Shown here one piece after another: positions 1 to 64,000 of a DNA stretch of 64,000 nucleotides. The notes beneath the pieces were generated by a model. That model had not been told where the DNA came from, ran no database searches, and saw nothing but the letters and a program-made list of their open reading frames with translations. The stretch comes from Phoenix dactylifera (taxonomy: Eukaryota > Streptophyta > Magnoliopsida > Arecales > Arecaceae). The stretch is taken from the NCBI RefSeq assembly GCF_009389715.1, contig NC_052400.1, forward strand, positions 3,224,001-3,288,000. Direction: 5' to 3'. Within the stretch, counting starts at the first letter, position 1, and each line of letters starts with the position of its first letter. The position numbers and the translations under genes are program-made.

Positions 1-31
1 ATCCCTGATGGTACGAAAAACGAATAAGTAG

Positions 32-38
<7 letters not shown>

Positions 39-74
<36 letters not shown>
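39..74. repeat. (AG)n microsatellite
   Basis: An uninterrupted AG dinucleotide run of about 18 units. Such GA tracts are common near plant 5' untranslated regions, and it may belong to a gene that starts left of the window. Confidence 0.95.
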
Positions 75-77
<3 letters not shown>

Positions 78-1950
78 GACCAGCTCAGAGCCTCCGACTC
101 CTGCCTCCTGGTGTGGCGAGGGATTTTTTAAACGAAAAAGAAAAAAGCGAAACACTAAAACCCTAGTCCTCGGAGAGGGATTGATATAGTGGAAGTGTTC
201 GGGAAAAGGGCCTCGGCGTCCTTCTATTTACAGGCATGCCCCCGAGACGGCACGGTCCCTTCGTACGGATGTTTACATAGAAATCTCTGTGCGGGAATTG
301 GGATTTCTTTGCGGTGGCAGCCAAATGCCAAGAGCGGTGGGAAACAGAATTGTTCTGAATCTCATCTGCTACGAATATCTCTCAGATTAGAGAAAAAAAG
401 AAGGGAGGAGACTCAGATATGTATAGTTTTGTGATGGTCGTCAAGGCAGTATAGAACTACCGCCATTACGATCGGCGAGCGAGCCATCATCCTTTATATC
501 CTCACTGCCCCTCCACAACCACATCACCATTTCAATCCAAAACCAAACACCTTTCAAGAAAGCAAAGGAAGAAAATGAAATCAAAATAATCCACTACTGC
601 CGCTATTGCAAGAACCTTAAAGAAAAGAGAAGCCACGGCAAGACTCGTACACAAACGCATGCCCTCCTCCTCCTCCTCCTCCTCCGATCGCTATGGTTCT
701 GACGACTGACGAGCGCACACTGCTTTTAAGAGGCGGAAAGCCTGCGTCGCAAGCAAGGTTGGTTTAGTTTTCTATCGGTTTTTGACCGGATCGGAGTAGT
801 TGGTGAGGGTGGCGACTGGGCGGTGCTGTCGTGGTGGCCAAGACAGCAGCTGCAAGTGCAAGCCATTGTACACAGAACAATATTTTCAGCCACTCAGAAC
901 TCGACAGTCGACAGGTTGCAGAAATGGAGCTTAAACGGCATAATCTGCTTGGTTAATCGTTTATTTCCTGTTCTGGTTTCCGAGACCTGATCTAAGTAGT
1001 GACCATGTCGGAAAATAAAAATTTAACAAGTCACCCAAGATTCGTTTCCCGCAATCTGTGACTGCCAGCTTAAGTTCACGTGTAAACGTGATAAGTTTGG
1101 ATATCTTATTGTCATGGAAAATGGTCCGCATGTGTCGAGCTAATTAATCAAGCAGCAGATTGATTAGCAAATATGACAAGCTAATTATATGACATGAATA
1201 ATGCTGCAAGGCTTTTGTTATATGCACACAAACAGCTTCTTGCCATATGACACAAGGGTCCATATGATGTAAGGATATCGATACAATTTGCTCATATTTT
1301 CTAAAGTATAGGCTCGGTAAAACTTGTCATGTGCCATCTCTAAGGGCATTATTTTGGATAATGTATATATTTGATCACGACTTTTCGGAACTCAAAATAT
1401 TTTTACCTAGATAAAATGAAATAAACTAATCAAAATAACTGTCGGGAGTCTAGATAGATTTGGATGGCAGTAATTCTTTACTAAGTTGCCAAGTGAATCG
1501 GCAACTTTTTTTGATATAATTATAATTTTAGATGAAATCCCGAGCTGAAGGAAATAACAGTCCTTCCTCTAAAGTTTGGATGAAAATCCTCGATGACACC
1601 CACTTCTGCACTCTTTCCCTATCCATGGCGCCCTCCTCTTGTTTCACTAATCCCTTCTTTTACAATTTTTCCTCCCTCGCCACATTCTACCATATGCCCT
1701 TCATATTTGATTTCAGTATTGCTTGGCTTTCGTGTTTAAATCAGTTACTTCGATGTTGATTGTGGATATATGTCTTTATATAGGTGCTCCAATATAAATC
1801 CTCTGAATGTTGAAAAAGTTTTTTATGCGGTGTTGTGAATTATCATCGTGGGTACAAAAAATCTATGTATTAGTGCTAGTTTGGTTTAAGTTCAACCACT
1901 ATTTTATTAGGATAGTTGTATCGTTTCTTGGATCAAACATAAGAACTAGC
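75..1950. other. Intergenic, no supportable gene
   Basis: Only short frames occur here and none resembles a known protein. The first 700 bp are moderately GC-rich, with a 'cctcctcctcc' run and UTR-like purine-rich text, so this could be the 5' flank of a neighbouring gene outside the window. From about 1,000 onward the DNA is AT-rich and shows no recognisable structure. Confidence 0.5.
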
Positions 1951-1954
1951 AGAC

Positions 1955-2105
1955 ACTCGTGATCGTGGTGCTGCTTGTGATTATATGTGAATAGATTTAA
2001 ACTCTTAGTCTGATGAGGATATCGAAACTTAAATAGAAGGAATATCTGAGGATTCTAGATGGATCTCGGGTATTTATACAGAATCAAAAAATTTCTTTTC
2101 CTGTC
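1955..2105 (+). repeat. Remnant of TRIM family 1 (internal region plus 3' terminal repeat)
   Basis: The stretch 'gatcgtggtgct...gtgat', then a 'tttaaactcttagtctgatgag' type string and 'ctcgggtatttatacagaat', matches the internal region and terminal repeat of the fuller copies at 41,912-42,330 (+) and 39,048-39,451 (-). The 5' terminal repeat and primer-binding site are missing or too degraded to see, so this is a partial third copy of a small non-coding LTR element. Confidence 0.6.
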
Positions 2106-2670
2106 TAGAAAAAAAAAAACAATCCACTGACCTCCATGCCTGAGCCCAGTCCAAAACTTAATTGGGCTAGCCCAGAGAACAGAATCCGGTACGACTCATA
2201 TTGTGGGTCGGGACCCACTCGCACATTCCGGTCTCCTTTCCCTTCTTCTAGGCTGCCTGGCGCCTAGCTTCACCTACCAACCTCCACCCGTAGACGGGAA
2301 ACCGAAGCTACGTCAATAAATAAAAGCAAAACCCAAATGTACCCTGCAATTAATAGAATACCCGTGCCCTCGTGCCCATTTCTTCAGTCAAAAACCTTCC
2401 AACTGAGGGGTCTTTCGGTCTATCAAATCGGAACTGGCGCGTCCCTCACTGTTTGCCCCAGTGACCGACCTCGACGACGGCAGCTTAAGATCTCCGCCGG
2501 CCGCCGAGGCGGGATCCCCGTCTCGGTGCCGGTCGCTTCCTTCCTCCGAGGCGATCGCCCCACATCGGTAGGCTTCGATCATCTCCCCCGATCCGTTGCG
2601 TTTCTTCGTTCTCGATTGGGAGTCTCTTGATCTCTTCTTGATTCAGGGGCAGCTCGGTGTCTCGTCGAAG

Positions 2671-5146
2671 ATGGCGGCGGCGGAGGCGGTGGGAAAGCGT
2701 GGCGCGGCGGTGATGGTGGCCCTGACAGCGGCGGCGGCTGCGGTCGCTTTCTTCTTCGGCTCCGCCGTCAAGGCCTCCACCATCGAGGAGACCTTCGTCA
2801 AGGATACCGTGTCGTCCCACGATATCGTCATCTTCTCCAAGTCCTATTGCCCGTAATCTCTCTCTCACACCTCTATCTATAGTTATCAGGAAGTAGCTAA
2901 ATTTTTGTTGAGATTTTAGGCTGCGGTTTTTTCAAGAACGTAATAAAAATTCGGTTTTGATCCAGCCTTTACCATTTACTCTTGGAATTAGGGGGGAGAA
3001 AGTTCTTGCTGGTTACCCATAGGTCCATTTTGATAAGTTCCCATTTGATCTCATGAACAATGAAGCTGTTTCTTAGTGCGTCTCTATTAATTAATCCTTG
3101 AAGAGCTTTACTATAATAAAGTATGAAAAAATTGTCCATGAGATGCTCTGGAAATATGATTTGGAAAAGTTGTTATATTATCTTAATATTCCATTAAAAT
3201 TGAAAAAAATGCTTTTGCAGTTGCATGTGACTCCCCATTACCATTGGGATTTCGGACTCAGGTTTCTAGGTAAAGTTTGTAAACATACAACGCATGAAAT
3301 GTTGTATGTATCATTTGAATTAAAAGAAGGATGGTGAGAGTATGTGGTTTAGAAGTCTGAGATAGGCATTGGCAAAAACTAGCAAGGATGGAATCAGAAT
3401 TCATATGCCGGAGTAAGTGTCGAGGATTGCATCTATTGTGAAATTGATGAGGAACTGAATGCCATGGTGTGGTCATGAGAGAGAATTTTGGACTTGCTTA
3501 AAAGCGTTGGAAAGGATTGAGAGAACCAAGAAACTTGGATATTTGCTGTAAGGATTTAAACAAGTTTGCTCTAATAAAGGATAAAATCCATACTGGGAGT
3601 GAATGCTGGGGAACAGCTTATAGAATTACCTAAGTGCATTTGATTAGGCTTCTCCATAATGATCATGAGAACGATTTTACTTATAGCACAGAAAAATGGC
3701 ACTTTTAAAATTTAATTAATAACTACAACATTTCATAATCCAGCAAAGTTTTAAAAGAGAATTTGAGGAAAAATGTTAACTGTTAAGCCAATGTCTGAAG
3801 TATCTAGATAGAAAGGCAGGATCTGAAGCAACTTCAATAAAAGTAAACTTCAGATGATTTTCAACTTTGTGAATGGTTCATGTTGTATTGGCAAATGTGC
3901 AGCAAATTCAAAATGCCATCTTTATGCTGGATGCAAGTAGATGGTCGATCAAAATTTTAAACCACTGATTTCTGGTGCAATCATCTATTGTTTTACCATG
4001 ATTTATCAAGTTTACTTGAGAACATAATTCGATTTATTTGTGATTTTGTTTGAGATAAGAACTGGAACATATGTTTGGACCATTTGTTCAATAATTGTGT
4101 TAATGTTGCCATGGAAGCACTTACAAGTACTTGTGTTAAGTGTCTAAACTTGTTATCGAGGAGTGCTATGCTACATAAAATTTTGTGCTGAGTATTTCTT
4201 ACAAGCCTCTATAGCGAGGCTCGCCGTTCGGTACTAGAACCCCTGCCTATATCATCCTATTATAGTGTTGGTACGTCGAGTACAATATCTTATTCGGCGT
4301 ACCGAGTGTCAACACACCCCTTCGTACTGCATATCAGTTCGGTAAAAATATAGTACAGTATGGTCGGCATGCACCGGTACCAACCGATATGACGAACCTT
4401 ACTCTACAGGATTCCTATTATATTGGAATGTTCATCTCTGTTGTTTCCATAAATAGTCATGTCTTACTTGTATTTATTTATTTTGATTCATTTATAGGCT
4501 CTGAATGTTATATTGCCCTTTTGTTATTTCAATGAATGCAAGAGTATGCTACCTGAACCTTTTTACTTACTGTTTGCTGACACCCCCCTCCTAATGTCAA
4601 TAACTAGAAGCTTAGACATGCATGCTTCTCTATGCATGATGCACTTGATAAGTTACTCATGCTACCGCCAACAAATCATACTTACACCATGAAGCAGTTC
4701 ACATAATTAGGTAGTTTTATCATTTTAAAAAAGGACATTTTCCCTGACAATTTTCTGATTTAGCACCTCAATTTGTCTTAGTAGTGCCTTTCATTCCATT
4801 AAGTTCACTCGAATCCACTGACTTCATGCACGGGGACTGTTGTTGGCTGTGGACAGGTATTGCAGAAGAGCAAAAGCTGTTTTCAGAGAATTGAACAAGG
4901 TCCCACATGTTGTTGAGCTGGACCAGAGAGGTTTGTCTTTCATATCTTCAACAAAGCATGCCTTAGGAACAACTTTCTTTCAAACTGAATGGTTTTATTG
5001 GGTGCCATCGAATTTACTAATTGGTTACTTGTACAAATAAGAAATCAACCCTCAAAAAAAAAAGGAGTTTCCTAAACAACAGTAATAAACAAACAATGTG
5101 GTCTTGTTAATAATGAATGAAAATTCTGGGGCTTGAACTTTATTAG

Positions 5147-5205
<59 letters not shown>

Positions 5206-6881
5206 CCTATTTCATTAAATTTCTGGTGCTTGATCGTGATGCATACTACTGCAATCAAAATTGACTTGAAGAACATCAAAACACAATTCTGAAGAAAACT
5301 AAGATACCATAGCTTTCAATTATACCTTTTCCCCTAAAACACCAAACAACTGATAGCCTCGGTTGACTGATTTTGGAAAGGAAACATGGTGGAACAGAAT
5401 TTTGAAGTACTCATGTTGTATTTATTACTAAATTTTCTTTTTGACAGTTGTTGCTGTGAGATTTATCCTGAGTAGGTAACAAAAGGAACAAATTTCTCCA
5501 GATTATTGAGAATCTCTTCATTACTCTTGAATTTTTTCTTGTGCAGAACCCCTCGCTAAGTAATTATGGGGTTATCGAAGTAGGGTCACTCAAATATTAC
5601 AAATTTTGCAATATATTCATGGTTTATGCGAGCAACACTTGGGGATTTAGATTAATTTGCTATTACTTGTTGGCTGTGATGGTGATTTTACTATTCTTTT
5701 TGTTCTTGCCTCTATTACACCTATTTTTGAATGAATTAGAAATAAAAACATTGTTACTTAATTTGTAACTTTTGGCATTCATTCCAAATTTTCTGTGAAC
5801 TGTCCAAACTGTTTCCAAAGTCTGCTTATTTTTCACCTCTAGCTGAGTTGTTGCTGAACATGAACTTGCGAAATGGTTGGTATATGATGTTCTAACAATG
5901 CTCAAAGTAACATGTGTTGAAATTAGTAAAGTTGATTTTTTGGAATAGTAGATTCATGCGAGGATCATTAATATATTCATGTACTTATCCATCTTTACAT
6001 CTTCCTATAATGTCCGTGCATTTTCCTATGCAGTCTTAATTGCATGTAATTAATGTGAATGCATGTAGTAGAAGTCTCCATAAAGTCTATAGTATAAAAT
6101 ACTTTCTTTATCGGTTGTATTTGGGAACACAACCACAAGTTGATTGTTCTCCATCTTTGTACTCAGTTGCTTCAATTAATTGTTCGCTCTTATTTATCTT
6201 TGGAGTCCTTTGGGTGTTGCTTGCTTTTTTCCTTTACATTGTGGTTGGCGGTCTTGGGTTAGTGTTACTTTGGTTTTCCTACACCATGATCTTGTAAGTC
6301 CCTTGTGCAGAGAAAGATTTCCCGTTTTTAAGCTTTAGAGTTTTAACATTTCCTTGTTTAGGTGTCACATGCAGAGATTGCAATAAAAGATAAAAAAAGC
6401 TTGAATATATATCATAGGTGGCCCTACAGAGGAATTAGATCTGCAAAGCTAACCTGAATAGTTAGAATAAGGCTTGATGGTTATGGATATGTTGTAGTTT
6501 AATGTTTACCTACATCAGCTCTTTTAGTATTTCTATGTTGCAAAGATTTATTATACTCTGTAAGTAAGTAAATTTTGTATCCTTCCTAATTGTGTTCTGG
6601 CCTCTTATATATTCTGCAGAAGATGGATCAAATATACAAGATGCCTTGGCTATTATTGTAGGGAGGCGGACTGTCCCGCAAGTGTTTATCAATGGAATGC
6701 ACTTAGGTGGCTCTGATGGTAACATACTAGGGTTACCTCCAGTTTATCCTTTTCCTTCGGTGCACTACCAATAGTATTCTAATTTTATTTACCTTCTTTC
6801 TCTGTGTCAGATATCGTAGAAGCACATGAAAATGGTAGGCTTGCAAAGCTTCTTGGTATTGATGGAAGTGATGACCTCTGA
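2671..6881 (+). CDS. CPYC-type glutaredoxin, secretory pathway (GRXC3/C4-like)
   Basis: Glutathione-dependent dithiol oxidoreductase that reduces protein disulfides or glutathione mixed disulfides. Exons are 2671-2852, 4857-4930, 6620-6718 and 6811-6881, all with GT-AG introns in matching phase, giving 141 residues. The active site CPYC (residues 60-63) is split by intron 1. The family motifs TVPQ (103-106) and GGSDD (115-119) and the ending 'GRLAKLLGI' are all present. Residues 12-35 are an Ala/Phe-rich hydrophobic stretch after a basic start, consistent with a signal peptide or signal anchor as in plant GRXC3/GRXC4. The start is the first ATG in frame with this segment. The gene lies 0.77 kb upstream of the oxygenase gene on the same strand. 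Introns 1 and 2 are long and carry a MITE and a (TA)n tract. Membership in the class I CPYC group is secure. The exact orthologue is not assigned. Confidence 0.93.
4211..4404. mobile_element. MITE-like insertion in glutaredoxin intron 1
   Basis: The ends are imperfect inverted repeats: 'gaggctcgccgttcggtac' at the left against the complement of 'accgatatgacgaacctta' at the right. The interior is unusually rich in GGTAC/CGTACCG words compared with the AT-rich intron. No coding capacity and no clear target duplication were seen. Confidence 0.5.
5149..5203. repeat. (TA)n microsatellite in glutaredoxin intron 2
   Basis: About 27 uninterrupted TA units within intron 2 (4931-6619), likely to be length-polymorphic. 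Confidence 0.97.
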
Positions 6882-7619
6882 ATCCTCCAAGCTGAGAGCA
6901 TCTATCATTCTCTTTCCCAATTGTATTGCGTGTGATTGGAAGCACTGAATGTTCTGCTGCATTTGTTGTTGATATTTAAATGTGTTGAATCAAACGCAAC
7001 ACACTCAGTATTGGAAATCTATGTTCTTTTTTAGCAGACTCATGAAGCTACATTCTTCCTCTGTTTCGGTCTTACCAGTTGGAACCTGAACCATCTGTTG
7101 GATCAAACAACAGTTAGCTGATTGCTCTGATATCTTTGAGCTTCAATACAACCATCTCATAGATATAATTGCTTCTGGATTTAGTTAAACCAGATCACTG
7201 GACTATTCAAAGAAAGAAGTATTATGATGTTAAAGGTTGATCTTGTGCAATGGTCTTGCTTTTTTTTTTTTGGGATAGCAGCACTGTAATAGTGCCCGCT
7301 GATAGCGCTCTGGTAACAGAGGCTTTAGTTACAGTTACTGCAATTCGTTTTGCGACTCTCGGCTCTAAATGGTGCGAGGGCAATTCCGTACTCATCGCGT
7401 TATCAGTTTTACCGTCTTTTCCGACCGCCAAGATGCCATCATCAGTGAATTTTGAATCTCAAAGGGCATCATCAGACGGACGGTCCCGATGATTCCTCAT
7501 CTTTCCAAAAATTCCATGCACAGCTTTAGTGGGCCGTGGCCCGCCTGGGTTGAGCCCTTCTCCGCTTCTCGCCTACCGGGCCTCGCTTTTATTGATGCGA
7601 TCGACCCCGGAGCACCACC
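6882..7619. other. 3' UTR of glutaredoxin and promoter of NO66-like gene
   Basis: This 738-bp spacer separates two genes on the same strand. The first ~200 bp after the stop are T-rich, as expected for a 3' UTR. The GC content rises from about 7,300, consistent with the promoter and leader of the next gene. I see no clear TATA box. Confidence 0.5.
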
Positions 7620-8082
7620 ATGAGCCCTTGTGAGAAAACGAGGAGGCATGGAGGAAATCCGCAGCGGCGGCGCTGGTTGCCGAAAGAGGAGGCAGAGAGC
7701 GAACAAGTCTTCCCTCGCGCCTCCTCCTCCTCCTTCTCCTCTCGACCTCTCGTCCTTCGACCGCACCGTGTTCCCCTTGCTCTTGGCTTCCGCAGCCAAC
7801 CTCCGCAACCCTCAAGCCCGATCCATTACCGAACGCTTCCTCCGCGCCCACCTTGCCCTCCTCAGAACAAGAAGGACGGCCCCTTCTTCCCTACCACCTC
7901 TTCCCCCATGCTTTCTCGCTCTCCTTCCTCTCCTCCTCACGAGCAGGTATATATACTCTCTCTTTCTCACTCACTCGCTCACTCCACGAGGATGATAATG
8001 ATAATAATAATTATACGGATCCCCTTTTGCTTTGGTTGGTAAGATGCTCTTCTGTGGCTGCGCTGAGTGCCGAGGTGGTTAG
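7620..8082 (+). promoter_or_regulatory. Upstream ORF overlapping the NO66-like start
   Basis: An ATG at 7620 in strong context (ACCACC before it, A after it) lies 28 nt upstream of the main ATG at 7648, in a different frame. Read through the spliced mRNA (7620-7946 joined to 8044), the frame runs 121 codons before stopping at 8080-8082. If the transcript starts upstream of 7620, this could reduce translation of the main protein or force leaky scanning. The transcript start is unknown. Confidence 0.45.
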
Positions 8083-11000
8083 TGCCGCGGCACTCTGGTC
8101 TCTCGAGGCGAACACGATGATGGCATCCGATGATGGAGTCATTAAGTGTTTGGTGTGGGCACTGGGGAGCAGGAGCCGTCGAGTGGCCGAGGCAGTCTGC
8201 AATGCTATCATGGATCTTTCTAGTTCTCCGATTGGGAGGGAGCGGCTCAGAGATTCGTTCGCTATTGAGAGGCTATTGTAAGTATCTCCTATCTTCTTAT
8301 CTTTCGGCATTTTCAATGTTATAAGGAGACAGATTTTTCTGTCTCAGCTGACGTAGTCAGCATATTTTCTGAATTTTTAGAGAATTGTAAAGAATTCAGA
8401 TACTTTATACAATTGATGACTAAAGAATCCAACCCTCTAATGCGGCTCTGTTCTTTCATCAGACATTTCTGACTCCACTATGCTTGTAGTTGCTGTGCTT
8501 ATTTGCTTTTTTCTTTTTATGTGATGATCCACTTCATGAAAAGTTCTTGTTCAAGTTCTTTCTTGATTTTTTTTGGCTTTTGCAAGTGGAAATCAAAATC
8601 CGTCTGGATCAATGCGCATAGATTGCACAAATTCATTTTCCGCGTTGCTTTAGTTTAGAAATGGTATGCATGCTGAACCTAGAATATTGTAATTGAAGCT
8701 GTAAGGACTTTTGGGCATGGACCGTAGCATATTGCTCGTGCCAAGTTAAATTTTTGTATTCCCTAGAGAGTTGCAAAGGCCTATGCCTAGAGAGGGTGGA
8801 ATTGGTTTTCACATTTAGGGGCTGTTCGGGAAAACCCTGGCTGGAGATAATGAAGGAAGAGAGACAATAGGAGAGAGGGAGAGAGATGCAGGGTGTCGCA
8901 GGGACTGATCCCTGCGGGATGAAAAGAAAGACCTTTCGAGGTCTATTTTGTATCCCCTAATGATTGGGCCCATGATCCCTATGCTCTCCCTCTCCCTTCT
9001 CCCTCTCACTTGAGGTTTTTTTTTTCCTCTCGCAGGGATCAGGCCCATGATCCTCATGCTCTCCCTTCTCCCTCTCCCTTTATTCTCCCAATCCCATACA
9101 ATTTTCTCTGCATATCCCACCAGATCTAGGATTTTGCCAAACGGCCCCTCATAATGTATTGATGTTTTCTATGCAAGTTGCATTGTTTAGAAATTCAATT
9201 CATGGATTTAATTTCATTACACCAATAAATTTTTTTTATTCTGCATGTCTATCTGCCAACCTCAGTCATGGTCCAGTCAAGCTACATTCTTACATAGTAA
9301 ACCATTTTACTGTATAACTTGTTGTTCTTGTTGTGGTTGTAGCTGTTGGTAACTTGTTTTAAAAAATGTTTTGATTTGACTTAACTTTTTGTAGATGTTC
9401 ATTTTGTCAGATGGCAGCAACTCCATTATATATTGATATTCTTGACATTGTGGACTCTTCCAAGATAGGGTCCATGAGAGAAAATATTCTAGCGTTATTC
9501 CTGGATGCAGCAATAGTCCTCGTCAATACTTGCAGTGTGGAATTCTTGTACCAAATCCCAAAGGAAATAGTCAGACGATTTCTGCCTTTTTTGAGGGCAC
9601 TGTGGGACAAGATTCGATGTTTGGAATTACCAAGCAATTACAGTCAGAAGAAAAGCTTCTTGCGTGGTACAAAGTGTGATCTTGCTGCAACTATTTTTAG
9701 GCTTTCCATGAATCAACCTGACCATGAAACTTGGGGATCTGATAAGGTCAGGATAAGTATATTTGGAGGAAAAGAATCTGACTTTGAAAATTTTGTCCTG
9801 AACTGCTGGGAGAATTCACCGCTTATACTAAGCGGGGCATCTGAGAATTTGGAGAAGGATAGTAATATTTTCAGTTCTTTGATTCACTCTTTTAATCGTA
9901 AAATGACTGATGATGTCCTTGATTCAGTTTTACTGGGGCTGGTTTCATGTCCGCCTATTGCTTCAGATGAATTAGACATTAATTTTTTTCTGAATGAGGT
10001 GAATGGTTCATTGGGTTCTCCAATTATGTATGGACAGGACATTAAGATTTTGAAAACACAGGAACTAACCACTGAGTCCTTGAATAAATATGTTAAAAAA
10101 GAGCTGCATTTTTTTAAGAATGACACTGGTCCAATATTTATAGATGCAGATAGTGTCCAGAAGAGTAAAGATGCATTTCGGAATGGTTATACAATTGCCC
10201 TGCGGGGTATGGAGTTTCGGTCTGGTAAAGTTGCTGCTATTGCAGAAGGGTTAGCAGATCTGTTTGGTCAACCATCTGTAGGGGCCAATTTGTATATGAC
10301 GCCTCCTGGATCTCAAGGTCTGGCCAAACATTATGATGACCACTGCGTGTTTGTGTGCCAACTTTTTGGGTGCAAGCAATGGACCATTTCGCCTCGTCCA
10401 ACATCTATACTGCCCAGGTTATATGATCCTATTGGCAGCTTGCATGGTTCAGAGAGCAGCATGAATGGAAGCATGCAGATTTTACTCAAAGAAGGGGATA
10501 TTTTGTATGTTCCTCGAGGTTATCCTCATGAGGCTCATACAATCATTGATGAGTATGAATATCGGAGTAAAACATCTAATGACTTTTCCTTGCATTTGAC
10601 ACTTGCTGTTGAGGTTGAGCCTCCTTTCGAGTAAGCATTTTTTGATTATGTTTCAAATTTTTTTTGATGTTAATTGAAGGCTCTAATCTCTTGTTTTAAG
10701 GCAGTAAGTGTAATGGTGATTGCTACTATTTGTGGAGACCGACCATATAGTTCTATATAAGTGCAATCTTACCATTACAAACAAGCAGTATCCTTATAAA
10801 TTAGGGTTGTCTTGTGCCTGCACATAAACATAATTAACTAGTCTCATCCCATTAGTTTGGACCAGCAAGTGGATATCATCATTCTCCATATTTGTTATTT
10901 GAATTAGTGAGAATTTTTCTGCATTGATCTGCATTTCAGTGAATGCGCGAACTCGGTTGGATGTCTCATATCAATGATTTCTAGATGAAGGGTACTCAAA

Positions 11001-12301
11001 GGACATGTTTCTATGTTGAGAACACATTACTAGAAATGCAAAGAAGCCAGCAACAAAATCTTTATCTATCATTAGTGTTTAACATATGATTTAATTACTA
11101 GTTAAAATGGATGCGTGGTAAAACTGGGAACGATAGATTAAGAAATGAAATACTTGAGGAGATGTTTGACTTGCATAAATTAAGGACAAAATGATGGAAA
11201 ATCGGTTAGCTGGTACAGCGAAAATCTAAGGAGGCCCCTATAAGAAGAGATACTTTAGTTTGTGTTGAAGATTAAAAAGAAAAGAAGAGGAGGACCTAAA
11301 ATTATATGAATGAAGATTGTAAGGATGTGGGGAAACTTGGAATAACATCAAAGGAAGCCCAAGTTAAGAATACTTGGCGAATGACGAACCATAAAGCTGA
11401 CTCCAAATAGTTGGGAAAAGGTAAGATGATTGTGATTATGGTTATGATTTAACTACTTCTAGTTGTTGTATGCCTAAGTAGATCATGCCTTATAATTGTG
11501 AGTTCTCTATAGTTTTGTTAGCCACCTGGTGCCATCATGCTTGTTTCCATGTAGATGCTGGGTCACCTCTCACTGTGCTTGTAATTATTAATTCGTACTT
11601 AGTCGAATCATGAGTTCTAAATATTTTGATTGTTTGGTTTGTTGTATGCTCATGAGCAGCTTTGTTGCAGGTGGGAAGGTTTTGCTCATGTTGCTCTCCA
11701 TGAGTGGAATGAGAAGCAGAAGCAAGCATCATGTCAACTTTTTGATTCTAAACTAGAAACTTCAAGGACTATGTTTGTACTTCTGCTGCATGTTGCAATC
11801 AGGCTGATCTCTGATCATGATCCTATCTTCAGGAAGGCTTGCATGGTTGCTGCAAAACATTGGTCTGCTGATACCGATGTGGACCATCGTGTACAGACTC
11901 TTTTGTTAAGCCAAAGAGCTACATTTGGTTACATAATTGAGAGAATTCATGCTAGCTCCAACTGCATTGAGGCATTCAGGATCATAGAAACAGTTGTTCA
12001 GGAAAGAAGTGATGATTCCTTGCAATGGATGAGATGGCTTCAACATCTGCCTCAGCATGGAGATGTTGATGAAAAACTAGATTTTAATAATCTGGTGGGA
12101 GTGCTTGATGACCTCATTGTATTATATAATGAGGATAATAAGAAGGCTATGATCGAATTTACTCAGTTTAAGTCCAAATTTTGTAGGTATGTCATATTTG
12201 AAGATGCATGTAAAAGCTTTGGTATACTGCTTGAAAAGTACAGAAAAACCAGGAAACAATATATGAAGGGGATGTTGTCACTCCATTCTAAAAATAGTTA
12301 G
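7648..12301 (+). CDS. JmjC/cupin-4 2-oxoglutarate oxygenase, NO66/ribosomal-oxygenase-like
   Basis: Fe(II)/2-oxoglutarate-dependent oxygenase of the family that hydroxylates ribosomal proteins or demethylates histones. Exons are 7648-7946, 8044-8277, 9395-10630 and 11671-12301. All introns are GT-AG with phase kept, giving 799 residues. The JmjC/cupin core lies in exon 3: 'GSQGLAKHYDDHCVF' supplies the iron ligands H490 and D492, and 'YVPRGYPHEAHT' supplies the distal ligand H556. These are the hallmark NO66/MINA strings. Residues 1-180 form an Ala/Leu-rich helical region seen in plant members. Exon 4 encodes the C-terminal dimerisation/winged-helix-like part. The exon 3 acceptor 'gtag' at 9391-9394 was chosen because it alone keeps the frame; a second AG at 9409-9410 does not. 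Intron 2 holds a MITE and intron 3 a LINE tail. Nuclear or nucleolar location and substrate are inferred from the family. Confidence 0.88.
8818..9148. mobile_element. Tourist/PIF-like MITE in NO66-like intron 2
   Basis: The ends are inverted repeats: 'GGGGCTGTTCGGGAAAACC' at the left against the complement of 'TTTTGCCAAACGGCCCC' at the right. This GGG(G)CTGTTTGG-type terminus is typical of Harbinger-derived MITEs. The flanks are TTA on the left and TCA on the right, an imperfect 3-bp target duplication. The interior contains GA/CT-rich text and repeated 'cagggatc' words and is non-coding. Confidence 0.65.
11100..11455 (+). mobile_element. Degenerate 3' end of a LINE in NO66-like intron 3
   Basis: Read on the + strand, decayed frames retain the sense of the LINE reverse-transcriptase C-terminal tail (Lys/Arg-Gly-Gly-Pro-Lys, then Trp/Leu-Gly runs). 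It ends with 'gactccaaatagttgggaaa' followed by GATGATTG/GATTATG repeats, a well-known plant LINE 3' terminus. It is 5'-truncated and full of stops. Confidence 0.6.
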
Positions 12302-15300
12302 TGATAACTGTGATATTGTTCTCAGTGATCCAGGATTTCACATCTATTTACCTTAAATTACTGACTTGTATTTATGCAAGTTTAGGACCTGAGAAGTTCG
12401 ATCATTCAACTCATGCATGTCCTCAATTGTTGGGCAGCTGTAAAACATTGACAGACACCAATGTCATAAAAGAACTACTTTTTTGGTTAAATTTTAAAGC
12501 TTGTTCAGCTGCCAGAGTTGTCAAGCTGCAGTCATTTTTCTAACATTGTATAGGGAATCCAACATGAGTAGGGATGCAGTATCAGGATAACTTATTTGGG
12601 TTTGTTAGTAGTTCTGGATATTGTGAGCTGGGTAAACACTCAAGTGGTTGAATCAGACAGTGTTTGCTCTTTCAATATCAGTATAATTTGGTTGGCTTGT
12701 GCATTATCAGTGTTTCACCGTGAATCGGGAGAAACAGAAGTACTGAATCAACTCAGTTCTCTTAAGGCATTAGACTGAACATGCTGAATTTGGCAACTAC
12801 AAATGCCTTGAATTTCTCTTAAAACCATAATTAAAAAGAAAAAGTGGCACAGATGCACAGAAAGTGAGCATTGGTGTTGAAGGCCACAAAGGCATTACAG
12901 CATACTGCTATAGGCCGTATGATTTGCTGGATCTGAAGAGTTAGCTTTGAAAATGTTGCTGTTACTGGAACTGTTGTTTTGTTCACGGGAGAGAGAAGCA
13001 CTGTTTGCAGAGATGCCTACATTCCTTAGGTGGCCATCCCAGTTCCTGAGGTACGGAAAGCTTTATTATATGCCATTCAGTATGCATCTATTTAGCTATG
13101 TGGATTGCCGATGTTTCAGCTAAATATGTAATCGTCAAAAGTGAAATATTTGAAGTAGCAAATATGAGCTTTAATTGCAGAAGTATTTGAAGCTATAAGC
13201 ACATAGAGTTACATTTTTCACTTGAATTGTTGATTCTTCTAGTTCTACCATAATTTTAGGAAAATATGATGTTTTGATTGGGAGATGGTATCAGTTTTTT
13301 GTGATGCCACAATCAAAGGAAAGAGCTATTGATTGGAAATTAAACTTCTGCTATAGTACCTTTGCCGACTCCAATGAACTTTAAGTACATAAAGGTATTT
13401 TATTGATGATGTTAGTTTGCAAGTATATCCAGAACAAATTCTTTCATTTGTCACGAAGTCTTGATCGTGGCCAACCAGATTTTATATCTGCTCTTCATTT
13501 GGATACACCAAAATTGAGGGAATTCATGGGGGCATTATTTATTTAAACCCCGATGTGAGGAAAGATATGCATCAGATATTATTGAATATTAGCATCATAC
13601 TTCACAAGAGGTTAAAAAAACATGATAACGTATATGTCTTTTTTCATGAGATTTGGGCAATTGGCAAAATTTTGAGGAGGTAATTTTCTTTTATTAGGAC
13701 TAGGTAATTCTACTGTGTATCTCCCTCCATTTCTCATTTTTTTTTTCTTCCTATTCCTCAATAATTGGTAAAATGCACAAATATGCTACAGTATTAACTG
13801 GATTAGATCAAGATCCAACCTAGTCACCTCTTGGTCTTTAATCTAATGACTGAGAGACGAGTCAAAATTGTAATTGCAACCTTCCAAGATATACTCCCTG
13901 CAAGCCTGCAGTCTTTGCAATAATTTCAGGGAGAATCTTTAGATGATTGATAAATCCAATTGCTGCTTAAACTGTACTTTTGTTGAGATCACAAATTTAT
14001 GGCCTGCTTTCCTGTGCGGTGAATTATCTGCAATGAGTAGGAACGTCACAACCTGATCCGTGGAGAAGATGGAGGTTTGTGCTTAATGTTGGTTGAGGTA
14101 GTTGGCAGGAAAGTCTCTGGCATTCTGAAATATATTTCTTCCATGCACAGAAGCCTGCTGACTTTGAATTTGTGCTTGGCTTGGGAAGGTCCATGAGAAT
14201 TATGATTTGGCATACTTGGTTAGCGGCTCGGTGAGCTGGGTTTTGCTACATCTTGCATGATTAACTTGAGTATGGTTTTGCTTCACCATAACCACATTAT
14301 GGGATTGTGTGGTTGGCTAAAGAGGGATTGGTGGCAATGCTCAAGCTGGTGTTGAAAGGATGATGTAATTGACATTAAAGAGTATTGCTGCTCTTGGTTG
14401 CAACTGTTCATTTTGTGCGTGCCAAAATGTGATGGGATCTTTATTATAAATTGTTTTCAGGGTTCAAAATATGACCTGATTTGGTAATGCAGATTCAGAG
14501 TTTGTTTTATGAATCCCAAAATGTAAATGCTGTAGTCCTGCAATGCTATAACCTTATATTTTAAAAATGCCTTCAGCAGTACATATATCCTCGAAGAATG
14601 GTACATCAGAGGACCCGTGAAGCATGGTACATCAGGGGAATGGTTCCTTACCCCTTTAGAAGCACTTATATGTGCAAATGAAGCAAAGCAAGGTCTATGG
14701 TTTGGGATGCTTGGGCTGTGGAGAAGGATGCGTTGTCGCTCCATGGTAATCTGCACTGTAAACTAGCCCTCCCTCGTTGTCATCATTGTGCTCTCCGCCA
14801 GCAGAACCTTCTTTGGCTTCTGATTTCTTCATTCCATGAGGTATCTGTTACCAGTTGTAACTCTAAGATTTTTCTTTTTATTTTTATTCTTTGATAGAAC
14901 TCAGAAACACATCAACTAACCTTGGCTTTCCGTTCTCCTGATGGCTTTGTTACCAGAAAACTTAGCTCCTTCCCAAGCCGCCTGCTTAAAATTTGGTTTA
15001 CTATGGTTGGAGATAGAGAGAAGGGCGGACTATCTGTGGATGGCTGGTGGGAATGATATATGGCCAGCACAAGAGCACACAAAAATGCGACACAGAGCAG
15101 TTGCTTCATGTTGGTGGCTTGAAGAAGTCCCCTCTTGGTGGGGAGGAAGAAATTGTTCAGGAGCGGGCAATATCAAATGGATGGAGGTGAGACGTCAATA
15201 ATTGAAGCAATGGGAAGAGAACATGGTTGTGGGCATGGTCTGGATCCTGTTGTACCTAAGAAAGGGAGGCAGCACTAGGCCCCCAAATTGACCATTACTG

Positions 15301-17265
15301 TTGTCTGCCCTAACCTCTGACCTCTACCTACTGTCCCCTATGCTATGCAAACGCATCAGGCTGTTATCAGGACCCTGGCCCAACCCAAATCAACCCAAAT
15401 TGGTTTCAGGTCTACCTTTCAGCTTCCATGTCCTTATTTTTCTTCAGGTTTGTGTTAGGTCCGAATTTTATAAGTTAGGCACCACTTTTTGAAACCTACT
15501 TATCATGGATCTTATTGTGTGGTTCGTGATATTATGTGTGGGTTTGTATGGTAAAGTTGATGACATCTCTCTTTTTTTTGTTTTGTTTTGTTTTGGTGAT
15601 GACAGGGACTATGGTGTATTATCGGTGGTGGAAGAACAAGACTGCTCACAGAAGATGCCTTTGTCCATGTCTGTCTTCGACCAATTACAGAGGAGCTATC
15701 ACAGTCTGGCCAAACTTGATATTTTAATAATCGACACAGACAGCAGTCTCTTAGCGAGTCTCGTGAAGAAAAAATTGTGGAGTTTATTCTTTGGTCTTAT
15801 CGTTTCAGATTCAGACTGTCTTATCCTTTTGCTCTGCTTGCAGAAAAATGCTCTCATCCTGGTCTTTCACACATTATATCGAATATTGGATACTTTTGCA
15901 TATACCATTATCATTTTCTATAACTTCACTCGGAGTGTTGTATTTAGTTATCTGAAAAAAAATGATTTTTCATTGCTTATCACATGGTTTAAATTTGAGT
16001 GTTGAAGAGAGACATGACTTTGATGACTGTACATGAGATTAAGGAAGTCCCTCATGGAATCAGGCTGTTACTTTTTTGGTTGAGGCAAAATGCCTGTTTC
16101 GAGAGCGTATGGTACATCTACCGAATTTGACAACATTTTTGAGCAGCACTTGATTACCACTTCAGTAAAAAATGTTACATTGAAGCATCTGCTGCTGCAG
16201 CCTAGCATTAAAGTTTGGTTGATGGCATATGATTGTATTGCTTACACTTTCAGGGGCTGGAACTGCTCTTTTCCAGTTTCCATTTTGTTGTGAGTAGCCT
16301 GGAACCCAAGACTTCAAAAAGCATTTCATTGTTGTTTTCTATTGTGCAGCGAAAACAATCATAGTTCGAGGCTACAAGTTCCAGTAACTGAGGGTACTTG
16401 TTGGAGTTTCGCTGGACTTGGCCAGGATTTGTGTTCTAATTTCATGAAACTCTAGTTACTAAAACCCAGTCCTCATGCTGCATCAGTTTTTAAAAAAGAC
16501 ATACCAAGGGACTGATCCTCATCTTTTTCTCACCCGATACCTACTCCACTGTTGCACTTGACTTCAACCAGAATTCTTTTTTGCCCAAGTGGTAAAAGAT
16601 GATGACATCTGATCAAGCGCTCGTTGGTCTTATTGTATCACCTTGTGGGGATGCAAGTAAAGCGAACTTATATTTCTTCTCCGGATTCCAACTTGAACAT
16701 ACGTAGTAAATGGGTCCAAAACTTGGAGGATGGAGTAGGTCAAGTTATAAAATATACTATTCTTGAGCTAAATTGGATGAATTTAATCGGTCGAGGCAGT
16801 TGATTTATCTTTCTTTTTGTAATAAAAAAGCGTGATCAAGTTGCCTGCAATTCATTGAAGGAATGAAACGAGAAAACAAAACAAATTAAGACGAATCCCA
16901 CGAGGTATGAAAAGGACTCCAATTTTGTTTTTATGGAAGGGAGAGAAGCCCACCTGCACTATCTACTTAAATTATCAAAGTTCCAATACTTGGAGATGCA
17001 CTATTCAAGATTCGAATTCAGCATCTTTGATTGCTACATATGGGGATAAGGCCTGGGACAAGTCGTTATCTTATTAGATCCAATGCTCATCTCCCCAAAT
17101 AGAACTTTATTCCAATTAGCATTATTTTATTGACCTGCTTCACTGATTGGAGAAATAAAGGATTCGGATCGTCTCCATTCTTGATTTGACTATAGAGGGT
17201 TCGTCTTTGAATTATGGCCATCTATGATTGGCATGATCATCGTGATTGGAAGACAGGTCCTCTTC
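12302..17265. other. 3' UTR then long gene-free stretch
   Basis: The first few hundred bp are likely the 3' UTR of the oxygenase gene. Beyond that, only short unconnected frames occur (for example 14,941-15,201 and 15,505-16,005), without homology I recognise or plausible splice chains. The sequence is unusually poor in obvious repeats. A non-coding transcript is possible but nothing in the sequence proves one. Confidence 0.5.
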
Positions 17266-17269
17266 AGTC

Positions 17270-17690
17270 CAAGCCGGGATTGGTGAAGAACCGAGACTTT
17301 TTGATCCAATCGGAGAGAATATTTTTTTTTTTCAATCCACTCAACTCAAAATTTTCAATTAAAAAAAGTTAGAAAAGATAAAAAAATTGACGAAAGCAAG
17401 ATTTACATTTTTTTTCTTTTATTGATTAATTAGTTATTAAAAATTAAGGTACATAACCTTTATTTATAATGATGAGGTTTGTCGTCGTCCAATTGAAGTC
17501 GAATTTCTTTTTTAATTCTAATAGATCTTATTTTTCTAAAATAGATAGGAGTAGTAAAAATAAATTCGAAAAAGCTAAAATTCTATAGGTGGTAATTCTT
17601 AACTTCTACATCAACTTTGCCTTTTATTGTTTTGCTTGATTCTTTTCGGATTGGGAGATACATCATGCATCAGATCAAAGCCTTTTTTAA
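17270..17690 (+). repeat. Dispersed repeat, copy 1
   Basis: Shares its order of blocks with 30,756-31,110: an A/T-rich start, 'attgatta...', 'tttataatg..gaggt', 'aataaat.cgaaaaa', 'atcaactttgcctt' and 'gggagatacatc'. It is non-coding and could be a decayed LTR or a non-autonomous element. The boundaries are approximate. Confidence 0.55.
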
Positions 17691-18539
17691 AAGAAAATTT
17701 TTAATTTGACCAACCGGTTTTAGAATCCAAATGATGAAATTTGAGCTTGATCTCTAAAGATATAGCCTTCCTTATAAGGTGGCACTACATTGTAGATTTT
17801 GAAAAATTTTCTGATTTCAAAAAAGCATTATCTCAATCGGACGTTATATGACCAAGTTATGGGCCTTCAGAAGTTTGGCTCATGAATCAGCTTCTTAATA
17901 TGATCTCACTTTTAGATCTTATCCAGTCTGCCAAAACAGTCCGTATTAAGTTCGGTGATCCTTCTAGTCGATTCCGATTAATTACAAGACTAGTACTACT
18001 TGGGGATGTCAATCCCAGTAAAACTAAATCACTGACTAACTAATAGACTCCTGTTAGGAGCCTATTGTGACCAAAATGCTTCTGGAAACCTGAAAGTAAC
18101 CGACATTGAGTGGTCTGAACTGTTGAATAATTGCTGTGGGCTTATTTTGAGACACAAGAAAAGGTACATGGAAATTCTCCAAAGCTAGAAATCCAAAGAC
18201 TTGGACCGCAAGAGCCTACCGGAGACCGGTTACATTTACACCAGTCATGCCTTGCATTTCACGCTATGGGCATGAATAATGTTTCAGACACCGAAAACTC
18301 TGCCTTACACCAAGCCTTATTTGAATAAATAAATAAATAGAAAGAAAGCCGCTTATATTGTTATACGTCCAGCTCAAGTAGTAATGCTTACAATAGGCTG
18401 GAAAACGCTTATATCCTGGATTGCCGAGGGACTGCAATAAAGGCAGCGGCTATCCCAGTTCCATGCTCATTCGTGCCCCTCCCGGAACTCAGAGCAGCCT
18501 GAGATGGTATCTACTATGTTGTTAATCAGCAGGGCCGGT

Positions 18540-18690
18540 CCAATCCTTAGGCAATTTAGGCGGTCGCGTAAGACTCCGGTCCAAAAAAAAGGCCCACCAC
18601 ACAAAAGGTCTCAAAAACAAAATAAATAGAAAAAAAGCCCTCCTATGAGTTCGCGTTAAGCCTTAGGCTTCCAAATTTATTAGGCCGCTT
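18540..18690. mobile_element. Possible hAT-type MITE fragment
   Basis: Begins with 'CAGGGCCGGTCCAATCC', a terminus style found in plant hAT-derived MITEs, and runs to 'gccttaggcttcc...aggccgc'. The opposite end matches only loosely and no target duplication was identified. Confidence 0.35.
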
Positions 18691-19491
18691 CTCTTGATCA
18701 GCAACAGGAAACTTCCGTTTGGCCGGAAGGTGATTCCATGACTGTGTGGCCAACTGAATCCTTCAATGTCATAGCATGGCGTGTGGAGTGGGGTCTAACT
18801 CATTTTTGTTAGGTATCAGGATGTTCGTTTTTAGGTTAAGTGCTCTCTTTTCATGCATCGCATGCTGGTTGGCCAATTTTATTGGTACTACACTTCTGTA
18901 TTCTGAGAGGTGGGGTTTTAGTCTTTCCCAACCTCTGACTTATTTTGTTCATAGGGACAACGCCCTTTGTACGTTCCTTCACCTCCTAAATTGTTCTTCC
19001 TCAGAGGATTTGTTTGATTCGTTGGAAGATGAGAATAAAAAATATGGCCAATGAAAACACGAAGAAATGTCTTACATTTAGATAAAGTTTTCAAAAAAAA
19101 GAAAAAGAAAAATAGTTTTTTTCATAAGAATAAAATTTTTATATTTTATGAAAAAAGAAAACTTATATGGGACTCAAAAACCCACTTTTCCACAAGCTAG
19201 GAATTTGGCTGTTTTTCTTTTCAATAATGCCTTGATGCTTTTTAAATAGAAAATGATAACGACTATTTTACATAACTTTCTTAGAAAAGTAAAGGCTGAA
19301 TGAAATATAAACCATTTTAGTATGTACTATTTTTCTACAGACATCAACTTTTAAGAAAAGATATTTCAATGAGAAGAAATTCTTTCTGCGAACCAAACAA
19401 GTTCCAAAAAGTAAAAACCAAAAAATTTAGTGATTCCTATATTCTCATGTGGGTATGAAAATGACTAACCTAAACTTGTTGATATTATTAT

Positions 19492-19959
19492 GAACTCGTT
19501 TGTTTCACGAGAAAATAAAAGTTGAAAGTATAATTAACTGAAAAATGAAGAAAAACAACTTGTTTGATTAGAGTTTTTAGAGAAGAGTGATGGAAAAGTA
19601 GTATTTCCATAAAAATAAAATTTTCATATTTTATAGAAAAAATCATTAAGAAATATGAAAAAGCTACTTTCCACCAATTGAAAATTGGGTTGCTTTTTTT
19701 ATGGAAAACTATCTTTAAGCCATCATAATTTATGGATATGATCTTTTTTTTTATATAAAAGTTATAATAAATATTTTACATAATTTTCTTAAGAAAGTAA
19801 ATGCTCAACTAAATATAAGCTACTCTATAATAACTATTTTTTTATGGTCAACCAAACATGCCAAAATTATTTTTTCCAGGCATCATATTTTTAAAAATTA
19901 AATTTCTAAAAAATATATATTTTAATGAGAAAAAAAAATTTGTGAGAACCAAACAAGTC
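19492..19959. mobile_element. MITE-like element
   Basis: The left end 'gaactcgtttgtttcacgag' is inverted against the right end 'tgtgagaaccaaacaagtct'. The interior is AT-rich and non-coding. A diverged relative occupies about 19,020-19,408 immediately upstream, ending 'gcgaaccaaacaagttcc', so two related copies lie in tandem. Confidence 0.55.
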
Positions 19960-20469
19960 TTGTTTATTAAGCATTGACCACCACACCGAATCTCATGATA
20001 GATTACCGGTAGCTCCTGGATGGAAGTAAAATAATATCTTGGATTTGCCCGGTATAGAATCTACTTGGACTGTTTTTGGTCCTACGAAGCAAATTATCTG
20101 TGAGACATGGATGGGATAAAAACTTACCCATCTCTCTTTTTCACCACCTTTCAATGGATTCTCTTTTAGACTCCCAAAAGTAACTAGAATTTATATTCCA
20201 GTTTTCTTCCATCAAAATGTTCTTGCGAATAAACATATGCTGTAAATGTATTCTCCAAAAAGGAAGAGAAAAGCTTGACGTTTGTATCTTCTTAGTGGAT
20301 CACCTGCTTACTGATGCGGATAAAGTTAAAAAGCAAGGACAAAAGCAAGTGGTGCGAATGAAGCAATAGAAAGTAAGGATGAGTTCACCCCTATGAGAGG
20401 AGGATTGAGGAAGCACGGAAGCTGGCGGTCCATATCAAACTTTTTGCAGCATTCGATGGTCTCGCATGC

Positions 20470-20726
20470 TGTAAAAAAATATAAAATATATAAATAAATT
20501 TATTTTATTTTATTAATTTAAATTTTTAGAATAAATAGTAATTTTAACATAGTATCAGAGTAGAGGTTCTGAGTTCGAACCATGTTTCCACACTCTTTAA
20601 CTCTATTATTAAAAATTTCAAATGTTGGACTCACCCATTAAAGAAAAGTCTGGCCCACATGTGAGGAGGATGTAAGAAAATATAAAATATATAAATAAAT
20701 CTATCTCATTCTATCAGTTTAAGTTT
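20470..20726 (+). mobile_element. Miniature LTR element (TRIM) with ~80-bp terminal repeats
   Basis: A terminal direct repeat starting TGTAA(A/G)AAAATATAAAA occurs at 20,470-20,549 (ending TAACA) and again from 20,671, where only about 55 bp are recognisable. Directly after the first repeat lies 'tagtatcagagtagagg', close to the initiator tRNA-Met primer-binding consensus TGGTATCAGAGC. The purine-rich 'gtgaggagga' directly precedes the second repeat, as a polypurine tract should. The internal region is only ~120 bp and non-coding, so mobilisation would need proteins supplied in trans. Confidence 0.65.
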
Positions 20727-21116
20727 TCTCTACTATCCTACACCACTTTTCTCCACCATGATTTGACTAGATGATGAAGTGTTATCTGTATAAAAGCATG
20801 TCCATGAGCTCTCCTAATTTTGTTTGGTAATCAGCAGATGCCTACCGGGTTTATGAAACTTGAGAACAAATTACTGCATCATTCTCTATATAAGACATCA
20901 TCATCTTTTGCTTTTTTAACCCCTGCAGTAATGTGGATAAGTCGTGGAAGGCTCGGGAACTATTTTTTAATTGGGAGGAGTGCTTTAGGCCCAACGTGAG
21001 CACATATAATATGCTTATTACTCCTCAATGTGTCTTCGTCTGCCGGCCAATTAGCTAATTGCCTTATTTCGTTGAACTGGCATCCACTCAACAAGTATAG
21101 CTTGGATTAAATTATA

Positions 21117-21266
21117 GAAGAAATTATATCCTACACAGTGTGCATCACATGATGGCGTGCTACATTTATCACAAGCATTTGTTCCCGTGATTGTAGAAGA
21201 AATTATATCCTATACAGTGTGCACCACATAATGGTGCACCACGTTAATTTATCACAAGCATTTGTT
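21117..21266. repeat. Tandem duplication, unit ~75-87 bp
   Basis: The block 'agaagaaattatatcctaca...cacaagcatttgttc' occurs twice in succession with about 90% agreement by eye. The first copy starts near 21,117 and the second near 21,197. Confidence 0.75.
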
Positions 21267-21640
21267 CTTATGGGGGTGTACTAAGATGAGTACTTGATGA
21301 ATGAACAAACATCTATGATTAGCATGGTGCACTGCCACACGGTGCACGCGGTGTAGAATGTAATATCTCAAATTGTAGGCACTCTATGAGCGGCATAAAA
21401 ACTGTAGTTTTTAGGGTTGTCTTACATCTAACCTTCCATGAGTAGTAAAATACAGCCTTAGGTAACGTAGCACCTTTTGCTGGCACATATGCTCATACAT
21501 ACAATCCTATTATATATATATTGAATAGCTACCTTAAGCATCTTATAAACCTTTAATTAACAATGTGATATTTACCCACGGAAATCTTTTTTTAATATAT
21601 CGGGCATGAGTCAAATGCATCTCTAGTCTCATGCATATAT

Positions 21641-22000
21641 ATGCTCTATGCTATTTTGTATGCGAAAAAAAGAGTTGAAATAAAAGAATTCCTGTATTAT
21701 AGTATAGAAGAAAGATCCAAGACAAGATTAAAAGACAAAGGAAATCAAGAAACGAATGTAGATGAGATGATTGAACTTCCAAAGACTCAGTTTACTACTA
21801 AGGTTGGTTTGAGCCAAAGGTGGCGTAATGCCCTGAGATGGTCAGCAACCTCTTCTAATGGTGGGCTTACCCCACGGACGTCCTTGGATTCTGCGATTCC
21901 AATTCGCCGTCCGCCTCCCAAGCGGGATGGCATCACTGCCCGTGCCTTGCAAACCAAAGGAGTTGGAGAGTCCCCATGCTTACCGATGAAGGTTAGGTGA
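21641..22000 (+). other. 119-codon open frame, unknown
   Basis: An open frame whose second half is more GC-rich (about 21,780-21,990) than its AT-rich surroundings. The complementary strand is also open over 21,787-22,023. I recognise no domain. It may be part of an exapted or captured fragment or a retroelement remnant, and I do not claim it as a gene. Confidence 0.2.
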
Positions 22001-23501
22001 AGAAATCTATGGTCAACCTTCAAAGAGCCCAGCCTTCATGCTTTCACATTTTCCAAGCCAAATGGCCCCAAAATTTCTTAGCTCATCAATCCAAGAATCC
22101 TTAATGGTTGTCAACTGAGTATTACTCTATGTACCATAAAAGAGATTAGCATATACTAGTCTGATACTTTTAAACCACAAAAGTGATTACTTGAGCTGTC
22201 TTTTTTGGTCCAACATTTGATGCAGTGATCGGTTGAAACCCTAAGAAAAATAATTAAGTAATATATACATATGCATATTTATTAGCCACAGACAACATAG
22301 TTTACTCCTTAGAAGCAAATTCTGTTGTAGTAGACTTTCCTCGAATAATTATTTATAAATTTAATGGTTATGACAGTCATTACTTGTGCAAATCTTTGGA
22401 AGCAATGGCAATACGAAAATCATCTGCTTTCATCCGGTGTCTATGCAAAAAAACCTCGACCTATTCTTACTTTGAAAGGATATTAAACCCATGCCTTACG
22501 CCCCCCGTGATTAACTGAATGAAAGACTACATTTTTCAGGTAGATAAAGACAATTAAATTATTTAGGAAAACATGCAATAATTAAATAATGGCTGATATT
22601 CTAAAACAGTTTCTAGACAAACATCATTAATTAAATTAGTTATAATGCAAATGAAAGTGCATATGGTTGTTAAAAATTTTGGATATGAACGAAGGGTCAT
22701 AGATTGCTAAACCGGTAAATCCCTGGAGTTCTAGGACTCAAGCTTAGGCGTGAAGGGAAAAGCGATTAGGATTGCTGGATATGATGATTAGCAATGAATC
22801 CTTAAACATATTCGATTAGGATTAGAAAAACAAAAGTGGGGTGTGTGAAGATTAGAAATGTAGAAACCACCAATAGACAAATCTTAATAGGATAATTATG
22901 AGAAGAAAAAGGTGAGGAATCACCTTCATATTTCTCTTAAAACTTCTTTGCGGCGGCAGTATCTCACGTTTTATGATTCATCAAAGGTAAAATTGATCTT
23001 TTTAGCTTCAAATCAACAGACAAAACCCTTGTACGTCATTCTAAAAAACTAGATTTGTTGCTTTCTTAGCGAGGTTTTTGGGCAAGCATTAGCATTACTT
23101 GTAACAATATGAAGCAAAGGCTGCTGTTTTTTAAAACCTAAATTACTGGAGAAAGGATTGCACCTTTTTTATTTATTATTATTATTGTTGTTATTTGATT
23201 GAAGTTTAATTATTAATATTATTATAGGGTGGGAGAAATCTTATCGAATCAAGAAGGACATTTGGTAGCTAAGCGGGTCCCAATTGACCAAGTGGTCCGG
23301 TCCAACTTTCAATGCCTTGTCCTCTTCCAAACCAAGACATAATTTAAGGGAAACTACCGTTCACATTGACTACGGGCTCCAGGTGCAGCAAAAGGAACTT
23401 GGAAGTCAAATCCGAAAGCTTCTAAAAACCTGATGCCGTGCCTATCTTCCCATAGGAAAGGAGACAAGGGGCAGGCGTGTTGAATCCATGCCTGGCGTTG
23501 G

Positions 23502-23534
23502 CACGTGCACCTACCACCGTGATTTTGACACGTG
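23502..23534 (+). promoter_or_regulatory. Two G-box (CACGTG) motifs upstream of the HD-Zip gene
   Basis: CACGTG occurs at 23,502-23,507 and again at 23,529-23,534, 27 bp apart and about 400 bp upstream of the ATG. G-boxes bind bZIP and bHLH factors, including PIFs, which drive some HD-Zip II genes in shade. The role here is inferred. Confidence 0.5.
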
Positions 23535-23551
23535 TGGCAACCTCATCACTT

Positions 23552-23659
23552 AGCTTGGGGAGGCCGGGGCCCGCAAGATCATCTTCGTCAAATTGCCAGG
23601 CTGCACGGACGAGAATTTGGTCCATGCCATTAAAGCTTGGGGAGGCCGGGGCCCGCAAG
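23552..23659 (+). repeat. 26-bp perfect direct repeat in the HD-Zip promoter
   Basis: A GC-rich block starting 'agcttggggaggcc' and ending 'cccgcaag' occurs identically at 23,552-23,577 and 23,634-23,659, 82 bp apart, inside a promoter region with otherwise ordinary composition. Confidence 0.9.
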
Positions 23660-23701
23660 TTCACAGTCTTTGTTTTCCATGGTCCAAGCAGAGACGATAT
23701 G

Positions 23702-23703
<2 letters not shown>

Positions 23704-23732
<29 letters not shown>
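23704..23732. repeat. (CT)n microsatellite in the HD-Zip promoter
   Basis: About 14 CT units, roughly 110 bp upstream of the TATA box. Confidence 0.95.
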
Positions 23733-23741
<9 letters not shown>

Positions 23742-23842
23742 ATTAAAGCTTTGCCGCTACCATTACTCACACCCGTTAACTCTCCATAATAAAAGACTTG
23801 GAACCTCCCTCCTTCCCACCTCCCATGCATTTTTTTACCCTC

Positions 23843-23850
23843 TATATAAA
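23843..23850 (+). promoter_or_regulatory. TATA box of the HD-Zip gene
   Basis: TATATAAA lies 78 bp upstream of the ATG, predicting a transcript start near 23,875 and a leader of about 50 nt that is C/T-rich. Confidence 0.7.
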
Positions 23851-23927
23851 TCCCTCCCACACCCCCTTAGCCCTCGTCACCAACAAAGCCCCTCCCTCTC
23901 CCTCATAAGAAGACCTCCCCGTTTAAC

Positions 23928-24878
23928 ATGGGCGAAGAGGAATATTGCGACACAGTCCTTGGTCTCTCCGTAGGAGGAGGTGGGGAGCTCTCCTCGACCC
24001 GAAGCCGTGACCGCAAGCCTCGCGTTCAGCTCCACATCCTGTTCCCACCTCGACTGAAAGAAGAGGAGAAAGAAGAAACACCATCCACAGAAGTAGATGA
24101 CACGAAGAGATCGATATTAAATTCTGAGAACGAAGACGACCGAGGCGGCACGAGGAAGAAGCTAAGGCTCACCAAAGAACAATCGATGTTGCTGGAAGAT
24201 AGCTTCAGATCTCACAACACTCTTAGTTCAGTACGTGCCCCTTTAATTAAGACCCACAAAATATCTATTTCTATTTCTCTTTACTCACGCTCTCGCCTCG
24301 TTTGCTAACCATCTATAGATCTCATGGCAGGCCCGGAAGCACTATCTAGCGCAGCTCTTGAACCTAAGGCCACGGCAAGTGGAAGTCTGGTTCCAAAATA
24401 GAAGAGCTAGGTAATAATAGTTACACCAGAGGTTCTTTGCACTTGATTTTTGTTGGATTTGAATTATGTCAGTAAATTATTTGTATGTCGGAGCAGCTAA
24501 TAGGTGTCTTTTTTTTTTTATCTTCTTTGAAGAAATTTCATGGAATTGAACTGCATGTTGTCATTTATATATAGGACCAAGTTGAAGCAGACCGAGGTGG
24601 AGTGTGACTTGTTAAAGAAGAGCTCCGAGAGCCTGATGAACGAGAACAGGAAGCTGAAGAGGGAGTTGATGGAGCTAAGGTCATCGGTAAAGCCTGGTTC
24701 GCCATTCTACGTTCAACTCTCCAAAGCGGCGACTCTTACCATGTGCCCGTCCTGCAAGAAGATAGCGACGAACAACGACAAGAGCCAGGCTTTGGGCGTC
24801 GTTCCGAGCAAAACAAACCCAACTAGTTGTACGGCTGCAGCACCAAAGACTTTCGAACGGACTGGTTCATCTTTGTAA
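23928..24878 (+). CDS. HD-Zip class II homeobox-leucine zipper transcription factor
   Basis: Nuclear DNA-binding factor, generally a repressor that binds AATNATT sites as a dimer. Exons are 23928-24230, 24331-24410 and 24575-24878, giving 228 residues. The N-terminus has an EAR-like 'VLGLSVGG'. The homeodomain starts at '[18 protein letters not shown]' and ends '[18 protein letters not shown]'. A leucine zipper follows directly (heptads [20 protein letters not shown]). The class II signature after it is 'CPSCKK' where most relatives have CPSCE. The second intron sits inside the RAR/T codon as in the family. I chose the acceptor at 24,329-24,330 because it gives exactly the 12 residues expected between HNTL and NLRPRQ. 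A second AG at 24,317-24,318 would add Ile-Ser-Trp-Gln in frame. Helix 2 ([10 protein letters not shown]) is more divergent than usual. Confidence 0.92.
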
Positions 24879-26802
24879 ATAGCCAGCTTTCAGTCTAGTT
24901 CTAGCTCTAGCTTTGATTTCATGGATGCAAATAACGAGTGTAGGGCAAATTAATGGTTGTCTTAGATGAATAGGTGCTACAAAAGTAGGGTCGGAAGAGA
25001 AGCTAGAGTATGAAACATCAGGGCTTTGTCAAATTTTTATGTGCAGACTGCATGAAAGTTGTTTCAAAAGAATAAAAATTTTATTTATACTATCCCTTAT
25101 TGATGTGCCTTTTAGCTAGTCTGGGTCTCCTCAAATCTGAGACCTAGCTAGTCCAAGTTAATGTCACCCGAGCCAAGTCCAAATTGAGCTGCATTGGTTC
25201 AGAATAGTCCAGAATATTGGATTCCTTTTATTCATTGTTGTTGAGAAATTGACCCTAATGCCCCGATCAAATCATATAACCAGTCAATATGGCAAACTTT
25301 AGCTGAGCAAATACCTGTTCAATAGAAAGAAATTATACCATAAGAATTTCTCAGATTGAATCAAATTAACTCACTTGTTGGGGGTGATAACATTGGAAAT
25401 GGAGAGTGATTTGGGAGTTTAAGAAGGGAAGGGCCTTTCCAAGAAGAAAGCTTTACCGGAGCAGTCCTTTCAATTGAGAGGGATGAATACCTTAGTTAGG
25501 TAGTCGTGTCGTGAGGGACGCAAACACGAGGGTTCCACAAGTCAACCAATTCCCTTGGATACGGCTTAATAAGGGTGTTCCCAATGATGGGTCAATTGGA
25601 CTCTACGAACATTTTATTAAGAATTCTCGAAAGACCTAGGGGCATTTTGAATGGAAAAGTGCAACTTGCTCTATGTGATAAGCATGCTCTCTATGGATTT
25701 ACTAATTTTCAAACGCTGCTCAGGCCAAATTATTGTCTATATTATATATATATACCACTGTTAGCATGATTTGATATCAAAATGGATAGGGTTATCATCT
25801 AATCTAGCTGAGGATGATACTGTAAATTCTAATCTATATGGTATTTGTTTATTCCTTAATTAATTAACATGAGTCATCAATTCTTTGTTGACATGGTAAT
25901 TGGCAAATAATTTGGTGACTTTTGAAGTTTGATCTGTACAGATCAGCTAAATTTTGGTTTTTCATTGACTAACTTCAGTGTGAATCATCATCTAGTTTGA
26001 CAAGAGGCATATCTATGATGGTTACATGACTAAAATACTAGTAGTCCACAAGTCATGGCTCTCGAGCCTTTTTCACAAAGCGTGTTGGGGGTGGGATAGG
26101 GCTGTTTGGATGGGTAAAGACTCATGGCCTCATTTCCAGATGGGGCAGATCTCAATGTCATGAACATGAAATTTAGTATTAATTGTGCTCATGTCTTGTT
26201 CTAAATGACATTTGAAGCTAATATTTAACATCACTTTCCACTTAGACTTGCAGTCCATTTAGACTTCCACTAGTCTGGAAGCTCGGTTTATAGATGAACC
26301 GAGTCTTGACTTGCAAAAACAAAGGAAAGCATGAATCTGCCCTGTAAAAGCTAAGATTGGAACTTACACGAGCACCGCTGGAATAATACATGTTGAGCTG
26401 AGCTCGAGCTCGAGCCAAGGTCATGCAGTCCTCCATCGAACGAGCAATCAAGTGTTCCCAAGATCAAAAGCCAACAAGTTTCCATCAATTTTCCTTACCC
26501 AAGATCCTGTGGTGTTGGTTTGAGTTCCAATTGTGCACAAATTACAGCTAAATGACATAACTTACTGTCAAAGATTTTGTTGATCAATCAAAGACATCGA
26601 TTTCTCGATTGTCATGATATGGCAGAAGAGAAGCCCACAACATTTTAGAAGCTCCAAATCTAGAAGAAAACAGGCTATACAGTGACCGCAGTTTTTCCTT
26701 ATGCCCCATATGATGGGCGGCCAATAACAAGATCAGGGCAGCTGAGTCGTTAATAAGATCTTTGGAAAACAAAGGCCCCATTCATCATACCAAAAAAAAG
26801 GC
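24879..26802. other. 3' UTR then gene-free intergenic DNA
   Basis: The stop is followed by a T-rich probable 3' UTR. Nothing further with coding or structural character was recognised, apart from short AT runs such as (TA)5 near 25,745. Confidence 0.5.
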
Positions 26803-27782
26803 CTTTCATGTAAGGCCGCAAATGAGTCAGGTTGACTTGTAACCCGACCCAACCCGATCCGTTTAGACCCGATCCAACCCATTTTTAAGAATCCGTGGGG
26901 CTGGGTCAGAGTCTCGAATTGAACCCATTCCATTTTTCGGTTCGGATCTGAATTTACCGAATCTCGATCTAACCCGGCCAGGCCTGTTATTTTTTGAGTC
27001 AATTTTGGATCGTTTATCCAACGACCTAATCCAACCCGATCCGAGCCCAGATTATCTATTTTGGGCCTGCATGCCCAAGCTCGTAGGCTGCAGGAAATTA
27101 TCCATTTTGAAATTCTCTGGTCTCAGGCCGCAAGGGGTGCAGTGACTTTTCCTTCAATAATATACATATCCGCCTCCTAGTTTCAGAAGAGAAATTTCAT
27201 CATTTTAACTGCCTTTTAATGTTTTTGTCTTCTTTGAGGTTGCATGTATCTTTGCAGACAAGTTGCATGTTCAACATTTTGTTTCTAGCCTATTGACTTT
27301 GCATATCCGAAATAACAAATGAAGATTAATTTTCATTTCTAGAGGGGACTATTTGGCTGTGACTGACTAACTATATCATGGAGGCAACAGTTGCAAGGTT
27401 AGAAGGTTAGTAGATATTACTATGCTTTGGGCGGAGGGATAAAGTCTTGCCAATAATAGTTGTTTGCGTTTTTGTTTTGATTTACTGTTCTAAATGAATT
27501 CCTGTGGGCTTGTAGCTATATGAAAGTCATCTTGCAGCACTTCTGATTCAGACCCGAACTGGACCCAAATTTTTTGAATTGGGTTCGGGTTATACATAAA
27601 TCCGACCCAACCCGAATGATCTGTTGGGTCAAAAATTGTAGCCATGGACCTGACCCGATCCGATCCGATTTGCTATTGGGTTGAGTCTGGGTCTAAAATT
27701 AGGACCCGAACAAATAATCGGGTTGGGTTGGGGTCCCTTATGATTCGGTCTGACCCGAGCCATTTGCATCCTTACTTCCATG
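26803..27782. mobile_element. ~964-bp non-autonomous hAT-like TIR element
   Basis: The left end 'TAAGGCCGCAAATGAGTCAGG' region (from 26,811) is inverted against '...CCGAGCCATTTGCATCCTTA' (ending 27,774). The flanks CTTTCATG (26,803-26,810) and CTTCCATG (27,775-27,782) form an 8-bp target duplication with one mismatch, the size typical of hAT elements. Subterminal DNA on both sides is packed with ACCCGA/CCCAACCCGATCC words in opposite orientation. No transposase is present. Confidence 0.7.
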
Positions 27783-27934
27783 AAATGAGGGAAGACATAT
27801 TTCTCACCAATTGTAAGATAGAGAAGTGAGTTTGGTCATAGCCTAAGGAAATAAAGAACATGCTAAAGTAATTCATTGCTTCAATCAATCTGATCTATTG
27901 AAATATCCGAAGAAATTTGTCATTAGCAATCCGG

Positions 27935-28098
27935 GGAATTTTTTTGCCTGACCCAATCCGTCCTACCTGTCCCATTTAACTTTATCTACTCTACCTCATC
28001 GCGAGACTCTAACCGCCTCTCTCCACCTTGAGGCAAGGACAAAACAGGTATGGGTAATAACCTACCCGACTTTTATTCGACTCATTGCCATCCCCACT
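27935..28098 (+). mobile_element. Partial MITE, same family as 40,424-40,747
   Basis: The blocks 'atctactctacctcatcg', 'ttgaggcaaggacaaaacag' and the terminus 'attgccatcccca' align with the 3' half of the full copy near 40.6 kb. The 5' half is absent. Confidence 0.6.
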
Positions 28099-28756
28099 AT
28101 TGATTTTTAAGCTACATAGTATTTTTTTTGTCTTTTCTTTTTTGGAGACAGAGATGGGAAATATACACATTGGCATTGCAGATATGCTAATTTTATGTAT
28201 TTCAAGGTTTTGAAATTATTAATTACATTGAGATTAATCTTTTAACTGCAATGCTGCACCGACATGCTACCTTGGTTGGTGAAAAGCTAGGCCACAAGAA
28301 ATTTCAATCCCAACTCAGAAGATTCTTGGGCTAGGCTTCAACAAACAACATACCAATATCTCTTTCCAAGAGGCTCCTTTTGAAGAACAAAATGACCTAC
28401 ATTCAGTGGAGGACGCAAGCAAGTAAAAGCGGCGTGATATGCGGTTTAGTTCTTCCATCATCAGGTGCAATTATTGGCCATGGCCGCTTTAGATAGATAA
28501 CAATTATGATCTGATGGCACACTAAAAGAACGATTGAACTTTTCCAGCAGCAAATCAACGATTGAACTTTCCCTGAAGCAAATCAGTACTAGTGATGTAA
28601 TAGATGCAAGGAGTGAGGCTGCAACTCTCATAGCAAATGTATTAAGTAACATGAAAACGATACGGTGGTGATGTCGTACGAAAACTAAGGCAAAACGATC
28701 ATGCTGCATTTCCTCCAAACTCGATGAGATGATTCAAAAATTGTTGGCCCAAAGGC

Positions 28757-28781
28757 CTCTCTCTCTCTCTCTCTCTCTCTT
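28757..28781. repeat. (CT)n microsatellite
   Basis: About 12 CT units. Further CT runs of similar length lie near 29,967-29,989 and 30,331-30,353. Confidence 0.9.
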
Positions 28782-30755
28782 TGACCATCAAATAGGGCTC
28801 GCTGGCTAGAGGAGACAGAGTAGAGCTAATCATGAGCCACAATCATTAAGAGCAGATGATCATAATGTATTTATTTTGCGGGTACACTAATTGAATCTTC
28901 TTCTACTTCCAAGTAGATGATACCTGTATGGATTAATCAAACAAAAATATCGAGAAACCCTAAATAAATTTTCTTCTCAAATAACAAAGGAGTTTGGATC
29001 AGAAAATACGATGGATATAACCATGGCAAGGTATAGGGCTTATAAGCGGCCCATGTTGGTTTCAGGCCCAGAATATTGATTTGATATGGGCTAGACTAAA
29101 CTTCGGTCCAAATTATCCTCGGGCTGATTGGCATGAAATTTTATTAAAATTTTGAACACACCGTCCCTCCTACCTTCTACCAACCTGACAATTTTCAGCA
29201 TTGTTTACCTCCATGTGTCCACAAATTAGACAACAAAATTAACTGGCTTTTAGAATGAATTCTTGGAATTGAGGGCAAAAAATGATATTTATCAAAAAGA
29301 AAAGCTACTCCTTACAATTGAGTGAAACCCAGCCAAATTGAAGAAGGGAACTTGACCGACCACAAATGCAATACTAAAAGCTGAAATCGAACCCAATCAT
29401 AACCCAAAATTTAATTACAATTTAGATCGTAACCCTCGACTTGAAAATGAGTTTATTTGCATGGAGAGAAATAGGCTTATTTGATGCATACTTAAATTCC
29501 TTGGGAGAAATCACTCTTTCATTGCCCTCTGATCCGACCATCCGAGCTCCAAGTGATTCTCGGCCCAACCTGGCCCACATTGCAGCATAACAAGTATAAC
29601 AAAACGGTACGTAGGTTCCAGAGCTACATAAATTATAATAGTTGTAACATCGTTCCCTAAAATCTGACTGATGTGATGCCTAATAATAATCACCATTAAT
29701 TTTATGTCCTCCGATTGCCCTACAACTGATGAAGCGTAATATCCAGCCAAAGCCAGCCCCCAGCTTCTCGCACCTCCCAAAAATAGAATACAAATCAAGA
29801 ATATAAAACACGGTCCATCACGGTAACGAAGAAGGAAGCCCATGACACAATCATCATCGAATCATTCACTCATCTCCTCCTCCTCCAACGGGACTCGGGC
29901 TCGACTCGGCCACCAACACACGGCCATCAAACCGAAGGAACACATATATTACTGTGAACTCTCAATCTCTCTCTCTCTCTCTCTCTCTCGTGTTCATTGG
30001 GAGGGCAAAAAGCATGGGACGGCATGGCGTTAAAGGGTAGATGATTCGTACGGCTGAGGGCAGAGGGAGGACTTGGGGGGGAGGGATGCACGAAGACCAA
30101 ACCGCAATTGAATTCGCCACTTCTCCCCAGGCATTTATGTCCTCCCTTCTCCCTCTTCTGACCACCATTCACTTCCCCAGATCAGGGAACATAGTTCCAT
30201 CCAATTATGTGTTAAGAGTTACGGATTATAACTATCTTAGGATTGGGCGGATAGGATGGGTTAGATTGCCAAATTTGTAGAGCCAGAAGTTCATAAATAA
30301 AAAAAAAGAAAATCAGACACCCAATATACTACTCTCTCTCTCTCTCTCTCTCTTTCTGGATAAACACCATGCGAACTTAACTAAAAAGTGGAGATGTAAT
30401 TGAACTTTGTACTGGAGAAGTCAGAATTACTAAATTACGCATTAATAAGAACACATAAGGAGAATTAATGCATATCTATTATGAGGCCACCGTGTCATGA
30501 TCTCAAGCAACTACTCCCTCTTTTGCTCAAAGGACTTGATCTCATCGCTTGTGACAACCATAAAATTTATCATGACAACTAGACCTCCTTATGTCATCAT
30601 CGATGATGGTGAGTTTTTGGTTGCCGTGCCCTGGATCTGCAATGCAATTGCATACTTGTAGTATTTCAAACAATATTGCTGACTTTATGGGTATGCTTAA
30701 GATTCATGCTGTTGTCATTTTTTTTTTTTAAGCTGATCGAGGGGGATGAAGAATT
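28782..30755. other. Intergenic, no supportable gene
   Basis: Several short frames on both strands (for example 29,511-29,843 on the minus strand) lack recognisable domains or splice context. Two CT microsatellites interrupt the region. Confidence 0.5.
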
Positions 30756-31110
30756 TCTTCAAACTATTTAATTCGAATATCTCAAAAAACATAGAAAGAA
30801 AAAATATATAAAAGTAGGGTTTACAGCTTTTTTATTTTATTGATCAACTAACAATTCAATTGATGAATCTAAATGGAGGTACATATATAGCTTCTATTTA
30901 TAATGGCGAGGTCTGTGTTTTCACAATTCGAAACAGATTTTTTTCCTAGATCAAATAGGCTATTTCTAGAAATAAGCATGACTAAAAAAATAAATACGAA
31001 AAAAATAAAATTCTTTAAGAGATAGATCTTGACTTATATATCAACTTTACTTTCTAGCGCTCTACCAAATTTTGCTTGGCTAGGGAGATACATCTGGCCA
31101 AGCATCTAGT
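30756..31110 (+). repeat. Dispersed repeat, copy 2
   Basis: Same block order as 17,270-17,690, including 'tttataatggcgaggt', 'aaataaatacgaaaaaaat', 'atcaactttactttc' and 'gggagatacatc'. Non-coding. Confidence 0.55.
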
Positions 31111-31137
31111 TATTCTTTTATAGCATCTAGTTAAGAA

Positions 31138-31795
31138 GTAGAGTTGGGGTCAAGTTTGAATCTAATTCAAAATGTTTGGGTTCAAGACGAGACTCGATTG
31201 GCTTTGCAATTTTTGAGTCAACCAACCATCTAGTTATTCTTCTATAGCTAAAATATAATAAATGATAATTAAATATAAAATCACTAAAATTTGAAATAAA
31301 ATAGGAATAGCCAACTTAAACTTGAATTTTCATTCAAAATCATTAATTCCATTCATGTAATTGATCATTCTTAAGGTTAAATATTACAATTTTTATTATT
31401 GATATAATTGAGGGAATTATGATTTTGAATCTACCAAAACAAATAATGAAATATGAGTATTTAGGTATAAAATAGATGAGAAGATGTGTAGTTGTTGAGA
31501 TTTTTTAAAAAAGATATTGGTTTAAATGGGAGTTTATTAAAGTGAAAGGAAGGAGATTTCGGTGAAGCCAGATATTTTTTTTTTTGGCGACCCAAATTAG
31601 GCCCAAATAATATATTGGCTAGATCAAGTTGGGTGAGGGCGAAAAATATAAGCCCTAGACCCAAAATTTAGACCGAGCCTAATTTTTTTAACCTAACCAA
31701 ATCTATAAGTCTTAAAATGCGGATCGAATATGGTCTAATCAGGTCAACGCTTGTTGGGTCATGGTTCAACCCAACCTACCTCCAACCCTAATTAA
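31138..31795. mobile_element. TIR element with Ty/hAT-MITE-like 'gggttgg' ends
   Basis: The left end 'agagttggggtcaagttt' is inverted against the right end 'aacctacctccaaccctaa'. Subterminal words (gggttcaag, caacccaacc) recur in opposite orientation. Long AT-rich interior, non-coding, decayed. Confidence 0.45.
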
Positions 31796-32289
31796 CTTTT
31801 ATAGGGATGCTGTTAGGTTTATCCAATAATCTTGGTGGGATCGGTGTAAACTCGATTTTTTGCTGCCAAACACAAAAAATAGCTGGTATATTAAGAGTTA
31901 AAATGGCTGTTTTATCCCAAATGGTTCGAAGAAAACCTTAGATTGAATAAGTTTCGAAGAGATTTTGGGAGAGATGAAGCATTTTCTTCTCATGGTTCTT
32001 TAAACCATATATTTAATATCAACTATTGCCAATGCATATCTTGAGCATTGCCTAAGGTTGACCTAAGCTGAATGATGCACGACTAACAACCTAGCCAAAG
32101 CAGCGCTATGAGGACAAAAGTACCCCCCACCCTTTAATATATGCTTCGAGATGGACCTGGTTTCTTTGCTCAACTTATTATATTCAACACCCCAACACTC
32201 TCAACAGATTAGAACTTCAACCTAGTGTTACCAAATATGTGGAGTACTAACTTAGCTTGTTCCTAGCCATCATTTTTGAAAGTTACTTA

Positions 32290-32995
32290 GGGTTGCAGGT
32301 AGGTTGGATGGAGAGGGCGATGCTGCTCGCAGCGGAGGTTGCGCAAGTGATCCAGTCGGATAGACCTTTGACAGCTCGGGACACCTGGGGCTCTACCCCT
32401 GCTCGCAGAGCGCCCCGCATGGTGTTTTTCACCTGGGAGCCCCTACCTCTGAGTTTTCTCAAGGTCAATTTCGATGGCTGCGTCCTGTAGGACGGCGTGA
32501 GAGGAGGTGCGGGCTTTGCATTCGAGGGTGATCGCTGTTGGGGGATGCAAGGTGTGACATCTCGGTGCCAGGGGCAGAGTTGCGAGCGGCATGGTCCGGA
32601 CTGTGTTATGTCAGGATCTTTCTATAGATAGATGGACCCATTGAGAAATTTCTCTTGATCCGATTTCACTGCGGGCGAGGAGTGTCCTTTTGGAGGAGGA
32701 CTCCACGACGATTATTGGGTGGATTCTGCAGGTGTAAGGGGGGTCGGTGACTACTACCCGCTGCTGAGGGATATCCGGGCCTTGGTTTGAGACGAGATAG
32801 TCATTTAGGCGAAGCATGTATTCCATGAGACCAATGGGATTGCGGATTGGTTGGCCTCCTTTGTTGCTAACCATTCAAGGGGCCATATATAGATGGGCGA
32901 GGCGGAGCTGCCTAGTGCTCTCCGTAATGTTTTGCTTTTTGATTTTTTTGGTTGTATCTATGATACCACCATTTTTAGTAAAAAAAAAAAAGACT
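32290..32995 (+). pseudogene. LINE RNase H tail, degenerate
   Basis: Frames across this stretch carry the plant non-LTR RNase H (RVT_3-like) signatures: 'FLKVNFDGCV' near 32,455, 'HDDYWV' at the GDS site, and 'FHETNGIADWLASFVANHS' near 32,820. Several stops and frame changes separate them. It ends with 'ttttggttgtatc' and an A-rich tail near 32,980-32,992, as LINE 3' ends do. Confidence 0.75.
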
Positions 32996-32999
32996 GGTA

Positions 33000-34152
33000 C
33001 ATGTAGGAACGCATGACCAACTGTTCACTTTATCCCCATGCCATGGCTTGAGATCAATGGAATTTGATCCTTAAGAAGGATGAGGAGGAAGAAGAGGAGG
33101 AGGAGACTAATGGAAATTGGTCCATCGTGCCTGCTTTCTTTTCCCTATCTAGCTAGAACTTTCATGGAAGTAAGTGAGATCAACAACACCCATAAAGTTA
33201 AGGAAAAGAAGAAGAATAAGAAAAAAAAAAGAAACAGCAGCTATTTGTTATGAAAAAGAAAAATAAAAAGATGCTGCACCTCTAGCTAGCTCTATACGAG
33301 CGACCCAAACGATGAGTTCGACTGCAGAGGTCAGCAGGATGGCCGCTAGGTAGTTATGGTCACGTGTCTACAGTACTCTTTTGGGCTTTCCCCTGCCCGC
33401 CCCCACTTGCAGCCTGTCGAAAAGAAGAAAACCATTTAACCTGAGGAGCGAGTCCACCAGAAAAACCTGAGCCTGAGGAGGGAGTCCCCTGCTATATTTT
33501 TCGAACCTTCCATCTATGGCTTCAACCAAGATAAATCGACATTAATGTACCACTCTTCCATCTACAGCCAAGCTCTCAAAGCCGTAAGTGACTTAAAAAA
33601 CAAAAAAAAAAATCTTCCATCATGAAGAAGAAGAAGAGGAGGAGGAAGAAGAAGAGAAGAAATGGACAAACTGCCAAGAAAGGAGGTGTCACCACTAGGA
33701 CAAATTTTAGAAGCGTTACTTTATTGCTTAGAACTAGATGTGGAGTCCTCTCCTATTGATGGCTTTTTTAAGCTTTTGTACAGAAAGAAAAAAGAAAAAA
33801 AAACTCTCTTCACTCAAATCCCAAGCAACTCCCCCATAATAGGACGAAAAAACAGAGAAACTAAACAATAAAAGTGGTCATGTTAACAGCTTAAGAAAAA
33901 AAGAAAAGAAAGGTTTCGAAGCTTCGTTCTACACATCTTGTCAAAATCTAAACAAAAGAGAATAATCATGATGATGATGATAAAACTATCGTTTTCCTTT
34001 GCTTGAAACTTCCTTGCGCCAAAGGCTATCATAGATAAAGGAGAAGAAGAAAAACAAGCAGAAGAAGAACAACCCCCCTTCTTCTTCTTCTTCTTCTTCT
34101 TCTTCTTGTGTTCCATTCGCTTGTGCTTGATGCTTCCTTTTTTTGACTTGCT
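33000..34152. other. Spacer downstream of the CLE gene; GAA/CTT repeats
   Basis: Contains A-rich and GAAGAAGAGG-type purine repeats around 33,060-33,110 and 33,620-33,660, and a (CTT)n run at about 34,078-34,105. The last part may be the 3' UTR of the minus-strand CLE gene. Confidence 0.5.
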
Positions 34153-34449
34153 TCACCTGTTGTGCAAGGGATTCGGGCCGGTGGGCACAGCCCGCTTGTC
34201 ATCGTCAATCAGGGTGTCATTCTTCTTGGCTCGAATGTTGTGGCCACAAACGTCGATCTTCTTCGACTTGCACTGATCCAAGCCAACGGTAACGACTTTG
34301 AATGCCGACTCCTTCGGCGGTCTCTTGGTCTCTCTTTGAGCATGGGCGTGCTCCCCTCCAATCTCTCGCGCAAGGCCATGTGAGCTGATGACCAAGATGA
34401 CAAGAATTAGGCATGCAACAGATGCTACCGGAGTCCACCTCCTCCTCAT
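34153..34449 (-). CDS. CLE signalling-peptide precursor
   Basis: Small secreted prepropeptide whose C-terminus is cut to a 12-13 residue ligand for leucine-rich-repeat receptor kinases controlling meristem or vascular cell fate. Single exon of 98 residues, with the ATG at 34,449-34,447. Residues 4-27 form a signal peptide (hydrophobic VACLILVILVI) ending near HGLA. The variable middle is basic. The CLE domain RAVPTGPNPLHN is residues 86-97, followed by a single terminal Arg98. All key positions (Pro4, Gly6, Pro7, Pro9, His11, Asn12) are present, with a Lys85-Arg86 processing context. Two cysteines (60 and 68) in the variable region are unusual for CLE precursors. The leader upstream is strongly C/T-rich. 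Family assignment is firm; the subgroup and receptor are not determined. Confidence 0.9.
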   Translation of the reverse strand: MRRRWTPVASVACLILVILVISSHGLAREIGGEHAHAQRETKRPPKESAFKVVTVGLDQCKSKKIDVCGHNIRAKKNDTLIDDDKRAVPTGPNPLHNR

Positions 34450-37400
34450 TGCTTTGGACAATGTAGGAAGCGAAGAGCCACTTCCTCCCCAAATGCTCGT
34501 TGGTAGAACGGTGGAGAGAGAGACACAGAGAGAAAGAGAGGTGGAAGTTAGGGAGGGGGGACAAGGAGGTTAAGGAAGAAGGGAGGGGAGGAGAGTGAGG
34601 AGGGGACGGGAGGGCCAAAGAGAGAGTCAAAGTGGGCAATAACTAAGGTTCCTCGGATTTTCAGTTTTTATGATACATCCCCCTCCCTCGATCAGTGCCT
34701 CCACCAAACTGCATTTATGGAGCTTAAATTCTCTTGCAGGATGATAAATAGAGAGAGAGAGAGAGAGAGCGACATACAGACAGACAGAAAAGACACACAG
34801 AGAGAGGTAGGAGAAGAGAAGAAAAATGGGAGGGGGTGGGAGCATATGTGTAAAGAAAACCATGCCCCGACCACCTCACACTTAAGAGATGCAAAAAATG
34901 GTAATAGGGTTATAGGGTGTACATTCCATTCCGTTCCAGTATCATTCCAATAACACCGGTCCTCTCTATCTCTCCGTGAATGTTTGTAGAGCACCACGGA
35001 CCTTCTCTAAGTCGCCTATAGATGGTCTTGAGAAGCCTTGAGATACTCAATGACTAGATTTACTTAGAGAGAGAGTGAAAGAGAAGCGAAGAGCGAGAGG
35101 TGACTAGGATTTTGGATATGGAGATGGTCAAACGGAGGAGAGGAGGCGACAGAAGACGAGGGAAAGAGGGGAGATGGGGCAAGCTTGCCTGAGCCAAGAG
35201 AGACAGAGCCGAGGGAGGAGTGGAGACGTTTCCCCGCTAAACCCGTGGAATTTTTTCTTCCTCTCTTTGGTTCTTTCTCTTTGGTGGGGAGTACTGCCGC
35301 AGAAAACAACAATGCTGCAGCCAACTACCACCTGGACTTCATCTCCACTTCCACTGTGATACTCCTCACACTATGTAGAAACATAATGCAATATAATAGC
35401 AAGCAGTATTGCTAGGTTGGTCAGGTTGTGAAATTAGGTTAGTTTACAAAAGGTGCCTTTGGTTCCAGTGTGTGAGCTAGCAACCTCAGCTGAATTTCTC
35501 AACTGAAGTGATAGTCTGGTCACTGCCTCGTCGTAATTTATTTTTTTTCAAAACTTCCAATCTACTTCATCGAAAGAAAAAAAAAAAAAGAAAAACTTTA
35601 GGTAGATTTTCACAAGAAACAACATGAGATTAAGCAAACAAACCACATTCTTGGTATTGCAACGCTTGCTTTCTTCATGCTTATCTCCTTTTTGTCATTT
35701 CACGTCATACGAAAGCCCTCTAAATGCATTGTCCTCGACATAAGTCTATGCACGTGTAGTGATTTTTATGTGACTCGTGCTTCTTGTCATCGAGAAGAAA
35801 AGGTGCAAGGCTTGCCTCCAAGTATAAAACTCGAATTATTTAAGTATGAGAGTTCATATCCGAAAGTTGTCTTCAAACTTCATCCATTTGTTAATCTTGT
35901 GATTAAACATGCAGAATGCCATTGCTTTTCCTTGGTAAAATGGATGAATTAAACCATTCGAGTATATATAGATACATCCATAAGAATCAGAAAACAAAAT
36001 ATATCTCATCTTTTTTTAAAAAACAAAGAACACTTTTTGGCAGGCAAATGGAAAGGAAAAACCACGTTTCACGACATGCTTGGCAAGAGGCCAATTCACA
36101 TGAAGCTATATTGGATGTATGTAGAAACATCATGCCAGAATTACCTCATCGGTTTAATTGTATCCCATGGCATTTTGTTATATTGCATCATCTATGAGAT
36201 TGTTAGATATAAATGTAAATTCTGATAAATTTGTTAATATATAGAAACAAAATTGCAACTTGGGCGATTGGTCACATGGCACGTTAATGTTGATATGTCG
36301 AAGAATAAGAGTGATCATTTTAATGTTTCTTTAACATTTCTAGTATCATCCATGCAACCAATGCATTGAATGCACGCAAATGAATCATATATAATGCCAT
36401 AACTAAAGGAGCAAAGATTAAGGAAAATTCGGGCCTACCGAGCTAGTAAAGAACCTTGGTAGCTATACAAGAAGTCTTGATTCAAATTAGATCTTGAAAG
36501 AGTGTTTTAGAGTTTTAAGACTATTGTTGAGGAAAAGATCGAGTTTTAGAGTAGTTGATATGGAGTAATTTTCGTTGTGCAGCCCATTGCTTGGGGTCAT
36601 CTTCCACAAAATAAAATCCAAAGATCAAGACTACTTGGTAATTACAACAACTAGACCAGATCACCTGTATAACTTTTAACTACAGGTAATATCTATGATT
36701 ACTTAAAAAAAATGTCCTGAGGTATCCACGTCACTGCCAGTATTTTTGTATAGGTCTATCCCACCGCTAATCTATTCCTAACTCTGAAACAATGTACTAC
36801 GAGGATTTACCTTTCTTAACGCAAAGAAGTCCTGACTCTATTGTATGTCTATCTGCACAGACCTCAAAGTGACTAGTGGATGATCCAATGGTGAGTTCGT
36901 GTGAAGAAAAGTGAGCCCTTCTTTCGTGCGAAAAGATGCAATCCAATCGGCCCCCAACTAGATTTGGCTGTCTTGGAATTTAAAATATCAAATGCACTTT
37001 TGTCCATTGACATTAAAAATAATAGCATATGCAATATTATTCAAGGCATCATGTAGATTTTATACCAAAGTCTTCAACTTATGTCTGGACTCGATCAGGA
37101 TATCACTGGAGAATAGGATAAGAAAAATCTCTCTTTGTTTCATCCTGCTACCATACATGTGTGCATGCATATCTAAAGCAGTAGCTTGCTTTCAAAAATG
37201 TCCAGCTGGTTGGTTCATATGAATTGAGGCCGACAATGGAAGTATACTCATCTGCCGAAAGATTTCCACCTGCCCATCAAAGATCTCAGGAGCCAATTTA
37301 GAGAATGTGGCAGAGATTCCACTGAAACTCACGAAAACTTCTCATTTCCCATAAGTCCAAAAGTTTCTCAATTGAGCCTAAATTCGGCCATTAACCACCT

Positions 37401-38393
37401 GGAGAAATTTGATTCTTATTCTGGTGTTCAATGGCGTCAATGTGTCATTATATGAGGACGGAGACTTGTCGGAAAGTAGAGGGCAAGATTCGACCACATC
37501 TCACCTTCCTTTAGCTTGGTTCAATCATTTTGCCCTCAGCATGCGCTCAACACACCCCAACGGTCAAAATCCTACTTATTTCACAGCGCTGTGTAACCCG
37601 ACCCTCTTTTGTTTGCCTACTTTGTTCGTCCTCCATCCCCTCCCTTCTCAACTTCTTGCCATACTTTTCCTGCTCTTCTCTTTGTGCCGCTTTCAAAACA
37701 AAACTTTCGCACACTGTAGACTTCTTCAAAATAGATTGAGAAAAGCGCACCTTCCAAATTACATAACGATTTCCAATGGCTACTTTGACCTCGTAATAGT
37801 CTATTTTGCAGCTAGTTGAAATTGCAGGATTTATATTTAATTATTTTTGCTTCGTGAATTAAAATGGTTGTTTTGCCAAAACAAATTGTAAGCCTATGTA
37901 GTCCCTCAAGTTCGCAATGCACCAAAAAGAATGGCAAATCATAGGCTTCGGAATACTGCAGAAGTTTTGTGCACTACAATATTCCATTTTGTTACCAAGT
38001 TTTTAATCCAAGTCTCAGAGCTTGTTTGGCTAGATTTGTTTGAATAAACTAGGGACATATACGAGGAGTTGGCCTCTAGAAGGGGAATGGAAATAGAAAT
38101 AGAAATGAGTGACTCCCACTCCAACCGTCTATTGGATGGAGTCTCATTCCCATTCTTAATCCAAAGAAGAATGAGAATACCTCAACCTCCTAGAATGCGA
38201 TCCCTGCTCTCCCCCAAGAGCATGGTTAGTTGATATATCTGCTATTATAATTTGTTGATATTCTGCTCTTAGCTTTTTATTTTTAGTATGAATAAAGAGA
38301 AGCATAAAGGGCACTATTTCAGAAAATGGATTATGTTTTAACATTAGAAATGAACACTGACTCAAGTCATGATGAGGTTATATTCAAGCCCTA
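34450..38393. other. CLE upstream region then gene-free DNA
   Basis: Nearest the CLE gene (34,450-34,800) the minus strand is C/T-rich, leader-like, with a (GA)n run at 34,750-34,769. A GC-richer block at 35,050-35,330 has open frames on both strands but no recognisable protein. The rest to 38.4 kb is AT-rich with no coding signal I trust. Confidence 0.5.
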
Positions 38394-38830
38394 GCTAGGA
38401 ACGTTGCTCCTTGTTCTTTACCTGAAGCTCGGCTACAGGCAGTATGGTTTGGGCTATGCACCACTGTAGTATGTAAGTATATAGTAAATCGATTCTGTTG
38501 GAAGGAGATTCTGATACTGTTATTCAGTGGATTAACAGCCACAAGTCCTCTTCTACTTGATAGTAAGCTCTTCTCAAAAATACATGGCAGAATAGGAAGG
38601 TTCTGTTGGCTTTCAAAGCATCATAAGTTTTTAGAGAAGGAAACAAATCAGCAGATTGTCTGGCTAATGAAGAGTCTCAAGAATGACTTAAACTTTATGA
38701 AGACTGAGTCTCTTCCATTGCAAATGTCTTCCTTATTTGCTGCTGAGAATTATGGCAGTACCTTTCATAGATTTTATTTTGTAGTTGTTTCTATCTTCTT
38801 CTTTTCTTTTATTAGAGATATCAAAAAATA
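38394..38830 (+). pseudogene. LINE RNase H fragment, degenerate
   Basis: Decayed RNase H region: 'LPEARLQAVWFGL' carries the catalytic Glu segment, 'LEGDSDTVIQWI' near 38,500 carries the third acidic residue, and 'REGNKSADCLANEES' near 38,640 carries the fourth. The frames are broken by stops. Confidence 0.75.
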
Positions 38831-39047
38831 TCTCTAATAAAATATCAAGCCATGATGATCATTGACATAATATTACTACATTTTGTTGCCATTCTGCTCT
38901 TAGTCTATTTTAATGGATAAAGAGAAGCATCAATTCTTCTTTTTTTTAATTGAATAATGGATCATGTTTTAGACTTACATATAAACATCACTTGGGAAAG
39001 AAACACCATGGAAAGGTCCAAAATCTGGGTAAAAGCAGGACTAGAAA

Positions 39048-39451
39048 TGTAACAACTTAGAACTTCACCCAAAAAGGCTACTCAGAAGATATTATTTGGG
39101 TTCCTTGATTTTATATAAATATCCAAGATCTATCCAACGAATAACTAATGTGGACCTAAATACATGCCTGCAAGGGTCCTCACATGCTCTCTCCGATTAA
39201 GCCCTTATGTCCTCGTCAAGCTAAGAGTTTAAATTCATTCAAATCTAATCACAAGTACCATGATTATGCTATGGTCAGTTGTAACAAAATTGTGCTGTAG
39301 TGTTTCCTAATCCACATAGGTTATGAGACTGATCCGCTCTGATACCATTTGTAACAACTCAGGACCTCATTTAAAAAGCCTAGTTAGAAGGTATTATTTG
39401 AGTTCCTTAATACTGTCTACTTAGCAAATAATCGATATAGGACTAAATACA
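39048..39451 (-). mobile_element. TRIM family 1, minus-strand copy
   Basis: Two direct repeats of about 100-117 bp, at 39,048-39,164 and 39,350-39,451, both begin TGTAACAACT(T/C)AG on the + strand. Immediately left of the second lies 'gctctgataccatt' (39,336-39,349), the reverse complement of the tRNA-Met primer-binding site AATGGTATCAGAGC. The element therefore reads on the minus strand. The ~185-bp internal region matches the copies at 41.9 kb and 1.96 kb and has no coding capacity. Confidence 0.75.
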
Positions 39452-40423
39452 CGTCCGCACGAGCCTACATAAGAAACCAGCTCCTTGATACCCATCTACA
39501 GGGATTTTACCAACTTCACTAGATCGGTCTCTCTTGAACAAAGTTCTAATAAGCATTACTTGCGTTTAGATAAATAATTCACTGTAATCCGAAGAAGGAT
39601 TGGAAACAACGTGAATTAAGACCGAGTTAAGTGACAACAACCATACAATTTCCCAGGAGAAATGACCAAGTTCGTGAACCTGCACTCAAAAGCTGAATCT
39701 GGTACTGGACTTGCACCAGGTTAGCCAAGTGGGCATTGCTTGCGGGCCCCAGCAAAAACGCTTTAGTATCTGGAAAATATAACTCAATGCCCTTCAGGAC
39801 CAGCCTGCTAAGCCAACATCTTATCTTACAGAAAGCACACCTCTTTTTAATGCACCTTTTAGAAACAAGATGGGGAAGAACAGATATCAAAAGTGTCATG
39901 TCTTCCACCTTTTATTTTTTTTCTCAAAAAACCCATGAAGATAAATGATATCTAGACTGAACAATAAAACTCTTATGTTTTCTGAAATTGTTTTAATATC
40001 TTTAAAGCTGTTGGATTCAAAAATTTATTACTTTCAAAGAAAAAATTGAAAATAAAACCAAAGAATAGCAGAAATTTTGAAGGAAAGAAAAACCCTTATT
40101 CAACATTATCCTTCATTTAGTGTTTCACTAGCTTGTAGGGGAACAAAAAAAAAAAAACAACACTAGCAGGCCCTTAGTTTTAAATACTGAGCGAAGATAG
40201 GCTGTAGACAGTGGAACTTCATCAACAAAGGTGTTGAAACCTGCAAAAATGGACCTAGACGAATTATTTTCTTACCACATGTTCTTGTAACAAAGCATCT
40301 ACTTTTTATCAGGGAATGGACGTACAAGTGGGCTGGAATGGGCCGGTTAGCACGAAAGTACAAGGGCTTGGACTCGAGTCTTGGGGTTGTTAGGCTATTT
40401 CAAGGCCACAACCGCTGTAGTCC
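39452..40423. other. Intergenic, no supportable gene
   Basis: Short frames only; A-rich runs near 40,146-40,160. Nothing else recognised. Confidence 0.45.
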
Positions 40424-40747
40424 TAGGGATGGCAATTTAGCCCCCTCGAACTCTATCTGATCTGAATGGGATGGGTTTCACTAGACCTGCAACAGCTCTG
40501 GAGCGGGTATGAGTACCGGTAAAATCCGTTTGGAATCGGATCTGGATATATATAGCTCTTCACAAATTCCTTTTCTAAAGCAAAAAAAAAAAATTGTATA
40601 AAAAAATTAATTTTTATATCTTTACCAAGTCAACCCATCCAACCCGCCCTCCTTAACTCTATCTGTTCTTCTCTGCCTCGAGGCAAGTATAGAGTAGGTA
40701 TAGGTGATGGCCTGCCGGACTCATACCCAACCTTTTTGCCATCCCTA
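40424..40747. mobile_element. MITE with TAGGGATGGCAA inverted ends
   Basis: The left terminus TAGGGATGGCAA is the exact inverted complement of the right terminus TTGCCATCCCTA (40,736-40,747). The element is 324 bp, with subterminal gggatggg/cccatcc words and a poly-A run near 40,582. No clear target duplication. A partial relative lies at 27,935-28,098, and a similar 'ttgccacccct' end lies near 55,660. Confidence 0.7.
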
Positions 40748-41911
40748 AATCGGGCTTGACCATAAGTTGAAAGTGAGATAGGCCTCATATGAGCAACGAA
40801 TCCCAGCCCTAGTTCTCTCGGGCTCCCTTGTTAGTCGGGCTAGACTTAGAACTGAGGCTTTAACGTGGGTAAGATGACATGGGCCAGGCCTGGCCCATTG
40901 GTTATCTTGCTACAGTAGCAATGCGTGCTATCACTTAGAAACCCTTTGGTTGCCTCCAATTCCATGGCATGACTTTCAATTATATGCAATTGATCATATA
41001 TCAATAATCGGGCACCCAATTGAAAGATTCAGATGGTTGATCATGAACTAGGCGGCTAAAAACACCGAAAAATAAAAAATTATATGTTTTGGCAGTCTTC
41101 AACCTATGCATCAACTAGATACAAAAATAAATGATTAAAATAATATGAAGCCATATTTTGTTATGATTTATACATTAAGATTTGTTTGTTTTTGATCTAT
41201 ACATATTTTAACATATGTAGATTTAAATCAATAAGTTAATTCTTAATCTGAATATTTTGCCACTTATTTTGGTATATTAGCATAATGGAAATCGTTCATC
41301 TTTTACCTATTTGATACATAAGTTATAAGCTACCAAAAATAAGTGATTTTTTAAAATTTTTTAGTAGTATAGCTTATGATTGATGATGAAGATGTTTGAT
41401 TTAAGTGCAAGGTTGTTGATTTGGACATGAAATCAGTAGATACCCTCACCGAATATCGTCCATCCTTATTATAATATTATAGATTGTAATATTATAATAT
41501 TATAGTAATGTTATAATCTTATAATAATATCATAGTAATAGGATGATGGTGTGAGCTTCGTTGAGATCCAACCCGTATGACACCATGTAACTCGTCCTGC
41601 TTTCCATGATTTTGCCAAAGATGACTAGAGCCTAGACGACCAGTTTGACCCGGCCAACTCAGAAATTGCCATGAGTTGGACCTGGTCTATGCGAGGCTAG
41701 GCTCAGACCATACATTTAAACTTTGTGCTGGTTTTGGGATTAGACTCGACACGGCCCATTGACACAACCATCGCAAGACCAAGTGGATTAGGTCTTTAGG
41801 TGGACAGCAGCATTAGAGAAGCCCCCCATGCACAAACGATATTCCGGTTTCAAGCAGCCCAGGGCTTCGAGAAAGAGAGAGGGGATACTTTTGAGTACCC
41901 ATACGGACGTA
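40748..41911. other. Intergenic, AT-rich, no supportable gene
   Basis: Contains a short AT-rich block of repeated 'taatattataa' words near 41,467-41,540. No coding signal. Confidence 0.45.
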
Positions 41912-42330
41912 TGTTTAGTTCCACATTGATTATTCGTTGGTTAGATCTTGGATACTTATGCAGGACCAAGAAACTCAAATAATACTTTCCGACTAGCCAT
42001 TTTGGATAAGGTCCGGAATTGTTACAATTGATAGCAGAGCGGACTCGGCATATAACTTTATGTGGATTAGGGGACACCGCAACACGAGTTTATTGAGATT
42101 GACCATGAACCGATCGTGGTGCTTGTGATTGGATTTGAATGAATTTAAACCCATAGCCTGACGAGGATGCCGGAGCTTAGGAGGAGTATATAAGGATCCG
42201 TGTTGGCGCGTGTTTAGTCCCATATTGGTTATTTATCGGATAAATCTTGGGTACATTTGCAGAATTAAGAAACTCAAGTAATAATTTTCGGCTAGCCTTT
42301 TTAGATAAAATTTTAGGTTGTTAAAATACA
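41912..42330 (+). mobile_element. TRIM family 1, plus-strand copy
   Basis: Terminal direct repeats lie at 41,912-42,026 and 42,211-42,330. Both start TGTTTAGT(T/C)CCA, contain 'aagaaactcaa.taat' and end TTACA/ATACA. Right after the first repeat comes 'attgatagcagagcgg', a decayed tRNA-Met primer-binding site. A purine-rich 'ggaggag' precedes the second. The internal region is ~185 bp and non-coding. Confidence 0.75.
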
Positions 42331-42590
42331 TTCCTTTGCACCCGTGGACCCTCGGATCATCCCGATTGGTTGCGGAGTTTGGAGGGCTATAATAAATAAA
42401 TAAATAATTAAAATAAAATGGGTGGTCTGATGATCAGCGGTCGTCCAGGGGAACCTCCTTTTAAACGTTGTTCTTTTGATCACAGCCGCTCATCCCACTA
42501 CGGCCAAATAAACCCCAACATAAACATTTAAGAATGCATGTGTACAGATGTTATATTGACTACCGTCCTGTTTTCTTTTTTTTTCCAAGG

Positions 42591-42663
42591 AAAAAGACCG
42601 CTATGATTTTTTGACCTTATTGGGTGTATCCCGTCCCGTCAGGTATGATCCACCCGCATTAGC

Positions 42664-42697
<34 letters not shown>

Positions 42698-42707
42698 ACC
42701 GCCATGA
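42591..42707 (+). mobile_element. Short polyadenylated retroposon (SINE-like or truncated LINE)
   Basis: About 60 bp of unique text ending 'cattagcaaatt' runs into a 28-nt poly(A) tail (42,669-42,696). It is flanked by a near-perfect target duplication: 'aaaaagaccgctatga' at 42,591-42,606 and 'aaaaagaccgccatga' directly after the tail. This is the layout of LINE-mediated retroposition. Confidence 0.65.
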
Positions 42708-42756
42708 CAAAACAAGAAGGTATGATAGAAAAAACCTAGAATAAATCCACGAGGGT

Positions 42757-42910
42757 GCTTACCTGAGGACTCTAAATCCGCGGTCGCTGCACCAAAAGCC
42801 GAACCAACGCAGACTCGTAGGACACTATCTAACGCGCTTGTACCGCACCATCATTGGACGCCACCTCTGCACCATCTCCACCACTTTTAACAAGCCGCGT
42901 TCCTTCGAAC
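42757..42910 (+). repeat. Duplicated XTH-A promoter segment, distal copy
   Basis: The string 'ctaaatccgcggtcg', the following 'aaaagccgaaccaacg', 'agactcg.aggac' and a 'ccgcgttc' ending recur in the same order at 43,697-43,860 just upstream of XTH-A. A LINE fragment and the SINE-like insert lie between or beside the copies. No XTH coding sequence follows this distal copy. Confidence 0.7.
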
Positions 42911-43029
42911 GTTCTTGGATTCGAATGCCATGAGCTCTTTGCTTTTTGAAAAATATAAAAAAAGCTGCATGAAAGATATGAATTTATGCAACCAACCTGA
43001 ATATTAAAAGCTTGCCAGTTGTTTGATAC

Positions 43030-43425
43030 GTCGGTTCTCGAAACGGAGTTATGGATTGCCTGGGTAGGGCTTCAACATACGAGGTGGATGGTGCAGGCTA
43101 GTTCAGTTATCTTGGTGGGCGACTCAGCTATGGTGATCAGGTGGATTCAGAGGGGGCTGAAGGGCGAGAGCATAAACTAACTCTTGATCCGAAATATAGG
43201 AATGATAACAAGAGATGGAGATGGCCTTTCAGGCCAAGCATGTATTTAGAAAAGCCAACGGAACAACCGACTGGATGGCTGCCTATGCGGCTTACCATTC
43301 AGGGTACATCCTGTTGTTATGAGAGAGAGAGCTGTTGCGGGCACTTCGCGAGCTTGTGTTTTTTTATTTTATTGGATGTATTCGTACACGCATTGTATGA
43401 TGAACTCATCTAAATAAAAAAAAGC
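43030..43425 (+). pseudogene. LINE RNase H fragment, degenerate
   Basis: Retains 'VILVGDSAMVIRWI' (GDS motif) near 43,110 and 'RKANGTTDWMAAYAAYHSG'-type text near 43,250, separated by stops. Ends with 'ttttattggatgtattcg' and an A-rich tail near 43,415-43,423. It sits between the two copies of the XTH-A promoter segment. Confidence 0.75.
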
Positions 43426-43946
43426 TTCATATATTTATTATAGAATTCCATAGCTGATTTATCGATTCGAATATTTTATTTTCTAACTCTATGAATGCAT
43501 TTAAAATTTTAAACTAGAATGATATAATTTTTTATTTTATTTTATTTTTTTTACAAAAGAAAAGTCTCCAGGAGCATATGACTCAAAACCAGGATCAAAC
43601 CTGGCAGGCAAACTCCGGGCCAGATAAACTCCCATCGCAGCATCTGGAATTGTTCAATTCACACGTAAAGGTAGGATAGTATCTATGCAGAGGAGTAGTT
43701 ACCTGGTGACTCCAAATCCGCGGTCGGTACATTAAAAGCCGAACCAACGAAGACTCGCAGGACCACCATTAGACGCTTACGTCCTTCGTTGGAAGATAAA
43801 GCCGTCGCCCCACGCAAAGCTGGCCATCACCACCTTCGACACGCACCGCGTTCTCTCAAACAAACCCCACCCTCTGTCCGTCGCCAGTCTGCTGCCAGCC
43901 GATCGCTTACAGAACCATCCCATCTCTAATCTTATTACCTCTCATG

Positions 43947-43956
43947 TATATATAAA
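43947..43956 (+). promoter_or_regulatory. TATA box of XTH-A
   Basis: TATATATAAA lies 103 bp upstream of the ATG, predicting a leader of about 75 nt that is C/T-rich. Confidence 0.75.
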
Positions 43957-44058
43957 CCTGACTCCCCATGCTCACTTCCCCACTCCAAAACACCAGCTTT
44001 CATCCTTCCTCGCCCTTCAATTTCGTAATAACCCTCCTCCTGTCATCCTCTCCATACC

Positions 44059-45118
44059 ATGTCTTCCACCAGAGCTAACATGGCATCACTCGTGTTTCCT
44101 CTCTTAGCGTGCTTTCTGATAGCCAATGCCTCGGCTGGCAACTTCTACCAGGGCTTCGACATCACCTGGGGTGATGGCCGTGGCAAGATCCTTGACAATG
44201 GCCAGCTTCTAACTCTCGCCCTCGACGAAGCCTCCGGGTCCGGCTTCCAGTCCAAGAACGAGTATCTCTTTGGCAAGATCGACATGCAGCTCAAGCTTGT
44301 TCCTGGGAACTCCGCCGGCACCGTCACCGCCTACTATGTAAGCTCTCGCCACCACTGTTCGACAAAATTACTGCTTCGTACGTCCTTTTAAAATTGTATC
44401 TCTAGCGACCGATGAACCATGTACGACTTGTGCCTGAATGAACTGCAGCTGTCTTCGCAAGGGCCAACACACGATGAGATCGACTTCGAGTTCCTTGGAA
44501 ACCTCAGTGGAGAACCTTACACGCTCCACACCAATGTGTTCGCCCAGGGGAAGGGGAACAGGGAGATGCAGTTCCACCTCTGGTTCGACCCCACCGAGGA
44601 CTTCCACACCTACTCCATTCTCTGGAACCCCGGACACGTTATGTGAGTCATCATACACAAAAACTAACACCCATTCTATGTATCTCGAGCAATCTATATA
44701 TCCTCTTGCTCACCATGGTTTTATCATCCTTATCAGCTACATGGTTGATGGCATACCGATCAGAGACTTCAAGAACTTGGAGTCGAGGGGCATCGCGTTT
44801 CCAAAGAACCAACCTATGAGGATCTACTCCAGCCTCTGGAATGCTGATGACTGGGCAACCCAGGGTGGACGCATCAAGACCGACTGGACCAAAGCTCCGT
44901 TCACTGCCTCGTACAGGAATTTCAACGCCGACGCCTGCATCTGGTCCTCCGGTGCCTCCAGTTGTAATTCGCAGAAATCCGACTGGTGGAACCAAGAGCT
45001 GGATTCCACGAGCCAGGAGAGGATGAGGTGGGCGCAGGAGAACTACATGATCTACAACTACTGCACTGATCTCAAGCGGTTCCCTCAAGGCCTGCCTCTC
45101 GAGTGCTCCGTAGCCTGA
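44059..45118 (+). CDS. Xyloglucan endotransglucosylase/hydrolase A (XTH22/23-like)
   Basis: GH16 apoplastic enzyme that cuts and religates xyloglucan in the cell wall. Exons are 44059-44337, 44449-44642 and 44737-45118, giving 284 residues. The signal peptide is the hydrophobic [19 protein letters not shown], with maturation before GNFYQ. The catalytic [10 protein letters not shown] spans residues 101-110, with nucleophile Glu103 and acid/base Glu107, followed by the conserved N-glycosylation site Asn111-Leu-Ser. The C-terminal XET region has '[20 protein letters not shown]', '[10 protein letters not shown]' and the ending ECSVA. The ATG at 44,080 would also start the signal peptide, so the first seven residues are uncertain. 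It leads a three-gene tandem cluster and is the most diverged member. Transferase rather than hydrolase activity is the family norm. Confidence 0.95.
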
Positions 45119-47601
45119 AGCAAGGATAAAAAATAATGAACAAGCACAAATTCGTTCTTTGATTCGTTTGTTCTTCTATAGGATGCCGACACTTCATTTT
45201 TTTTTTAATTGTCCTTCTTGTTAATAGGCAGAAACGCCGTGTATATTCTCCATGAAAAAGAAAAGTACCATGAATTAAAATAAAAAGCACCAGGTGTTGT
45301 TTGCTCTAAGTGTTCTGCTCTCTTGAATATATATTAACCGTGCTAGATGGATGAATTTGGAATCTGGGTAATGATAAGTTCCAAGGCAGAATTCGATCAA
45401 GTATATGTATATATCTCTTTTGTTGAACTAGCCATCTATCCTTGGGCATAACCTACTAATGCACAAATAAAACTACCACAGGAAAGATTTTGTTAATGGA
45501 TTAAATGGTGGTTTGGGTAAGAGGAACAATCTTATAATTAGGGACAGATGTCCATTTGAAGATGTCTAGTTTTCAGGTAGTCAGTACTCCCAGCCTCACC
45601 CAAGCATTTGGACCAGGGTAATTTGTTTCATACGAGCCTCCCTTTCTCCCAGAGACAGGGTGCACCAATCCCGTCCATCTTTCACGTTCATCTATTTGAA
45701 TATATGGGAAGTCTGATTGTCTTAACTAAAAAAGACTCTCGGTTGTTGTTTAGAAAAAAAAATCATAGAACACCACGAAAAGAGATCATGAAAAGAAAAA
45801 AAAAAATTAAAACTGATTTGGGCTTAGGCAGGGGCTTAAGATCATAAGGAAATAATAATAATAATAATCTAGTCACAGTCTCTCTCCTGGCCGCTATCAT
45901 AATCTGTCACTTCACCACCATGCCACACAATCAAATAGAATAATTTTTTTTCCAGATAAGATTTAAGGTCGCATTTTTAAATAGCTCTTTTTTGCTCCTA
46001 TGAATATATGAATATATGAATTAGAGCCAATGACTAGTCTGACCGTGTTACTATCTAGCAAATTGATGGTAGAATTATTTTTAACAGCTCCTCGGTAAAT
46101 CTCTTAAAAAGGGAAGATAGATGTATCGAACCAATCTTGTTATCTTCCCAGAATCGGATATTTTGTCTATCATCTAACTTGAATGAGGTGCTGGGGTTTA
46201 GGGTTTGGAGGTTTAGCGTTTGAGATCTAGTGTCTAGGGGTTAAGAATTTAGAGTTTTCGGTTTAAGCTTTAATTTTTTAAAAAACATAAAATAGTTATT
46301 GAAAATCATTTTAAATAAAAAAAATTCTACACCTTCAACTTCTGATGTTGTAAAGCCATAAAATGTGCCAAATTGGCTTGGATTGCAAAGGAACCATGTT
46401 AAATTGCGAGTGACCTTGTCCAAATAACAGTAATTCTAACCATCGAGATAACTACATTAGAAAGAGCAAAATAACATAAGTTTTCATCAACCACTCTAGC
46501 AGTTGTTATATTATCAACATGTTATGTTTATTATAATAATATTCGTCAAATTGTGCAGCTTCCATTTGTTACAATATTGACGGGCTGAGCAACAACGACA
46601 CGTTCTCTAATATTTAACTTAGCGGCAAGGATGCGGTTATGCAGATATTTTTTCCATACGAGAGCCTGGTTAAAATGCCTCGTCTAATTGACATTGGTGG
46701 TTAATCCAAACCACACTTGTTCTGTTTCGTGGTTACTTCTCTTTTGCATACAATTCATGCAAAATCTGATGTTTTTTTTTTTCTTCAAATGCCCAATAAT
46801 ATTAAAATTTAACCCTTACACCTGCTATTGGAGTTAAAATGAATGGAACTTGAGTAATTGGACAGTTCTGTTCCATTTTTTCACATTGAATATTTTTTCC
46901 TTAGTGTTCTTGCGATATCTGAGGAAATAATTGAACAGATATAAGCGAAGGATGGGAAATAAAAAGATGTTTCTGTAATCTGCAAAATTAATTATGTAAG
47001 GTATCACTTTAACCTTAAGACAATCACCAAGGAAAATCTTAATTTGGTTTGAAACATGAGATAGATGGATGCGACCTAGATATATAAATTATTGGCCAAT
47101 TGCTAACTATTATTAGTGGCTCAGCTGACACAAATCTGGATTGAAAAAATATTATCTAATTTGCTAACACCAACTTAAATCGTTAATGAACACCTGATGA
47201 TAGCTGGGATGTGATTACTCTGATTCGTGCAACCTCATCTGCAACAAAGTTTGCCCCGTATCGGAGCTGTTCAATCACAGAAATCGAAGAGATACCAAAA
47301 CCAGGGACATTGAAATGGAAGCAGACAGCTGTCATCGAGCATCACGCATACGCGCACTGCACCTGTCTGTCTTTCTCTCTCACTCCCTTTTTGCGTGTTA
47401 TGGACGAGATTTTTGTGAAATGGCATCTAAAAATTGTTATCAATTTTATATTTTTTCAAAATAATATTATAAAAAAATTAGAAGATAATAAGAATGGATG
47501 TGGTATGTTCAGATAATCTAAAAATAGTGAATTCAGAATCTATTTATAGATACCGTCTACATCAGTTGGACGCTCAAAGTCCGATTTAAGTTCCATAGGA
47601 T
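45119..47601. other. Intergenic between XTH-A and XTH-B
   Basis: After a probable 3' UTR the DNA is AT-rich. At 46,190-46,260 it holds degenerate telomere-like words (gggtttagggtttgg and variants). No supportable gene. Confidence 0.5.
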
Positions 47602-48372
47602 GGGATTGTTGGAATATTTTAAAATTCCAATTCTGCCCTTCTTTGCTTTTTGCCTTTTTGTTTAGTGTACTTCCTTTAGTCCCACATTGGAAAGAGATAA
47701 AACTTAAAAGGTCTTTATGTAGTATTCAGCCTTTCTAACTTGGTGAAGTAAAGAAAGAAAGTAGCCCACGCGCGCATGAGCCCAATGGAGGTCCAAGCCA
47801 AAATTGGCGAATCCGATCCGGAAACGTTTATCACGCGCAGGGGGACCCCCCCCCCCCCCCCCCCCGCGGGTGTGGGCTTGAGCCAGGTTTCTTTTTGCCG
47901 TTTTATTTTTTTGAATTGTTTTGAATAAAACGTCGCGTCTTTAAAACAGCTCTTTGGTTATCTCTTGATAAAACGTCGCGTCTCGTCGCGTCTTTAAAAA
48001 CATAAAACGATGTGTCTTTTAAATACGCCTCTTCATTTCTTTTTAAACCCTATCAGATCCGATAGAGTTATCTAATCCAACCTATCCTCTCTCTGTTTCC
48101 GAAAGCCTCTGTTTCTTGTTCCCGAGAAGAGTCTCCCTGTTTTCTTCTCTGTTGTCATTCCAAGAGCGCGGTTCTGGGCTGTTCGACCGTCACTTCATCT
48201 GCGAGTGTACGCTTGGAGTGATCCAGTTGTTGTATCCTGGAGGATAGGCCGCCATTACCTGCTACACCGAGATTCAATCTCCGAGGGGCGCGATCTATTC
48301 TTAAGGACAGTGAAATCACGCCTCAACTGATAAGTTCTTCCTTCTTTCATCTATTATTTTTCTTACAGGGAT
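47602..48372. mobile_element. Solo LTR, probably Ty1-copia
   Basis: A 761-bp element (47,607-48,367) starts TGTTGGAATATTTT and ends TTCTTACA, thus TG...CA. It is flanked by a perfect 5-bp target duplication GGGAT (47,602-47,606 and 48,368-48,372). Interior features fit an LTR: 'cccacattgg' near the start, and near the end the 'ggcgcgatc.attcttaaggaca' text common in copia LTRs. No internal domain follows, so it is a solo LTR left by recombination. It contains a 20-nt C run (47,846-47,865) and lies 630 bp upstream of the XTH-B start. Confidence 0.85.
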
Positions 48373-48997
48373 TTCAATTTAAGTAAGAGAACTTGCATTC
48401 AAGATGTGGAACTAAAAGAAAAGGTATTTAAAATATTGCACCCAACGAAAATTTAGAGAATAAGATTAATATTATTTTTGAAAATTTGAATTTTTTCAAG
48501 TTAAAAACTCTTAACGCTTTCGACCCAAAATCGAGGCAGTATCTAACAGCCGAGCGAATCGAGACGGAATCCAACAGCCGAGCGATAGCTGGAAAGTCCG
48601 GCAGCCCACTTTTTTTTTTGCCTTTTTTTTTTTTTCATTTCGCTTTTCCCCACTTACACCTAAATTTGACATGAAATCAAGATCAGATCTAACGACGGAT
48701 TGGATGATGGTCGGAAGAGTTGGTACCCTTTGCGCGCGTGGTTACTTCATTGACGCGGAGGGTCCAGTAGTTTCTTGTGACCGTAAGCCGCGTTCTGACA
48801 CCTCTGCTGCCAACCTGTTGCCAACCCATAGGCTATACCATCGAGAAAACGAAGCATCCAATCCCATCCCCTTCCTCGATCCCTCCTATGCTCTCCGTAG
48901 ACCCAGCACCCCCTGCCGTCTTCCTCACTACACCAACCAAACTCCCATCTTTCCTCAATACTCCTACTTGATCCCGTGTCAACCAGTCCCAAGCACC

Positions 48998-51900
48998 ATG
49001 GCCTTCGTTTTCCTCCTCCTCCTAGCTTGCTCTCTGATGACCGCTGCCTCCGCTGGTAACTTGGACCAAAACTTCCAACTCACCTGGGGCGATGGGCGTG
49101 CAAAGATCCTCGAAAACGGGCAGCTCCTCACCCTCTCCCTCGACAAAGCCTCTGGCTCCGGCTTCCAGTCCAAGAACGAGTATCTCTTCGGCAAGATCGA
49201 CATGCAGCTGAAACTAGTCCCTGGGAACTCCGCCGGCACCGTCACCGCCTACTACGTAAGTCCCCTTTTATAGCCACCAGGCATCGTCTAATCCGTCCTC
49301 CTTTCTATTATGACTGGAATTTGAAGAACTAACCTGGCATCTCTGCTCGCAGCTATCATCACAAGGACCGACCCATGATGAGATCGACTTCGAGTTCCTC
49401 GGGAACCTCAGCGGAGACCCTTACACGCTCCACACCAACGTTTTCGCCCAGGGGAAGGGGAACAAAGAGATGCAGTTCCATCTCTGGTTTGATCCCACCA
49501 AGGACTTCCACACCTACTCCATCCTCTGGAACCCCCGACATATCATGTGAGTTCTCAAATCCCGCATAAGCGATGCTATCTAATACAAAATGCTGCTTCC
49601 TCTCGTACATTTGAAACTAATGTCAGGCTCGCCTTGGATTTTATTTAGGGGAAATTAATCACCCACCCTCTTTTAGACCACGCTATAACAAAAAGTCCCC
49701 GTTGACCGGTCTTAAAATTTTTCGTCCATTATCTCTATTAAGTTTAATTCCCCGTCCTTCAGCCCCTTTTGTTTTTTCAAAAAATACCGAAAATGCCCCT
49801 ACCCCTTTTGATCTCCCATTTCTAGAAGAAGAAGAAGAAGAAGAAACAGGGGCAGCCGCCACCGACCACGGTCCATCCCCGCCCGAGCTCCCTCCCGTGG
49901 CTGCCACCGGCGCCGTCTCGCTTCCTACCGAGCCCCATCCCGCGGCTCCGCCACCTCCCGTGCCCCTTCCCCTCCTAATCTTTCGATCTCAGCAGAAAAA
50001 GAAGAAGAAGAAGGCCCGGCCGCCGCCGACCATGGCGCGCCTCCGCCCGAGCTCCCTCCTGCGGCCGCGGCCGGCCCCTGCTCGCCCCCTCCTGCGGCCT
50101 CGCCCCCTCCCACGGCCCCCGTCCGAGCTCCCTCCCGCGGCCGCCGTCGGCTCCGGCTCGCCGTCGACGGCGGCCCCGCCCCCTCCAACGGCCGCCACGG
50201 CCCGGCCCCCTCCGGCGCCGCCGGCTCGCAGGAGGAGAAGAAAGAAGAAAGAAGAAGAAGGGAAGAAGAGAAGAAAAAGAAAAAAAAAAGAAAAGGAAAG
50301 AAAAAGAAAAAAAAAAGAAAAAAAATAAATAATTAAATAAATGCATAAATAAATAAATCAATAAATATAAATAAACAAATAAATAAAATAAATAAATAAA
50401 TAATATATTCTAATAAAATAAAATAATTATAAATAAATAAATAAATAAAGAAAAAGGAAGAAAAGGAAAGAAAAAGAAAAAAGAAGAAAAGGAAAGGAAA
50501 AGAAAAAAGAAAAGAAGAAAAAAAAGAAAAGAAAAGAAAAAAAAACAGAAGAAAAGGAAAGAAAAAGAAGAGAGGGAAAGAAAAAGAAAAAAAGGAAAGA
50601 AAAAAAAGAAAAGGAAAGAAGAAGAAAAAAAAGAAAGAAAAAGAAGAAAAAGAAAGAAAAGAAAAAAAGAAAAGAAAAAGGAAGAAAATGAAAGAAAAAG
50701 AAGAAAAAGGAAAGAAAGAAGAAAAAGAAAAGAAAAAGAAGAAAAGGATTATTTCTACAAAAAGCAGAAAACTCAGTTAAGTTCATCATTCTGCTCTGTG
50801 CACACAATTTATTGTTTACTGCACACAGATATGTGTCATTTGCACACACTTATTATTGTAAGCCTAGAGCATGGCACAAACTCAGTTAACCTGGAAACAT
50901 ACTTAATTAACGTTGGCACACACTAAATTTACCCCCGAACACAGTTTTGTGCTTTTTGCACACAGTTTTCTGCTTTTTTGCACACAGTTAATCGACTACT
51001 GCACACAGATATGTGCCATGTGCACACAGTTAAGTTAAGCATTCTGCTCTGTGCACACAATTACCCGAACACAGTTTTATGCTTTTTGCACAGTTTTCTG
51101 CTTTTTGCACACAGTTTATCGATTACTGCACAGAGATATGTGCCATGTGCACACAGTTAAGGTTAAGCATTCTGCTCTGTGCACACAATTTATTGTTTAC
51201 TGCACACAGATATGTGTCATTTGCACATACTTATTGTTGTAGGCCTAGAGCATGGCACCAACTCAATTAACCTGGAAACATACTTAATTAACGTTGGCAC
51301 ACACTAAATTTACCTCCGAACACAGTTTTGTGCTTTTTGCACACAGTTTTCTGCTTTTTGCACACAGTTAATCGACTACTGCACACAGATATGTGCCATG
51401 TGCACACAGTTAAGTTAAGCATTCTGCTCTGTGCACACAATTACCCGAACACAGTTTTATGCTTTTTGCACAGTTTTCTGCTTTTTGCACACAGTTTATC
51501 GATTACTGCACACAGATATGTGCCATGTGCACACAGTTAAGTTCAGCATTCTGCTCTGTGCACACAATTTATTGTTTACTGCACACAGATATGTGTCATT
51601 TGCACACACTTATTGTTGTAAGCCTAGAGCATGGCACAAACTCAATTAACCTGGAAACATACTTAATTAACGTTGGCACACACTAAATTTACCCCCGAAC
51701 ACAGTTTTGTGCTTTTTGCACACAGTTAATCGACTACTGCACACAGACATGTGCCATGTGCACACAGTTAAATTAAGCATTCTGCTCCATGCACACAATT
51801 TTCCGAACACAGTTTTATGCTTTTTGCACACAGTTTATCGATTACTGCACACAGATATGTGCCATGTGCACACAGTTAAGTTCAGTATTCTGCTCTGTGC

Positions 51901-54221
51901 ACACAATTTATTGTTTACTGCACACAGATATGTGTCATTTGCACACACTTATTGTTGTAAGCCTAGAGCATGTAACCTGGAAACATACTTAATTAACGTT
52001 GGCACACACTAAATTTACCCCCGAACACAGTTTTGTGCTTTTTGCACACAGTTAATCGACAATTTTTTTCTTTTCTTTTCTTTTTTTCTTTTTTCCTTTT
52101 CTTCTTTTTCTTTTCTTTTTTTCTTTTTCTTTCCTTTTTCCTCTTTTTCTTTCCTTTTTCTTCTTTTTTTCTTTTTCTTTCCTTCTTTTTTTTCTTTTAT
52201 TTTTCTTTTTCTTTCCTTCTCTACACACAATTAAGTCTTCTGTGCACACACTTAAATCTTCTCTCAACACAGTTAAGTATTCTATACATCACACAGTTAA
52301 GTTAAATATTCTCTATACACAATTAAGTCTTATATGCACACATTTAAATTTTCTCTGCACACAGTTAAGTGTGTGCAGAGAAGACTTAATTGTGTACAGA
52401 GAACACTTAACTATGTGATGCACACAGTTAAATGTTCTCTGTATACAATTAAGTATTCTCTGCACATACATGAATCTTCTTTTTCTTTCCTTTTCTTCTA
52501 TTTTTTTCTTTTCTTTTCTTTTCTTTTTTCTTTTTTTCTTTTTTCTTTTTCTTTTTCTTTCCTTCTCTTCTTTTTCTTTCCTTTTTCTTCTTCTTTTTTT
52601 CTTTTCTTTTTTTCTTTTTTTCCTTTTCTTCTTTTTCTTTTCTTTTTCTTCTTTTTCTTTCCTTTCTTTCCTTTTTCTTCTTTTTCTTTCCTTTTCTTCC
52701 TTTTTCTTTTCTTTTTTTCTTTTTTTCCTTTTCTTCTTTTTCTTTCCTTTTTTTCTTCTTCTTTCCTTTTCTTCTTTTTCTTTCCTTTTTTCTTTTTCTT
52801 TCCCTCTCTTCTTTCTCTTTCCTTTTTTCCCTTCTTTTTCTTTTTTTTTCTCTTCTTCCTTTCTTCTTCTTTCTTCTCCTCCCGCAGGCCGGCGCCACCG
52901 GAGGCCGGGGGAGAGGGCCCGGCCATGGCGGCCGCAGAAGGGGGCCGCAGGAGAGGGCCCGGCCGTGGCGGCTTTATTTATTTATTTATAATTATTTTAT
53001 TTTATTATAGAATATATTATTTATTTATTTATTTATTTATTTTATTTATTTTATTTGTTCATTTATATTTATTGATTTATTTATTTATGCATTTATTTAA
53101 TTATTTATTTTTTTTCTTTTTTTTCCTTCTTTTTCTTTCCTTTTCCTTTTTTTCTTTTCTTTTTCTTCTCTTCTTCCCTTCTTCTTCTTTCTTCTTTCTT
53201 CTCCTCCTGCGAGCCGGCGGCGCCGGAGGGGGCCGGGCCGTGGCGGCCGTTGGAGGGGGCGGGGCCGCCGTCGACGGCGAGCCGGGGCCGACGGCGGCCG
53301 CGGGAGGGAGCTCGGGCGGGGGCCGTGGGAGGGAGCTCGGACGGGGGCGGGCCATGGGAGGGGGCTCGGGAGGGAAGAGGCCGCGAGAGGGGGCGAGCAG
53401 GGGCCGGCGACGGCTGCAGGAGGGAGCTCGGGCAGAGGCGAGCTGTGGTCGGCGGCGGCCGGGCCTTCTTCTTCTTCTTTTTCTTCTGAGAACGGGAGAT
53501 TAGGAAGGGAAGGGGCACGGGAGGTGGCGGGGCCGCGGGATGGGGCTCGGTAGGGAGCGAGACGGCGCCGGTGGCGACCGCGGGAGGGAGCTCGGGCGGG
53601 GACGGGCCGTGGTCGGTGGCGGCTGCCCCTGTTTCTTCTTCTTCTTTTGGGAATGGGAGATCAAAAGGGGCAGGGGCATTTTAATATTCTTGGGGGCGTT
53701 TTCGTCTCATAATAAAATATTGAAATATGGCTGGACTGATCGTTAAACAACCAGTCAACAGGGATTAAATGTTAAAGACCGGTCAATAAATGTACCGGTG
53801 ATTAATTTCCCCTTTTATTTATCCCTTCAGCTTCATGGTTGATGGCATGCCAATCAGAGACTTCAAGAACATGGAGTCCAAGGGTGTTGCGTTTCCGAAG
53901 AACCAACCCATGAGGATCTACTCCAGCCTCTGGAATGCCGATGACTGGGCGACGCAGGGCGGACGCATCAAGACCGACTGGGCGAAGGCCCCCTTCACCG
54001 CCTCGTACAGGAATTTCAACGCTGATGCCTGCGTCTGGTCCTCTGGTGCCTCCAACTGCCCTTCGAAGAAATCTAACAGTGCTGGCTGGTGGAACCAGGA
54101 GCTGGACTCCACAAGCCATCAGAGGATGAGGTGGGTGCAGAAGAACTACATGATCTACAACTACTGCACCGATCAGAAGCGATTCCCCCAGGGCCTGCCT
54201 CCAGAGTGCTCCATAGCCTGA
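48998..54221 (+). CDS. Xyloglucan endotransglucosylase/hydrolase B, with a 4.2-kb intron insertion
   Basis: GH16 wall-remodelling enzyme, close paralogue of C. Exons are 48998-49255, 49353-49546 and 53831-54221, giving 280 residues. Signal peptide [19 protein letters not shown], then [15 protein letters not shown] spans residues 94-103 (Glu96, Glu100), with glycosylation site Asn104-Leu-Ser. The C-terminus ends PPECSIA. The reading frame is intact. Intron 2 is 4,284 bp, against 110 bp in C, because of one large TIR element. The frame stays open upstream to 48,671, but the ATG at 48,998 matches C and begins the signal peptide. Relative to C it differs around the loop after SSGASNC and has His in 'TSHQRMRW'. 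The TATA box seen in C is missing here and a solo LTR lies close upstream, so expression may be altered. Confidence 0.93.
50450..50753 (+). repeat. Polypurine tract (GA-rich), left side of element core
   Basis: About 300 bp of nearly pure A/G on the + strand, built of aaaag/gaaagaaaaag words. Inverted counterparts on the right are the pyrimidine tracts at 52,063-52,218 and 52,475-52,878. Confidence 0.9.
50754..52062 (+). repeat. Composite tandem array, unit ~380 bp with GCACACAG sub-repeats
   Basis: The anchor 'acc.ccgaacacagttttgtg' recurs at 50,931, 51,312, 51,691 and 52,017, giving periods of 381, 379 and 326 bp. Within each unit, shorter modules repeat: 'ctgcacacagatatgtg' followed by '..atgtgcacacagttaag', and 'cattctgctctgtgcacac'. 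The third unit has lost an internal module. Frames are open by periodicity ([14 protein letters not shown]) but I do not regard them as coding. Confidence 0.9.
52063..52218 (+). repeat. Polypyrimidine tract 1, right side of element core
   Basis: About 155 bp of almost pure C/T, complementary in orientation to the left purine tract. Confidence 0.9.
52219..52474 (+). repeat. Inverted GCACACAG modules between the pyrimidine tracts
   Basis: Short 'cacacagttaag' and 'acaattaag' modules run in both orientations here. One forms a perfect hairpin around 'cacttaactgtgtgc' with 'gcacacagttaagtg' (about 52,357-52,378). It differs from the main array in spacing and orientation. Confidence 0.7.
52475..52972 (+). 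repeat. Polypyrimidine tract 2 and GC-rich partial copy of the TIR block
   Basis: About 400 bp of C/T-rich DNA (52,475-52,878), then 52,879-52,972 repeats GC-rich text ('gccggcgcc', 'gagagggcccggcc', 'gtggcggc') that also occurs at 53,205-53,245 in the right arm. The right arm's inner edge has thus been partly duplicated. Confidence 0.75.
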
Positions 54222-56689
54222 AGAGAACAGAGATCGCAGAACATGGAAACAAATTCTTTTATTCGTTAGTTCTTGTGTAGGATACTAGGACGGATTCCTT
54301 ATCATCATTCATGTTAATGGACACGGAACACTATATATGTTGTTATATTCTCCATGCCAAATGATACCATGCATATATTAAGAGAAGCACGTACGGGGGT
54401 GAGTTTTCTCTAGCCGTTCAGCTGAACTAACTTGCCTTCAGACGAATGCATGTTCTTCGCTCATGTATTATATTCTGAGTATATGCGATGCAAGTATGGT
54501 AATACATAACCTGATTTCAGAAATCTCTCTCTCTCTCTAGTTGAAAGTGCCATCTAATTCTGAGGCATATCGTCCCAGTGCGCGAAAAGTACTAAAAGAA
54601 AAAAGCATTATTAAATTTAGCATTTAAAGGAAAGACCGCAGGCGTAAGTTACATCTTCAACTTAATTATGATTCAAGTCAGCTGAATTCTTGAGAGAGGA
54701 ATAGTCTCAGCAGGCGGGACGGATGTTCATTGAAGGTGCCTGTTTTCGAGGCAGCGAGACCTATCTGTCTTGCCTCCACCTGGGCTTGGGTAATTCGCTC
54801 CAGATCAGCCATCCCTCCTTTAATCCCAAAGGAAGACTGAGGCTTGTGTTCTAAGCCTTTGTCTTGCTATATCTTGGTTTATGAGTGCAAAATTCAAATT
54901 TTAGTTACATTAACCCATCGAAATTCTAAACTAAAAGAGATTCTCGCATCCTGTGCAAAAATTCACAGAATATCGTGAAAAATTAAAGATAAATTTGAGC
55001 TTCAACAGGTGAGAATGCAGTCATGAAGACATTTATTCTATGTTAGTGTCTGAGCCGATGTCGACAATGTTGGTCTAATTTAGATCAACCATATTTTGTT
55101 TTATGTAGCTACACTTTCGTCCTACATATAATCCATGCAGAAATAGTCTAAATCTAAACGTGACAGCTAGTCTAAATCTAAACGTCTGACTTGATCTACG
55201 AATGATCCATTTTAAGCAGGTTCAGGTTTAACATAAATATATCAATTCATAAATAAATGGGTTAGGTTCCGGTTTAGACTTTTAAACTATTTAACCCGCT
55301 TTGCTCTGTTTAATAATTGAGTTAGACTCTAATCTGACCTATTTAACCCATTTTAAATCTACCTAGTTAAAACCTATTTAACATGTTTTTGTCTTATTTA
55401 ACCTGGCCCGTTTAACCTGTTTAATCTATTTAAATCAATTTAATTCATTAAAAATCTACTTAATCTATGTAGCCCGTTTAACCTGACTTGACCTATTTAA
55501 TAAATAGGTTATGTAGATCGGCTCAAGTTACCTTTTTAATAAAAAGATTGGGTTTAGATATAAATTTTTGACCTGTTTAATAAACAGGTAGGATTTGGGT
55601 TAACGAATTTTTGATTCAACCCAACCAATATCCGATCCGACGTAATTGCCACCCCTATCTAAATCTTTATTAGACGCCTATATTCTTGGTTGTTATGCAA
55701 TTTTGCCCATTGTAACCATGTTAAAGTAAAGTAGAACAACAAATGAATTTTTACTAGTTATATAAACTTATATTTTTTTTTGAGGTATAAAAACTCAAGT
55801 TTTTAGCCCTAAGATTTGGTCTGCATTGTGATGTGATATTCATAGTAACGATCAAAAAGTTCCATTATAAGTGAAGGACAGTAGATGATTAATAAAAATT
55901 ATCGAAATAATCTCATTATTTAGTATTACCCTTGCCCTGGTGCTTAAGCCGAGAGGATATTAAATATGACCAAAAAATGATCTACATCACGAACAGAGTA
56001 TTACACTTTATAGTAGAATAACATCCCACACTGATAGTTGTTTACACCACATCCAAACTAACAGGCAAGAGCAATAGATCAATGGTTGCAAGCCTTGTGA
56101 CGTCTCCAGAGATAGGCTAGGAAGTGGCAACTCTAAGGGAAGATGAGAACATCGAAATAATGAGATCTCATCTCAATATCTCATATGGAAGATGGACTGT
56201 ATATGAAGATGAGGGACAGCCCAAGCATTAACAATGGGGACCAAGTGCAGACCTAGAACCAGACGGCAGGCTGAGCATAGATTGAGTGCTAGGGTGCAGA
56301 TCGAGCATACACTCAATAGCAGGTGGCAAAACAAGTTGAGTGCCTGAGAGCGACCAAGCATAGACCCGATATTAAACTGCAGATCGAGCTAGATTGCTAG
56401 GATGCAAACCGAGCATATATGGAACAAATCCCGTGGTACAACCTGAGTATAAACCGAATATCAAGAGGAGAAACAATCTCCAAAGGACTATCAAGCAACA
56501 AACTGAGGGGATGAGAGTTATCTATCTTGAGCAAGAGGTATTCCAATGGAGCAAAGTCCAAGTAGCCTATGAACAGTTACCAAGACCAAGAACGTGTAGT
56601 GATTAATAATGCTCATATAGTGGAAGAGATGGCAACTATCACGAACGATGGTGGTGGCAATATGGCGTGAACTAGCGAGAACGGACTTA
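54222..56689. other. XTH-B 3' flank with decayed repeats
   Basis: The probable 3' UTR lies in the first ~200 bp. At about 55,200-55,665 there is a repeat rich in tttaacc/cctgttta words ending 'ttgccacccct', the style of a degraded MITE. At 56,040-56,690 there is LTR-like text (repeated 'gagcatagat', 'cagatcgagc' words). No gene. Confidence 0.5.
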
Positions 56690-56933
56690 CCATATACGTA
56701 ATAGTTAAGGGGAGAAGGGCTCCTTCCCAAGCATCAAACTATATAAACTTTTATCTTTATTTTCCATTTAATTTCATATTTACTTATTTTATATTTCCTG
56801 TAGCTTAGTTTGTTCCTTAGTTTATCACTGTTGCCTTCCATGTAGTAAAAGACTTTGAAGGTCCAAGATAGGGAACCTACAGTTTCTCCATTCTTTCCTA
56901 AATCAATGGCCGACCTATTTGGTGTTCTCTCAT

Positions 56934-57270
56934 ACTACAAGAAAAAGAAGCTTTGGCGATGCTTTCTAAGATTTTTACCGACACTTATATAATTTTCTTT
57001 CCGACGCTTTTAAAAGCGTTGGCTATGTTAGAGTAAAAAAAAAAATTTTTGCCGACGCCTTTGAAAAGGATTGCTAAAGAATGGTTTTTAGCGATACTTA
57101 ATAGCATTGCTAAAAGCCGACGCTTATTAGCGTCGATCAGCTAGCGACATCTGAGAGTTTAACTGTTTTTTTTATAGTTAGCGATACTTTAAAGCATCGT
57201 TATAATTATTTTTTAAAATAAATATTTAACAAGATTTTTTTAGCAAGCTTTAAATCAAAATTCAACACTA
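56934..57270. mobile_element. CACTA (En/Spm-like) terminal fragment
   Basis: Starts 'actacaagaaaaag' after a 't' where CACTACAAGAAA is the family terminus. It is followed by clustered subterminal words (gcgatgctt, ttagcgatactt, gccgacgcttattagcgtcg) in both orientations. The other end was not found, so it is truncated. Confidence 0.65.
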
Positions 57271-57416
57271 TGGCGCCTACGCTTTTAGCAAGCTCAACAA
57301 ATCAAAATTCAGGAGAGAAAGGGAGAAACAAACTGATCCATAAGCCTTGTAGCACAGAAAGATGCGATTGAGTAATCTAAATGAAACGATTCACAGATCT
57401 TTCAAAGTAGCTGCAT

Positions 57417-57417
<1 letters not shown>

Positions 57418-57472
<55 letters not shown>
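57418..57472. repeat. (CT)n microsatellite
   Basis: About 27 uninterrupted CT units, the longest CT run in the window. Confidence 0.97.
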
Positions 57473-57476
<4 letters not shown>

Positions 57477-57516
57477 CGGAAGCTACATTATTTCTTAGCA
57501 TACCAAAATCTACAAT

Positions 57517-57720
57517 TCAAAAAGCAAAAACGAAAACAAGAATTATAATTTCTAGGAAATATTTAATTAAAAAGAACATAATGACAAAGGAGCCGACCTT
57601 CTTGAGTGCCAACCTCTGCAATTTGGGCATCTTCTCCATCAACCAGGCCTTGGTGCGCCGGATCTGGACATTCATCGCCACCTTCGTCGTCCTATTTTTC
57701 TCCCCGACCACCATCCCCTA
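57517..57720 (-). other. Possible captured exon fragment, unknown
   Basis: On the minus strand a GC-richer block (about 57,590-57,715) encodes a basic, exon-like stretch containing 'VAMNVQIRRTKAWLMEKMPK'. It then fades into T-rich DNA. I do not recognise the protein. It lies between a CACTA end and a LINE tail, so transposon capture is possible. Confidence 0.2.
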
Positions 57721-57723
57721 TTT

Positions 57724-57939
57724 CTACACAATAGATCCACCAATCAAGGAAAAAAAAAGATGTGCCACTAAGAGAACATTTGGAAAAAGAAATCCAGAGT
57801 GCCATGCTACAAATGAGGCAACACAGTTTGCTGTTCTGTTTGCCTTCCGGAACACATGTGCCGTCTGAAAAGAGGTAAAGTCTCGGGCCGATCTACGGGT
57901 CTCACAAATTAGTGGATGGTCATCCCCATACCTGTCCAC
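57724..57939 (-). pseudogene. LINE RNase H C-terminal fragment
   Basis: Minus-strand frame with 'AHVFRKANRTANCVASFVAW', the characteristic end of plant LINE RNase H, followed by an F/L-rich tail. The usual final Asp (AAD) is Asn. Only the last ~70 codons remain. Confidence 0.7.
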
Positions 57940-58951
57940 AATGGGAGGGCTTCAAAATCATAATAATATCATGATAACTACAGAGCAATTACTTATTAGA
58001 GGTGCATGCATACCTGCCATTTACAAGAGCACTTCCACCAATGCAAGAATGCAAGCTCATCCAGAGCATCACCCCATACACAAATCTAGGCCAAAGAATC
58101 CGGTAGAACCACGATTGCTCGTTCTAGACTTATTCATTTTTTATTTCTTAAAAAATAATGTATAATAGTATGTTACTCAGATCAAATGTGCATGTTGATT
58201 CAAAAGAAACTCTAATTAAATCAAGCTACAAAAGTGGAAAAAATATTTAAAATAAAAAATAAATTTATTTTTAAAAAATAGAAGGTCAAGGCAATGAGCT
58301 TCGCTTTCATTCCCAAAGGTGCCTCCTCACGGAAAAAAAAATCTTTTCATGTACCTCTTTATAAAATCACACTTCCTTTCTTACTGCAAAACAAAAAAAA
58401 AAAATCACCGCCTCCCCCGAAAAATCAAAAATATCATCATCTTCCGCCAACTAAAAAATAAATTTTAAAAATATTGAGCCTAAGACTCAACATAATTCAA
58501 TAGACATAAATCCTAAAATAGTTAAAATTAATGATTAATTTTCATACATTTTTTTTAGAAAGTTTGAATTTTTTCAAGTTAAAAACCCTTCACACTTTCG
58601 ACCCAAAATCGAGGCGGAATCCACCAGCCGAGCGATAGCTGGAAAGTCCAGCAGCCCGGCACTTTCTTTTTTGTTGCCCCTTTTTTTTTCGCTTTTCCCC
58701 ACATAAACCTAAATTTGACATGAAATCAAGACGAGATCTATCGGCGGATCAGATGATGGTCGGAAGAGTTGGTACCCGGTGCGTGCGTGGTTACTTCATT
58801 GACGCGGAGGATCCAGTATTTTCTTGTGACCGTTAAGCCGCGTTCCGATCGACACTTCTGCTGCCAACCTGTTGCCAACCCATAGGCTCTACCATCGAGA
58901 AAAGGAAGCATCCAATCCCATCCCCTTCCTCGATCCCTTCTATTCCATCTC

Positions 58952-58960
58952 TATAATAAA
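58952..58960 (+). promoter_or_regulatory. TATA box of XTH-C
   Basis: TATAATAAA lies 114 bp upstream of the ATG. In the aligned XTH-B flank (48,889-48,901) the same position reads 'ctctccgtag', so the box is absent there. Confidence 0.6.
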
Positions 58961-59073
58961 GACCTAACGGCCGCTGCCGTCTTCCTCGCCACACCAACCA
59001 AACTCCCATCTTTCCTCAATACTCCTACTTGATACCGTGTCACCTGCTTCCCCCACTACCAGTCCCAAGCACC

Positions 59074-60138
59074 ATGGCCTTCGTTTTCCTCCTCCTCCTA
59101 GCTTGCTCTTTCATGACCGCCGCCTCCGCTGGTAACTTGGACCAAAACTTCCAAATCACCTGGGGCGATGGGCGTGCAAAGATCATCGAAAACGGGCAGC
59201 TCCTCACCCTCTCCCTCGACAAAGCCTCTGGCTCCGGCTTCCAGTCCAAGAACGAGTATCTCTTCGGCAAGATCGACATGCAGCTGAAACTAGTCCCTGG
59301 GAACTCCGCCGGCACCGTCACCGCCTATTACGTAAGTCCCCTTTTACAGCCACCTGCAGGCATCGTCTAATCCGTCCTCCTTTGTATTATGACCGGAATT
59401 TGAAGAACTAACCAGGCATCTCTGCTCGCAGCTATCATCACAAGGACCGACCCATGATGAGATTGACTTCGAGTTCCTCGGGAACCTCAGCGGAGACCCT
59501 TACACGCTCCACACCAACGTCTTCGCCCAGGGGAAGGGGAACAAAGAGATGCAGTTCCATCTCTGGTTTGATCCCACCAAGGACTTCCACACCTACTCCA
59601 TCCTCTGGAACCCCAGACATATCATGTGAGTTCTCAAATCCCGCATAAGCGATGCTATCTAATACAAAATGCTGCTTCCTCTCGTACATTTGAAACTAAT
59701 GTCAGGCTCGCCTTGGATTTTATTTATCCCTTCAGCTTCATGGTTGATGGCATGCCAATCAGAGACTTCAAGAATATGGAGTCCAAGGGTGTTGCGTTTC
59801 CGAAGAACCAACCCATGAGGATCTACTCCAGCCTCTGGAATGCCGATGACTGGGCGACGCAGGGCGGACGCATCAAGACCGACTGGGCGAAGGCCCCCTT
59901 CACCGCCTCGTACCGGAATTTCAACGCTGATGCCTGCGTCTGGTCCTCTGGTAACTCCAACTGCCCTTCGAAGAAAGCTGGTACTGCTTCGGCCAGCAGC
60001 GACTGGTGGAATCAGGAGCTGGATTCCACGAGCCAAGGAAGGATGAGATGGGTGCAGAGAAACTATATGATCTACAACTACTGCACTGACCTCAAGCGAT
60101 TCCCTCAGGGCCTACCTCCGGAGTGCTCCATTGCCTGA
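59074..60138 (+). CDS. Xyloglucan endotransglucosylase/hydrolase C (XTH22/23-like)
   Basis: GH16 apoplastic xyloglucan transferase. Exons are 59074-59331, 59432-59625 and 59736-60138, giving 284 residues. Signal peptide [19 protein letters not shown], then [21 protein letters not shown] spans residues 94-103 (Glu96 nucleophile, Glu100 acid/base), then Asn104-Leu-Ser. The C-terminal region has '[20 protein letters not shown]', a few residues longer than B, and ends PPECSIA. The compact 100- and 110-bp introns are the ancestral state of the B/C pair. Exons, introns 1-2 and about 500 bp upstream are nearly identical to B, showing recent tandem duplication. A TATA box is present. Confidence 0.95.
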
Positions 60139-60614
60139 AAGAGAAGTGGAAAGTAGAGAACAATCACACCCATTCTTTCATTCATTTGTTCTTTATTGTC
60201 GCTTCAGTCTATAAATGGAGAGGAGTATGTAGTTCCTCCATGTAAAGTGATGCCACGAATTTAAACGACAGAACCACGCAGAGTTTTCTTTATCATCCAG
60301 AAGAAACTGAGCTGCTTCTTTCCATAAGGATGCATATTTTGTACGGGAGTTAATTCGACTTGAAAGTCAGATAACAAGTTCCTAGTATTTGCGATACGGA
60401 GGAACACATAATGGATTAATCAAATGCATTTTCTCATAAGTTGAATTTGCCATCTAATCCTTCATCATACGTGTCCCAGTATGCAGACTATACTATATAA
60501 AAAAAATGCAACAAAATTCTAAATGTTTATAGCAGATTGGTTTTAAAAAAAATATCGGACAGTACTATACAAGTAACCATGTCAAAATAATCTCAATACG
60601 TAAAATAGAAATAG

Positions 60615-61640
60615 GACCATATACGTAATAGTTGGAGGGAGAAGGGCTCTTTCCAAACATCAAACTATATTAAACTTTTAACTTTATTTTCCATTTAATT
60701 TCATATTTTCTAATTTTAAATTTTCTGTAGCTGAGTTTGTTTTTAGTATATCACGGTTGCCTTCCTTGAATGCATAAGACTTCGAAGGTCCAAGAATAAG
60801 GACCTGAAGTTTCTCCATTCTTTCCGAAATTGATGCCCGGCCTATTTTTGTGCTCTCACACCCGGAAAATAGACCAACACACTAGCATGAACACAAATTT
60901 ATTTATTTGTTAATTTGTTTGAACCTAAGATCCTAAATAGTGACCTTTATAGCAACTGTTAATTGTTATTATAGTGATAAATAACATACAAAAAAAAAAT
61001 CACTGCCTATCAGATTAAAATTTATTCTTCAAGCGAATTAGATTTTAAAAAAAAAGCAGCATCGAATGCCAATATAGTAGAAAACATCAAAACATATCTA
61101 TTATTCCCAACATGCTGAAGTTGTTGTTTAAATTTTTTTTATTAGTAGTATATATTACAGCTTAATGGGAGGGCTTCAAAATCATCACAACGTCATGATA
61201 ACTACACAGTAATAACTTGATTTAGAGGTGCATGCATACCTGCCATTTACAAGAGCACTTCCACCAGTGCAAGGATGCAAGCTTATCTAGAGCATCACCC
61301 CGTACAACCACCGTTGCTCGTTCTACACTTTTTTTTTTTTTAAATAACGTATAATAGTATGTTACTCAGTGTAGATAAAATGTGTCATTTGATCCAGAAC
61401 AAACTCTAATTAAATCAAGCTATAGTAGTAGAAGAAAAATATCTGAGAAAAAAATTTATTTTTTTAAAAAAATTATAGGGTCAAGACAGTGAGCTTGGCT
61501 CCTGTTCTCAAAGATACCTCCTCACCAAATTTTTTTTTTACCTCTTTGTAACTCTCTTCCTCTTTATAAAAACACACTTCCTTTGTTACTATTAAACAAA
61601 AAAAAAATATCACCATCTCCTTCCCACCCACCCACCCACC
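60615..61640. repeat. Segmental duplication, copy 2 (spacer downstream of XTH-C)
   Basis: Matches the blocks at 56,690-56,930 and 57,940-58,400 in order, but with only ~300 bp between them instead of ~1,000 bp. It lacks the CACTA, microsatellite and LINE material of copy 1. Ends near a (CCCA)n run at 61,625-61,640. Confidence 0.8.
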
Positions 61641-61889
61641 CCAAAGGAAAAAAACCAAAAATATCACCATCTTACTTCAACCAAAAAATAAATTTTAAAC
61701 AAATACAAAAAAAATCAGCACGGCAAAAAAAAATCAACCCAAAAAAAATGTTTCTAAGTGTTTTGAATTATTTTTAATGGCTTAGAATGGCCTATAAAAG
61801 CTTATCGAAGGTCTTTCCCCATCCCCTTTTTATAGGGTGAGAGTTTCGGCCGTTACTTGAAGTCTTGGGCCAATTCGTGATCAGCTAGC

Positions 61890-62745
61890 CCTTAGTTGGA
61901 GGCAGCGTACATCACGAAGATCAATCTCGCAGGCGGAGGATTCAGAAGATATGTTTCCAGATTTGTTCTGAGGATCCGCCACATCATTCTAAGCGGAAAC
62001 AGTCGATGGAGCTCTTTAATGCATTGTGTGCGCGTTCCCTCTCGAGTCGTTAACAGTTGTGAGCAGTACGCCCCCAAGAGTGATGGCAGTCAGAGCTTTA
62101 CTGCATGTTTTAGAGTTCACTAGTGCTCCTGAGATTTCACCTTCTGGCTTGACCAGGGACATCTGGGGCCCCCTTCCTACTCTTGTAGCGCCCGAGTTTG
62201 TATGCATATCTTGGGTGGCCCCACCCCCTCGCTTCCTGAAGGTGAATTTTGATGGCAGTGTGGCGGACGATGGAAGATGTGGAGTTACAGTTTTTGTCAT
62301 CAGAGATCATGAGTCCAGACTAGTGGCGGTAGGAGGTCAGCGGATCTTCGATGCCTCAGTGGTGTGTGCTGAGCTCAGAGTGGCCTGGGAGGGCATCTCC
62401 TTTGCCCATCGGACTTTGGGTGCAGATCGGCATAATCTCGAGGGCGACTCGGCTACGGTGATCGACTGGATTCGGGGTCGGGATCGTGCGGAGGAGGGTA
62501 GGCCACTGCTCCTCGATATTCGCAGACTGCTACATGTAAGTGTTGCCCATTATGCCACACATACCTACAGAGAAGCGAATGGAGCAGCTAATTGGGTTGC
62601 CTCCTATGCAACCCACCACTCTGGTGATTTTGTGTGGTTGGGGGGTGACAGATTGTTGGTTTGTTTTTCTGCCTTTTTGTTTTTTAATTTTCTTGGTTGT
62701 GTCCATACTTGTAGGATGTGAACTGCCGTTGTACCAAAAAAAAAT
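61890..62745 (+). pseudogene. LINE RNase H tail, best-preserved copy
   Basis: A 231-codon frame (62,026-62,721) encodes a near-complete plant LINE RNase H: 'LKVNFDGSVADDG' (first Asp), 'AELRVAWEG' (Glu), 'LEGDSATVIDWI' (Asp) and 'REANGAANWVASYA', where the usual fourth Asp is Asn. It ends with an F/L-rich tail, 'ttggttgtgtcc' and a short poly(A) at 62,738-62,746. The upstream reverse transcriptase is missing (5'-truncated), so it is not a functional element. Confidence 0.8.
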
Positions 62746-62759
62746 TTAATGCTTCTCCT

Positions 62760-63060
62760 TCCGAGGCGGCTGTCATAATGACTGGCTTTTTACTTCGCGA
62801 TCCAGGAAGATCTGCTGAAGGAGCTTCTGGATTTGTCACGTGACTTGATCTGGCCGCTCGACCGGTCGGGCAGGCCGATCAGAGACGTTGAGGTAGGCTT
62901 GGAGGCTGCGGCATGTGCTTCGCGAGGTCTGCTCGGCCTTCGGCGGGGGCTGAGGTTGGTCTCGCCTCAAGTCGAGGTCGGCTCCGCCTTCGGGGGGTTC
63001 GAGGTCGGTCTCGCTCTCAGCAGGATCGAGGTCCAGCCTGCTCGACTCTAAGGTTTGCTC
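62760..63060. other. GC-rich retroelement-like stretch
   Basis: Repeated 'gaggtcggtctcgc', 'gaggtcggctccgcc' and 'cggcgggggctgagg' words suggest a fragment of a Ty3-type LTR or a minisatellite. No ends found. Confidence 0.35.
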
Positions 63061-63169
63061 AGCAGAAATTGGATGGTTCCACGCTAGAACAGGACGATCC
63101 ATTTTACCTCCCATTAATACTAAACAAAACAAAACTATCATCCGAACTCCAATAAGTTCTTTGTTGAGA

Positions 63170-64000
63170 AAAATGTGCCTCGAAACTCGAAACGACTGCA
63201 AATTGAATTCGGCTCAAGTTTGCTTGAAAAAGTCTGTGCCAACTGAATGGAGTCGACTCCTGCAGAGCTGGAGTCGACTCCTATGAAGCTTGAGTCGACC
63301 CCAGGGATGAGAGGGTCGACTCGCATCTGCCACAGTGAAGAAACAGAGAGCAGTTTTCTGGGTTGCTTGCAGGAGTCGACTCCAGTCCTGCAGGAGTCGA
63401 CTCCAGCTTTGCAGGAGTCGACTCCAGTCATGCAGGAGTCGACTCCAGTCATGCAGGAGTCGACTCCAGCTTTGCAGGAGTCGACTCCAGTCCTGCAGGA
63501 GTCGACTCCAGCTCTGCAGGAGTCGACTCTCTCAGAAAGACAGAACGTGCCAGTTTCGGTGCTGATACTTGGAGTCGACCCGAGGATGTCCGAGTCGACT
63601 CGAACTTATCAGGAGTCGACCCCTGAAAGTGAAGAGTCGACTCCTGATCACGGGATTGATTGAAACGATGGCAAGATGGGTTTTTTGACTTAGGGTTTTT
63701 CGTAGGGAAGTTTCCTTATGTGTTGAAAACCTATAAATAGGGTTTTTTGGTGAACCCTAGGTGAGATGAGAGCGGCTGTAGTGAGTTTCTTTTGGAGTCC
63801 TATCTCTCTTGTAAGCCCTAGGTGTGCAATCTCCAACAGGAAGAGAGATCATTGTAACCCTTGCTGAATATATTGAAATCTGTGTGTGTGGCCTCCGTGG
63901 ACGTAACCCGTATTGGGTGAACCACGTAAAATTATTGTCTTTGCAAAAGATTTGATTTTATTCTCTACTACTTCTTCTTCTCGATTCGTCTTTCCGCAGT
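63170..64000 (+). mobile_element. Partial LTR (Ty1-copia style), runs off the window
   Basis: Downstream of a minisatellite lie a TATA-like 'ctataaatagggtttt' (63,729-63,745), then 'gtggcctccgtggacgtaac' and 'tgaaccacgtaaaatt', text typical of the R/U5 part of plant copia LTRs. The left edge is placed near 63,170 ('aatgtgcctcg') by weak evidence. The right end is beyond the window. Confidence 0.6.
63247..63660 (+). repeat. GAGTCGACTCC minisatellite, ~21-bp unit
   Basis: The palindromic core GGAGTCGACTCC, containing a GTCGAC site, repeats about 15 times. The central eight units (63,373-63,528) are regularly spaced at ~21 bp with 'agtcctgca', 'agctttgca' or 'agtcatgca' linkers. All three + frames stay open through the array because of the 21-bp period. 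Confidence 0.9.

Follow-up and report, generated by a model that had tools for sequence, protein, structure and literature searches.

A probable young non-autonomous Mutator-like element in a date palm XTH intron, and the core array it shares with a transposase-bearing relative

The window considered here, a stretch of 64,000 nucleotides from Phoenix dactylifera (NCBI RefSeq assembly GCF_009389715.1, contig NC_052400.1, positions 3,224,001 to 3,288,000 of the forward strand), contains two paralogous genes, XTH-B and XTH-C, of which the first carries in its second intron a 4.2-kb insert that the second does not have. The locus raises the questions of what this insert is, when it arrived and which enzyme could have moved it. 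The reading that we favour, with a probability of roughly 0.85, is that the insert is a young non-autonomous Mutator-like element (MULE), moved in trans by the transposase of a larger family in the same genome, termed ULP-MULE here, and that a tandem array in its core was gained from that family by sequence exchange. The ends of the insert, the size of its target site duplication, its target bias, its family of copies, its youth, the shared array and the existence of a relative whose identical 16-bp ends enclose a transposase gene are directly supported, and from these we infer that the ULP-MULE transposase mobilises the 4.2-kb element. A young insertion, its empty site, sister copies and a probable helper are thereby found in a single genome. 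The insert is ordinary in kind; what is out of the ordinary is the shared phased array that tracks the young copies.

The insert in XTH-B

Exon limits of XTH-B were set by eye, and Pfam matches to Glyco_hydro_16 fall in exons 2 and 3 and a match to XET_C in exon 3. The sequence-only reading of this DNA had described identical 9-bp flanks, a perfect 16-bp terminal inverted repeat and inverted arms of about 800 bp. Two copies of TTTTATTTA do border the insert (Table 1), their length being unambiguous as the adjoining base differs on both sides, and the perfect 16-bp repeat was recovered at both ends. The description of the arms holds for their inner parts, which are complementary in 603 of the 630 columns without gaps (95.7%; 696 columns when gapped ones are counted), but not for the roughly 140 bp between the ends and the inner arms, which are only loosely alike, and the arms are not uniform. 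The GC-rich arm consists partly of a 76-bp minisatellite. Long terminal inverted repeats with ends of the GGG...CCC type, a trait of MULEs, are present. A Pfam scan of one frame from the left part of the insert, which might have revealed a captured host gene fragment of the Pack-MULE kind, returned no families; within that scan neither a MuDR transposase nor a ULP1 gene was found in the insert, whose longer open frames read as low complexity. The stretch of pyrimidine tracts and spacer was found to be shared with older relatives through matches from element position 2418 onward.

Table 1. Features of the insert, its host gene, the empty site and the transposase-bearing relative; positions are those of the window unless a contig is named
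Feature	Position	Strand	Remark
Host gene XTH-B (xyloglucan endotransglucosylase/hydrolase)	48998-54221	+	insert in intron 2
Left 9-bp target site duplication TTTTATTTA	49639-49647	.	
Non-autonomous MULE (probable)	49648-53812	+	4,165 bp
Left terminal inverted repeat GGGGAAATTAATCACC	49648-49663	+	first 16 bp identical in the 12-kb MULE
Left inner arm	49790-50425	+	GC-rich minisatellite, purine tract, (TAAA)n
Core tandem array	50748-52065	+	380-bp repeat built on TGCACACA
Pyrimidine tracts and spacer	52066-52885	+	common to older relatives without the array
Right inner arm	52993-53682	-	counterpart of left arm
Right terminal inverted repeat	53797-53812	-	contains TTAAT
Right 9-bp target site duplication TTTTATTTA	53813-53821	.	
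Unoccupied target site, intron 2 of XTH-C (paralogue)	59718-59726	.	one TTTTATTTA, no insert
Transposase-bearing MULE	C14:9339350-9351388 (L041, L042)		12,039 bp; duplication TATTTTATA

The right end of the insert lies 18 bp upstream of exon 3 of XTH-B, where the acceptor ends at 53830. In XTH-C the motif CTAAT is found 36 nt upstream of the acceptor, and its counterpart in XTH-B is now more than 4 kb away. The insert's own end contains TTAAT 25 nt upstream of the 3' splice site of XTH-B, followed by a pyrimidine-rich stretch, and this TTAAT is a possible branch point for intron 2. Insertion so close to the exon may therefore have supplied a replacement for both the displaced branch point and the pyrimidine tract, in which case XTH-B may still be spliced. 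With the insert, the host pre-mRNA also gains 636 bp of inverted arm that match at 95.7%. By analogy with other long MULE inverted repeats, for which production of siRNA is reported in parts of the literature (passages of PMC6446971 and PMC10398659), the transcribed arms could fold as a hairpin and become a source of siRNA against the family.

Sister copies and the empty site in XTH-C

The genome assembly (773,078,369 bp in 2,391 contigs) was searched with a 351-bp query from the left end (49640-49990), which gave at least 103 matches with 40 of 245 candidates scored, and with the end pattern GGGGWAATTAATCACC, which occurs 72 times as compared to 0 times for a reversed control. The sequence-only reading had proposed looking for further copies with 9-bp duplications, and such copies exist: 32 loci around copies were retrieved for reading, and a perfect duplication flanks 11 of the 18 copies with two ends, the window copy included (the others being L011, L012, L014, L016, L017, L018, L023, L025, L027 and L028). 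Duplications with one mismatch were seen in L026 and L029, with two in L032 and with three in L021; both ends are present in L013, L015 and L039, with no recognisable duplication. A further outer copy on contig C3 is flanked by TATTTTTTT, and when this and three large copies described below are added, the count of perfect 9-bp duplications becomes 15 of 22. This is the length typical for MULEs, whose duplications are given as 8-11 bp in the available text of PMC6446971. The target bias is strong, 131 of the 135 bases in the 15 perfect duplications being A or T; 12 of the 15 are made of A/T entirely, compared with 2.7% of 9-mers across the rest of the window. Chance and assembly artefact were both rejected as the origin of the structure, as it is found again at loci whose flanks and 9-bp duplications differ and as its end pattern returned 72 occurrences against none for the control.

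Eleven array-bearing copies with two ends, the window copy among them, were aligned over their full length and are 98.3-99.4% identical in pairwise comparison. Differences private to the window copy, relative to its ten sisters, number 19 over 3,601 gap-free columns (0.53%). Taking plant substitution rates as 2.6e-9 to 6.5e-9 per site per year would place the age of the XTH-B insert at roughly 0.8-2 million years. Together the insert and its ten sisters have the sequence characteristics of a young non-autonomous Mutator-like element.

XTH-C, which starts at 59074, provides a second view of this age. Its intron 2 had been said to be free of the insert, and the alignment bears this out, as it contains a single TTTTATTTA and is identical to the 109 bp of XTH-B intron 2 outside the insert (0/109 differences). 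In a side comparison of window positions 48998-54522 with 59074-60439, divergence between the two genes was found to be patchy, viz. 13/550 (2.4%) from the start to exon 2, 0% in intron 2, 25/390 (6.4%) in exon 3 and 59/248 (23.8%) just past exon 3. This unevenness suggests gene conversion, and the insertion would therefore be younger than the last exchange of intron 2; the earlier claim that it followed the B/C duplication is kept as a bound, albeit a loose one given the patchy divergence. The contrast between intron 2 and exon 3 could also be taken to favour the reverse order, i.e. an insertion that predates the duplication and was lost from XTH-C by gene conversion or precise excision. We consider this quite improbable, since the XTH-C site is clean, with one copy of the duplication, and the private differences of the insert amount to less than the 2.4-6.4% that separates the exon regions of the two genes. 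Near 44737 there is a third XTH-like exon 3; its intron end differs, and it sheds no light on the insertion.

Some of the loci have a more complex layout. In L009 (7839/8627) and L010 (1230/2020) two left ends point the same way at a distance of 788-790 bp, which suggests that one copy inserted into the A/T-rich arm of another; this arrangement is found on both C1324 and C3, perhaps as one locus assembled twice. At 5597-5637 of L040 a complete right end is followed by 6 bp (AAAATA) and by a left end whose identity extends over 34 bp and is then lost, a truncated second end next to a full copy.

A transposase-bearing relative and its described counterparts

A relative encoding a MURA-type transposase had been named by the sequence-only reading as something to look for, and one was found on contig C14 (Table 1). 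Its 16-bp ends are identical to those of the XTH-B insert and it has perfect inverted repeats of 85 bp. The gene on its minus strand encodes a MuDR transposase, with Pfam matches to MULE (4.6e-18), DBD_Tnp_Mut (1.4e-16) and SWIM (1.6e-5) (accessions PF10551 and PF03108 among them), in two exons joined in one frame. Opposite to it, on the plus strand, lies an uninterrupted gene model for a ULP1 protease of 811 aa in 11 exons, whose limits were set by hand and whose 10 introns are all GT-AG. This model matches Peptidase_C48 (PF02902, 4.3e-12) and the Plant mobile domain (1.2e-8, just at the cut-off), and it matches DUF1985 at E 4.2e-6 with 27.2 bits, below the curated cut-off of 35.1 bits. The best match of its 113-aa C48 piece among solved structures is yeast Ulp1 (1euv, 6.1e-5), with the HW, D and DCG positions aligned, which we take to be catalytic. 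Two more large copies are known, one on C105 (673417-687671; L043, L044), of 14,255 bp and flanked by TTAAATTTT, and one on C13, of 14,088 bp and flanked by TACAATAAA; both have the left end of the C14 element and a right end with one base changed. Read at full length, the transposase frame is free of stops in C14 and C105, with a single stop in C13.

Two observations on these large copies may be added. By eye, the C105 copy appears nested in an element of the arm and array type, its flanks resembling the core spacer and the GC-rich arm of the 4.2-kb element. The C14 element also contains, on the minus strand at 50-1576 of L042, an open frame of 508 aa with a match (1.5e-21) to PF20167, 'putative plant transposon protein'; it could be a third gene or a nested element.

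The earlier assignment of the insert to Mutator-like elements with foldback arms is upheld by the 9-bp duplications elsewhere in the genome and by the MuDR transposase in a relative with the same ends. Foldback elements arise in several superfamilies (according to the portion of PMC3169594 available), and long arms of simple sequence are difficult to assemble, so one may ask whether the insert belongs to another superfamily or whether its inverted arms are an assembly error; with the same arms at many loci that differ in flanks and duplications, and with a MuDR transposase encoded between the same ends, we find this scarcely credible.

As we envisage it, a MuDR-type transposase from the ULP-MULE family would recognise the ends that the two elements share, excise the 4.2-kb element and reinsert it at A/T-rich sites, the 9-bp stagger giving rise to the duplication. 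The element itself would be composite, with terminal 16 bp like those of the ULP-MULE, GC-rich inverted arms from a lineage of its own, and a 1.3-kb core array shared with those ULP-MULE copies whose full-length transposase frame is still open; the array would have been gained through exchange with that lineage, after which the element spread. Against shared mobilisation, the similarity between the ends of the insert and of the ULP-MULE past the 16 bp is only 79% over 61 bp.

The available parts of the literature on described MULEs contain several counterparts to both elements. Genes of the mudrA and ULP1-like types in opposite orientation have been described for KI-MULEs (PMC2528002, PMC13317346, both in part), and the C14 element resembles such ULP1-carrying MULEs (Kaonashi/KI-MULE of Arabidopsis, and those of melon, rice and grapevine) in having a MuDR gene and a ULP1-like gene on opposite strands. 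The Arabidopsis KI-MULE is described as being without terminal inverted repeats, unlike the C14 element with its 85-bp perfect ones, and ULP genes are reported in MULEs with terminal inverted repeats from melon and grapevine (context given in PMC2528002). Abermu MULEs of barley and other plants, as portrayed in sections of PMC9168764, share with our elements the GGG...CCC ends, the 9-bp duplications and the TA-rich targets, and share with the C14 element an extra gene in opposite orientation; they differ in being 8.2 kb long, likely autonomous and bounded by inverted repeats of 138-145 bp. The terms 'ulp' and 'tandem repeat' are absent from the text of that article. MuTAnT of Medicago, in the accessible passages of PMC4486113, is like the insert in its foldback arms, GGGG/CCCC ends, 9-nt duplications and A/T-rich targets, and is unlike it in a size of mostly 200-300 bp and in targeting TA microsatellites. 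The Arabidopsis foldback MULE FARE, known here through portions of papers that cite it, is grouped with MuTAnT as similar to the insert.

These comparisons also bear on the termini. The sequence-only reading had remarked that they were no Mu terminus it could recognise; this does not make them strange, since GGGG/GGG ends occur in other plant MULEs, and the argument from 'unrecognised' to 'strange' was rejected on the strength of the GGGG/CCCC and GGG...CCC ends in MuTAnT and Abermu (sections of PMC4486113 and PMC9168764). DPTEdb gives MULE counts for each dioecious plant, date palm being named, and this element is not described in the available part of its article (PMC4865326).

The core array and its distribution

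The phased tandem array in the core of the insert had gone unremarked in the sequence-only reading. The motif TGCACACA occurs 38 times forward and once in reverse in the insert, 15 and 2 times in the C14 element, and twice in the remaining 59.8 kb of the window. Its steps within the insert are of 21 bp (19 times) and 31 bp (5 times), plus others. The peak of phase strength lies at 10.6 bp, with values of 0.62 in the window (n=34) and 0.84 in C14 (n=15), as compared to 0.40 and 0.50, respectively, at exactly 10.5 bp.

The insert's array is 92-93% identical to that of C14 over 434-448 bp. Young copies, defined by at most one mismatch to the window copy in the first 32 bp (window, L009-L016, L025-L028 and L040; n=14), have the array in 14 of 14 cases, or 13 of 13 without the window, which was the source of the query; the sequence retrieved for L009 is incomplete (88% coverage), and L009 has the same configuration as L010, so that the two may be a single locus counted twice. 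Among seven complete older copies that share the arms, four (L017, L018, L029 and L032) gave no array match at E 1e-10 and contain scattered TGCACACA motifs (17, 5, 14 and 9, respectively), and three (L021, L023 and L039) gave weak matches of 66-73% identity. Of 12 other older loci, whose two ends are unpaired, 11 gave no array match and L038 gave a weak one (66-73%). On the side of the larger family, array and transposase lie within 25 kb of each other on at least 11 contigs among the matches listed (C14, C105, C13, C82, C6, C581, C18, C509, C985, C236 and C59).

Deletion derivatives are a usual source of non-autonomous elements, and the ends and array that the insert has in common with the C14, C105 and C13 copies would fit an internal-deletion derivative of the ULP-MULE that lost its genes with no exchange of sequence. 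Three observations make such a plain derivative disfavoured, and in our view unlikely: the array of the insert is closer to that of C14 than are its outer ends, which are alike at 79% over 61 bp only; C6 and C82 have the reverse pattern relative to C14, with outer 77 bp of 94-95% identity and arrays of 75-80%; and the four arm-sharing relatives named above are without an array match. Entry of the array into the 4.2-kb lineage by exchange with the ULP-MULE, before the element spread, is the account that, on present sequence comparisons, fits best. It is also possible that the array was lost from the older relatives and not gained by the young ones, because of the scattered motifs and weak 66-73% matches in older copies and of array-like stretches elsewhere. 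The latter accompany right-end matches on C33, C1640, C112, C15 (at 4.23 Mb), C254 and C126, are 77-82% identical to part of the C14 array, and perhaps mark further non-autonomous families with arrays of their own.

An expectation that the array changes unusually fast was not upheld. Relative to C14, the transposase DNA of the copies on C82, C6, C59, C18 and C509 is 97-99% identical, and their long array matches are 71-80% identical, with short pieces of 150-173 bp at 85-89%; the non-coding right-end pieces of the same five copies, used as a control, are also variable, at 77-97%, and such pieces span 72-97% over the large copies.

Whether the array does anything is the least certain part of the account. 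We lean slightly towards its being a neutral minisatellite, i.e. a passenger with no function: slippage creates and spreads tandem arrays, a 21-bp founding unit alone would yield many 21-bp steps, and the right-end pieces just mentioned vary as well. Three observations pull the other way. Eleven of 15 distinct spacings, half-multiples of 21 included, fall no more than 1 bp from a multiple of 10.55 (chance 0.195; binomial p ~1e-5), in a test that was picked after the spacings had been seen and that takes as independent spacings which depend on tandem duplication. In three overlapping alignments, motif columns differ less than spacer columns, at 5.8 versus 9.1%, 2.7 versus 8.7% and 10.9 versus 23.9% (p 0.33, 0.03 and 0.001, in that order). 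The array has also been retained by every young copy examined.

If it has a role, the array may, by comparison with Arabidopsis VANDAL elements and their VANC proteins, dock an anti-silencing protein. VANC contains DUF1985, binds tandem short non-coding motifs and induces loss of methylation (PMC5735166 and PMC10398659, in the parts available), and the ULP-MULE group resembles this system in combining non-coding arrays of short tandem motifs with an encoded protein that may be DUF1985-like. It differs in its motif, in the C48 domain that the C14 protein has in addition, in a DUF1985 match that stays below the cut-off, and in its intact inverted repeats (85 bp and perfect in C14), those of VANDALs being degenerate or absent (excerpts of PMC10398659 and PMC6446971). 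Because of this last difference the ULP-MULE pair of array and protein would be at most VANC-like, and not VANDAL. We offer only tentatively, and with the odds against it, the fuller proposal that non-autonomous MULEs took the helically phased array from the ULP-MULE, that the array docks the protein with DUF1985, Plant mobile and ULP1 domains, and that silencing was so lifted in trans, leading to a burst of the 4.2-kb element. If true, this would be VANC-like anti-silencing outside VANDAL, in elements with intact inverted repeats, and used by an element that lacks the genes in question. Were the array indeed a protein target, anti-silencing would reach past the VANDALs, and elements devoid of such genes could gain it by acquiring an array.

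A second array lies at the right edge of the window (63250-63636), where GAGTCGACTC recurs largely in 21-bp steps (63373 to 63520). It may be a further motif array of the same kind as that built on TGCACACA, and GTCGACTC is found again in the C14 ULP-MULE, at positions 5354-5865 and 7676-8052 of that element.
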